From NCBI GenBank assembly GCA_902517795.1, contig CABYDR010000007.1, forward strand, positions 1 to 45,673: 45,673 nucleotides of DNA. Direction: 5' to 3'. The stretch comes from an uncultured Woeseiaceae bacterium. Lineage in GTDB: Bacteria; Pseudomonadota; Gammaproteobacteria; Steroidobacterales; Woeseiaceae. This document shows, piece after piece, positions 1 through 45,673 of this stretch; positions within the stretch are counted from its first letter, which is position 1, and each line of letters opens with the position of its first letter. Both the position numbers and the translations under genes were made by a program. The notes beneath the pieces were generated by a model that was not told the DNA's origin, searched no databases, and saw only the letters and a list, made by a program, of their open reading frames with translations.

Positions 1-3000
1 AGAAGAATCCGAGGAAGAAAGCTCAGACTCTGAAAATGAAGAAGAATCTGATACGGAAGTGGGCGATGACGAAGAATCGGATGACAGTGGTTCGGATGAC
101 TCAGGCAGTGATGACAGTGGAAATGAGGATGGCGGTTCGGATGCTTCTGCCGATAGCGAAGACAGCGGTATGGAAAATGAAACCGAAACTGAAGTAGAAA
201 ATGAAACCGAAACTGAAGTAGAAACAGAAATTGAGACTGAGACAGAGGCGCAACCCCAAGTCAACGAAGGCGCACTGGACTCCTCAGGAATCTCAGACAA
301 CTCCTCCAATGCCGATCCCGACACGCTCTCAGTGGCGGACGATTTTGCCGGCGACGTTGAAATTGAGGTCGAAGACGAAACCAACGACGAAAGCGCTACC
401 GAAGAAATTACTGAAGAAACCACCACTGTGGCTGCCGAGACCACCGTGGAAGATACTGCCACCAAAACCGTTGAGGTTATTGGTGTGTTTGAAACCGAGA
501 TTCAACAAAACATCACCGTTATGGATGAGAACAGCGCTGCAACCAAGGTAGCCAGCATCTTAATCGACAATCCATCTGACATCGCTTATAAGGTCGACAT
601 AACGGGCACTGGAAGTAATAGCTTTATTTATGATAAAGACAACAATGAATTACGTTATAACGGTAGCGCTGACTTTGAAAGTCAAGCACGTTATGAGTTG
701 GTTTTGGTGTTTACCAAATTAAATAACAACGAAGTAATCAATATTCCCATCAATATCGATGTCAATGATATCAATGAGGAACCGGATTTAATTGCCACTC
801 TAGCCGCAGCTAACTTCAGTGAAGATTCGGTTGTAGGCACCACTGTAATGACCGCATCAGCTAACGATCCAGAAGGGGGCGCTGTTACCTTTTCTCTTGG
901 TGGTACCGATGCTGATCTGTTCTCAATTGATGCTAATGGTACGGTCAGAATTGCCTCATTGCTTGATTATGAGACCAAAAAAAATTACAGCATTACTGTT
1001 ACTGCGTCAGATGGTATCCACAGTTTATCCAAGGCAATGGCCATATCGTTAACCGACATTAACGAAAATCACAGTGTGAATGTGACGGTGTCCGATGCCT
1101 CACTTACCGAAGCATCTGTTGTAGGCACCACTGTTGCCATCACCAGCGTCATCGATCCAGAAGGGGGCACGATAACCTACTCCCTTTCTGGCACCGATGC
1201 GAATAAGTTCACTATCGATGCCGATGGCACAGTCAAGACCGCCTCATTGCTTGATTATGAGACCAAAAACAATTACAGCGTGGTCGTGAACACCACCGCC
1301 GATGGTATCACCGTCTCCAAGACCATCTCCGTGAATATCAACAACATCAATGAAGCGCCGACACTCTCGGCCAACTTGGCTGCCGCCAACTTTGCTGAGA
1401 GCTCAGCGGTCGGCACCACTGTTGCCACTGCCTCGGCCAGCGATCCCGAGTCAGGCGCTATAACTTACTCACTTACCGGCACCGATGCCACTAAGTTCTC
1501 GATCGCCAGCAATGGCACCGTGACCATTGCCAGTCTTTTAGATTACGAGACCAAGTCCAGTTACAGCATCACCGTGAACGCTTCAGATGGCACCAATACT
1601 GCCTCCACCATGCTCGCCATCTCGGTCACCGATGTGTTACTGGATAGTTTGGTTACCGCTTTACAAAATACGCTCTTCACCGAGTCCAGTGCCAACGGCA
1701 CTGCGGTGGCATCCGTCTCTTCGATCGCCAATAGCAACAATGAGGCTTTGGTGTATACGCTCAGTGGCACCGGCAGCAACAAATTTACTGTTAACGCCAG
1801 TACCGGTGCCATCACCAACGTCTCGGCATTGGATTTTGAAGAAGCCAGAAGTTACAACCTGACTTTAACCGCAACCGGTCAGAGTTCAGGCGATACCGCC
1901 AGCAGCACCATCACCGTGCCGGTTAAAAACGTCGAAGAGTTGCAGTCGATGACCTTGCGCTACTCACCGGTTGCGCTCAGTCCTTCTCGCACTGGTTTTA
2001 GCGCCACCGCCACCCGTGATGGCGGCCCCTCCGGCACCAACTTAGGGAACTTCACGCAAGAACAGGTGGTCACGGCCACGGCAGCCACAGCCGATAGCAA
2101 ATACCTGACCAGTTACCACAACGGCAGCAACATGACTACACCGGTGTCAATCGTTAGCGGCGATGGCGTCAAGTATGACACCACGGTGGATAACTTTGAT
2201 TTTAAATATTTTTATCCGCTTGGTGCCACTGAAGGTGTTGGGCAGTATCAGTTCTCGCCCGGACAACAAAATCTAGATGGTCATTACAAAACCGTGGATG
2301 CACAAAGCCAAGTGGTGTTGGATATTGCACAGAGCGAAGTGGTCTCAGCGGGTCGTTTGAGTAGCGGTAAAGTGTATTGGATGGTGACCGATAAGAATGC
2401 AGCCAGCATGAACTTCAATTCACGGCAATCAAATGCTGCTGATCTTGATGTGCTGTTTCTGCATAATTACGCCTCCTCAGCTAATGCAATGAATGATGAG
2501 TGGGGTTGGAAGAAATTGATCACCGCTTATGGCATGGATTTTTCTCATAGCTTTTCCTCATATAATGCGATGCAGAATGCAGCAGATGATCTCGATGATT
2601 ATGAGATTATCGTTGATTCACGTATGAGCTATGGAAACGCCAGTGATGACGCATTATTTGAGAATTGGATGAAGGACGACGGCAGTCTTCTTTATGTCAA
2701 AATGTTTTCGGAAAGGATAGGCGGCAACACCATAGAAGCCAGAACGCATGCTTTTTTGCAAACCATTGGTGGTGGAATCACGATTTCAGGAGATATTGAT
2801 GAGGATGGCGGTACCCCTAATTACGGTGGTATCGTCGATGCGAATTTGTTTTCTTCAGATTCTATCTATTACGGTTTAAACGGGTTTATTTACGACCCCG
2901 CGGCGATGGGAAGACGTTTATCTGCTGCCACCAATGGTCAACTGTTGTTCAATAAAGCACAAGGCGATGGTGATGCCAACCTCTATTCGGCAGCATATTT

Positions 3001-6000
3001 TAAGGCTGAGGATCTCGAGTCCGGCGTGAACGCAGACATGTTTATTCATAATGATATCGGCGGAATAGGCGGTAATCACTCTACATATTACACCAGTCAA
3101 AATAATGAGGACATCGCTTTTTGGCTCCTTGATAGACATACATTGAGCGGGTATTCTTCCCAGCAATACCACACTTTCAACGATCAGATCACCCTGACTG
3201 GAGATGTCTTCACCGATGCCATGTACAACAGTTTTACCAGCAGCAATAAACGCGTCATCGCTTTAAATCCCATACCGATCGAGAATCATTTGGCATCGGG
3301 CACCAACGATGACTTTTTCTATCCGAGTTTTTTCCCATCGGGTATGTACTCAAGCGCTTCTATGGACTTTAAAAGCTTGGGTCCAGATTACTGTGCTGCG
3401 GTGGGCAACAATACCAGTACGTGTAACACTTACGCGAATAATTACGACTGGGCCGAGCAATTACTCGATGTTAATCAGACTGTTTATACCAGCCGATTCG
3501 ACGCCAGCAGTTCTGAGATGCCCGAAGGCACCTCTCAATGGTATCAAGTCCTGAACCCTGCCGGTAAAGGCGTCGGTTTACAGGCACAACTTTCCATTCA
3601 GGACTCGTATGACGGTGCTGGTGGCTCTACCACCCGCGATGATCAACAAAGTTACTTAGGCGTCATGATCAGTAGTCTAGATAAACGGAGCAATGACCTC
3701 ACTCGATATAACGTTGGGGACACCGGTCAGCAATTAGAAGGCAATCATTACTGGTCGTATCAAAAACGCACCAACGCCACCAACGATGGCTTGGGTGTGC
3801 AACTGGGCAGCACCCCGATTGAATGTGCATCCAGTTCTGATGTGGGGTGTTTTTTAGGACGCGATAACACTACCAATAACCGCCCGTTGGCTTTAATGGC
3901 TACCAGTTCTGATCCCTACAAAAATGGTGACATGACCCTCGGCGTCAAATACGACACCAATAGTGATAGCTGGGCAACCGACACCATCAATCAAATGGTG
4001 ACCAGTAATGCTATTTCAGGACGTCTATCAGGCGTTAGATCTGCCTTAAAATTTAATTGGTCTTATGGTGACTACATTACAAGTAATACGAATTGTGCTG
4101 ATAACACCTGCGCTATTCACTCCTTAGAAGCGGGCGATGCCTTTGCTGTCAGCACAATGTTCTACCTTCCAGAAAGTGATGGCAATCAAACCCATCCACT
4201 TTGGGGGACCAAGTGGTCTAGCGGAAATGGTAACGTTGATAGCGGTGAAGTTTACATGCATATCGAGAATAACCGGATAAGATTTGGCGGCGGCCGCATG
4301 TCTTCAAATTACATCAAGTTTAATGGAATCGATGATTTAACCGAAGGCCAATGGTACGGTTTGTATTTAACTTATGATGGCGGCAGTCTTACCCATTATC
4401 AAGAATTTAATTGTTGCATGACGATTAAGTTGGTGGATCCGGTAACTGGCGTGGTAACCACTGCGGCAGGCTCGCAACAAAACGGCAATAACCCTAACCA
4501 CTGGTTTACTGGCTCGGCAAACAAACGTTATTACATTGGTAATAATCATATTTCAAACAGCAACGATGACCAACTGATGATTGCCAACAACATTCAGACG
4601 ACATTGCAAGTTGGCCAACCTCAATCTGATGCCGAGATTGCGATGATGATTACAAACCCCAAACAATGGGTGACCGATTACAAGATCGGAAAAACAGCGC
4701 GCCTCTCCGAGTCATCCGGTACCTTTACCTTTGCCTTAGAGGACACCAATTCTTATAACGCAACTCAAGTATATATCTTGGGTGATGGATACCATGATTA
4801 TATGTGGCACTGGAATGGTGATTTAATGGTGTTTAATTACATCGACCGACCAACATGGGCTAATCCTGGTGTTTGGAGCTATCCAAACAACGGCAGCTAC
4901 TACGTTGGTGGTATGCTTGCTGGTAATACTGGTTTTCAATATAGTGGAACCGATGTTGAGATTTGTTGTACTGAAGAGGATTACAAATCCATCTCCGATT
5001 TTAGACACACCGATTTTTATTCTTCCACCGCCACCACTTATTATGGATTTTTTAGTGGCCTCATGGAGTTTGATGTTTCCGGCACCGGTAATGACCAGCT
5101 CGCCTCCATACGATCGAATAGCACGCTGACGTCAATTAATTTTGACACCACCAACGACGATGTCCAGGTGGCAGCACCGCTAACTGTCTCAAAACTACCC
5201 GGTAATAACTACACCAACACTTGGGACAAGGTAGATGAGGGCGAGCTGGTTCTTAATTTCGGTGATGCCGACAACAGCAATGCCAAGTCGGCTTATCTCT
5301 CCAATGAAGTCTTTGCCGCAGAGATACAGGACAATGGCACCCAGATCGACGGCTCCTCCGGTAGCACCAACAATTTGGCGGGGGTGATGGTAAGTTACAA
5401 CACTTTAGATAAAGAAGATTCGGATTTATTCCACACCAATGGCAATGACCCGATGCCCAATACCGAATATTCAACCTGGGGTTTTTGGGCTATGGGTGCA
5501 GTGGATGTCTCTCCCAACAGCGGCAATCAAACAGCAGCGGTGCATTTGGGCACCTGGGTTGCCGGTGAACTGCTGGCCAACAATAATATCCCTACTTCGG
5601 GCTCGGCCAACATGAGTGGTGCCGCAGTGGTCAAAGCCGCATATCGTCATAACTCAAGTGACAACACTTACGATGTACACAAATACACTACCACTGCGGA
5701 TGTGGCCGCCACCTTTAACTGGGGTTCCAGTGCTTACACTGGTACCTTAGCGTTCACCAACTTTGATGATAAGAACCCGATTGTTGTCAACGCCGGCTTT
5801 ACTTCTTTTAACGTCAGTCTTAACAGCAGCAACGGTCTTACCAGCAGATATACTGGTGCTTCCACCACCACCATCCAAAACGGTTGGTTGGGTGGGGCAG
5901 CTGTGGAAGGCGCGCTCTATAAAAGTACTTACCCAGATGAGAGTGGCGGTCGCATTAATGTCAGTTTATATAAGAATGGCCCACTAAATGGTCAAGGAGC

Positions 6001-6043
6001 AAATGACTTTTATGTGGCAGAGGGTATTTACCTAGTCGATTAA
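1..6043 (+). CDS. Giant cadherin-repeat surface protein with TbpB-like C-terminal barrel (5'-truncated)
   Basis: The frame is open from base 2 to the stop at 6041-6043, so the gene begins outside the window; the GTG at 59 is only an internal codon. Residue numbers here count from that GTG. Seen: an Asp/Ser/Glu-rich repetitive head (1-130); about five cadherin-like beta-sandwich repeats (about 145-630) with DPE, DYET and DINE calcium-type motifs; a Rossmann-looking stretch near 796 (VLFLHNY, later YEIIVDSR); a LamG-like segment (1359-1480, GQWYGLYLTYDGG); and an end (1800-1994) with a GTWVAG, SGSANMSG, YTG pattern ending in FYVAEGIYLVD. That end resembles the C-terminal barrel of TbpB-like proteins (PF01298). 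Inference: a secreted or surface-displayed Ca2+-stabilised adhesin-like protein. No C-terminal LPXTG or glycine-rich RTX repeats are visible. Substrate and export route are unknown. Confidence 0.88.
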   Translation, partial: EESEEESSDSENEEESDTEVGDDEESDDSGSDDSGSDDSGNEDGGSDASADSEDSGMENETETEVENETETEVETEIETETEAQPQVNEGALDSSGISDNSSNADPDTLSVADDFAGDVEIEVEDETNDESATEEITEETTTVAAETTVEDTATKTVEVIGVFETEIQQNITVMDENSAATKVASILIDNPSDIAYKVDITGTGSNSFIYDKDNNELRYNGSADFESQARYELVLVFTKLNNNEVINIPINIDVNDINEEPDLIATLAAANFSEDSVVGTTVMTASANDPEGGAVTFSLGGTDADLFSIDANGTVRIASLLDYETKKNYSITVTASDGIHSLSKAMAISLTDINENHSVNVTVSDASLTEASVVGTTVAITSVIDPEGGTITYSLSGTDANKFTIDADGTVKTASLLDYETKNNYSVVVNTTADGITVSKTISVNINNINEAPTLSANLAAANFAESSAVGTTVATASASDPESGAITYSLTGTDATKFSIASNGTVTIASLLDYETKSSYSITVNASDGTNTASTMLAISVTDVLLDSLVTALQNTLFTESSANGTAVASVSSIANSNNEALVYTLSGTGSNKFTVNASTGAITNVSALDFEEARSYNLTLTATGQSSGDTASSTITVPVKNVEELQSMTLRYSPVALSPSRTGFSATATRDGGPSGTNLGNFTQEQVVTATAATADSKYLTSYHNGSNMTTPVSIVSGDGVKYDTTVDNFDFKYFYPLGATEGVGQYQFSPGQQNLDGHYKTVDAQSQVVLDIAQSEVVSAGRLSSGKVYWMVTDKNAASMNFNSRQSNAADLDVLFLHNYASSANAMNDEWGWKKLITAYGMDFSHSFSSYNAMQNAADDLDDYEIIVDSRMSYGNASDDALFENWMKDDGSLLYVKMFSERIGGNTIEARTHAFLQTIGGGITISGDIDEDGGTPNYGGIVDANLFSSDSIYYGLNGFIYDPAAMGRRLSAATNGQLLFNKAQGDGDANLYSAAYFKAEDLESGVNADMFIHNDIGGIGGNHSTYYTSQNNEDIAFWLLDRHTLSGYSSQQYHTFNDQITLTGDVFTDAMYNSFTSSNKRVIALNPIPIENHLASGTNDDFFYPSFFPSGMYSSASMDFKSLGPDYCAAVGNNTSTCNTYANNYDWAEQLLDVNQTVYTSRFDASSSEMPEGTSQWYQVLNPAGKGVGLQAQLSIQDSYDGAGGSTTRDDQQSYLGVMISSLDKRSNDLTRYNVGDTGQQLEGNHYWSYQKRTNATNDGLGVQLGSTPIECASSSDVGCFLGRDNTTNNRPLALMATSSDPYKNGDMTLGVKYDTNSDSWATDTINQMVTSNAISGRLSGVRSALKFNWSYGDYITSNTNCADNTCAIHSLEAGDAFAVSTMFYLPESDGNQTHPLWGTKWSSGNGNVDSGEVYMHIENNRIRFGGGRMSSNYIKFNGIDDLTEGQWYGLYLTYDGGSLTHYQEFNCCMTIKLVDPVTGVVTTAAGSQQNGNNPNHWFTGSANKRYYIGNNHISNSNDDQLMIANNIQTTLQVGQPQSDAEIAMMITNPKQWVTDYKIGKTARLSESSGTFTFALEDTNSYNATQVYILGDGYHDYMWHWNGDLMVFNYIDRPTWANPGVWSYPNNGSYYVGGMLAGNTGFQYSGTDVEICCTEEDYKSISDFRHTDFYSSTATTYYGFFSGLMEFDVSGTGNDQLASIRSNSTLTSINFDTTNDDVQVAAPLTVSKLPGNNYTNTWDKVDEGELVLNFGDADNSNAKSAYLSNEVFAAEIQDNGTQIDGSSGSTNNLAGVMVSYNTLDKEDSDLFHTNGNDPMPNTEYSTWGFWAMGAVDVSPNSGNQTAAVHLGTWVAGELLANNNIPTSGSANMSGAAVVKAAYRHNSSDNTYDVHKYTTTADVAATFNWGSSAYTGTLAFTNFDDKNPIVVNAGFTSFNVSLNSSNGLTSRYTGASTTTIQNGWLGGAAVEGALYKSTYPDESGGRINVSLYKNGPLNGQGANDFYVAEGIYLVD
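173..220 (+). repeat. 24-bp perfect tandem repeat, two copies
   Basis: Copies at 173-196 and 197-220 are identical and encode ENETETEV twice. They lie in the acidic head of the giant protein, next to Asp-Ser repeats at about 75-125. Such a tract can change length by slippage in steps that keep the frame. Confidence 0.85.
770..1633 (+). repeat. Three tandem 288-bp cadherin-domain units
   Basis: The landmark (V)(T/N)DINE recurs at 770, 1058 and 1346, exactly 288 bases apart (96 codons), and its degenerate counterpart (DVL) falls at 1634. Identical blocks keep the same period: gatccagaagggggc at 866 and 1154, and gcctcattgcttgattatga at 953 and 1241. More diverged units flank these three (about 490-769 and 1634-1940). 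The pattern indicates relatively recent in-frame duplication of one domain. Confidence 0.9.
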
Positions 6044-6094
6044 ATGTGGGTTAATACTGAAATAGAAATATAAAAAATCAAACAGGAGAGCAAT

Positions 6095-6850
6095 GTGAGT
6101 TTTGTCGATTTTTTCTTAAAGATACGCAACAGTAAAGCGTTTAACACTATTGTAATATCAGTGATACTGGCGTCGGCTTTTTATGCTGGTGTTACTACTT
6201 ATGATCTACCAGACAATTATGAAGCGGCATTAAACTTTTTTGATTACTCGATCACAGTATTTTTTGTCATTGAAATATTGATTCGTTTGATGTCTGAGAA
6301 ACGCTTGGTGGATTTCTTTAAGAGCGGCTGGAACGTGTTTGATTTTATCATCGTCACGGTCAGTTTGATCCCAGTCGGTGGTGCAGAGACAGTGTTTGTG
6401 GCTCGATTGTTGCGTATTGTCAGAATCCTTCGTGTGATTACGATTGTGCCAGAGTTCCGCCGCATTATTGATGGGCTTATTAAAACCATACCGCGTGCAG
6501 GCTTTATTATTCTCTTGATGTCGATCTTCTTTTATATCTGGGCAGCCATCGGTTCGTTGATGTTTGATGAGATCGATCCGTCGCGTTGGGGCAACATTGG
6601 CAGTGCCATGTTGGTGTTATTGCAAATGATCACCTACGATGACTGGGCGGCCGTTATGCGGGATGTATTGGAGGTTTATCCATGGGCGTGGATCTATTTT
6701 GTGAGTTTCTTGATCTTGAATGCCTTTATTCTCTTTAACATGGTGATTGGTATTATTGTTGATGTCATGGCAAGAGAAGCGCAAGCTGAACACATGGCAG
6801 AATTACAACAAAACCCGACCAGTGTCGACGAATCTGACCCGCAAGCGTAG
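6095..6850 (+). CDS. Single-domain voltage-gated cation channel (NaChBac/BacNav type)
   Basis: Inner-membrane ion channel of 251 residues, expected to work as a homotetramer. Six membrane segments are visible: S1 about 15-36, S2 44-66, S3 75-93, S4 100-118, S5 132-152 and S6 197-220, with a pore loop between S5 and S6. S4 carries arginines at every third position (R104, R107, R110, R113), the voltage-sensor signature. The filter reads T180-Y-D-D-W-A-A. Sodium channels NaChBac and NavAb have TLESW there, while the calcium-selective mutant CavAb has TLDDWSD, so Ca2+ permeation is plausible (inference). The start is GTG at 6095, preceded by CAGGAGAG; the ATG two bases upstream is followed directly by TGA. 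It starts 51 bases after the giant surface-protein gene and may be co-transcribed with it. Confidence 0.9.
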   Translation: MSFVDFFLKIRNSKAFNTIVISVILASAFYAGVTTYDLPDNYEAALNFFDYSITVFFVIEILIRLMSEKRLVDFFKSGWNVFDFIIVTVSLIPVGGAETVFVARLLRIVRILRVITIVPEFRRIIDGLIKTIPRAGFIILLMSIFFYIWAAIGSLMFDEIDPSRWGNIGSAMLVLLQMITYDDWAAVMRDVLEVYPWAWIYFVSFLILNAFILFNMVIGIIVDVMAREAQAEHMAELQQNPTSVDESDPQA

Positions 6851-6862
6851 TCAGTAATTCAA

Positions 6863-7321
6863 ATGCACGGCATATCTCGGGATCATGAGTTTATGTCGTT
6901 GGCTCTGGCCGAAGCACACGTTGCTGAAAAACAGAATGAAGTCCCAGTGGGAGCCATTGTTGTAGTTGAAGATAAAGTGATTGCCTCGGGATTCAATCGC
7001 ACCATTGTGGATTGTGATCCCACTGCACATGCTGAAATGGTGGCCATTCGTAAAGCCGCAAAAGAAATTAATAATCACCGTCTCAACCAAGCCACCGTGT
7101 TCGTTACCTTGGAACCCTGCGCCATGTGCATGGGGGCTTTATTGCAGGCACGCATAAAACGTTTGGTGTATGGTGCCAGCGATCCTAAAGCCGGAGCAGC
7201 CGGCAGTGTCATGGATTTATCCAATCTTCCCGAACTCAATCATAGGATTGATGTTGAAAAAGGAATACTAAAAGACGAATGTGCTGAAATCTTAAGGGCG
7301 TTTTTTAGAGCGCGTCGCTGA
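6863..7321 (+). CDS. tadA: tRNA-specific adenosine deaminase TadA
   Basis: Converts the wobble adenosine of tRNA-Arg(ACG) to inosine, an essential cytosolic reaction. The 152 residues cover the whole cytidine/deoxycytidylate-deaminase fold. The zinc site is intact: H56-A-E58 with the catalytic glutamate, and PCAMC with C86 and C89. Positions are one off from E. coli TadA (H57, C87, C90), supporting the start at 6863, although no strong Shine-Dalgarno is visible. Its 3' end overlaps the convergent mltF by 17 bases. It lies 12 bases after the channel gene, so it may be transcribed with it. Confidence 0.95.
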   Translation: MHGISRDHEFMSLALAEAHVAEKQNEVPVGAIVVVEDKVIASGFNRTIVDCDPTAHAEMVAIRKAAKEINNHRLNQATVFVTLEPCAMCMGALLQARIKRLVYGASDPKAGAAGSVMDLSNLPELNHRIDVEKGILKDECAEILRAFFRARR

Positions 7322-8774
7322 TATTGATCGGCGCATCAACCAGGGTTGCAACGGTTTCTTCTTTGTCGGCAATCGAGGTTAAGATTTCGTAGTAGCTTCG
7401 AATGTTATTTACATAAATTACTGGTTCCCAGCCCCTGGCATAGCCATGGCTTAAAAACGGATACCATTTCTTATTGGCCAAAAGTGGTAGGGATTTACTG
7501 ACGTTGTCCCAGCGGGTCGGATCATTTCCTTGAAACTCCGTCACTTGCCATGCATCTTTGAGGTGGCCGTAACCGACGTTATAAGCAGCCAAGGCAAACC
7601 AGCTACGATCTGGCTCAGTGATTGTTTCAGGGAGGCGGTGCCACTGCTTAATAAAATATTCAGCACCTCCGCGAATGCTGCTGGCAGGGTCCAAACGATT
7701 TTTAATGTTCAGTTCTTTAGCTGTGGTGAGTGTCAGCATCATTAAACCCCTTACACCCGTTTTAGAGATTGCCCTGGGCTGCCAGTGTGATTCTTGGTAT
7801 CCGATGGCTGCTAAGAGTCGCCAGTCCACATCAAATCGCATGCCTGCGGATACAAAATTTTCCTTGTACTTAGGTAGGCGATTCTCAATGTGTTCAATAA
7901 AGGTTCTGGTGTCCACATAATCCAATGCATTCGCATGCCCATAATAGCGTTCATTGATTTGTGTCACTAGGCCCTCTCGTTCGGCTTCTATCAGGAAGTT
8001 ATCGGCTTGTTCTCTCAATTCTCGTGTGCCTTTTTTCTTGTAAACCCATGCCAGTTCTTTGTTCTTTTTAAGATCCAATGCCACCCTTAATTCTGGATTT
8101 ATGTGTCTTTTTAGGGCAAATTCATTGCTGTCGGCAATAGTGAAATCAATCTCTTCTAGATCCACTCTGCTCATTAATTCTTCCACACCCTGAGAGGCAT
8201 TGGTTGACCAAGTTAAATTAGGATGGTCTAACTTCAATTCTTTAAGCGCTTCTTCGTGATCATTCTCGCTGGTAATTTCAATTTTTCGACCCACTATGTT
8301 TTCCACAGATTGGGGTTTTGTGTTACCACGTTTGTAGATTAGATGTGTATCCACATTCGCATAAGGATATCCAAAAATCAGACTCTCACTCCAGTTTTCT
8401 GTTGGTGTAACTCCAGCTGCTGCCAAGTGACCTTTGCCGGATTCCAATGCCGGTTTTATGTCGGCAATTTTATCCACCACCTTGATCACCAGCTTTACAC
8501 CCAGATTTTTGGCAAGCTCATTTACCAGATCATACTCGGGTCCAGTCATTTGCATGTCATCTTGGTAAAAAGTTGTGGGACTTATGAGTGTGACCACATG
8601 CAGTTCGCCTTTTTCTTTTATTTGATCGAGGACGTTTGGTTCGTTAGAACATGTCACGGCAAGGATACAAACTATGGGTATAGAAAAGAGTCGGTGGTAC
8701 TTCACTCTGATTTTGGTCCAATCAAAGTCGAGGGTGCTCAACGCACGTTCTTTTTTTATCGTTCTTCGCTTCAT
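7305..8774 (-). CDS. mltF: Membrane-bound lytic murein transglycosylase F
   Basis: Cleaves peptidoglycan glycan strands to 1,6-anhydro-muropeptides during wall remodelling, in the periplasm at the outer membrane. From the ATG at 8774 the protein is about 489 residues. After an N-terminal hydrophobic segment ending in TCSNEPN comes an amino-acid-binding-protein-like regulatory domain (about 40-280), then an SLT catalytic domain with GYQESHW (catalytic Glu about 328), GLMMLT and AAYNVGYGH. A TTG at 8795 would add seven residues; I prefer the ATG because it begins a basic n-region (MKRRTIKKER). The Cys after the hydrophobic stretch has a poor lipobox, so lipidation is uncertain. In many relatives mltF neighbours purL; here purL is 6 kb away. 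Confidence 0.92.
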   Translation of the reverse strand: MKRRTIKKERALSTLDFDWTKIRVKYHRLFSIPIVCILAVTCSNEPNVLDQIKEKGELHVVTLISPTTFYQDDMQMTGPEYDLVNELAKNLGVKLVIKVVDKIADIKPALESGKGHLAAAGVTPTENWSESLIFGYPYANVDTHLIYKRGNTKPQSVENIVGRKIEITSENDHEEALKELKLDHPNLTWSTNASQGVEELMSRVDLEEIDFTIADSNEFALKRHINPELRVALDLKKNKELAWVYKKKGTRELREQADNFLIEAEREGLVTQINERYYGHANALDYVDTRTFIEHIENRLPKYKENFVSAGMRFDVDWRLLAAIGYQESHWQPRAISKTGVRGLMMLTLTTAKELNIKNRLDPASSIRGGAEYFIKQWHRLPETITEPDRSWFALAAYNVGYGHLKDAWQVTEFQGNDPTRWDNVSKSLPLLANKKWYPFLSHGYARGWEPVIYVNNIRSYYEILTSIADKEETVATLVDAPINISDAL

Positions 8775-8913
8775 TGAGTTATATCCATCAAGCAAACCAC
8801 CATAAAAACAGGATAACGGTATCCTAGATTTTCTAATAATGCAGTATTTTTCAGTATTTTTTTTACATGAAAAATTGAAAAAAATAATTATTTCAATGAC
8901 TTAAATAACGTAA

Positions 8914-8942
8914 TTGTCTTTAAATATTGTTTTGTTTAATAG
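8914..8942 (+). promoter_or_regulatory. Candidate sigma-70 promoter for the lipoprotein-gmhAB unit
   Basis: TTGTCT at 8914-8919 and TAATAG at 8937-8942 are separated by 17 bases, in the AT-rich 206-base divergent gap between mltF and the gene at 8981. An inverted pair ATTGAAA/TTTCAAT lies just upstream at about 8873-8896. AT-rich sequence yields such matches by chance, so this is tentative. Confidence 0.33.
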
Positions 8943-8980
8943 ATAAATAATGAAATTTTTGCGGATAAACGGCTACAATA

Positions 8981-9454
8981 ATGATCATGAATGTTAAATA
9001 TGCAGATCGGACACCGATGTTAAAAAATGGAATTCACTGCTTTTTGTTTTTAGTGCTTATCTCTGGTTGCGCCACTACCCAAGAAAATCACATGACCTCC
9101 AACAAAACAAAAATAACGGCCTTGCACGTGATGAAAGATTACGATCTTTGTTATGGTTTTTTTACCGTAAAAGATATGGATGAATGGTATACCTATGAAA
9201 ACATCAGAAGAGTTAGACGATTGGACTGCGAACAATTTCGAGAAGAAGCAAAGTCTCAACACCAAGGAAAAGAGTTAAATTACAAAGCATTGAACGTGAC
9301 ACGTTTATTTAAGAGTGACAAAGAAAAGAAAAAAAAATCCATTCTTCAGGATAGAACTCTCAATGAAGTTTGTTATATTAGAATCAATGATTTGGTCTTC
9401 GCAAAACGCGGACCTGAAAGTGCTTGTCGGCAAAATGAAAGTTCCATTGGGTGA
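8981..9454 (+). CDS. Small lipoprotein of unknown function
   Basis: I do not recognise a named family. The N-terminus has a hydrophobic segment CFLFLVLISGC that fits a lipobox (ISG before the lipidated Cys), so the mature protein is probably membrane-anchored and periplasmic. The mature part is basic (KSDKEKKKKS) and has four further cysteines, in YDLCYGFF, RRLDCEQF, NEVCYIR and ESACRQN, which could form disulfides. The LCYG...RRLDC spacing recalls a pattern in small proteobacterial lipoproteins. Starts are possible at 8981, 8987 or 9017; the last gives a short standard signal peptide (MLKNG) but has only a weak upstream purine run. It lies 16 bases before gmhA and is probably co-transcribed with gmhAB, so an envelope role is a guess from context. 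Confidence 0.75.
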   Translation: MIMNVKYADRTPMLKNGIHCFLFLVLISGCATTQENHMTSNKTKITALHVMKDYDLCYGFFTVKDMDEWYTYENIRRVRRLDCEQFREEAKSQHQGKELNYKALNVTRLFKSDKEKKKKSILQDRTLNEVCYIRINDLVFAKRGPESACRQNESSIG

Positions 9455-9470
9455 TAATAGGTAGGGCAAA

Positions 9471-10037
9471 ATGAATTCAGCGCATCAAATATTAAAAAAC
9501 GCAGCAGACAGTTTCACTGCCATCACAAAAATATCCGATGACGTAGAAAAAGCAGCGCAGATGATTACCGAAGCATTGCGACAGGGTGGTAAGGTATTTT
9601 TTTGTGGCAATGGCGGTTCAGCCGGGGATGCACAACATTTGGAAGCCGAATTTTTAGGGCGCTTTTTAAAGGAACGTCAACCACTGCCTGCGATCGCATT
9701 AACAACTAATGCATCGGCGGTTACGGCGATTGCCAATGACTACGATTACAGTGAGATCTTCTCCAGACAATTACAGGGTTTGGCCAAAACCGGTGACGTA
9801 CTGGTGGGTATTTCAACCAGTGGCAACAGTGCCAATGTGATTGAGGCCATTAAAATGGCAAGCGAATGCGGCGTCAAAAGCATTGCACTGACAGGGCAAA
9901 ATTCCAGTGAGGCGGGTGATCATGCTGATATTGCAATTCGTGCTCCATCAACACACACTCCGCGCATCCAAGAGATGCACATTGCGATTGGTCACACGCT
10001 TTGCGAAATTGTTGAAAACAGTCTATCTGAAACATGA
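9471..10037 (+). CDS. gmhA: Sedoheptulose 7-phosphate isomerase
   Basis: Converts sedoheptulose 7-phosphate to glycero-manno-heptose 7-phosphate, the first step to the nucleotide heptose used for the LPS inner core. The 188-residue SIS-domain protein has CGNGGSAGDAQHLEAEF (S50, H56 and E60 matching E. coli S55, H61 and E65), the second phosphate loop STSGNSANV, and the C-terminal MHIAIGHTLCE helix with the second active-site histidine. DiaA is a close SIS relative, but the gmhB partner immediately downstream supports GmhA. AGG-rich sequence precedes the ATG (taggtagggcaaa). The last four bases overlap the gmhB start as ATGA, suggesting translational coupling. Confidence 0.88.
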   Translation: MNSAHQILKNAADSFTAITKISDDVEKAAQMITEALRQGGKVFFCGNGGSAGDAQHLEAEFLGRFLKERQPLPAIALTTNASAVTAIANDYDYSEIFSRQLQGLAKTGDVLVGISTSGNSANVIEAIKMASECGVKSIALTGQNSSEAGDHADIAIRAPSTHTPRIQEMHIAIGHTLCEIVENSLSET

Positions 10038-10558
10038 CCAATGCCGATGATATGAAGCCAGCCGTATTCTTTGATCGGGATGGGGTGCTCAATCAAGATA
10101 AGGGTTATATTTATAAAGTTCAGGATTGGTCATGGATAGATGGTGCCATCAATACCATCAAACGATTTAACGACGCCAATTATTGGGTTTTTGTGGTCAC
10201 CAATCAATCTGGTGTGGGCAGGGGTTTATACGCAGAAGAAGATGTAAATCGAATTCACGATTATATGCGCTCTGAACTTGCTAAGCAGGGAGCGCAGATC
10301 GACGACATCAGATATTGTCCCCATCACGCGGACGCCAAAATTAATGCATACAAAGCTGAATGCAACTGGCGAAAACCTGGAAGCGGGATGTTAGAGGATT
10401 TAATCTCTTCGTGGTCAGTTGATAAAGAAAATAGCCTGTTGATTGGTGATAAAGAAACCGATCTTCAGGCGGCGCGAAATATTCAGATTGAAGCTCTATT
10501 TTTTGAAGGCGGCAATCTCGAAGAATTTGTCCAGCAGGCCGGTTACCCGAAATTATAA
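10034..10558 (+). CDS. gmhB: D-glycero-D-manno-heptose 1,7-bisphosphate 7-phosphatase
   Basis: HAD-superfamily phosphatase that removes the 7-phosphate from heptose bisphosphate. The 174 residues show motif I FFDRDGVLN, motif II TNQSG, the RKPGSGM loop and motif IV IGDKETDLQAA. The structural zinc site is incomplete: CPHH (C95, H97) and C110 are present, but the fourth ligand, usually in C-x-C-RKP, is Trp112 (CNWRKP). The start at 10034 overlaps the gmhA stop; a second ATG at 10052 sits closer to motif I. No hldE or hddA/hddC kinase or nucleotidyltransferase is in the window, so the anomer and the final nucleotide sugar cannot be stated. The end overlaps the convergent reductase by 6 bases. 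Confidence 0.87.
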   Translation: MTNADDMKPAVFFDRDGVLNQDKGYIYKVQDWSWIDGAINTIKRFNDANYWVFVVTNQSGVGRGLYAEEDVNRIHDYMRSELAKQGAQIDDIRYCPHHADAKINAYKAECNWRKPGSGMLEDLISSWSVDKENSLLIGDKETDLQAARNIQIEALFFEGGNLEEFVQQAGYPKL

Positions 10559-11470
10559 ATCATCAAAGAATCTTTCCTGTCTTTTTCTGAGGTTCGCACT
10601 TGGCATTCTGCCCATTCCGCCTTTCATATTGTCCATCACATGCCGTGTTTTGGTCATACCCGGAATCGTTGCTGTCACGCCTGGCTCAGAAAGTGCGTAT
10701 TTAAGAAGAAATTGTGCCCAACTCTCAGATTCAAATTCTGTCGCCCACGCCGGCAATTTTGCCTTACTGAGCTTGGAAAAAACACCGCCGCCTCCGAAGG
10801 GACGATTAATGAGCACCGCAACCCCATTGTCCTTGGCCATTGGAATGACCCGTTCACTTGAACTCCTCTGATTGGCTAAAGAAAGATTCACTTGGATAAA
10901 ATCCAGAGCGTGTTCTTTGATGGCCTTTTCCATTAAATCATACTGACTTGGCATGTGCGTGGTCATACCGATATAACGAATTGTTCCCGCAGCTTTTCGC
11001 TCTTTTAGAAAAGCCAATGAGTTTTCCCAGTCTTTAAAATTATGTACCTGCATCAAATCAAACTTTTTTGTATCAAAGCGTTTGAAGGATTCGTGAAATC
11101 CAACTGTATTGTCGCTGATATTTCTTCGGTCAACTTTGCTGGCAAGAAACAAGTCTTTTTGTATGCCAATTTCAGAAATCAACTCACCCAGCACGACCTC
11201 AGAACTGCCATACGTTGGTGCAGTATCGACGACAGTGCCACCAAGCTCGTGAAATTTTGCCAAAGCTGCTTTCAATGGAGCTCTGGCAGATTGATCGTTA
11301 CCCACACCGTAGCGATTCGTTCCCACACCAATTACAGGCATAACTTCTCCAGAGGAAGGAATAACCCGTTTTATAATCTCATTTTCCATTGCAAACATAT
11401 TAGGTTGCGTGGCCATTAAAGCGCTGACACCCAAGCTGGCCTTGGTAAAGGTTCTTCTGGTTATAGACAT
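10553..11470 (-). CDS. Tat-exported aldo/keto reductase
   Basis: NAD(P)H-dependent oxidoreductase of the aldo/keto reductase superfamily, 305 residues; substrate unknown. The N-terminus has a consensus twin-arginine signal, T-R-R-T-F-T-K (residues 4-10), then a hydrophobic stretch to about A27, so the folded enzyme is predicted to be exported to the periplasm. The catalytic tetrad is complete: D82, Y87, K112 and H143. The C-terminal part has INRPFGGGG and ATIPGMTKTRHV. A strong ribosome site (aaaaaggagagagga) lies just upstream on the minus strand, fixing the start. It converges on gmhB and diverges from acs across 95 bases. Confidence 0.88.
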   Translation of the reverse strand: MSITRRTFTKASLGVSALMATQPNMFAMENEIIKRVIPSSGEVMPVIGVGTNRYGVGNDQSARAPLKAALAKFHELGGTVVDTAPTYGSSEVVLGELISEIGIQKDLFLASKVDRRNISDNTVGFHESFKRFDTKKFDLMQVHNFKDWENSLAFLKERKAAGTIRYIGMTTHMPSQYDLMEKAIKEHALDFIQVNLSLANQRSSSERVIPMAKDNGVAVLINRPFGGGGVFSKLSKAKLPAWATEFESESWAQFLLKYALSEPGVTATIPGMTKTRHVMDNMKGGMGRMPSANLRKRQERFFDDL

Positions 11471-11490
11471 TCCTCTCTCCTTTTTATTTT
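11471..11490 (-). promoter_or_regulatory. Strong ribosome binding site of the aldo/keto reductase
   Basis: Read on the minus strand, AAAGGAGAGAGGA lies directly before the ATG at 11470. It supports this start, and so the twin-arginine signal, over any internal start. Confidence 0.7.
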
Positions 11491-11565
11491 TTTGAGCTGC
11501 CTCTAGCTTAGCAATAAAATTAAATGCAGAATAGTTGCAAAAGATAATTTAAAGATGGGTGACCA

Positions 11566-13506
11566 ATGACAAAAAAATACGCTGTAGATGAAAGCACACA
11601 ATCACATGCATTGATTGATGAAAATACATACAACAAAATGTATCAATCGTCAGTGAATGACAATGAGGTTTTTTGGGCGGCTCAGGCGAATCGTATTGAT
11701 TGGTTCAAACCCTTTACTGAAATCAAAGACGTCTCATACGCCAAGGATGATGTTCACATAAAATGGTTTACCGATGGTGTCTTGAATGCATGCTATAACT
11801 GTGTAGATCGTCATCTTCCTGAAAAAAAAGACGATGTAGCCATCATATGGGAAGGCGACGACCCCAACAACGATATGAAAATTACTTACGGCGAACTCCA
11901 TCAGCGTGTATCAAAATTTGCCAATGCCTTAAAAACTCTTGGCGCCAAAAAGGGGGACAGAATTACCCTCTACATGCCGATGATCCCTGAGGCGGCCGTT
12001 GCCATGTTGGCATGCGCTCGTATTGGTGCGATCCACAGTGTTGTTTTTGGTGGTTTTTCACCTGATGCTTTAGCGGGGCGCATACATGATTGTCAGTCCA
12101 ATATCGTGATTACGGCCGATGAAGGCGTTCGCGGTGCAAAAACAATTCCACTTAAAGCCAATGTCGATGCCGCCATTGAAAATGATCTGGTTACCAGCCT
12201 CGAAAAAGTTTTGGTGATTAAAAATACCGGCAACCCAATTGCTTGGCAAGAGGGACGAGATGCATGGTTACATGAACTTGTGCTTAACGTTGAGGATGAA
12301 TGCCCCTGCGAAGAGATGAATGCAGAGGATCCATTATTCATTTTGTATACCTCGGGTTCGACAGGAAAACCCAAAGGGGTATTGCATACCACGGGCGGAT
12401 ACATGGTTTATGCTTCTATCACACACGAATACGTTTTCGATTATCACCCTGGCGATATATATTGGTGCACCGCGGACGTGGGTTGGGTAACAGGGCACAC
12501 TTATATCGTATATGGGCCGCTGGCCAACGGAGCCGTCACACTGATGTTTGAGGGTGTGCCAAATTATCCAAATGCATCGAGATTTTGGCAAGTGTGCGAC
12601 AAACACCAAGTTAACATATGTTATACCGCGCCCACAGCCATACGAGCTTTGATGCGAGAGGGGAATTCGCCGGTTAAAGCAACATCCAGAAAATCGCTCA
12701 GGATACTTGGAAGCGTTGGAGAACCAATCAATCCAGAAGCGTGGGAGTGGTATTATCACTGTGTGGGCGAGAGCAGATGCCCCATTGTGGATACGTGGTG
12801 GCAAACCGAAACTGGCGGGGTTTTGATCACACCCTTGCCCGGTGTCACGGAATTGAAACCTGGCTCTGCCAGTAAACCATTTTTTGGTATCCAGCCAGCC
12901 CTAGTTGATCAAAACGGAGAAATATTAGAGGGTGAGACAGAAGGCAATCTGATCATTCTCGACAGTTGGCCAGGTCAAATGAGGACCGTATATGGTGATC
13001 ATCAACGTTTTGTGGATACGTACTTTTCAACTTTTGATAATGCTTATACCACTGGTGATGGCGCTCGGCGCGATGCAGATGGCTATTATTGGATCACGGG
13101 GCGTGTCGATGATGTGCTCAATGTATCTGGGCACAGAATGGGCACAGCTGAAGTTGAGAGTGCTTTAGTGGCACATCAAAAAGTGGCTGAGGCAGCTGTA
13201 GTTGGATATCCCCATGAAATCAAAGGTCAAGGTATCTATGCCTATGTCACCCTCATGCAAGGCGAAGAACCCAGCGAAGATTTATTAAACGAGCTCAAAC
13301 AGTGGGTTAGAAAAGAAATTGGCCCCATAGCTACGCCAGATCTAATGCAATGGGCTCCAGATTTGCCAAAAACTCGATCTGGCAAGATCATGCGTCGCAT
13401 TCTCAGAAAAGTGGCTGAGAACAAATACCAAGATCTAGGCGATGTTTCTACCCTGGCAGATCCATCCGTTGTTGAAAACCTTATTGAAAATCGAATGAAT
13501 CGTTAG
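11566..13506 (+). CDS. acs: Acetyl-CoA synthetase (AMP-forming)
   Basis: Activates acetate to acetyl-AMP and then acetyl-CoA in the cytosol, allowing acetate scavenging. The 646 residues match the family length (E. coli 652). Seen: the N-terminal ACAS region, the adenylation P-loop [11 protein letters not shown] near residue 260, the WWQTETGG acetyl-pocket and adenine region, TGDGARRD, and the C-terminal RSGKIMRR near residue 605, whose lysine is the usual site of inhibitory acetylation. This strongly favours Acs over propionyl-CoA synthetase. The gene stands alone, divergent from the reductase; no acetate permease or phosphotransacetylase gene is near. Confidence 0.96.
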
Positions 13507-13639
13507 TTTTATCTGAATTTGATTAATGGTCGTTATATTGAAAAAAAGTTAAAAAAATTTTATTTTAAGTGAAGTATCCTTTGAAAAATTTAGGTAAACT
13601 TATAACTGATTCGGAAGCAGTTGGGATTTTTCAATAGTT

Positions 13640-13978
13640 ATGGCAAAAAAAACTTTATACAGAATTTCTTTTATGTGCCAAGGCCAAGTTTATGAGGTAT
13701 ATGCAAACAGCATTGCTCAGGGTGCTCTCTTTGGATTCATTGAGATTGAAGAGCTTGTATTTGGTGAGCGAAGCTCGGTTGTGGTTGACCCATCTGAAGA
13801 GAAGATAAAAACCGAATTTGAAGGAGTAAAAAGAACGCATATTCCTATGCACTCTGTTATTCGTATCGATGAAGTTGATAAACAAGGCGCCAGCAAAATA
13901 TCAAAACTGGAAGGCAACAACATTTCTCAATTTCCGATGCCAATGTATACACCTGACGGAAGTTCAAAGAAAACGTAA
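13640..13978 (+). CDS. DUF1820 family protein
   Basis: A 112-residue soluble protein with no known function. Its whole length follows the DUF1820 pattern common in gammaproteobacteria: LYRISFMCQGQVYEVYA, GFIEIEELVFGE, VVVDPSEEKIKTEFEGVKR, IPMHSVIRIDEV, and a Pro/Met-rich tail FPMPMY. There is no signal peptide or membrane segment. It lies 133 AT-rich bases after acs and 59 bases before purL. Context gives no clue to function. Confidence 0.85.
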   Translation: MAKKTLYRISFMCQGQVYEVYANSIAQGALFGFIEIEELVFGERSSVVVDPSEEKIKTEFEGVKRTHIPMHSVIRIDEVDKQGASKISKLEGNNISQFPMPMYTPDGSSKKT

Positions 13979-14037
13979 TTGCGATTTAAAAATCTGAAGC
14001 CAAAATGATGTATTTGGTGAAATAGGAAGCCAATAGC

Positions 14038-17000
14038 TTGTCCACAAAAGCAACAAGAACATCAAATAATTCGGTACACGAGATATTGTGTATAAATGGG
14101 CAGTCGGCCCTCTCTGATTTTCGCGTAGCAAAACTCAATGAAAACATTCAGCGGATTGAACCCGATGTTAAAATTACTCAATCGGCTTTTAGGTATTTCA
14201 TAAAATTAAATAAAGCGCTACAAAAAGAAGAATACGATAGGCTCACAAACCTATTGCTCTCAGGAGAGATGGCCATTGATAATGAGGGAGAACATTTTCA
14301 AGTTGTTGTGCCACGAGTAGGAACAATCTCCTCTTGGAGCAGTAAGGCAACGGATATTGCGCAAGCATGCGGATTGCAGGCCATTGAAAGGATTGAACGT
14401 GGTGTTTGTTTTATTTTTGAGGCTCCAGGTGATATAGATGAAGAAAAATTCACGAATATTAAACAAATTATCCATGACCGAATGACCGAGAGCGTCTTGC
14501 CAAAATCCTTCAATACAGAGGATTTATTTGTTCAGTATGAACCTCAATCATTGGTTGAAATTGAATTAATATCTAATGGCAAAGAAGCCCTCGAAAAGGC
14601 AAATACCGAACTGGGGCTTGCGCTCTCTGAGGATGAGATCGAGTATCTCTGTGATTACTATGAGGACGCCAAGAGAAATCCAACCGATGCTGAGCTAATG
14701 ATGTTTGCTCAGGCGAATTCAGAGCACTGCAGGCACAAAATTTTTAATGCCGATTGGGTGATAGATGGAGAACCTCAATCCGATAAATTATTTTCAATGA
14801 TCAAAAGCACTACCGAAGCAAGTCCAGACGGCGTAATTTCTGCGTATTCAGACAATGCGGCCGTTATTGAAGGTTTTAATGTCTCGCGGCTTATGTCATC
14901 ACTGCCAAATCGTGAGTTTGTTTTTCATGAGGAACCCACTCACATCGTGATGAAAGTGGAAACACACAATCACCCAACTGCTATTTCACCATTTGCTGGT
15001 GCAGCTACAGGTGCAGGGGGAGAGATTCGTGACGAGGGCGCAACTGGATTAGGGGCAAAACCAAAAGCTGGATTAACCGGTTTTACCGTATCGCATTTAA
15101 GAATTCCTGATTATCCTCAGCCTTGGGAGATTACATTTGGGCATCCAGAGAGAATGGCCTCGCCACTTGAGATAATGACTGATGGTCCAATCGGAAGTGC
15201 GGCATTCAATAATGAATTTGGCAGGCCAAATCTGCTCGGTTATTTTCGCACCTATGAAACTTCGCTTCCTGATTTACCTGACAATGAAATTCGTGGTTAT
15301 CATAAACCCATCATGATCGCTGGTGGTGTAGGTAATGTTCGTGAAGCACATGCTTTAAAGCAAGATGTTCCCGATGAGTCTGAGATTATTGTGATTGGAG
15401 GTCCAGCCATGTTGATTGGCTTGGGTGGTGGCGCCGCTTCCAGTTTACACAGTGGCAGCAGTTCAGAAGATCTGGATTTTGCCTCGGTTCAGAGAGGCAA
15501 CCCAGAAATTGAAAGGCGCGCACAAGAGGTAATCGATCGATGCGTTTCTTTGGGAAACAATAATCCAATATTATTGATTCACGATATTGGTGCAGGTGGG
15601 TTATCAAATGCCATTCCCGAAGCTGTTGATCATAGTGGTCATGGTGCGGCGCTGGAACTGCGAAATGTCGATAATGCTGAGCCTGGAATGTCACCGATGG
15701 CTATTTGGTGCAATGAAGCGCAAGAACGTTATGTGTTGGTAATTGACAAAAAACGACGCGACGAATTTATCAAAATATGCAAAAGGGAAAGATGTCCTTA
15801 CTCGCTGGTTGGTGATCTTAATAACAGCAAACAACTCACAGTAAACGATGATCATTTTTCCAATAAACCGGTGGACATTCCAATGGATGTTTTACTTGGA
15901 AAGCCACCAAAAATGAAACGCGATGTTGAGAGAATTAAAAGAACGACAGAGGCATTGAATTTGGATGGCATACATCTTGATGAAGCAGTATACAGGGTAC
16001 TCCGTTTTCCTGCTGTTGCCGACAAATCCTTCCTGATTCATATTGGAGATAGAACAGTTGGTGGACTCAGTGTAAGGGATCAGTTAGTTGGACCCTGGCA
16101 GGTCCCAGTCAGTGATATGGCAATAACAGCAACCAGTCATACAAGCCAGTGTGGCGAAGCCATGGCCATGGGAGAAAGAACACCATTGGCCGCATTGAAT
16201 GCATCAGCTTCTGGAAGAATGGCTGTTGGTGAGGCAATTACAAACATTGCGGCGGCTCAGATTGGTAACCTAGGAAAAGTAAAACTTTCTGCCAATTGGA
16301 TGGCAGCAGCAGGTCATCCAGGCGAAGATGCCAATTTATTTGATACAGTGAAAGCCATAAGTTCAGAGTTATGTAGAGAGCTTGGTATCTCCATACCAGT
16401 GGGCAAAGATTCACTCTCAATGCGAACAAATTGGCAAGAAGACGGCAAAGATTATCAAGTTGTAGCACCCGTTTCGTTGATTGTCTCAGCATTTTCACCA
16501 GTAGAAGATATTCGTAATCACCTTACGCCCGAGCTAAAAAGAATTAATGAGAGATCCAAACTGTTGCTTGTGGATCTGGGGCAGAGTTCAGAACGTTTGG
16601 GGGGCTCAGTTTTGGCGCAGACCTATAATTTAAGTGGTGGTATGGCACCAAACATAGATCATCCATCAAAACTAAAAATATTTTTTGACGGCATTCAAGC
16701 CCTCATAAAAGAAAAACTTATTCTTGCTTATCATGATCGTTCCGATGGCGGTTTACTTACCACAATTGCAGAAATGATGTTTGCCGGACACCTGGGCGTT
16801 TCATTGAATATATCGGGTTCAGCAGAAAAAACACTGCGTTATATGTTCAACGAGGAATTAGGTGCCGTTATTCAGGTAGCAGAGAGCCAATTGAGTAAAG
16901 TACAAGATTTAATGGATACCAATGAAATGCATTGGGTCGAAATAGGTCAAGTAGAACCCGATGAACAGCTCACATTAATCGAAGATGACGAAGTTATTTT

Positions 17001-17958
17001 CAGGGCAAACCGAGTGCAATTGCAGAGAGCTTGGTCAGAGACATCCTATAGAATCCAGTCTCAGCGGGATAATCCTGTTACAGCTCAAGAAGAATACGAT
17101 CGTATTCTGGATCAGGACGATCCAGGCATGCTGGTAAAATTGACTTTTGATCTAGAAAAAAGAAGCAATCCCACAGGAATTTCTGGCAACAAGCCACGGG
17201 TTGCCATATTGCGGGAACAGGGAGTCAACAGTCAGTATGAAATGGCTGCGGTATTTATGCGGGCGGGTTTTGAGGCCATTGATGTGCATATGAGTGATCT
17301 CTTATCCGGTGTGGACCAATTGGATAATTACCAGGGCATCGTAGCTTGTGGGGGTTTTTCTTATGGCGATGTTTTGGGTGCTGGTGGAGGATGGGCAAAA
17401 TCCATCCTTTACAACAATCAATTGAGCGATCAATTCGCTGAGTTTTTCAATCGCAAAAATACTTTTTCGCTGGGTGTTTGTAATGGATGTCAGATGATGA
17501 GCCATCTCAAAACCATGATACCTGGAGCTGAGTATTGGCCAGAATTTAAAAGAAATAAATCTGAACAGTTTGAAGCCCGTTTCAGTCTGGTAAAAATCGA
17601 GTCAACTAACTCAATCTTTTTGGCAGAAATGGCGGGTTCTCAAATTCCCATTGCCACCTCGCATGGCGAGGGAAGAGTTGTATTTTCAAGCTCGGAGGTT
17701 CACCAACAAGCTAAACCTCAAATTGCAGTTCGCTATATCGATAATTACGGCAACATTGCAGAAAGGTATCCTGAAAATCCAAATGGATCTATTGAGGGTG
17801 TATGTGGATTAACCTCGAGCGATGGCAGAGCCACAATTATCATGCCGCACCCAGAGAGAGTTTCAAGGACCACACAAAACTCATGGCACCCCAATGATTG
17901 GGAGGACGAAGGACCGTGGTTTCAAATGTTTAAAAACGCAAGAAAATACTTAGCTTAA
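14038..17958 (+). CDS. purL: Phosphoribosylformylglycinamidine synthase (large fused form)
   Basis: Catalyses the fourth step of purine synthesis: FGAR + ATP + glutamine to FGAM. The 1306 residues (E. coli 1295) form the fused gammaproteobacterial type. An N-terminal PurS-like domain (about 15-150) is followed by a linker with ANSEHCRHKIF, two AIR-synthase-like ATPase halves (ETHNHPTAISPF, GIGAGG-like DIGAGGLSNAIPE, and VGKDSLSM later), and a C-terminal glutaminase with the nucleophile in LGVCNGCQM and PHPERV near the end. The start is TTG at 14038, with aGGAAG about eight bases upstream. The stop shares bases with the stop of the convergent aminotransferase. Confidence 0.97.
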   Translation: MSTKATRTSNNSVHEILCINGQSALSDFRVAKLNENIQRIEPDVKITQSAFRYFIKLNKALQKEEYDRLTNLLLSGEMAIDNEGEHFQVVVPRVGTISSWSSKATDIAQACGLQAIERIERGVCFIFEAPGDIDEEKFTNIKQIIHDRMTESVLPKSFNTEDLFVQYEPQSLVEIELISNGKEALEKANTELGLALSEDEIEYLCDYYEDAKRNPTDAELMMFAQANSEHCRHKIFNADWVIDGEPQSDKLFSMIKSTTEASPDGVISAYSDNAAVIEGFNVSRLMSSLPNREFVFHEEPTHIVMKVETHNHPTAISPFAGAATGAGGEIRDEGATGLGAKPKAGLTGFTVSHLRIPDYPQPWEITFGHPERMASPLEIMTDGPIGSAAFNNEFGRPNLLGYFRTYETSLPDLPDNEIRGYHKPIMIAGGVGNVREAHALKQDVPDESEIIVIGGPAMLIGLGGGAASSLHSGSSSEDLDFASVQRGNPEIERRAQEVIDRCVSLGNNNPILLIHDIGAGGLSNAIPEAVDHSGHGAALELRNVDNAEPGMSPMAIWCNEAQERYVLVIDKKRRDEFIKICKRERCPYSLVGDLNNSKQLTVNDDHFSNKPVDIPMDVLLGKPPKMKRDVERIKRTTEALNLDGIHLDEAVYRVLRFPAVADKSFLIHIGDRTVGGLSVRDQLVGPWQVPVSDMAITATSHTSQCGEAMAMGERTPLAALNASASGRMAVGEAITNIAAAQIGNLGKVKLSANWMAAAGHPGEDANLFDTVKAISSELCRELGISIPVGKDSLSMRTNWQEDGKDYQVVAPVSLIVSAFSPVEDIRNHLTPELKRINERSKLLLVDLGQSSERLGGSVLAQTYNLSGGMAPNIDHPSKLKIFFDGIQALIKEKLILAYHDRSDGGLLTTIAEMMFAGHLGVSLNISGSAEKTLRYMFNEELGAVIQVAESQLSKVQDLMDTNEMHWVEIGQVEPDEQLTLIEDDEVIFRANRVQLQRAWSETSYRIQSQRDNPVTAQEEYDRILDQDDPGMLVKLTFDLEKRSNPTGISGNKPRVAILREQGVNSQYEMAAVFMRAGFEAIDVHMSDLLSGVDQLDNYQGIVACGGFSYGDVLGAGGGWAKSILYNNQLSDQFAEFFNRKNTFSLGVCNGCQMMSHLKTMIPGAEYWPEFKRNKSEQFEARFSLVKIESTNSIFLAEMAGSQIPIATSHGEGRVVFSSSEVHQQAKPQIAVRYIDNYGNIAERYPENPNGSIEGVCGLTSSDGRATIIMPHPERVSRTTQNSWHPNDWEDEGPWFQMFKNARKYLA

Positions 17959-19076
17959 GCTTTAATCTCGCTGACTAAATCATTGATCTTTGAGATGCCT
18001 TCTCTCAAGTAAGCTTCTGGCAACGCAGAACTGCATCTAAAGTGATGGTCCAAACCGAAACAGTTTCCAGGAACCACCAATGTGCTTTTTTCTTGAACTA
18101 AGCGATCCACAAAATCCAATGAGGATACAGGCAAATCGAAACGCACAATACACATTGCTGATGCTTCTGGTGGTACAACAGAATAAGTATCTTTGTGTTC
18201 AGATAAGATATCCATCAGGGTATCAAAACCAAAATTGATTAACTTCCGAGCCCTTGCCGTAAGCTTTGGTCTTACGCTTGGGTCCAATGCAGTATTGGTT
18301 AAGATATTGCCAAGCATCGTTGCGCTTATGGTTGTATACTCATGCCTCAATTGCAACTCTGGCTGAATCTCCTCGGGAGCTACAACCCAGCCAATTCTCA
18401 ATCCTGGCATACCATAGGCCTTGCTCATGCTGTTTATGGCAATGACACGATCGTATTTGCCCCAAAAAGAAGGGGTTACTTGTCGATCACCTCTCTCGGT
18501 TCCTGCATAAACCTCGTCGGCAACAATCCAAGCACCTACTGCAGATGCTGAATCTATAATGGCCTGCATCTCAGTTTCATCCAGTATGTGTCCAGTCGGA
18601 TTATTTGGATTAATCACACTGATGATTTTCGTTTTTGCGTTAACTGCTTTCTTCAGTTGCTCGAGGTCTAAAGCCCAGTTTTTTTCTTCAACTAATTCAA
18701 CAGTCTTAATTTTAATGCCATTGTTGATGGCGTTTCCTGGTAATTGGAGATAGGCGGGCTGAAGGGTTACCACCTCATCACCTGGCGACAACATGGTTTT
18801 TGAAACCAAGTAATTTGCTTCTGAGGCGCCGATGGTTATCAAAATATTGGAAACGCCAGATCCAGGATAAAGCAGTGCAATTTTTTCTCTTAATGAGACA
18901 TTTCCACGAACGTTCGGATAATCCAATTTTGTGGTCAACAGGTCATTGATATCAATTCCTGCCAGATTACAGAACTCTCCAAGTTCAAGCGGATGAACGC
19001 CACTTTCGGAATAGTTATGAGAAACATTGTGTTCGTGCTCGGTTAGATAGCTTTCAATTTTAAAGGGATGAAACAT
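17955..19076 (-). CDS. PLP-dependent class I/II aminotransferase
   Basis: Fold-type I PLP enzyme of 373 residues; the amino-donor and acceptor are unknown. Seen: INPNNPTGHIL (cofactor-binding Asn), the aspartate in ADEVYAGTE, and the Schiff-base lysine in SMSKAYGMPGLRIGW. An arginine in HHFRCSSALPEAYLREG sits where the carboxylate-binding Arg is expected. The protein is somewhat shorter than aspartate aminotransferases and lacks their N-terminal arm. It starts 11 bases after ettA and is probably co-transcribed with it. Confidence 0.9.
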   Translation of the reverse strand: MFHPFKIESYLTEHEHNVSHNYSESGVHPLELGEFCNLAGIDINDLLTTKLDYPNVRGNVSLREKIALLYPGSGVSNILITIGASEANYLVSKTMLSPGDEVVTLQPAYLQLPGNAINNGIKIKTVELVEEKNWALDLEQLKKAVNAKTKIISVINPNNPTGHILDETEMQAIIDSASAVGAWIVADEVYAGTERGDRQVTPSFWGKYDRVIAINSMSKAYGMPGLRIGWVVAPEEIQPELQLRHEYTTISATMLGNILTNTALDPSVRPKLTARARKLINFGFDTLMDILSEHKDTYSVVPPEASAMCIVRFDLPVSSLDFVDRLVQEKSTLVVPGNCFGLDHHFRCSSALPEAYLREGISKINDLVSEIKA

Positions 19077-19087
19077 GATTTACCTTT

Positions 19088-20755
19088 TTATATTTTTTTG
19101 TATTTAATTCTACTGGGTTGTATTTCGTTGCTTCCAAGCCTTCGTTTTCTGTCTTCTTCGTATTCAGAGAAGTTGCCACTGAACCAATTAACTTGACTGT
19201 TGCCTTCAAAGGCCAAAATGTGTGTTGCGATTCTATCAAGGAACCATCGGTCATGGGATATCACAATGGCAGACCCTGGAAATTCTAGCAATGCCGTTTC
19301 AAGCGCTCTCAGTGTTTCGACATCCAAATCGTTTGTTGGTTCATCAAGTAGCAGTAGGTTTCCGCCAGACTTAAGCATTTTTGCCAGATGCACTCGGTTT
19401 CGTTCGCCACCAGAGAGCAGTCCAATCTTTTTTTGTTGTTCCGTGCCACGAAAGTTAAATCTTCCAACGTAAGCTCTTGAGGGTGTCTCATATTTTCCTA
19501 CAGTAATGATGTCTTGACCATCGGATATTTCTTCCCAAATAGTTTTGTTGTCATCAAGACTGTCTCTAGACTGATCGACACTTGCAATTTTGACAGTTTC
19601 ACCCAACCTAATTTCACCTGCATCTGTTTTTTCATGACCTGTGATCATGTTAAAAAGAGTTGTTTTACCGGCACCGTTTGGCCCAATGATTCCAACAATT
19701 CCACCTGCTGGGAGCTGAAAGCTGAGAGATTCTATCAGCACTTTCTCATCGAAAGCTTTTTGTATGTCTTTAGCCTCAATTACCAAATCCCCCAATCTTG
19801 GTCCAGGTGGAATAAATATTTCATTGGTCTCATTTCTTGCTTGATATTTTTCTGACGTTAGCTCTGCAAACTGCTTAAGTCTTGCCTTTGACTTTGCTTG
19901 CCTTGCTTTAGGATTTTGTCTAACCCACTCCAATTCAACTTGCATTGCTTTTTGTTTTGCCTTTTGAGTGGCTTCTTCTTGAGAGAGCCTTCTCTCTTTT
20001 TGTTCAAGCCACGATGAATAATTTCCTTCCCATGGGATTCCATGACCACGATCTAATTCGAGTATCCATCCGGCAACATTATCTAAAAAGTACCTATCGT
20101 GGGTTACCGCAATTACCGTTCCTTTGTATTCCTCTAGAAATCTTTCAAGCCAAGCCACAGATTCTGCATCTAGGTGGTTTGTTGGTTCATCCAGCAGGAG
20201 CATATCTGGTTCAGACAAGAGTAAGCGACACAATGCGACTCGTCTTTTTTCTCCACCAGATAGATTGGTGACTTTAGAATTCCAAGGAGGCAGCCTAAGC
20301 GCATCAGCGGCAATATCCAATTTTCGATCGAGTTCCCATCCTCCGCAGGAATCAATTGCATCTTGCAATTTTCCTTGCTCTTCAAGCAAAGCATTCATTT
20401 CATCTTCGCTCAGCTCTTCTCCAAAACGCATACTGATTTCGTCAAATCTAGCTAGCAGTGATTGAATTTCACTGACCCCAATTTCAACGTTTTGTCTTAC
20501 GTTCTTTTCCAAATCCAATTCGGGCTCTTGAGGTAGATATCCGATTTTTATTCCCGCTTGAGGCCTGGCTTCACCATCAAATTCTTTATCTAGTCCAGCC
20601 ATAATTCGCAAAAGTGTTGATTTTCCTGAACCATTAATGCCAAGCACACCAATTTTAGCGCCAGGAAAAAAAGACAGAGAAATGTCTCTTATGATAAATT
20701 TCTTAGGTGGCACCATTTTTGCCACACTGTTCATGGTATAAATATACTGCGCCAT
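19088..20755 (-). CDS. ettA: Energy-dependent translational throttle protein EttA (ABC-F)
   Basis: ABC-F ATPase that binds the ribosomal E site and gates early elongation according to ATP/ADP level. The 555 residues equal the E. coli length, and the start [19 protein letters not shown] parallels it closely. Both ATPase cassettes are complete: [17 protein letters not shown] and [11 protein letters not shown] in the first; [17 protein letters not shown] and [11 protein letters not shown] in the second. The linker between them carries a charged arm ([15 protein letters not shown]), and the first cassette has the EttA-type inserted arm. Only 40 bases separate it from the divergent deacetylase gene, so promoters must overlap. 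Confidence 0.96.
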
Positions 20756-20795
20756 AATAAAATACGTTCCACTAACTAATATTAAATAGAGAATT

Positions 20796-21743
20796 GTGAA
20801 GACTAAACCGGTATTTGTCTATAAGGGGGAGGCATTAGCCAAATATAATTTTGGTTCAAATCATCCCTTTGGACCAGAAAGACATGATGCTTTTCATGGG
20901 CAGTTAGCTGCTCTTAGTATGGGTGAGTCCATCAAATATCAAAGCCCTAAAAGTGCAGACGTGGACCAATTGGCTTTATTTCATACCTCAGAATACATTG
21001 ACAAGGTTTCTGTGGCGTCTAAAGATGGCCGGGGTTTCCTTGATCATGGCGACACACCAGCGGTTGCAGGAATCTTCGAGGCCGCTTGTAATGTTGTCGG
21101 TACTACCTTGTCTGCAGTTGATTCCATTATGAATCGCGAGACAAAACGTGCGTTCGTGCCAATTGGAGGCTTGCATCACGCAATGCGAGATCGTGCAAGT
21201 GGTTTTTGTGTTTTTAATGACTGCGGTATTGCTGTAGAGCACTTAAGAAAAAATTACAATATACAGCGAGTTGCTTACATTGATATCGATGCGCATCATG
21301 GTGATGGAATGTATTATCCATTTCAAGATGATCCAAATTTAATCTTCGCTGATGTGCATCAAGATGGCAGAACAATCTATCCAGGTACTGGAGACAGGTC
21401 AGAAATTGGAACTGGTCAAGCGAAGGGAACCAAACTTAATATCCCATTACCTGTAGGCGCAAATGATGGACATTTTCAGCATGCGTGGAGTGAAATTCAA
21501 GATCATATAGAAACCTATCAACCAGAATTTATTATTCTGCAATGCGGTGCAGATAGTCTTGCCGGTGATCCAATTACGCAGCTTGAGCTGTCTGAGAAAT
21601 CACACAATATGGCAGCAAAATCACTCTCGTTGATTGCTGAAAAATGCTGTCAAGGAAAGCTGGTTGCCTTGGGTGGAGGCGGGTATAATCTCGATAATAT
21701 CGCTAAGGCATGGACAGCGGTTGTTGAAGGACTTATTGATTAA
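20796..21743 (+). CDS. Histone-deacetylase-fold amidohydrolase
   Basis: Zinc hydrolase of the HDAC/AcuC/acetylpolyamine amidohydrolase superfamily, 315 residues. The tandem histidines and zinc ligands are present: [15 protein letters not shown] (about residues 163-171) and CGADSLAGD, with the GGGGYN loop near the end. Likely substrates are acetyl-lysine proteins or small acetylated amines; the sequence does not decide. The start is GTG at 20796 with a weak purine run (ataga) upstream. It is near ettA and in the same window as acs, whose family is regulated by lysine acetylation, but acs is 8 kb away and no operon link exists. Confidence 0.9.
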
Positions 21744-21772
21744 ATTCGTAGTCATCACATCGGTATTTTTTT

Positions 21773-22423
21773 ATGAATGAAAAAGCAAAACATTTATTTG
21801 AGATCCATAAAGAGGGCTTGCCCAATTCAGTGCCTATCTTTCCATTGGATAATGTCTTATTACTTCCTTTTGGCAACTTGCCTTTGAATATGTTTGAGCA
21901 GAGATACGTAAAAATGACCATGGACAGCTTAAAATCTCATAGAATGATCGGCATGATACAACCAAGAAATGGTCCTGAGGAGCTTTTTCAGATGGGCTGC
22001 TTGGGAAAGGTAACGTCCTATACTGAGACCCGAGACTACCGAATCATGATAAATCTAGAGGGTATCTGTCGTTTTAATCTGAAAACCAAAACGCTTGTCG
22101 AGGATGGCTATTATCAGGCTGAAATAGATTGCAGTAATTATTTGGATGATCTTGATGTCATCGAACCAGAAATAAATCGTAATGAACTCATCCAAAAATA
22201 CATTAACTTTTTCGAATTAAAAAAACTCGATATTGATTTCAACACCCTTACTGAAACTTCGAATATACAACTTCTCTCAACACTTCCCATGATTGCCCCG
22301 TTTGACAAAATGGATAAACAAGCAATTTTAGAATCAATCAGTCTCTCAGAGCGAATAGATACGATAAACTCAATTTTGGATATTAATACCTTTCAAATAG
22401 ACACCGGCGTCTCTAAACATTAA
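21773..22423 (+). CDS. LON-substrate-binding-domain (LonN) protein
   Basis: A 216-residue protein made only of the N-terminal domain of Lon protease (PF02190): VPIFPLDNVLLLPFGNLPLNMFEQRY, GMIQPR and the C-terminal helical part LLSTLPMIAPFDKMDKQAIL. The Lon ATPase and protease domains are absent, which is normal for this stand-alone family and not a truncation. Its function is unproven; a peptide-binding or adaptor role is the usual guess. It lies 29 bases after the deacetylase and is closed by a hairpin terminator that contains its own stop codon. Confidence 0.88.
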   Translation: MNEKAKHLFEIHKEGLPNSVPIFPLDNVLLLPFGNLPLNMFEQRYVKMTMDSLKSHRMIGMIQPRNGPEELFQMGCLGKVTSYTETRDYRIMINLEGICRFNLKTKTLVEDGYYQAEIDCSNYLDDLDVIEPEINRNELIQKYINFFELKKLDIDFNTLTETSNIQLLSTLPMIAPFDKMDKQAILESISLSERIDTINSILDINTFQIDTGVSKH

Positions 22424-22450
22424 AAAGATAGCCATCTTTTTAATTTTTCT
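22420..22450 (+). terminator. Rho-independent terminator after the LonN gene
   Basis: A perfect 10-bp stem, TTAAAAAGAT (22420-22429) and ATCTTTTTAA (22434-22443), with a four-base AGCC loop, is followed by TTTTTCT. The TAA stop at 22421-22423 lies inside the left arm. It separates the deacetylase-LonN unit from the glyA operon. The stem is AT-rich and so modest in strength. Confidence 0.75.
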
Positions 22451-22554
22451 GGCTTGATTTTCAATTTAGGAGTTAAAATAGATAAAAATGCCCATATAAA
22501 TGAAATTGGGCGCTCAAATTTATGTAAAAGAAAATCTGCTTTAGTGAGGAAAAT

Positions 22555-23811
22555 ATGTTCTCTAACACTTCATCAATTTCTGCTTTTGATTCTGAGTTGT
22601 ATGACGCCATTCAAAAAGAAGAAAATCGTCAAGAACAGCACATCGAATTAATTGCTTCTGAAAATTATGCCAGTCCAAGGGTTCTCGAGGCACAGGGGTC
22701 AGTACTCACAAACAAATACGCTGAGGGTTACCCTTCAAAGCGTTATTATGGTGGTTGTGAATATGTTGACATAGCAGAAGATTTAGCTATTCAGCGTGTC
22801 AAGGAGCTCTATGGTGCTGATTATGCTAACGTTCAGCCACATTCTGGATCGCAAGCTAATACTGCTGTATTTTTAGCCTTACTCAATGCCGGAGACAAAA
22901 TTCTCGGCATGAGTTTATCTGATGGGGGTCATCTTACCCATGGAACATCAGTAAATTTTTCGGGCAAACTTTTTGATGCTGCACAATATGGCGTAAACCC
23001 AGAAACAGGATTGATTGATTACGACGAAGTAGAATCTTTAGCAAAAAAACACAGACCGAAATTACTTATTGCCGGATTTTCCGCTTACTCTCGAGTAATT
23101 GATTGGCAAAAATTTAGAGATATTGCCGATTCTGTTGGTGCCTACTTTCTTGTGGATATGGCACACGTCTCTGGTTTGATAGCCAGTGGCCATTACCCAA
23201 ATCCAGTTGGTATAGCCGATGTGGTTACCTCAACAACACACAAAACATTGAGAGGGCCAAGAGGAGGTATTATCCTTGCCAGAGAAAATCCTGATTTGAC
23301 CAAAAAGTTCAATTCTCTAGTGTTTCCCGGAACTCAAGGTGGGCCATTAATGCATGTTATTGCCGCAAAAGCCGTCGCCTTCAAAGAGGCGTTGAGCCCA
23401 GAATTTAAGGATTATCAGGAACGGGTAATTCAAAACGCACAAATGATGTCTCAGACTCTCATAGATAGAGGTTACAGTATTGTGTCAGGAGGCACAGATA
23501 ATCATTTAGTTTTAGTGAGCCTAATTGATAAAGGCTTAACTGGTAAGGATGCCGATGCAGCCTTGAGTCGAGCAAATATAACTGTAAACAAGAATACCGT
23601 ACCTAATGACCCATGCTCTCCATTCGTTACAAGTGGCTTACGACTTGGAACACCGGCAATAACAACAAGAGGTTTTGGATTAAATGAGACAAAACTTATG
23701 ACCAGGTGGATTGCAGATATACTTGATGATTTAAATAATGAAGATGTGATTAACCAGGTGAAGAACGACGTAATTAAGCTTTGTTCAAATTTTCCTGTCT
23801 ATTCAGCCTAA
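22555..23811 (+). CDS. glyA: Serine hydroxymethyltransferase
   Basis: PLP enzyme that interconverts serine + tetrahydrofolate and glycine + methylene-tetrahydrofolate, the main source of one-carbon units. The 418 residues match the family. Seen: [48 protein letters not shown], and the Schiff-base lysine in [15 protein letters not shown] near residue 229. GAGGA-type sequence (gtgaggaaaat) precedes the ATG. It heads the nrdR-rib-nusB-thiL-pgpA operon, as in many gammaproteobacteria. No glycine riboswitch or PurR box is recognisable in the 131-base leader. Confidence 0.97.
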
Positions 23812-23831
23812 ATTTGGGGATTCTCTAAAGA

Positions 23832-24356
23832 ATGAATTGTCCGTTTTGCGATCAAGGAGAGACAAAAGTCATCGACTCAAGACTGACCGGTGACGGTAGA
23901 CAAATTCGCAGAAGAAGAGAATGTCTTGACTGCAATGAGCGATTTACAACTTTCGAAGGCGCAGAGCTTGTAATGCCGAGACTCATCAAAACTGATGATC
24001 GCAGGGAGCCCTTCGATGAGCATAAACTTCGTTCAAGTATGCATCGTGCCTTAGAAAAAAGACCAGTATCAGCTGACTTATTTGAAGAAGCTATGGGTCG
24101 AATGCTGCATAAGTTAAGAACAATGGGTGAACGTGAAGTTCCTTCTAGATTGGTTGGTGAGCTGGTAATGGAAGAATTGAGAGGTTTGGATGAGGTGGCC
24201 TACATTCGGTTCGCTTCCGTTTATCGCAGCTTTCAAGATGTTACAGAATTTCAAGAAGAAGTGAACCGTCTGCAAAAGCAACCAAAGAAAAAATCAAAGC
24301 GTGTCCAATTATCACTATTGCCTGACATCTCAGATAAAACGGGGAAAAAGAAATAA
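23832..24356 (+). CDS. nrdR: Transcriptional repressor NrdR
   Basis: Represses ribonucleotide reductase genes in response to dATP/ATP bound by its ATP-cone domain. The 174 residues begin with the zinc ribbon (C3, C6, C31, C34) including [15 protein letters not shown], followed by the ATP-cone (about 48-138; [20 protein letters not shown]) and [12 protein letters not shown]. The tail is lysine-rich. It sits between glyA and ribD, the conserved place for this gene; no nrd genes are in the window. Confidence 0.97.
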
Positions 24357-24364
24357 CTTTCCTC

Positions 24365-25471
24365 ATGACTGAGTTTACAACAGAAGAAGTAGGATATATG
24401 TCAGAGGCATTAAGGCTCGCAAAGCTGGGATGTTACACAACCCACCCAAACCCCAGGGTGGGGTGTGTTATTGTCTCAGATGGTGATATTGTGGGAAAAG
24501 GCTGGCATCAATCTTATGGCGGTCCACATGCAGAGATTCATGCCCTTAATGATGCAGGAAAAAAAGCCAGGAAAGCGACAGCCTATATTACCCTTGAACC
24601 TTGCTCACACCATGGGAAGACTGGCCCATGTGATGAGGCGCTGATTGAGGCTGGTGTATCCAGGGTTGTTTATGCCACTGAAGATCCGTTTGAGAAGAAT
24701 GACAAAAGTATGCCACAGAAACTCAATGATGCCGGTATATCAGTCTGTGTTGGTTTGTTAAGAGATGAGGCGAAACAATTAAATAGAGGTTTTTTTTCTA
24801 GAGTGATTAATAAAAAACCATTTGTAACTCTCAAGCTTGGCATCAGTATCGATGGCGCTACTGCAATGGAGAATGGTGAGAGTCAATGGATAACAGGTGA
24901 AGCAGCCAGAGAAGATGTTCAAAAACTGAGGGCATCATCAGGAGCAATACTCACTGGATCCGGCACGATTAAAATCGATAATCCTTCTCTTACTGTCAGA
25001 GATGAGACGCTTAAAGCCATCGATCCTATTCGAGTAATTATAGACACAAAACTTCAAACATCCCCAGACGCTAAGATTTATCAGGACGATAAAACTACGT
25101 GGATTTTTTGTGTTGATGATAAGAACAAAACCCTTTTTCAGAATAAAAATACCGAGGTATTTAAAGTCGACAAAAATGGAAATTATGTCAATCTAAGTTC
25201 TGTTCTTGAGATACTTGCTGACAAAGGGATTAATGATTTATTGGTTGAGGCAGGATCTCATTTATGTGGCGCGCTAATCAGAGAAGAGCTGGCCAATGAG
25301 TTTGTTATTTATCAGGCACCCCTTATTATGGGAAGCAATACTCGAAAGATGTTTCACACGCCGGGTTACAATAAATTAAACGAAAGCCTTAAAATTAATA
25401 TCAAAGATTCAAAAAAATTGGGTGAAGATATAAAAATGATTGCAGAACCAATTTACCGAGCAGAAGCATAA
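24365..25471 (+). CDS. ribD: Bifunctional riboflavin deaminase/reductase RibD
   Basis: Carries out deamination of 2,5-diamino-6-ribosylamino-pyrimidinone phosphate and then NADPH reduction of the ribose. The 368 residues contain the deaminase domain (about 1-145) with zinc motif H55-A-E57 and PCSHHGKTGPC (C80, C89). The reductase domain follows (about 150-365), with KLGISIDGATA, QWITG, GSGTIKIDNPSLT and LVEAGSHLCGALI. The stop overlaps the ribE start as TAATG, so translation is coupled. Confidence 0.97.
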   Translation: MTEFTTEEVGYMSEALRLAKLGCYTTHPNPRVGCVIVSDGDIVGKGWHQSYGGPHAEIHALNDAGKKARKATAYITLEPCSHHGKTGPCDEALIEAGVSRVVYATEDPFEKNDKSMPQKLNDAGISVCVGLLRDEAKQLNRGFFSRVINKKPFVTLKLGISIDGATAMENGESQWITGEAAREDVQKLRASSGAILTGSGTIKIDNPSLTVRDETLKAIDPIRVIIDTKLQTSPDAKIYQDDKTTWIFCVDDKNKTLFQNKNTEVFKVDKNGNYVNLSSVLEILADKGINDLLVEAGSHLCGALIREELANEFVIYQAPLIMGSNTRKMFHTPGYNKLNESLKINIKDSKKLGEDIKMIAEPIYRAEA

Positions 25472-26115
25472 TGTTTACTGGAATTGTAAAGTCTCTGGGT
25501 GTATTGAAAAATATAAGGCCCAAGGATGGCGATCTAGAAATTACCGTTAAAGCCGATCGAATTGATTGGAATAAAATCTCGATTGGAGAAAGCATATCAA
25601 TAAATGGTATTTGCTTGACAGCTACAAAGATTCACAGTGATGGTTTTGATGCTGATATTTCATCAGAAACCATGAGCGTAACCACGCTCAGCAATCTTAA
25701 AAAAAATGATCAACTGAATATTGAGCCTTCCCTGACTGTTGGCGATAAGATCGGAGGTCATTTTGTTACAGGGCACATTGATTGTGTGGCCGAGATTGTG
25801 AGCAAAGAATCTAAAGCTAGAGCAACCTCATTACAGATTGAGGTACCAAATCGAATCGCCCGCTATATTGCGCCAAAAGGCTCAATTACAGTTGATGGAG
25901 TCAGCCTTACAGTCAACTCAGTCAATGGCTCAAATTTTAATGTCTATATTATTCCGCATACAGCAAAAGCAACAATCATTGGAGATTATAAGATTGGAGA
26001 AAAGGTTAATATTGAAATTGACATGATGGCTAGATACATAGAACGTTTGCTTGATAAGCCAAATGATGGCGTAATAACAGAGAAATTCCTAAGAGATAAT
26101 GGTTATGACCAATAA
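25471..26115 (+). CDS. ribE: Riboflavin synthase, alpha chain
   Basis: Dismutates two 6,7-dimethyl-8-ribityllumazine molecules to riboflavin, the last step of the pathway; called ribC or ribE in different systems. The 214 residues show the two tandem lumazine-binding beta-barrels: MFTGIV, SISINGICLTAT, GDKIGGHFVTGHID in the first, and SITVDGVSLTVNSV, IIPHTAKAT in the second. The start ATG shares one base with the ribD stop. The 3' end overlaps the next gene by 11-17 bases. Confidence 0.96.
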   Translation: MFTGIVKSLGVLKNIRPKDGDLEITVKADRIDWNKISIGESISINGICLTATKIHSDGFDADISSETMSVTTLSNLKKNDQLNIEPSLTVGDKIGGHFVTGHIDCVAEIVSKESKARATSLQIEVPNRIARYIAPKGSITVDGVSLTVNSVNGSNFNVYIIPHTAKATIIGDYKIGEKVNIEIDMMARYIERLLDKPNDGVITEKFLRDNGYDQ

Positions 26116-27241
26116 AGTTGTTACTACATTACATAATACTTTTTCAAATATTGAAGATATTATCGAAGATGTCCGTAACGGAAAGATGGTCATCATGGTT
26201 GATGACGAGGATAGAGAGAATGAAGGCGATCTGATTATGGCTGCTGAGAAAGTTCGGCCAGAAGACATAAACTATATGGCCAGATATGGAAGAGGGCTAA
26301 TCTGTCTCACGCTCACCAGGGAGAGGTGCGCTCAGTTGAGACTTCCTCTAATGGTTGAAGAAACGGATGAGCATCATACAACAAACTTTACCGTTTCAAT
26401 TGAGGCGACGAAAGGTATAACTACTGGTATTTCAGCGCATGATAGAGCAAAAACTGTACAAACTGCGGTTGCAAAAAATGCAACGCCAGATCAACTAAGT
26501 CAGCCTGGTCATATATTTCCGATTATGTCCCAACCAGGTGGAGTTTTGACCAGGGCAGGACATACTGAAGCTGGCTGTGATTTGGCAAGATTGGCAGGGT
26601 TCGAGGCGGCAGCAACAATCGTTGAAATTCTCAATGAAGACGGAAGTATGGCAAGGCGACCGGACTTAGAAAGTTTCTCCAAAAAACATAATATCAAAAT
26701 AGGTACCATCGCTGATTTGATTCGTTATCGCCTTGAAAAGGAAAGGTATGTTGAACGCATATCAAAAAAACAAGTGGAAACAGAATACGGAAAATTTACT
26801 CTGTATTGCTATGATGATCAGGTAAATCAGTCCGTTCATGTAGCATTGGTTAAAGGAAAATTAATAGAAAAAGATGAACCTTTGGTTAGAGTGCACATTC
26901 AGGATACGCTTGGCGATGTTTTGAGCATAAAAGCCTCTTCACTTGGATGGCCAATAAAAGATGCGATACAGAGAATCGCTGCCGAGGAAAAAGGTGTGGT
27001 GGTCATTCTAAGAGAACAAGAATCCTCAAGAGATTTAATGGATGCTGTAAACGGATTGAAAAAAAGAAGTGAGCAGGTAAGAGAAGCTAAATTTACAGAT
27101 GAGAGTCTGAGAACTTACGGCATTGGGGCACAAATTCTTCGTGATCTTGGAGTTAAGAAAATGCGTGTTTTATCTGCCCCCAAGCAGATGTATGCAATAT
27201 CAGGATTCGATCTAGAAATTAGCGAATATGTTAATAAATAA
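26099..27241 (+). CDS. ribBX: 3,4-dihydroxy-2-butanone 4-phosphate synthase with degenerate GTP cyclohydrolase II domain (RibBX)
   Basis: Makes the four-carbon riboflavin precursor from ribulose 5-phosphate. The N-terminal RibB domain (about 1-210) is intact: DDEDRENEGDLIMAAE, HHTTNFTVSI and GHTEAGCDLARLAG. The C-terminal part (about 215-380) has the GTP-cyclohydrolase-II fold pattern but lacks its zinc cysteines. Where RibA has GDVFGSLRCDCG, this protein has GDVLSIKASSLG (about 272-283), so GTP cyclohydrolase activity is not expected. Such RibBX hybrids are known in proteobacteria, and a separate ribA should exist elsewhere. Starts at 26099 or 26105 are both possible; both overlap ribE. Confidence 0.93.
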   Translation: MVMTNKVVTTLHNTFSNIEDIIEDVRNGKMVIMVDDEDRENEGDLIMAAEKVRPEDINYMARYGRGLICLTLTRERCAQLRLPLMVEETDEHHTTNFTVSIEATKGITTGISAHDRAKTVQTAVAKNATPDQLSQPGHIFPIMSQPGGVLTRAGHTEAGCDLARLAGFEAAATIVEILNEDGSMARRPDLESFSKKHNIKIGTIADLIRYRLEKERYVERISKKQVETEYGKFTLYCYDDQVNQSVHVALVKGKLIEKDEPLVRVHIQDTLGDVLSIKASSLGWPIKDAIQRIAAEEKGVVVILREQESSRDLMDAVNGLKKRSEQVREAKFTDESLRTYGIGAQILRDLGVKKMRVLSAPKQMYAISGFDLEISEYVNK

Positions 27242-27255
27242 AGACACTATTGAAA

Positions 27256-27262
27256 GAGGAAG
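27256..27262 (+). promoter_or_regulatory. Ribosome binding site that fixes the ribH start
   Basis: GAGGAAG lies just before the ATG at 27265. An in-frame TTG at 27250 is upstream of this site and has no comparable site of its own, so the ATG is preferred. Confidence 0.65.
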
Positions 27263-27264
27263 AA

Positions 27265-27738
27265 ATGACAGAGGTTAAAATAACAGAAGGCGATCTGCAC
27301 CCAAGAGACGCAAAGTTTGCAATTGTGGCCTCACGTTTTAATGAGTTTGTTGTCAATGCTCTAATAAAGGGAAGCCTCGACTGTCTGGATCGACATGGTG
27401 TAGATAAAAATGCTATTGAAATAATAAAAGTACCAGGTGCTTATGAAATTCCTTTGGCTGTAAGTAAGCTTGCTAGAACTAAACGTGTTGATGGAATCAT
27501 TGCATTGGGAGCAGTTATAAGAGGTGCAACATCTCACTTTGATTATGTATCAGGCGAATGTGCTCGAGGACTGTCTGAAATTCAGAGGCTAGAAGGTATT
27601 CCTGTCGGTTTTGGTGTTTTGATGGTGGATACACTTGAACAAGCACTCGAGAGAGCGGGTACTAAAGCCGGCAACAAAGGCGAAGAGGCGACATTAGCGG
27701 TCATTGAGATGGTTAATTTGCTCAGAAAAATAGATTAA
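27265..27738 (+). CDS. ribH: 6,7-dimethyl-8-ribityllumazine synthase
   Basis: Condenses the RibB product with the ribitylaminouracil intermediate, usually in an icosahedral or pentameric shell. From the ATG at 27265 the protein has 157 residues, the usual length. Seen: VASRFNEFVVNALIKGSLDCL, VPGAYEIPLAVSKLA, ALGAVIRGATSHFDYV (with the catalytic His), IPVGFGVLMVDTLEQALERAG and NKGEEATLAVIEM. It lies between ribBX and nusB, the conserved order. Confidence 0.96.
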   Translation: MTEVKITEGDLHPRDAKFAIVASRFNEFVVNALIKGSLDCLDRHGVDKNAIEIIKVPGAYEIPLAVSKLARTKRVDGIIALGAVIRGATSHFDYVSGECARGLSEIQRLEGIPVGFGVLMVDTLEQALERAGTKAGNKGEEATLAVIEMVNLLRKID

Positions 27739-27740
27739 TC

Positions 27741-28184
27741 GTGACAGAAAAAAAAGCGAATCCAAAATCTCTTGGAAAGCGCGGCCTGGCAAGACTCACC
27801 ATTGTACAAGCGCTTTACCAGATGCAAATTGCACAACATCACAAAGATGAGATTCTTTCTCAGGTCAGAGAGAGGGAGCAGTATCAAGAAATTGATAAAT
27901 CCTACTTTATAGAAGTCTTTACATCAATTTGCGATGATTATGAGCAGTATTTCATCGAATTGCAGGATTATCTTGATCGGCCGATCGAACAGATTGATCC
28001 AATTGAACTTGGAATACTGATGTTGGGTTATTATGAGTTGAGAATAAAACTAGATCTTGATGTACCAGTCATTATAAATGAGGCCGTAAATTTAGCTAAA
28101 TGTTTTGGGTCTCTGGATGGTCACAAATACATTAATGCAATTCTTGATAAAGCAGCAAAGAAAGTGAGAAATAATTTAATATAG
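27741..28184 (+). CDS. nusB: Transcription antitermination factor NusB
   Basis: Binds boxA RNA with NusE (S10) in antitermination of rRNA operons. The 147-residue all-helical protein shows RGLARLTIVQALYQMQIA near the N-terminus, the helix RPIEQIDPIELGILMLGYYEL, and VPVIINEAVNLAKCFGSLDGHKYINAILDKAAK. The start is GTG at 27741, two bases after the ribH stop; the purines at the ribH 3' end can serve as its ribosome site. Confidence 0.95.
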   Translation: MTEKKANPKSLGKRGLARLTIVQALYQMQIAQHHKDEILSQVREREQYQEIDKSYFIEVFTSICDDYEQYFIELQDYLDRPIEQIDPIELGILMLGYYELRIKLDLDVPVIINEAVNLAKCFGSLDGHKYINAILDKAAKKVRNNLI

Positions 28185-28199
28185 CATCAAAGAATTCTT

Positions 28200-29156
28200 A
28201 TGAATGAATTTGAAATTATTCGTCGTTATTTCCATAGTGAAGATTTGCCTGTATCTGTAAAGCTGGGTATTGGTGATGATGGGGCGATTATTCATAACGA
28301 TTCCGGAAAGAATCTAGTTGTAGCCACAGATACCCTGGTAAGTGGTGTTCATTTTCCCGCTGATTCTTCTCCTTGCGATATTGGTTATCGCTCAGTCATT
28401 GTGAATGTATCCGACATAGCTGCAATGGGAGGCAAGCCGGAGTGGATGACATTGGCCTTATCTCTAAGTGAAACAAATCCAGAATGGTTGAAAGGTTTTT
28501 CAAAAGGATTATTTCTTGCCGCTGATGAGTATTCACTGAATCTAATTGGTGGGGATCTAACTAAAGCTGATCAAGATATCATAACCATACAGATGATTGG
28601 TGAAGTTGACACAGACACACAATTATTGAGAAGCAATGCTCAACCAGGAGAACTCTTATTTGTTACTGGTACCCTTGGTGACGCGGCAGCCGGACTCGAG
28701 CAATTTGAAAAAAAAGCGGTATTAAATCAATATAATCAGTGTTTGATTGAACGTTTTTTTCGACCATCAGCTCGAGTTGATATTGGTCTAGCCATTATGG
28801 GTTATGCGTCATCATCAATTGATATTTCGGATGGTCTAATTGGCGATCTTAAGAAGATTATGAGTGCTTCAGATGTCGGTGCAATTTTGAATATAGAGGA
28901 TATTCCGCTGTCCAAGGAGATGCTGAAAATCTATGAACCAAAAATATCTCAAACTTTTGCTTTGTCTGGTGGCGATGATTACGAATTGCTATTTACCGCT
29001 CCATCTGAAAATCTGTCAAAAATTATGGATATTTCTAAAGAAATCGATCAGAAAATTACACACATTGGTAATATCACTGAAAATAAAAATCTAGAATGCC
29101 GCAAGGAGGGAGTTATTTATGAATATCAGGATGAGGGTTATCTGCATTTCAAGTAG
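28200..29156 (+). CDS. thiL: Thiamine-monophosphate kinase
   Basis: Phosphorylates thiamin monophosphate to the cofactor thiamin diphosphate. The 318 residues follow the PurM-like ATPase fold: GIGDDGAII, ATDTLVSGVHFP, GYRSVIVNVSDIAAMGGKPEWM, NLIGGDLTKAD, VTGTLGDAAAGL, SIDISDGLIGDL and LSGGDDYELLF. It lies between nusB and pgpA as in E. coli. Confidence 0.96.
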   Translation: MNEFEIIRRYFHSEDLPVSVKLGIGDDGAIIHNDSGKNLVVATDTLVSGVHFPADSSPCDIGYRSVIVNVSDIAAMGGKPEWMTLALSLSETNPEWLKGFSKGLFLAADEYSLNLIGGDLTKADQDIITIQMIGEVDTDTQLLRSNAQPGELLFVTGTLGDAAAGLEQFEKKAVLNQYNQCLIERFFRPSARVDIGLAIMGYASSSIDISDGLIGDLKKIMSASDVGAILNIEDIPLSKEMLKIYEPKISQTFALSGGDDYELLFTAPSENLSKIMDISKEIDQKITHIGNITENKNLECRKEGVIYEYQDEGYLHFK

Positions 29157-29168
29157 AAATTTTTACTC

Positions 29169-29642
29169 ATGACAAAAGACATAACCTCCACATACAGCAA
29201 AACTATAATCATGCTCAGCTCATGCTTTGGAGCAGGAAATATTACAAAAGCTCCAGGCACGGTTGGTTCAATTTTTGGTTTTTTTGTGTATTTTTTATGC
29301 AAAGGTCTTTTGATGAGCACAAAAATTACAATAGCGATAGCCATCGTAATCAGCGGTATTTGGATATGCAGGCAAGCTACAGAGATTCTCGACTCACATG
29401 ATCATCCGAGTATAGTCTGGGATGAAATGGCCTCAATGTATTGCCTTCTTTTGTTTGTTCCGAATGAAATAACATCATGGATAATTATTTTCATTCTATT
29501 CCGACTTTTTGATATTTGGAAACCATGGCCAATTTCGTGGTTTGATTCAAAAATAACGGGAGGCCTTGGTATCATGGTCGATGACCTTATTGCGGGCTTA
29601 TTCGCTCTTGGATTTTTTAAAATAATTTATCTATTTTTCTGA
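29169..29642 (+). CDS. pgpA: Phosphatidylglycerophosphatase A
   Basis: Removes the phosphate from phosphatidylglycerol phosphate at the inner membrane. The 157 residues contain the conserved N-terminal CFGAGNITKAPGTVGS, the acidic motif HDHPSIVWDEMAS, membrane segments at about 32-66 and 83-100, and a C-terminal GGLGIMVDDLIAGLFALG motif with paired aspartates. It ends the long glyA operon and overlaps the convergent xseB by 12 bases. Confidence 0.94.
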   Translation: MTKDITSTYSKTIIMLSSCFGAGNITKAPGTVGSIFGFFVYFLCKGLLMSTKITIAIAIVISGIWICRQATEILDSHDHPSIVWDEMASMYCLLLFVPNEITSWIIIFILFRLFDIWKPWPISWFDSKITGGLGIMVDDLIAGLFALGFFKIIYLFF

Positions 29643-29870
29643 TTCTTCATCTGTTTCAAAAGGTACAGTATCATCGGAATTCTTCATAAGAATTTCGACT
29701 TTTTGTTCGGCTTCCTTGAGAGTTTTCTGGCAAATTCTTGTTAATTTCACTCCTTCTTCGAAACGTTTCATTGCATCTTCAAGTGAAAGTTGCCCGTCCT
29801 CAAGTTCCTCAACAATTTGCTCAAGATCTGACAGTGTTTTTTCCAGATCAAATGATTTTTTTGATGTCAT
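29631..29870 (-). CDS. xseB: Exodeoxyribonuclease VII small subunit
   Basis: Small helical subunit that binds XseA in the exonuclease degrading single-stranded DNA to oligonucleotides. The 79 residues show the family core FDLEKTLSDLEQIVEELEDGQLSLEDAMKRFEEGVKL, then QKTLKEAEQKVEIL and an acidic tail. In many gammaproteobacteria xseB is followed by ispA and dxs. Here it stands alone, converging on pgpA, and neither follows. Confidence 0.93.
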   Translation of the reverse strand: MTSKKSFDLEKTLSDLEQIVEELEDGQLSLEDAMKRFEEGVKLTRICQKTLKEAEQKVEILMKNSDDTVPFETDEESEK

Positions 29871-29952
29871 ATTTTATTTTGCATATTTTTTACAAAGCTC
29901 ATTGTAGCAGAATAAAAAATTTAAAATTCTTTAATTTATTCATTTTCAGTGA

Positions 29953-29987
29953 GCGAAAATATTCGCATCCTGTTAGAATTACAATTA
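29953..29987 (+). promoter_or_regulatory. Candidate parE promoter with imperfect palindrome
   Basis: GCGAA-AATA-TTCGC at 29953-29966 overlaps a weak -35-like TTCGCA; about 17 bases downstream is TTATAA. It lies in the 143-base divergent gap between xseB and parE. The palindrome could be an operator. This rests on eye inspection of AT-rich DNA and is uncertain. Confidence 0.25.
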
Positions 29988-30013
29988 TAAAATCTTAATA
30001 GTTTTCAAACACT

Positions 30014-31900
30014 ATGAGCAAAAAATACGAAGCTGCGGACATAGAAGTATTAAGTGGGCTAGAGCCAGTAAGAAGAAGACCTGGCATGTATACCGACACC
30101 TCTAGACCAAATCACCTGGCTCATGAAGTAATTGATAATAGTGTAGATGAGGCACTTGCAGACCATTGCAAAAAAATCAGCGTTACTCTTTATAAAGACG
30201 GGTCGCTTGAGGTGGTCGATGATGGTAGAGGCATGCCTGTTGATATCCATCCAAAAGAAAAAATACCAGGAGTTGAGTTAATATTGACCAGACTTCATGC
30301 GGGTGGAAAATTCAATAAAGATAACTATCAATATTCAGGTGGCTTGCATGGCGTTGGCGTCTCTGTTGTCAACGCACTTTCAAAAAACCTAGAAGTCTGG
30401 GTCAGAAGAGATGGCACCGAACAAAACATGAGCTTTGCCGGAGGAAAAAAACAAGGCGAACTTGAGGAAGTTGGCAAAGTAGGCAAAGCCAATACAGGTA
30501 CTACAATCAGGTTTTGGCCAGACCCACAATACTTTGATTCATCCAATATTTCAGCTTCGAAACTTCAACACGCTCTGAAAGCCAAGGCAGTTCTTTGTCC
30601 GGGCTTAGAGGTGAAGCTGAAGATCGAAAGCACTGGTGAGAAAATTACATGGGTGTATACGGGTGGTCTTGAGCAGTATCTTGCTGAGACTATAGGCCAG
30701 ACACAACACATTCCTGAGGTTCCATTCAGTGGAGGATTTAAAAGTGACAACGAGTCAGTAGACTGGGCTTTGGTATGGCTCCAAGAAGAAGGCAGCAACT
30801 TATCAGAGAGTTATGTCAATCTCATACCTACTGTACAAGGAGGCACACATGTTAATGGGTTAAGAACAGGACTTGCAAATGCAATAAGAGAATTCTGTGA
30901 ATTCAGAAGTCTTCTTCCAAGAGGAGTTACTCTTACACCAGAGGATGTTTGGGATAATGTGAATTATGTGCTTAGCGTGAAACTTGAAGACCCTCAATTT
31001 TCTGGGCAAACAAAAGAGAGGCTTTCTTCCAGAGAGTCAGCTGCATTTGTGACAGGGGTAATTAAAGATGAATTTTCTTTGTGGTTAAACCAGCATCCAG
31101 AAACAGGAGATTTGATCGCACAATTGGCAATAGAACGAGCTCAAAAAAGAATAAAAAGTGCGAAAAAAGTAGTCAGAAAAAAAGTGGTTTCTGGACCATC
31201 ATTACCCGGAAAACTTGCAGATTGCACATCGCAAGAACCAGAGTTGTGCGAACTATTTTTGGTTGAAGGAGATTCGGCAGGCGGTTCTGCGAAACAAGCA
31301 AGAGACAGAATAACTCAAGCAATAATGCCATTGAGAGGAAAAATACTAAACACATGGGAAGTGGAAACAACAGAGATACTTGCTTCTCAGGAAGTGCATG
31401 ATATTAGTGTTGCTATTGGTGTCGATCCAGTGAATCAAAATATAGAGGATCTTCGATATCATAAAATCTGTATTTTGGCAGATGCTGACTCAGATGGATT
31501 GCATATTGCTACTCTTATTTGTGCGCTTTTTTTGAGACATTACAGGAATTTAGTAGAAGCAGGACACATATACATAGCAATGCCACCACTGTTTAGAATT
31601 GATGCAGGAAAAAAAGTTTTTTACGCTCTTGATGAGAGTGAACGACAAAGTGTTCTCGATAAACTGGAAAAAGAAAACTTCAAAGGCAAGGTTACAGTTA
31701 CTCGGTTTAAAGGTCTTGGAGAGATGAATCCCCAGCAACTGAGAGAAACGACGATGAACCGTGATACAAGGAGATTGGTTCAACTCAGTGTTTCTAATGA
31801 CGATAATAGCGAAGAACTCATGGATATGTTGTTAGCAAAAAAACGTGCAAGCGAGAGAAGACAGTGGCTTGAAGACAAGGGCGATCTGGCGGAAGTGTAG
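30014..31900 (+). CDS. parE: DNA topoisomerase IV subunit B
   Basis: ATPase subunit of topoisomerase IV, which decatenates daughter chromosomes. The 628 residues match ParE (E. coli 630) rather than the longer gammaproteobacterial GyrB. Seen: the GHKL ATP site with [23 protein letters not shown] and [15 protein letters not shown]; the QTKERL region; and TOPRIM motifs [23 protein letters not shown] and DADSDGLHI. The end [14 protein letters not shown] is typical. parC follows two bases after the stop, so the subunits are translated from one message. Confidence 0.95.
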
Positions 31901-31902
31901 AT

Positions 31903-34188
31903 ATGAAAAACCAAGAACTGAATTTTGAAGCCAATCTCGAGAAACTGTCACTTAAAAATTACAGTGAGAAAGCTTACTTAAATTACTCAATGTATGTATT
32001 GCTCGATCGGGCGCTCCCACAAATAGGAGATGGTCTTAAACCTGTTCAGAGGAGAATCATCTATTCAATGAGCGAACTCGGCCTATCGGGTGGTCAAAAA
32101 CCAAAAAAATCAGCAAGAACGGTTGGTGACGTAATCGGTAAATTTCATCCGCACGGCGATTCTGCTTGTTATGAAGCCATGGTGTTAATGGCACAAGAAT
32201 TTTCGTACAGATATCCAATTATCGATGGTCAAGGTAACTGGGGGTCAACCGATGATCCTAAATCATTCGCAGCAATGCGCTATACAGAATCTAGATTAAA
32301 GCCGTATGCAAAAACATTATTGCAAGAATTGGGCGAGGGAACAGTTGAATGGATTCCAAATTTTGATGGAACTCTAAAAGAGCCAGTAGTTATGCCGGCC
32401 AGGCAACCCAATATATTGCTTAATGGAACCACCGGTATAGCTGTAGGTATGTCTACTGATATTCCACCTCATAACTTAACCGAAGTCGCAAAAAGCTTAA
32501 TTCAACTGTTAGATGATCCAGATACTACTCTGGGTAAACTAATGAAAAATATTAAAGGGCCAGATTTCCCAACAGGTGGCGAGTTAGTCTCTTCCAGAAG
32601 TGATATCCGAAATATTTATAAAACTGGAAATGGAACACTGAAACTAAGAGCAAAATACACAGAGGAAGGTGATGAGATCATTATTACAGATCTTCCTTAT
32701 CAAATTTCTGGTAATAAAGTGCTTGAACAGATAGCGACTCAAATGAGAAACAAAAAACTGCCTCTCGTGGATGATCTTAGAGATGAGTCAGATCATGAAA
32801 ATCCTATACGATTGGTAATTTCACCAAAATCAAGACGAGTCAATAGAGAGGAGCTGATGTCTCACCTATTTTCAACAACCTCACTGGAAAAAACCGTTCG
32901 TGTAAATATGAACATCATAGATCTTAATGGAAAACCTAAAACTTATGGGTTAAAAGATGTGTTGGTTGAGTGGCTCGAGTTTCGTAAAAGCACAGTAAAA
33001 GCGAGATTAAAACACAGACACAAAATCGTTTCTGATCGTCTTCACATCTTGGAAGGACTATTTATTGCCTATTTGAATATTGATGAAGTTATTAAAATTA
33101 TTCGCAATGAAGATGACCCTAAAAGTGCTCTAATCAAGAAATATAAACTAACTGAAAATCAGGCTGATTCAATACTAAATCTTAGGCTTAGGTATTTGGC
33201 AAAATTAGAAGAAATAAAGATAAAAACAGAACAAGAAGCACTCGATACAGAAAGATTAAATATAGAGAAAATACTCAATAATAATAATAAGTTAAAAGAA
33301 CTAATTAAAAGTGAAATTAATGAAGATATTGAGGCATATGGAGACGAAAGAAGAACTGAGATAATTGAACGCGAAGCTGCTCAAGCAATCGATGAAACAC
33401 AGTTATTGGCTAGCGATCCAGTTACAATAATTTTATCTGGGCGTGGTTGGGCAAGAGCTGCAAAAGGCCACGACATAGATCCTCAATCATTAAACTACAG
33501 ATCAGGTGATGAGTTTCGTGCATCTGCCCAAGGAAGAAGCAATCAAAATGCAATGTTCATTGACAGTACAGGAAGGGTATATAGTCTCCTAGCTAACCTC
33601 CTTCCATCTGCGAGAGGGCAAGGTGAACCTCTATCGGGAAGATTTAATCCACCCGATGGCTCTGAATTTTGTGGCACGATAATAGGTAAACCAGAAGATC
33701 ACTGGCTTCTTGCTAGTGATGCTGGATATGGATTCAGGGTAAAATTATCAGATCTCTTTTCTCGAAATAAAGCTGGTAAGTCGGTTCTAAGAGTTCCCGA
33801 TGGTGGGAGACCGATAATACCATCACCAATAATGAATGATGCAAATTATATAGTTGCGGTTAGCTCGATTGGAAAATTATTGATATTCGATCTAAAGGAA
33901 TTGCCCGAATTAGCCAAAGGTAAAGGAAATAAATTAATCAATATTCCGACCAAAAAGTTCAAATCAGGAGAAGAAAGGCTTATGGCTGTGGCAGTTATTG
34001 GTGAAGGCGACCAACTCAATGTTTATCGAGATAAAAATAACTCGATGACACTGAAATGGAATGACCTTCAAGAATTTGTTTCAGATAGAGCGCTTCGAGG
34101 AAAGAACTATTCAAAGAAGTTTAAAAAAGCAATTCATTTAACCGTAGAAAGATCCAAAAAAAAGGATGATAATAATCAGAATGAATAA
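31903..34188 (+). CDS. parC: DNA topoisomerase IV subunit A
   Basis: DNA-breaking subunit of topoisomerase IV. The 761 residues (E. coli 752) contain [17 protein letters not shown], the quinolone-pocket segment [15 protein letters not shown] with Ser and Glu at the two classical resistance positions, so it looks wild type, and the catalytic tyrosine Y127 in AAMRYTE. The C-terminal beta-pinwheel begins about residue 500 and contains a degenerate motif [13 protein letters not shown] lysine-rich tail ([12 protein letters not shown]) closes it. It is coupled to parE upstream; efp follows after 14 bases. Confidence 0.95.
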
Positions 34189-34202
34189 CCCTGAGGAACG
34201 AA

Positions 34203-34769
34203 ATGGCATCTTACAGTACAAATTTTTTTAAATCTGGATTGAGAATTCTACTAGATCAAGATCCCTATATTATTGTTGAAAATGAGTTTGTTAAGCCAGG
34301 CAAGGGGCAGGCATTTAACCGTGTTAGAGTCAGGAATCTAAAAACTGGGAAGGTCATAGATAAAACATTTAAGTCAGGTGAAAGTGTTGAAGCTGCTGAT
34401 GTTATTGACAGAGATATGCAATTTTTGTATTCAGATGGAGAAATGTGGCATTTTATGGAGCCAAACTCCTTCGAACAATTTGCCGCAAATGAAGCGGCTG
34501 TCTCAAATGCAAAACTTTGGATAACCGACCAAGATGTTTGTCAGATCACTCTTTGGAACAATGAGCCTATAGTTGTTGTACCACCCAACTTTGTTGAGCT
34601 AGAGGTCATTGAAACGGATCCTGGTTTGAGAGGTGATACAGCCAGTGGTGGAGTTAAACCAGCAAAGTTATCCACGGGAGCGGTTGTGCGCGTTCCATTA
34701 TTTATTGAAGAAGGTGAAATCCTGAAAATAGACACGCGATCCCAAGAATACGTATCGCGTGTTAAATAA
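34203..34769 (+). CDS. efp: Translation elongation factor P
   Basis: Relieves ribosome stalling at consecutive prolines. The 188 residues align along the whole E. coli protein, and the modifiable lysine K34 is conserved in [16 protein letters not shown]. This is the beta-lysylation type, consistent with an epmA gene 17 bases beyond, convergent. The other ends are also conserved: [20 protein letters not shown] and [16 protein letters not shown] (ctgaggaacgaa) precedes the ATG. EpmB, the lysine aminomutase, is not in the window. Confidence 0.97.
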
Positions 34770-34786
34770 ATCATACAATCCTTTGT

Positions 34787-35752
34787 TTATATAAAAAGAT
34801 TGATCTCCTGAAGAGTATTCTTTCCTTCGGCAATCATATTCAGTCGGTCATATCCAAGGGCGACACCTGAACATGATGGCAAGCCATCTTCCATGGCTTG
34901 AATAAAATCATTGTCAATTGGCCGGATGGCCAATCCATTTTTTTTTCTGAATGCCTGATCATTCTTTATGCGTTTTTTTAGTTCATTAGAGTCAGTAAGT
35001 TCAACATAACCATTAGCCAATTCAATATCTGAAAAGAACACCTCAAATCGATCCGATAACATGTCATTATTTGGAGTGATCCTGGCTAAGGCTGCTTGAG
35101 AGGCAGGAAAATGGGACACCACAGTCAATTGATTATTTTTAAATTTATTGGTTATTTCTGTTGCAAATAAATAATTCAGATATTGATCCTTATCTTCTTT
35201 GAATTCATCAATTAACGACTTATCAAATTTAAAATGTTCTATTATTTCTTTTATTTCATCATTTATCGGATCTATTCCTAGGTAATGAATGAAAATATCT
35301 TGATATGTCCAAGTATTTCGGATTAATTTATTTTGGTTATTGGTCAGAATGAGAGATATCAACTGACAAGTGTCATTGATGATATCTTGTAACGTGAAAT
35401 TCATTCTGTACCATTCAACCATAGTAAATTCTGGTGAGTGTAATGAACCCTTCTCATAATCTCTAAATACTTTGCATATTTGATAGATGTCAGCAGAGCA
35501 CATTGCAAGAATCCTTTTCATACAGAATTCTGGTGAAGTTTGAAGAAAATTTTTTTTATTATTGACAGTCGCACCGATGCTTTCTATGTGAATGTCCGAG
35601 ACTGCCTTCTCTGAGAGGATAGGGGTATCCACTTCGAGTACATTCTGTTTATCGAAGTACTTTCTTATTTTTTTTATTCTTGACGCACGCCTTTTGAGTA
35701 CATCGATTTTTTCCATTGAGGATTTACTTTGCATTTGGTGATATTTCTTCAT
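34787..35752 (-). CDS. epmA: EF-P (R)-beta-lysine ligase
   Basis: Class II lysyl-tRNA-synthetase paralogue that attaches beta-lysine to K34 of EF-P. From the ATG at 35752 it has about 321 residues (E. coli 325). Seen: KIRKYFDKQNVLEVDTPILS, motif 2 region YQICKVFRDYEKGSLHSPEFTMVEWYR, and motif 3 SGVALGYDRLNMIA. There is no anticodon-binding domain, which separates it from LysS. The open frame runs to 35773, but ATG 35752 has GGAAG at proper spacing; ATGs at 35734 and 35716 are alternatives. It overlaps the 3' end of psd by about 29 bases and converges on efp, its substrate gene. Confidence 0.93.
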   Translation of the reverse strand: MKKYHQMQSKSSMEKIDVLKRRASRIKKIRKYFDKQNVLEVDTPILSEKAVSDIHIESIGATVNNKKNFLQTSPEFCMKRILAMCSADIYQICKVFRDYEKGSLHSPEFTMVEWYRMNFTLQDIINDTCQLISLILTNNQNKLIRNTWTYQDIFIHYLGIDPINDEIKEIIEHFKFDKSLIDEFKEDKDQYLNYLFATEITNKFKNNQLTVVSHFPASQAALARITPNNDMLSDRFEVFFSDIELANGYVELTDSNELKKRIKNDQAFRKKNGLAIRPIDNDFIQAMEDGLPSCSGVALGYDRLNMIAEGKNTLQEINLFI

Positions 35753-36599
35753 TAATACTTCCAAGACAATCACCCATATGTATTTTCTGATCTTTCTTAA
35801 TATTTCCCTTCAAAGATATTAAACCCTTTGGAAAAACTGAGACTACGGTAGAACCCATATTAAACCAACCCAGCAAATCGCCTTTATTAACTTTCTTATT
35901 GACACTTTTATGCAATATCAAATCTCTAGCAGCGCCCCTACCAATCGGTTTAATTAGGCCTGTCCAGGGAGTTGAAATACTGCCAACATTGAGAGCACCT
36001 ACAAATACTATTGCAGCTTGCTTTTCTCTTGCTCTAATGAAGCAGACAACACGTTCATTCCTTGCGAGAACTTTAGGTATATTGTTTGTTGTCACCTCAT
36101 TTACACTGAACAATGTTCCGGGTATGTGGGTGATCCTTATAATCTCTCCCTCTAATGGAGAATGCACTCTGTGATAATTGTATGGCGCTAGATATATCGT
36201 AGCAAAAATGCCGTCATAAAAACTTTCGGTTACAGTTTTGTTTTCTTGGAGTAAATCCTCGATAGAATATGTTTTATTTTTTGCTTGAAGTATTGTGTCG
36301 TTATTAATTTTGCCAAACATCGTCAGCTTCCCATCAGCAGGAGAGCAGATATTATCTTCACCAGATATTATTATTCTTGAATTTGGCTTTAACTCTCTGA
36401 CAAAAAAATCATTGAAAGTAATAAAATCATCAGGAATCTTTTTAAGCACCTCATCGGTATTAATACTGTATATGGAGATGAAATTTTTTATCAAAAAGTC
36501 TTTAATAACTTTTACTTTTATCCTTGCCAAAAAAAATATTATCTTTGTAATGAGCTTTTTGGGCAGCGACTGCTGAAGTTTTATGAATAACCAGGCCAT
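35724..36599 (-). CDS. psd: Phosphatidylserine decarboxylase proenzyme
   Basis: Makes phosphatidylethanolamine at the inner membrane. The 291-residue proenzyme cleaves itself at a Gly-Ser bond to form a pyruvoyl group; here the site is GWFNMGST, with Ser about 250 (MGST in place of the usual LGST). Other family segments: FNDFFVRELKP, CSPADGKL, IYLAPYNYHRVHSP and VGSISTPW. It follows the PCuAC gene by 46 bases and overlaps epmA, so the four minus-strand genes may form one operon. Confidence 0.95.
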   Translation of the reverse strand: MAWLFIKLQQSLPKKLITKIIFFLARIKVKVIKDFLIKNFISIYSINTDEVLKKIPDDFITFNDFFVRELKPNSRIIISGEDNICSPADGKLTMFGKINNDTILQAKNKTYSIEDLLQENKTVTESFYDGIFATIYLAPYNYHRVHSPLEGEIIRITHIPGTLFSVNEVTTNNIPKVLARNERVVCFIRAREKQAAIVFVGALNVGSISTPWTGLIKPIGRGAARDLILHKSVNKKVNKGDLLGWFNMGSTVVSVFPKGLISLKGNIKKDQKIHMGDCLGSINEEISPNAK

Positions 36600-36645
36600 A
36601 ATTTAATTTTATCTAATTATTTGCATTTATTGGTTTATTTTAAAT

Positions 36646-37071
36646 TTAAAAACGTGACTTTGCTGGAACCTCAAATTTTAGATTTTCGTTGTTTGATAAT
36701 TTGATGTCCAATTTGATATTTTGTCCAATATTTATATTTTCTGTTGGATCAAAAAACATAAAATGTTTTCCGCCTCGCTTCAATACGACGTCGTTATTTG
36801 CAGGGATCGTTAATTGCTCAATCTCTATCATTCTAGCAATACCATTCACAATGATGGTCTCATGTATTTCAACTGTCTCAAAATCAGGGCTGGTTATTGA
36901 ATCGATTGAAATAGTCACATCAGTATGGTTCGTTATTTTGGTATAACCTGAGGTGACAGTATTACCTGGAAGCGGAGCGTAAATTTCGAGATTATTAAGT
37001 GAAATTGAACCCCCATTTTTTTCGCAAGCCGCTAAGAAAAATAATAGAGATGTAAGCAGAAATAATCTCAT
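36646..37071 (-). CDS. PCuAC-type periplasmic copper chaperone lipoprotein
   Basis: Binds Cu(I) and hands it to SCO1 or the CuA site of cytochrome oxidase. The 141 residues start with a lipoprotein signal (LLFFLAAC, lipid on C16). The metal motif fits the family spacing exactly: H70, ten residues, M81, twenty-one residues, H103-F-M105. The Met that often follows the first His is Glu here. Its ATG overlaps the SCO1 stop by one base (TAATG), so the two are translationally coupled. Confidence 0.93.
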   Translation of the reverse strand: MRLFLLTSLLFFLAACEKNGGSISLNNLEIYAPLPGNTVTSGYTKITNHTDVTISIDSITSPDFETVEIHETIIVNGIARMIEIEQLTIPANNDVVLKRGGKHFMFFDPTENINIGQNIKLDIKLSNNENLKFEVPAKSRF

Positions 37072-37658
37072 TAACTTCCTTTGATAATGATTGGTAAATC
37101 AGACACGAATTGTTCAATACTATGAGGAGCACTAAATACAGCATGAAATTGGGCCTCTTTATTTATCACTACTACTGCAGCAGAATGATTTACTGAATAG
37201 TTTTCACCTTCGTGTTTATTTGCTTTGAAGAATATTCCAAGTTGATCTGTCAGTTTTCTGAGTTCTTCGATGTTCCCGGTTATGCCAATGACGTTTTCTC
37301 CAAATGCATTAACGTATGTTTTTAAAACTTCATTTGAGTCTCGATCTGGATCAACACTTACCAATATTATTCTGGGAAGATTATCAATTACTCCTTCAAG
37401 TTTTTTGTTTGCCTCCGCTAGTTGATACAATGTCAAAGGACAAACATCAGGACAGTGCGTGTAACCAAAAAAAAGAACACTCCATTTGTCTTTTAGAGAT
37501 TCAAGATTAAAACCTGCGCCATTTTCTCTGTTCAATGAGAAATCAGATAATGGTTTTGGATCATCTAATACCGTAGAAAATTCTGGCTCTCTTTTTGTGC
37601 AGGCAGACACGAGTGAAAAAAAGAATATAAAGAGAAACGTTTTTTTTATTAGCGACAT
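37071..37658 (-). CDS. SCO1/SenC family copper-binding lipoprotein
   Basis: Thioredoxin-fold protein used in assembly of the CuA centre of cytochrome c oxidase. The 195 residues begin with a lipoprotein signal (FFFSLVSAC, lipid on C20). The copper ligands are present: C69 and C73 in THCPDVCP, and H158 in VNHSAA. VSVDPDRDS is another family mark. It is the first gene of the minus-strand cluster SCO1-PCuAC-psd-epmA and shares a 145-base divergent gap with prmB. No oxidase genes are in the window. Confidence 0.94.
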   Translation of the reverse strand: MSLIKKTFLFIFFFSLVSACTKREPEFSTVLDDPKPLSDFSLNRENGAGFNLESLKDKWSVLFFGYTHCPDVCPLTLYQLAEANKKLEGVIDNLPRIILVSVDPDRDSNEVLKTYVNAFGENVIGITGNIEELRKLTDQLGIFFKANKHEGENYSVNHSAAVVVINKEAQFHAVFSAPHSIEQFVSDLPIIIKGS

Positions 37659-37724
37659 AAAGAGAAAAAATCAATATTCAATTAAGAAAGTCAATTATAA
37701 CTCAGGCAAATTCATTTTCATTCA

Positions 37725-37734
37725 AATTCGAATT
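37725..37734. promoter_or_regulatory. Perfect 10-bp palindrome in the SCO1/prmB divergent gap
   Basis: AATTCGAATT is a perfect palindrome midway between the divergent SCO1 and prmB genes, in very AT-rich DNA. It could be a regulator site, but a 10-mer of this composition can arise by chance. Confidence 0.2.
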
Positions 37735-37793
37735 AATTATGATAAGTTTTGAAAAGAATCGATAATAAAAAAATTATATAGAATTATTTTTTT

Positions 37794-37801
37794 GGGAAAG
37801 G
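37794..37801 (+). promoter_or_regulatory. Ribosome binding site that decides the prmB start
   Basis: GGGAAAGG lies just before the ATG at 37804. An in-frame TTG at 37792 would overlap it, so the ATG is preferred. Confidence 0.55.
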
Positions 37802-37803
37802 TA

Positions 37804-38706
37804 ATGGTTACAGTTGAATCTCTGATTAGAGAGACCGCAAATAAATTTAATGAGTCCAGTCTTACATTTGGTCATGGGACAGATAATGCTATTGATGAGG
37901 CGGCCTATCTTATTTTTGGCTATCTTGATCTTAATCATGATGAAGCGGAAGAAGCTTATCAGAAATCTATTTCAAATGAAGATTTACTAGAAATCGATAA
38001 ATTGATTGACTGTCGAATCAATCAAAATTGTCCGGTGGCCTATTTGATTAAAAAAGCTTGGTTTGCTGGACTCGAATTTTTTGTTGATGAGAGAGTATTA
38101 GTGCCAAGATCTCCATTGGCAGAATTAATCACAAATAAATTAAGACCCTGGGCTGATGATAGACTAGTGACTAGAGCATTAGATATGGGAACTGGAAGTG
38201 GTTGTATTGCAATTGCTTTGGGAAAATTTTTTCCTGATATTGAAATTGACGCTATTGATTATTCTTCCGAGGCGCTTCAAGTAGCGAATATCAATCTTGA
38301 GCATCATAAAATGACAGATCGCATAAATTTAATTGAATCTGATTTTTTTTCTAATCTTCCCGAATATCAATACTCAAATTGCTACGATCTCATTATCAGT
38401 AATCCACCTTATGTTGATCAGGAGGATATTAGTAATATGGCTCCTGAGTTTCATCATGAGCCAATATTGGGTTTGGCATCAGGGAAAGATGGTTTAGAAT
38501 CTGTTAAAATACTTTTAAGAGAATCGTGTAAATATCTGAGAGATAATGGCTTATTAATTGTAGAAGTTGGAAATAGTCGACAAGCATTAGAAGAGTTTTA
38601 TCCAACACTTCCCTTTATCTGGATTGATTTTATGCTTGGCGGCGAGGGAGTTTTTTTGTTGATGAAGAGTGACCTTGAAGCACATATGGAAATATTAAAT
38701 AAATAG
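37804..38706 (+). CDS. prmB: Ribosomal protein uL3 glutamine methyltransferase
   Basis: N5-methylates a glutamine of ribosomal protein L3 with S-adenosylmethionine. From the ATG at 37804 it has 300 residues. The SAM site is [14 protein letters not shown], and the catalytic NPPYVD is present, followed by [18 protein letters not shown]. PrmC has the same motifs, but the aroC gene directly downstream is the classic PrmB neighbour. The gap to aroC is 8 bases, so they are likely one operon. Confidence 0.92.
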
Positions 38707-38714
38707 GATTAGAT

Positions 38715-39812
38715 ATGTCTGGCAATACCTTTGGAAAAATTTTTACAGTAACCACTTTTGGCGAAAGTCATGGTGTTGCTCTCGGTTGTATTGTTGATGG
38801 TTGCCCTCCAGGTATGACTTTGTCCGAGAAAGATATACAAGTCGATCTTGATAGAAGAAGCCCAGGAAAGTCAGAGCACACAACAAAACGCAACGAACCA
38901 GATACCGTTGAGATTCTCTCTGGCACATTTGAAGGGAAAACTACTGGCACACCAATCGGACTTATTATTAGAAATAAAGATCAAAAATCAAAAGACTATA
39001 GCGATATAAAAGATAAATTTAGACCGGGTCATGCCGATTATACCTATCAGCAAAAATATGGAATTAGAGACTATCGAGGCGGAGGAAGATCTTCAGCTAG
39101 AGAGACAGCAATGAGAGTGGCTGCAGGAGCTATTGCTAAAAAGTATCTAAAAGAAAAGTTCAACGTTCAGATTGATGGTTATTTGACTCAATTAGGGCCG
39201 ATCAAGCTGGATATCACTGATAAAGATTTTGTGAAAAAAAATCCCTATTTTTGTGCCGATCCAGATCGTTATGAAGAGATCAACTCTTACATGCAAAAAT
39301 TAAGAGAGGAGGGCGACTCCATAGGTGCAAGAATTAGCATTGTAGCGAAAAATATGCCTGTCGGTCTTGGAGAGCCGGTATTCGATAAACTTGAGGCAGA
39401 TATAGCTCATGGTTTGATGAGTATTAATGCAGTTAAAGGTGTTGAGATCGGCTCAGGATTTGCTTCTATAACTCAGAAAGGAAGTGAGCATAGAGATGTG
39501 CTTTCAGAAGAAGGTTTTCAAAAGAATGATTCAGGCGGCACATTAGGAGGTATTTCATCCGGTCAGGACATATTTGCAAGTATCGCTTTAAAGCCTACAT
39601 CCAGTATTTCAGCAGTCACTTCAACAATTAATAAAGACGGTGAAAATACTGAGATTTCAACAACAGGACGACATGATCCCTGTGTTGGTTTGAGAGCGGC
39701 ACCTATTGCCGAATCAATGATGGCGCTGGTATTGATGGATCATGCATTAAGACAGCGAGCACAAAATGCTGACGTTGATTCAAAGACACCAATCATTGAT
39801 GGCGGTATATAA
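38715..39812 (+). CDS. aroC: Chorismate synthase
   Basis: Final step of the shikimate pathway, EPSP to chorismate, using reduced FMN. The 365 residues carry the three family signatures: [18 protein letters not shown] near the start, the [29 protein letters not shown] block, and the late [10 protein letters not shown] ... [18 protein letters not shown]. Length matches E. coli (361). Riboflavin genes in the same window supply its cofactor, but there is no operon link. Confidence 0.97.
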
Positions 39813-39863
39813 TTGTGGGCATTACAATCATATAAACCCACTTAATAAGAAGAGTATATAAAC

Positions 39864-40886
39864 ATGTTTAAGAATGTTAAATTTGCTGTAGTTGGTGCGA
39901 CTGGCGCTGTTGGTGAAGTTATGTTGGAAATCTTATCCGATAGGGGTGTACCGTCAGAGAATATTTTTCCATTAGCAAGTAATCGTTCACTAGGAAAACA
40001 AGTCGATTTTGGAGGTGAACAACTTGATATTATCGATCTGGCTGAATTTGATTTTTCAACAGTTGAAATAGGGTTATTTTCAGCTGGTGCTGATGTCTCT
40101 GAAATATATGCACCTCAGGCAGCAGATGCTGGTTGTATCGTAATAGATAATACATCCAGATACAGGTATGAGGACGATATTCCTCTCGTAATATCAGAAG
40201 TTAATCCAGAAAGGATAGCTGAATATAAAAATAGAGGAATTATCGCAAATCCAAACTGTTCTACTATGCAGATGCTGGTTCCTTTGAAACCAATTCATGA
40301 TGCCGTTGGAATAAGCAGGATCAATGTCGCAACCTATCAAGCCGTGTCTGGAGCCGGGAAAGAAATGATTGAAGATTTGGTAAACCAAACTTCCTCCCTA
40401 TTAAATGGTAAGCCAGTATCCACGAAAGGTAAAACTAAACAAATTGCTTTTAATGCGATTCCTCATATTGATAATTTCCAAGAAAATAAATACACCAAAG
40501 AAGAGATGAAAATGGTCTGGGAGACTCAAAAAATATTAGAAGATAGCAGTATAATGGTAAATCCGACTGCAGTACGTATACCGGTTTTCTACGGACATTC
40601 TGAAGCTGTTCATATGGAGACAAAGTCGAAGATTTCATGCAACGAAGTTATTGATTTAATGAATCAAACTGACGGTGTTGAGGTGATTGATGGCGTCGAG
40701 CTTGGCGCTTACCCAACCGCAGTATCTGATGCCTCAGGTGCTGATCCAGTCTATGTGGGCAGGATAAGGGAGGATATCAGTCATCCTAATGGCATCAATC
40801 TCTGGATTGTAGCTGATAATATCCGAAAAGGAGCAGCTCTTAATACTGTCCAAATTGCTGAGATACTGGTAAGAGACTACCTGTAA
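39864..40886 (+). CDS. asd: Aspartate-semialdehyde dehydrogenase
   Basis: Reduces aspartyl phosphate to the semialdehyde for lysine, threonine, methionine and diaminopimelate synthesis. The 340 residues show the NADP fold VVGATGAVGEVMLEIL, the active cysteine C132 in NPNCSTMQM, TYQAVSGAGK, and the histidine region VRIPVFYGHSEAVH. This is the second, shorter Asd type found in Pseudomonas and many other bacteria. A 51-base gap from aroC holds GTGGG/CCCAC arms (39815-39841) of unknown meaning. Confidence 0.96.
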   Translation: MFKNVKFAVVGATGAVGEVMLEILSDRGVPSENIFPLASNRSLGKQVDFGGEQLDIIDLAEFDFSTVEIGLFSAGADVSEIYAPQAADAGCIVIDNTSRYRYEDDIPLVISEVNPERIAEYKNRGIIANPNCSTMQMLVPLKPIHDAVGISRINVATYQAVSGAGKEMIEDLVNQTSSLLNGKPVSTKGKTKQIAFNAIPHIDNFQENKYTKEEMKMVWETQKILEDSSIMVNPTAVRIPVFYGHSEAVHMETKSKISCNEVIDLMNQTDGVEVIDGVELGAYPTAVSDASGADPVYVGRIREDISHPNGINLWIVADNIRKGAALNTVQIAEILVRDYL

Positions 40887-40912
40887 AAAAGTCTAGGTGT
40901 CATAGCGTTTTA

Positions 40913-40941
40913 TTGTGATAAAGTAAATTTACTGTTTAATA
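40913..40941 (+). promoter_or_regulatory. Candidate fimV promoter with 12-bp palindrome in the spacer
   Basis: TTGTGA (40913-40918), a 17-base spacer and TTAATA (40936-40941) form a promoter-like pair. The spacer contains the perfect palindrome AGTAAATTTACT (40922-40933), placed where a repressor would block polymerase. It lies in the 72-base asd-fimV gap. Chance is possible in AT-rich sequence. Confidence 0.3.
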
Positions 40942-40958
40942 ACTGTGGAACTAATAAA

Positions 40959-42164
40959 GTGCTTCTTCGTGTAATAGGGCTCCTTTTTATATTGCAACAT
41001 GGCCTAAATAGCAATCAAATAGTTGATCATGTTGTTGTATCCAAACTAAATGAGCCTTTAAGTATTAACCTTTCATTTGATCTATCAAAACCAGAAGACA
41101 GTGATTTATCCATAAAACTCGCCTCAAAAAATAGGTATCAACAATATGGAATTGAAAGGCCAAAATTACTTGATAGGATCAAAATCAGTCATAGTGAGAG
41201 TAATACAGACGGTAAGAAGAATTATAATATTAATTCAGAGATTCCAATTACTCGTGCCTCCTTCATTCTTCTTTTTGAGTTAACAAATAATAATGAAAAC
41301 AGTTTGATCAGTATTCCTGTTACCCTGTTTTTAGAGGATGTCTCAGGTCAATATATAATCCAACCTGGAGATACTCTATGGAGTATTGCCTATAAAAATC
41401 GACCCAGCGACCAATTTACAATGGATCAAATGATGATAGCTTTGTATAAGAATAATCATGATCTCTTTTCAGGAAATATTAATGATATCAAGGAGGGTAT
41501 TGTTGAGATTCCATCAGAGGATTTCATTAGTCTTGTGCCATCTGACAGTATTTTTAGTGTAGATAATCTCAGCTTGTATCAAGTGGACAAAAATGCCATT
41601 GACACTAATAAAGAGATCAACTTAAATTTCAACGAGAAAGCTGATTCATCTAATAATAATATAAACATCAAGTTGGATATTGCTCAAGATGATTATGAGC
41701 TTTCTATTTCTGAGGGAAATACCAGCCAAAACGAACCCATCAATAACGCAGATTTTCAAAAAGAAATATCTAATGAAACTGACCGAGATGAAAAAAAGTT
41801 GGCAACAAAGAGCCCAAAAATTACACCAGAAACTAGAGTTATAGTAAAAAATAAAAGCATCAATTTTAAAGAATTATTACAAATAGTTGATAATTTTTGG
41901 GCTCTTATTTCGCTTGGAGTAGTTCTTTTCTTGTTCATTTTATTTAGTATTGTAAAAAAGTTTAAAAATGACAAAAAATCAATTGCAGATTTAGAAAACT
42001 CAATAAGTGATAATGAAATTGCCACAAAATTGGATCTTGCAAGAGCCTATGTTGATATGGGTGAACCTGATGGGGCATATGAAATACTTGATGAAGTAAT
42101 CTCAAAAGGCAATAAATCACAACAATTACTCGCAAAGAAACTCCTTAAATCCATTGATAGCTAA
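40959..42164 (+). CDS. fimV: FimV-like peptidoglycan-binding polar protein (short form)
   Basis: FimV proteins are inner-membrane, cell-wall-binding scaffolds that organise the cell pole, type IV pili and twitching. This one has 401 residues, far below the roughly 900 of Pseudomonas FimV. It keeps the order of parts: an N-terminal signal-like segment; a beta domain (about 28-125); LysM (about 130-180, YIIQPGDTLWSIAYKNRPSD); a variable acidic linker; one membrane helix (about 312-333); and the C-terminal FimV domain (ATKLDLARAYVDMGEPDGAYEILDEVI). The long acidic repeat region is missing. The start is GTG at 40959. Its place between asd and truA is the conserved one. Confidence 0.88.
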   Translation: MLLRVIGLLFILQHGLNSNQIVDHVVVSKLNEPLSINLSFDLSKPEDSDLSIKLASKNRYQQYGIERPKLLDRIKISHSESNTDGKKNYNINSEIPITRASFILLFELTNNNENSLISIPVTLFLEDVSGQYIIQPGDTLWSIAYKNRPSDQFTMDQMMIALYKNNHDLFSGNINDIKEGIVEIPSEDFISLVPSDSIFSVDNLSLYQVDKNAIDTNKEINLNFNEKADSSNNNINIKLDIAQDDYELSISEGNTSQNEPINNADFQKEISNETDRDEKKLATKSPKITPETRVIVKNKSINFKELLQIVDNFWALISLGVVLFLFILFSIVKKFKNDKKSIADLENSISDNEIATKLDLARAYVDMGEPDGAYEILDEVISKGNKSQQLLAKKLLKSIDS

Positions 42165-42182
42165 TCTGGGTAATTAAAAAAA

Positions 42183-42971
42183 ATGAGAATAGTAATGGGT
42201 GTAGAGTATGATGGCAATGCTTACAATGGGTGGCAAAAACAAAATGTTGGTATTGGAATTCAAACAATTGTTGAGCAATCAATCTCAGAAGTAGCCAATT
42301 CCAAAACGGAGATTGTTTGTGCTGGTCGAACTGATGCCGGAGTGCATGCTAGAGGTCAGATAATTCATTATGACACCAATGCAAAAAGGACAAATTATGA
42401 ATGGCAAACTGGCGTTAATAGTCATCTTCCTGATGATATAAATATAAATTTTACAAAAGAGGTGACGGAAGATTTCCATGCAAGATTTTCAGCTACCAAT
42501 CGTGCCTATCAGTATTTTATATTCAACAGTAGAAATAGATCCTCACTACTCAGAGATAGATTTTGGTGGATACGAGACACATTAGATGAATCTTTGATGC
42601 AAGAAGGGGCAAAAATTCTAGTTGGAGAGCATGATTTTAACTCTTTTCGAGCCTCATCCTGCCAAGCTTCCTCACCTATAAGAACAATCAAAAATCTGGA
42701 TGTTCAAAGAAATGATCAGTTTCTTATTATCTCAATAAAAGCAAATGCTTTCTTACAGAAAATGGTGAGGAATATAGTTGGCTCCCTTGTGCATATTGGT
42801 CTTGGGAAAAAAACAAATGATTGGCTCATTGATGTTCTTGAGGCAAGAGATAGAAAGAGAGCCGGTATTACAGCGCCATCGCATGGGTTATGCTTAATCG
42901 AAGTCGATTATCCAAAAAATTATGAAATTCCAAAAATTGATAATCGTGATATTTTCATGCATATGGTTTAG
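42183..42971 (+). CDS. truA: tRNA pseudouridine(38-40) synthase
   Basis: Makes pseudouridine at tRNA positions 38-40. The 262 residues contain YDGNAYNGWQKQ, the catalytic aspartate in CAGRTDAGVHARGQ, HDFNSFRASSCQ and the C-terminal FLQKMVRNIVGSLVHIG. It lies between fimV and accD, with 18 bases before and 12 after. Confidence 0.96.
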   Translation: MRIVMGVEYDGNAYNGWQKQNVGIGIQTIVEQSISEVANSKTEIVCAGRTDAGVHARGQIIHYDTNAKRTNYEWQTGVNSHLPDDININFTKEVTEDFHARFSATNRAYQYFIFNSRNRSSLLRDRFWWIRDTLDESLMQEGAKILVGEHDFNSFRASSCQASSPIRTIKNLDVQRNDQFLIISIKANAFLQKMVRNIVGSLVHIGLGKKTNDWLIDVLEARDRKRAGITAPSHGLCLIEVDYPKNYEIPKIDNRDIFMHMV

Positions 42972-42983
42972 AGTATTTAAGTT

Positions 42984-43838
42984 ATGAGCTGGTTTGAAAA
43001 ATTAATTCCATCAAGAATAAGCACTTTCAAAAAAAAGAGAAATGTTCCGGAGGGTGTTTGGGTAAAATGCCAAAAATGTGATGCTCAGCTCTATCGTGCA
43101 GAATTAGAGAGAAACTTTAAGGTATGTCCAAAGTGCAATTTCCACATGAGGATCGGCGCCAGAGAGAGATTGCATTTTTTTCTCGATACTGAGAGGCAGA
43201 CTGAGATTGCTGAAAGTATAAGTTCAGTTGACCCTCTAAAATTTAAGGATACAAAAAAGTATTCAGATAGGATTTCGCAGGCTAAGAAAACTACCAATGA
43301 GCAGGATGCATTCGTCGTGATCTCTGGAGAGGTGGAAGGAATTAGACTGATGGCATGCTCATTTGATTTTAATTTCTTGGGTGGATCTATGGGATCTGCA
43401 GTGGGCGAGCGGTTTTGTGTTGCTACTGAATATTGCTTGAAGTATAAATTACCTTTAGTAGTGTTCTCATGCAGTGGAGGTGCGAGAATGCAAGAAGGGT
43501 TGCTGTCATTATTTCAGATGGCAAAGACTTCAGCGGCAATAGCAAAACTCCATAAAGAAAGAATTCCATATATTTCGGTAATGACTGATCCGACCACAGG
43601 TGGAGTATCAGCGTCTCTTGCAATGCTTGGCGATATTAATATTGCAGAGCCTGAAGCACTGATAGGTTTTGCCGGACCAAGAGTAATTGAACAGACTGTC
43701 AGACAAAAATTACCAGAGGGCTTTCAGAGAAGCGAGTTTCTTCTTGAGCATGGCGCCTTGGATATGATTGTTGATCGACGACAAATGAGAGAGAAAATTA
43801 TATCCATTTTGTCATTTTTAAAGAATGAAACTCCTTAG
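42984..43838 (+). CDS. accD: Acetyl-CoA carboxylase carboxyltransferase, beta subunit
   Basis: With AccA transfers carboxyl from biotin-carrier protein to acetyl-CoA, the first step of fatty-acid synthesis. The 284 residues start with the zinc ribbon (C29, C32, C48, C51), followed by the crotonase-like carboxyltransferase core with [41 protein letters not shown] and the oxyanion region [12 protein letters not shown]. accA is not in the window. folC follows, as usual. Confidence 0.97.
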
Positions 43839-43882
43839 TAATTAAGAGGAAAATGAGCTTTTAATTAAGGATATCTGACCTT

Positions 43883-45154
43883 TTGAAAAAGAACTTACAA
43901 GAATGGTTATCCTGGCAAGAGAGTCTTTCCTCAAAAGAAATAAATTTAGGGTTAGATCGTGTCACACGTGTCTTTGATAGACTGAAATTCATAAGACCAA
44001 AAAAAATTATAACTGTAGCAGGTACCAATGGAAAAGGTTCAGTTGTCTCCATACTCGAATCAATTCTGATAACTCAGGGTTTTCAAGTTGGCTCGTACAC
44101 CTCGCCTCATATGCACAAATATAATGAGAGGATTAAGGTGAATTGTAATCCCGTATCAAATAAAAAAATAACTGATGCATTTGAAAAGATTGAGAATGTT
44201 CGTTGCAATCAGCTTCTTACTTATTTTGAGTTTGGTACGCTTGCTGCTTTGGATATTTTATCATATTCATATGTTGATTATTTAATCCTCGAAGTTGGCT
44301 TAGGAGGAAGATTGGATGCTGTAAATGTTATTGATCCAGATGGTTCAATAATAACTAATATCGGCTTAGACCATATGGATTGGTTGGGTGATAGCAGGGA
44401 AAAGATTGGGTATGAAAAGGCTGGAATAATGAGAGATAACATTCCAACAGTTTATGGTGAATTGGACCCACCAAATAGCATCAAAGATACAGCCTTCGAT
44501 AAGAGTGCTGATCTAATTTTAATGGGTGAGGACTATAGCTATGAGAATTCATTAAATGGATTATGGAATTGGCAAGGAAGATATAATAGAAGAGGCAATC
44601 TCGAATCTTCAGATATAAAGGGATCCCATCAAGTCAAAAATATTTCAGCAGCTCTGGCTTTATTAGAGAGTATAAATAGTGATGAATTACCGTCAGAAAG
44701 AACAATCAATAAAGCAATGCAAGGAATCCATCTCGAAGGAAGGTTGGACCAGAGGTTATATCATGGGAGAAACTGGTTATTTGATGTAGCCCACAATCAT
44801 GACAGCGCAAGAATATTAGGTGATTTTCTATCTAAACAAGAATTTAGAAGATGTATATTTATTTTTGGCATTATGTCAGATAAGGATATTCACAAGGTTA
44901 TCGATGAGATTGCCGAATATGCAACACATTGGTTTATCCCAAAACTTGGGATTACAAGATCAATAGAACCGAGCGATCTGATGAAAATCATCGAAGAAAA
45001 GAATACAGGAAGTTGTTCTATGAATAATTCTGTCGCACAATCGATAAATATGGCGGTAGACTTAACCTCAAAAGATGATCTAATTGTTATTACTGGTTCA
45101 TTCTTTGTTGTCTCGCCAGCTTTATACTATCTGAAAGAAACAGGAACGAATTGA
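43883..45154 (+). CDS. folC: Bifunctional folylpolyglutamate/dihydrofolate synthase
   Basis: Adds glutamate to dihydropteroate and extends the polyglutamate tail of folates. The 423 residues contain the conserved N-terminal LSSKEINLGLDRV, the ATP P-loop VAGTNGKGSVV (about 45-55), YTSPHMHKYNERI, LEVGLGGRLDAVN, NIGLDHMDWLG, and the Mur-ligase C-domain piece LFDVAHNHDSA. The start is TTG at 43883, since no ATG or GTG precedes LQEWLSWQESL in frame. An AAGGA lies about 12 bases upstream, rather far. Confidence 0.94.
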   Translation: MKKNLQEWLSWQESLSSKEINLGLDRVTRVFDRLKFIRPKKIITVAGTNGKGSVVSILESILITQGFQVGSYTSPHMHKYNERIKVNCNPVSNKKITDAFEKIENVRCNQLLTYFEFGTLAALDILSYSYVDYLILEVGLGGRLDAVNVIDPDGSIITNIGLDHMDWLGDSREKIGYEKAGIMRDNIPTVYGELDPPNSIKDTAFDKSADLILMGEDYSYENSLNGLWNWQGRYNRRGNLESSDIKGSHQVKNISAALALLESINSDELPSERTINKAMQGIHLEGRLDQRLYHGRNWLFDVAHNHDSARILGDFLSKQEFRRCIFIFGIMSDKDIHKVIDEIAEYATHWFIPKLGITRSIEPSDLMKIIEEKNTGSCSMNNSVAQSINMAVDLTSKDDLIVITGSFFVVSPALYYLKETGTN

Positions 45155-45156
45155 AA

Positions 45157-45673
45157 ATGAAGCAAGAAATAAAACAAAGGATAGTAGGCGCAATTATATT
45201 TGTGATTTTCATATCAATTATGGTTCCACCCATTTTGGATGGCCACAATTCAAAAAATAACAATGATGAAGTATTGGTATCTTCTAATCAGTTTAATCAA
45301 AAAGAAAGAAAGGTGATTGAAATTGATTTGAGAGAGGGGAGTTTGCCATCAAATATGTCAAGTAATAAAAAAAATACTTATATTGATAGGTTTAAAGAAT
45401 ACATAAGCACCTTTAAAAGCGATGAAATCACTGAGAAAAAAGAGATTCAGGACTCAAATATAAGTGAGCCCGGGAGAGCCAGTGTGATTTTTGACGAATT
45501 TGAGAGTTCGTCATGGATAATTCAGGTTGGAAGTTATATGGAACTCGAGAACGCAAGAAATCAAATTGCTAATTTAAGAGATATAGAAATTAGTGCTTAT
45601 CTAATCGAAGATATTAAAAACAATCAAAGTAATTATAAGGTAAGAATTGGTGTCAATTTATCTGAGAAAAAAG
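45157..45673 (+). CDS. dedD: SPOR-domain membrane protein DedD (3'-truncated)
   Basis: The frame is open from the ATG at 45157 through the last base, giving 172 codons with no stop, so the gene runs off the window. Seen: a short basic start MKQEIKQR; one membrane helix (about 10-27); a polar linker; and the start of a SPOR domain at about residue 120 (SWIIQVGSYMELENARNQ, YKVRIGV). SPOR domains bind denuded peptidoglycan at the division septum. The position two bases after folC is the conserved place of dedD. The identity of the last residues is unknown. Confidence 0.88.
   Translation, partial: MKQEIKQRIVGAIIFVIFISIMVPPILDGHNSKNNNDEVLVSSNQFNQKERKVIEIDLREGSLPSNMSSNKKNTYIDRFKEYISTFKSDEITEKKEIQDSNISEPGRASVIFDEFESSSWIIQVGSYMELENARNQIANLRDIEISAYLIEDIKNNQSNYKVRIGVNLSEKK

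Follow-up and report, generated by a model that had tools for sequence, protein, structure and literature searches.

The rules for calcium selectivity among bacterial voltage-gated channels were derived mostly from engineered filters and from CavMr, which a 2020 report described as the first native Ca2+ channel of a prokaryote. As described in PMC10120453, an aspartate at position 4 of the NavAb filter (TLEDWSM) raises the permeability of Ca2+ over Na+ approximately 100-fold, and one-domain channels bearing this 'beacon' residue are always Ca2+-selective; according to the same text, CatSper1 has aspartate at both filter positions, and OsEukCatA1, which pairs a position-3 aspartate with a small, uncharged residue at position 4, is non-selective. 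Filters with three aspartates, at positions 3, 4 and 7, confer a preference for Ca2+ on NavAb, NaChBac and NsvBa (PMC10120453, PMC4225499, PMC4972137), with a PCa/PNa of about 30 for NsvBa LDDWADG (PMC4225499). NaChBac with LEDWAS is non-selective and NavMs E178D has a PCa/PNa of only 0.5 (PMC4972137); replacing glutamate by aspartate at position 3 loosened Na+ selectivity in NavMs (PMC4972137) and also, by a citation in PMC4225499, in NaChBac.

Regarding the ancestor-like channels (AnclNavs), with the filters TLEGWVD in CavMr and TLEDWTD in NavPp, PMC7041947 gives a PCa/PNa of 218 for CavMr, 7.7 for CavMr-G4D, 13.8 for CavMr-Pp (TLEDWTD placed in CavMr) and 0.308 for NavPp, which is blocked by Ca2+, and names glycine at position 4 as the determinant of Ca2+ selectivity in both proteins. 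Thus, the outcome of one and the same filter depends on the backbone that carries it, and NavPp, preferring Na+ with an aspartate at position 4, contradicts the rule of PMC10120453 that such channels are always Ca2+-selective. Moreover, no current was obtained after exchanging filters between CavMr and NavAb, nor were currents detected for two expressed AnclNavs, those of Halomonas elongata and Teredinibacter turnerae (PMC7041947), and NavRh is non-functional in heterologous cells (PMC4225499).

The channel and its clade

The window, a stretch of 45,673 nucleotides from an uncultured Woeseiaceae bacterium, contains a single-domain voltage-gated cation channel gene (Table 1), whose product matches the Pfam family Ion_trans (PF00520) with 143.9 bits against a cut-off of 25 bits. 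The protein is read as a six-helix channel, S1 to S6, with helix labels taken from homology and from the predicted model; its class is shown by the sequence, the predicted fold and the tree, and it would be voltage-gated and tetrameric. An earlier note on this DNA had placed a TYDDWAA filter at residue 180, between nucleotides 6620 and 6660, along with an intact S4, and the translation bears out both, the filter lying inside that interval and all four arginines being present. The codon pattern of TYDDW has a single occurrence in the window and was absent from all 100 shuffles, and scans for Rfam families and tRNAs gave no match in the window.

Table 1. Features of the channel locus, in coordinates of the window
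Feature	Position	Strand	Basis and remarks
Giant cadherin-repeat protein gene, last 2,013 codons	2..6043	+	Pfam, homologues; 5' end cut by contig start, where the window begins
Probable ribosome-binding site (AGGAG) for the channel	6084..6088	+	sequence; ends 6 nt before the start
Single-domain voltage-gated cation channel gene	6095..6850	+	ORF, Pfam and model; GTG start, 251 aa
S4 gating charges R104, R107, R110, R113	6404..6433	+	translation, alignment
Selectivity filter T180-Y-D-D-W-A-A	6632..6652	+	translation, alignment
S6 asparagine N215, conserved	6737..6739	+	alignment

An AlphaFold2 model built with 41 sequences has a mean pLDDT of 89.4, and in Foldseek its first match is NavRh, followed by four NavAb entries and, in sixth place, NaChBac. 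VIA-align gave Z values of 18.8-20.1 over the 50 rows shown, nearly all of them NavAb or CavAb entries; these rows do not include NavRh, which excludes nothing. In a sequence search of the PDB, NavRh (4dxw) was the best single-domain chain (E 1.1e-61), ahead of NaChBac (E 2.7e-51). The top sequence scores of T-type Ca2+ channels were rejected as a sign of Ca2+ selectivity because they sum several repeats, and a K+ channel assignment by NCBIfam was rejected as a sub-threshold match, with 20 bits versus 300.

Filters of the form T[YF]DDW[AG][AN], hereafter TxDDW, were found in at least 57 distinct sequences including that of the window (79 rows with duplicates), drawn from named genome contigs (the best 80 of 327 matches), 60 relatives and 199 genomes of the SAR86 order. 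Duplicates were collapsed on 200 residues for conservation counts, giving these 57, and on a 160-residue core for the counts of upstream linkage, giving 54 distinct TxDDW sequences. Invariant in 57/57 are T180, D182, D183, W184, the four S4 arginines, N215 and, of the S2/S3 acids, E60; D83 is present in 56, with a gap in the remaining one. The other filter positions vary little: position 181 is tyrosine in 56 and phenylalanine in one, position 185 is alanine in 47 and glycine in 10, and position 186 (filter position 7) is alanine in 51 and asparagine in 6. Because the filter threonine, aspartates and tryptophan, E60, the arginines and the asparagine are invariant, a chance origin of this filter is rejected. 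The occurrence of natural aspartates at filter positions 3 and 4, claimed by the earlier note for one protein, therefore extends to every distinct sequence of the set, and, as read from translations, the TxDDW filter is natural in marine small-genome bacteria and bears the paired acids that were engineered into Na+ channels for Ca2+.

Among the matches listed, TxDDW carriers belong mostly to SAR86 and to the small-genome Woeseiaceae genus of the window. Of the 199 genomes in the SAR86-order sample, 71 have a channel match, one apiece, with the filters TYDDW (55), TFDDW (1), TLEGWPD (4), TLSSWET or TLSSWES (7), TMSSWEN (2) and TVSGWED (1), the last match being truncated before the filter; this one (G175) was assigned to TxDDW because of an identity of 62-63%, and L012 and L013 were dropped from the filter reading for want of a match. 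One order thus contains three principal types of natural filter (TYDDW, TLEGWPD and the NavRh-like TLSSWET), which makes selectivity comparable among relatives. Nine genomes of the window's own genus, several of them incomplete, gave TYDDW in three, TLEGWPD in one and no channel in five. A class-wide sample had a channel match in 101/369 genomes, and among the 50 filters read there, window included, TxDDW occurs only in the window; both the 199- and the 369-genome sets are samples.

The phylogenetic tree, calculated with the filter columns masked, comprised 61 rows, with 24 TxDDW rows, five TLESW loci and NavMs as the canonical channels, NavRh, and proxy rows of alike or equal filters standing in for CavMr and NavPp. 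All 24 TxDDW rows fall in one clade (support 100/99, and 100% of 200 bootstrap trees), so on this sequence evidence the filter is a clade-wide trait of single origin. This clade groups with TFEDW, TFESW, TLEDW and TLEGW channels (99/91), NavRh lies in a separate clade with TLSSW, TMSSW and TVSGW (97/92), and the five TLESW loci with NavMs split off outside (100/100). A quick tree placed TLEGW as sister of TxDDW (SH-aLRT 83); the 61-row tree supported no particular sister, TLEGW pairing there with TFEDW (85/52). Judged by these proxies, the window channel is related to the ancestor-like CavMr/NavPp branch. The label 'NaChBac-type' used in the earlier note is accordingly not kept, as the protein groups with channels of CavMr/NavPp-like filters, apart from TLESW and NavMs, and the PDB search sets NavRh above NaChBac.

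The C-terminus after the S6 asparagine agrees with this separation from the canonical channels, having a median of 30 residues in TYDDW proteins (range 19-37, n=42; 36 in the window) versus 57-70 in seven TLESW/TMESW proteins. By length, the long C-terminal coiled-coil region of canonical BacNavs is therefore lacking in TYDDW, and a short C-terminus is common to TYDDW and NavRh-type proteins. The length of the pore loop was discarded as a clade marker, as distances from the filter threonine to the S6 asparagine overlap between filter types: 35 residues in all counted TxDDW, TFEDW, TLEDW, TLEGW, TLSSW, TMSSW and TVSGW proteins, 35 in 11/14 and 36 in 3/14 of TFESW, and 36 in the seven TLESW/TMESW proteins. 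The numbering of NaChBac presumably gives 35 as well.

Several other channels were observed along the way. TLEGWPD, one residue away from the Ca2+-selective CavMr filter TLEGWVD, occurs in four SAR86-order genomes and one genus mate of the window (L126-L129, L004), and NavRh-like channels (L130, L131, L133-L140; TLSSWET/S, TMSSWEN, TVSGWED) in 10/199 SAR86-order genomes, the copy of genome G252 (L137) having two in-frame stops. A relative from the class sample (L201) has the filter TFDNWAH, another natural variant with aspartate at position 3. TYDDW channels also appear under the titles Flammeovirgaceae (L015, NZHT01000078.1) and Opitutia (L030, NZKY01000116.1); the former locus shares the window's gene order and its channel is 89% identical, so the two titles may be erroneous, or mixed bins may lie behind them. 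A 97-kb viral contig (L014, IMGVR_UViG_3300003086_000114) encodes at 2962-3795 a channel 44% identical, with the filter TFEDWTD, adjoining an ORF that resembles a subtilase by eye; the contig also encodes an exonuclease and a DNA polymerase of phage type (phrog_262). Either a phage carries this voltage-gated channel or the contig has been mis-called. Near the end of an unannotated faecal phage record (MT835812.1:16533-17174), there is a channel-like stretch with 28% identity. The string TYDDW had no match in one open-licence library of papers.

Predicted ion selectivity of the TxDDW filter

From the two aspartates, the earlier note had inferred a native channel permeable to Ca2+ or mixed, and this inference stands in part: the double aspartate, the intact sensor and the NavAb-based literature speak for it, but there is no third aspartate and the charge rule fails in the CavMr/NavPp backbone. 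The calcium reading is then a fair hypothesis, resting on a backbone where the charge rule may not hold, and since the CavMr/NavAb swaps carried no current, rules derived from NavAb may not carry over to this channel. Compared with a CavAb-type filter, aspartate was found at positions 3 and 4 in 57/57 sequences and at position 7 in 0/57. The tyrosine at position 2, counted by the note as a further departure, is probably not a large one, phenylalanine being usual there in TFEDWTD relatives; NavAb L176F shows no Ca2+ block (PMC10349818).

Because the CavMr/NavPp backbone is less selective for Ca2+ when position 4 is aspartate, the channel is predicted to conduct both Na+ and Ca2+ with a modest preference for Ca2+, with a PCa/PNa above 1 and probably below 50. 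A strongly selective channel, with a PCa/PNa above 50, would be the natural counterpart of CavAb or CatSper1, having aspartate at both key positions as CavAb does and as PMC10120453 states for CatSper1; the invariance of both residues in 57/57 sequences agrees with this. Nevertheless, it is judged quite unlikely, for the third aspartate is missing, so is the position-4 glycine that determines selectivity in CavMr and NavPp, and the currentless swaps between CavMr and NavAb indicate that NavAb rules may not apply.

On the opposite side, the protein could be a Na+ channel like NavPp with a low-affinity Ca2+ block, in which Ca2+ is bound by the aspartates at the mouth of the pore and passes through inefficiently. 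The channels that group with TxDDW have TFEDWTD and TLEDWTD, and the latter in NavPp is the filter that goes with Na+ preference and Ca2+ block. Seawater, moreover, is rich in Na+. This possibility is nonetheless rated as doubtful, because the window has aspartate and not glutamate at position 3, an exchange that loosened Na+ selectivity elsewhere, and because TLEDWTD favoured Ca2+ once placed in CavMr, the effect being backbone-dependent.

A very unlikely alternative is that the protein ordinarily provides no independent voltage-gated conductance, acting for instance as a voltage sensor or leak partner for a surface module, which would make selectivity moot. The silence of NavRh and of two AnclNavs in the expression studies cited above and the short C-terminus shared with NavRh-type proteins would fit it, whereas S4 arginines, filter aspartates and S6 asparagine invariant in 57/57 sequences are what a working pore is expected to preserve. 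Whatever its selectivity, the set of at least 57 natural Asp-Asp filter sequences, related to NavPp/CavMr-like channels, offers a ready test of charge versus geometry.

Linked genes and a putative surface module

A gap of 51 nt separates the giant cadherin-repeat gene of the window from the channel gene, and in this gap no promoter-like or plus-strand terminator-like site was found. Homologues in other loci have frames of about 2,140-2,670 aa whose start resembles, by eye, a signal peptide; the one in L219 contains a FecR domain (27.2 bits, cut-off 24) and six cadherin stretches, and the one in L231 eight cadherin stretches with no FecR match at E 0.01. The giant protein is probably located at the cell surface and presumably binds Ca2+.

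In 19/22 loci first compared, a giant homologue is found upstream in the same orientation. Among the matches listed, counting distinct channels whose upstream flank reaches 1 kb or more, it precedes 30 of 39 TxDDW channels versus 0 of 94 channels with other filters; the count drops L164 and L088 (truncated, no filter) as well as L066 and L183 (filter not caught). Five of the nine TxDDW channels without it have a barrel gene directly upstream and four have neither, with L223, L241 and L242 showing neither within 15-17 kb upstream. For 15 TxDDW channels with a flank below 1 kb, the giant was found in six and not in nine. The two frames are less than 50 nt apart in most loci and 157-178 nt in one group, and another group has a gap of 562 nt with an extra frame of 150-156 aa.

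At the level of whole genomes, the giant occurs in 48/57 TxDDW carriers of the SAR86-order sample (47/56 without G175), 0/14 carriers of other filters and 3/128 channel-less genomes, with Fisher values of 4e-33 over the 199 genomes and 3e-9 against other-filter carriers; these ignore kinship and, as the genomes are related, overstate the association. It is present in 3/3 TYDDW genomes of the window's genus and 0/6 others, and in 1/369 genomes of the class sample, namely the window's own.

The barrel gene, of about 450 aa, precedes the giant in L220, L221, L231, L233, L244, L245 and L246, and in the genome of the window it lies on another contig (C16). Its product is predicted to consist of TPR helices followed by 14 strands (mean pLDDT 74.4), with BcsC first and OmpG next in Foldseek at low TM-scores of 0.31-0.35 by query length, and with CymA (Z 16.1) and OmpG (up to 15.4) in VIA; the VIA rows shown include no entry titled Slam, which excludes nothing. 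Type XI secretion outer-membrane proteins are described as having N-terminal TPRs and a 14-strand barrel (PMC8406197), and their cargo is treated in PMC12282271. In two barrel proteins scanned, DUF560 (PF04575) gave no match at E 0.01, and TPR_Slam reached only 17.2 bits against a cut-off of 35.2 in barrel proteins. The gene was found in 43/57 TxDDW carriers, 0/14 other-filter genomes and 5/128 channel-less genomes of the SAR86-order sample, and in four of nine genomes of the window's genus, two of them (G005, G008) with no TYDDW channel found; 8/57 carriers have neither barrel nor giant. The barrel probably exports the giant protein.

Some loci depart from this arrangement. In genome G063 (L222; C1:494789-496067), the giant frame before the intact channel has only 1,438 aa; before it lie a frame of 925 aa and fragments of giant-like sequence, and several stops interrupt the barrel gene, which is located elsewhere on that contig. 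Tandem giant genes precede the channel in L245, L236 and L235, and G195:C49 has a tandem in a genome with no channel found. On the 3' side of the window's channel, a cytidine/adenosine deaminase-family gene lies at 6863-7321 on the plus strand, which we take to be tadA-like; a match is also downstream in L015 and L016, and not in the SAR86-type loci among the 22 compared.

By linkage and co-occurrence, channel, giant and barrel form a co-inherited module. Whether this reflects function is a question apart from ion selectivity, and hitch-hiking by joint transfer or common descent, with no functional coupling, is held to be somewhat unlikely. The SAR86 and Woeseiaceae copies could be a single transferred block, the genomes are non-independent samples and eight carriers lack both partners; against this, the linkage is seen in both orders, mostly at short spacing, is absent from all 94 channels with other filters, and persists between channels about 54-59% identical to that of the window, whose giants are only 25-31% identical in their C-termini.

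The reading preferred, tentatively and at slightly under even confidence, is a homotetrameric inner-membrane channel with mixed Na+/Ca2+ conduction and a modest Ca2+ preference, belonging to the co-inherited barrel/giant module. Such a channel would open on depolarisation, cations would pass a ring of eight filter aspartates, and a mixed flow with modest Ca2+ preference would follow; the TPR-plus-14-strand barrel probably exports the giant, and the Ca2+ that enters would serve as a signal of membrane voltage connected with the giant, which presumably lies at the surface and binds Ca2+. The bolder version, a native Ca2+ channel in a surface module whose barrel exports a Ca2+-binding giant and where depolarisation leads to Ca2+ entry tied to that giant, is considered unlikely; if true, a voltage-to-Ca2+ signal would be linked to cell contact in widespread small-genome marine bacteria without flagellin. 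The linkage hints that membrane voltage and calcium may be tied to the cell surface, in a way that can be tested.

Concerning other roles, flagellin was found in 0 of 20 genomes searched, with 4 of 14 control genomes positive, so a part in swimming is unlikely and motility as the main role was set aside. MotA_ExbB matched in 20/20 genomes, a search uninformative on motility because ExbB/TolQ proteins belong to the same family. The Na+/Ca2+ exchanger family is present in 19/20, including channel-less genus mates, and thus lends no support to a Ca2+ role; a calcium-handling link on this basis was rejected as it does not discriminate. The linked giant cadherin-repeat gene is a lead on channel function in cells with no flagellin gene found. 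In one open-licence library, the listings of papers on SAR86 together with a voltage-gated channel, cadherin or adhesin contained nothing relevant.

Comparison with described systems

The barrel gene of the homologous loci resembles type XI secretion (Slam/DUF560) in having TPRs and 14 strands in its model; it differs in giving no DUF560 match, the giant is a putative cargo, and the gene is off the window's contig. Turning to the channel, NaChBac, NavAb and NavMs share its six-helix plan and S4 arginines but differ in the filter, the window having TYDDW in place of the canonical BacNav TLESW, and in a longer tail after the S6 asparagine; relative to NavMs, the window channel has one residue fewer after the filter tryptophan. 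NavRh (TLSSWET) is the nearest single-domain PDB chain, the first in Foldseek and similarly short at the C-terminus, whereas its filter has no aspartate and it sits outside, in the TLSSW/TMSSW/TVSGW clade.

CatSper1, a subunit of the sperm Ca2+ channel, is described as having aspartate at both filter positions (PMC10120453); unlike the window protein, it is one of several subunits of a eukaryotic channel. CavAb, the engineered NavAb with TLDDWSD, shares aspartate at positions 3 and 4 and the same fold in VIA-align and Foldseek, while the window filter is natural, has tyrosine at position 2 and, as in TxDDW generally, alanine or asparagine at position 7. In comparison with CavMr and NavPp, for which filter-alike proxies stand in, the window has aspartate and not glutamate at position 3, tyrosine at position 2 and no aspartate at position 7, and TxDDW forms a clade of its own with a C-terminus shorter than in TFEDW and TLEGW relatives; it shares with these AnclNavs, however, the extra filter acid, and groups with the TLEDWTD, TFEDWTD and TLEGWPD channels (99/91).
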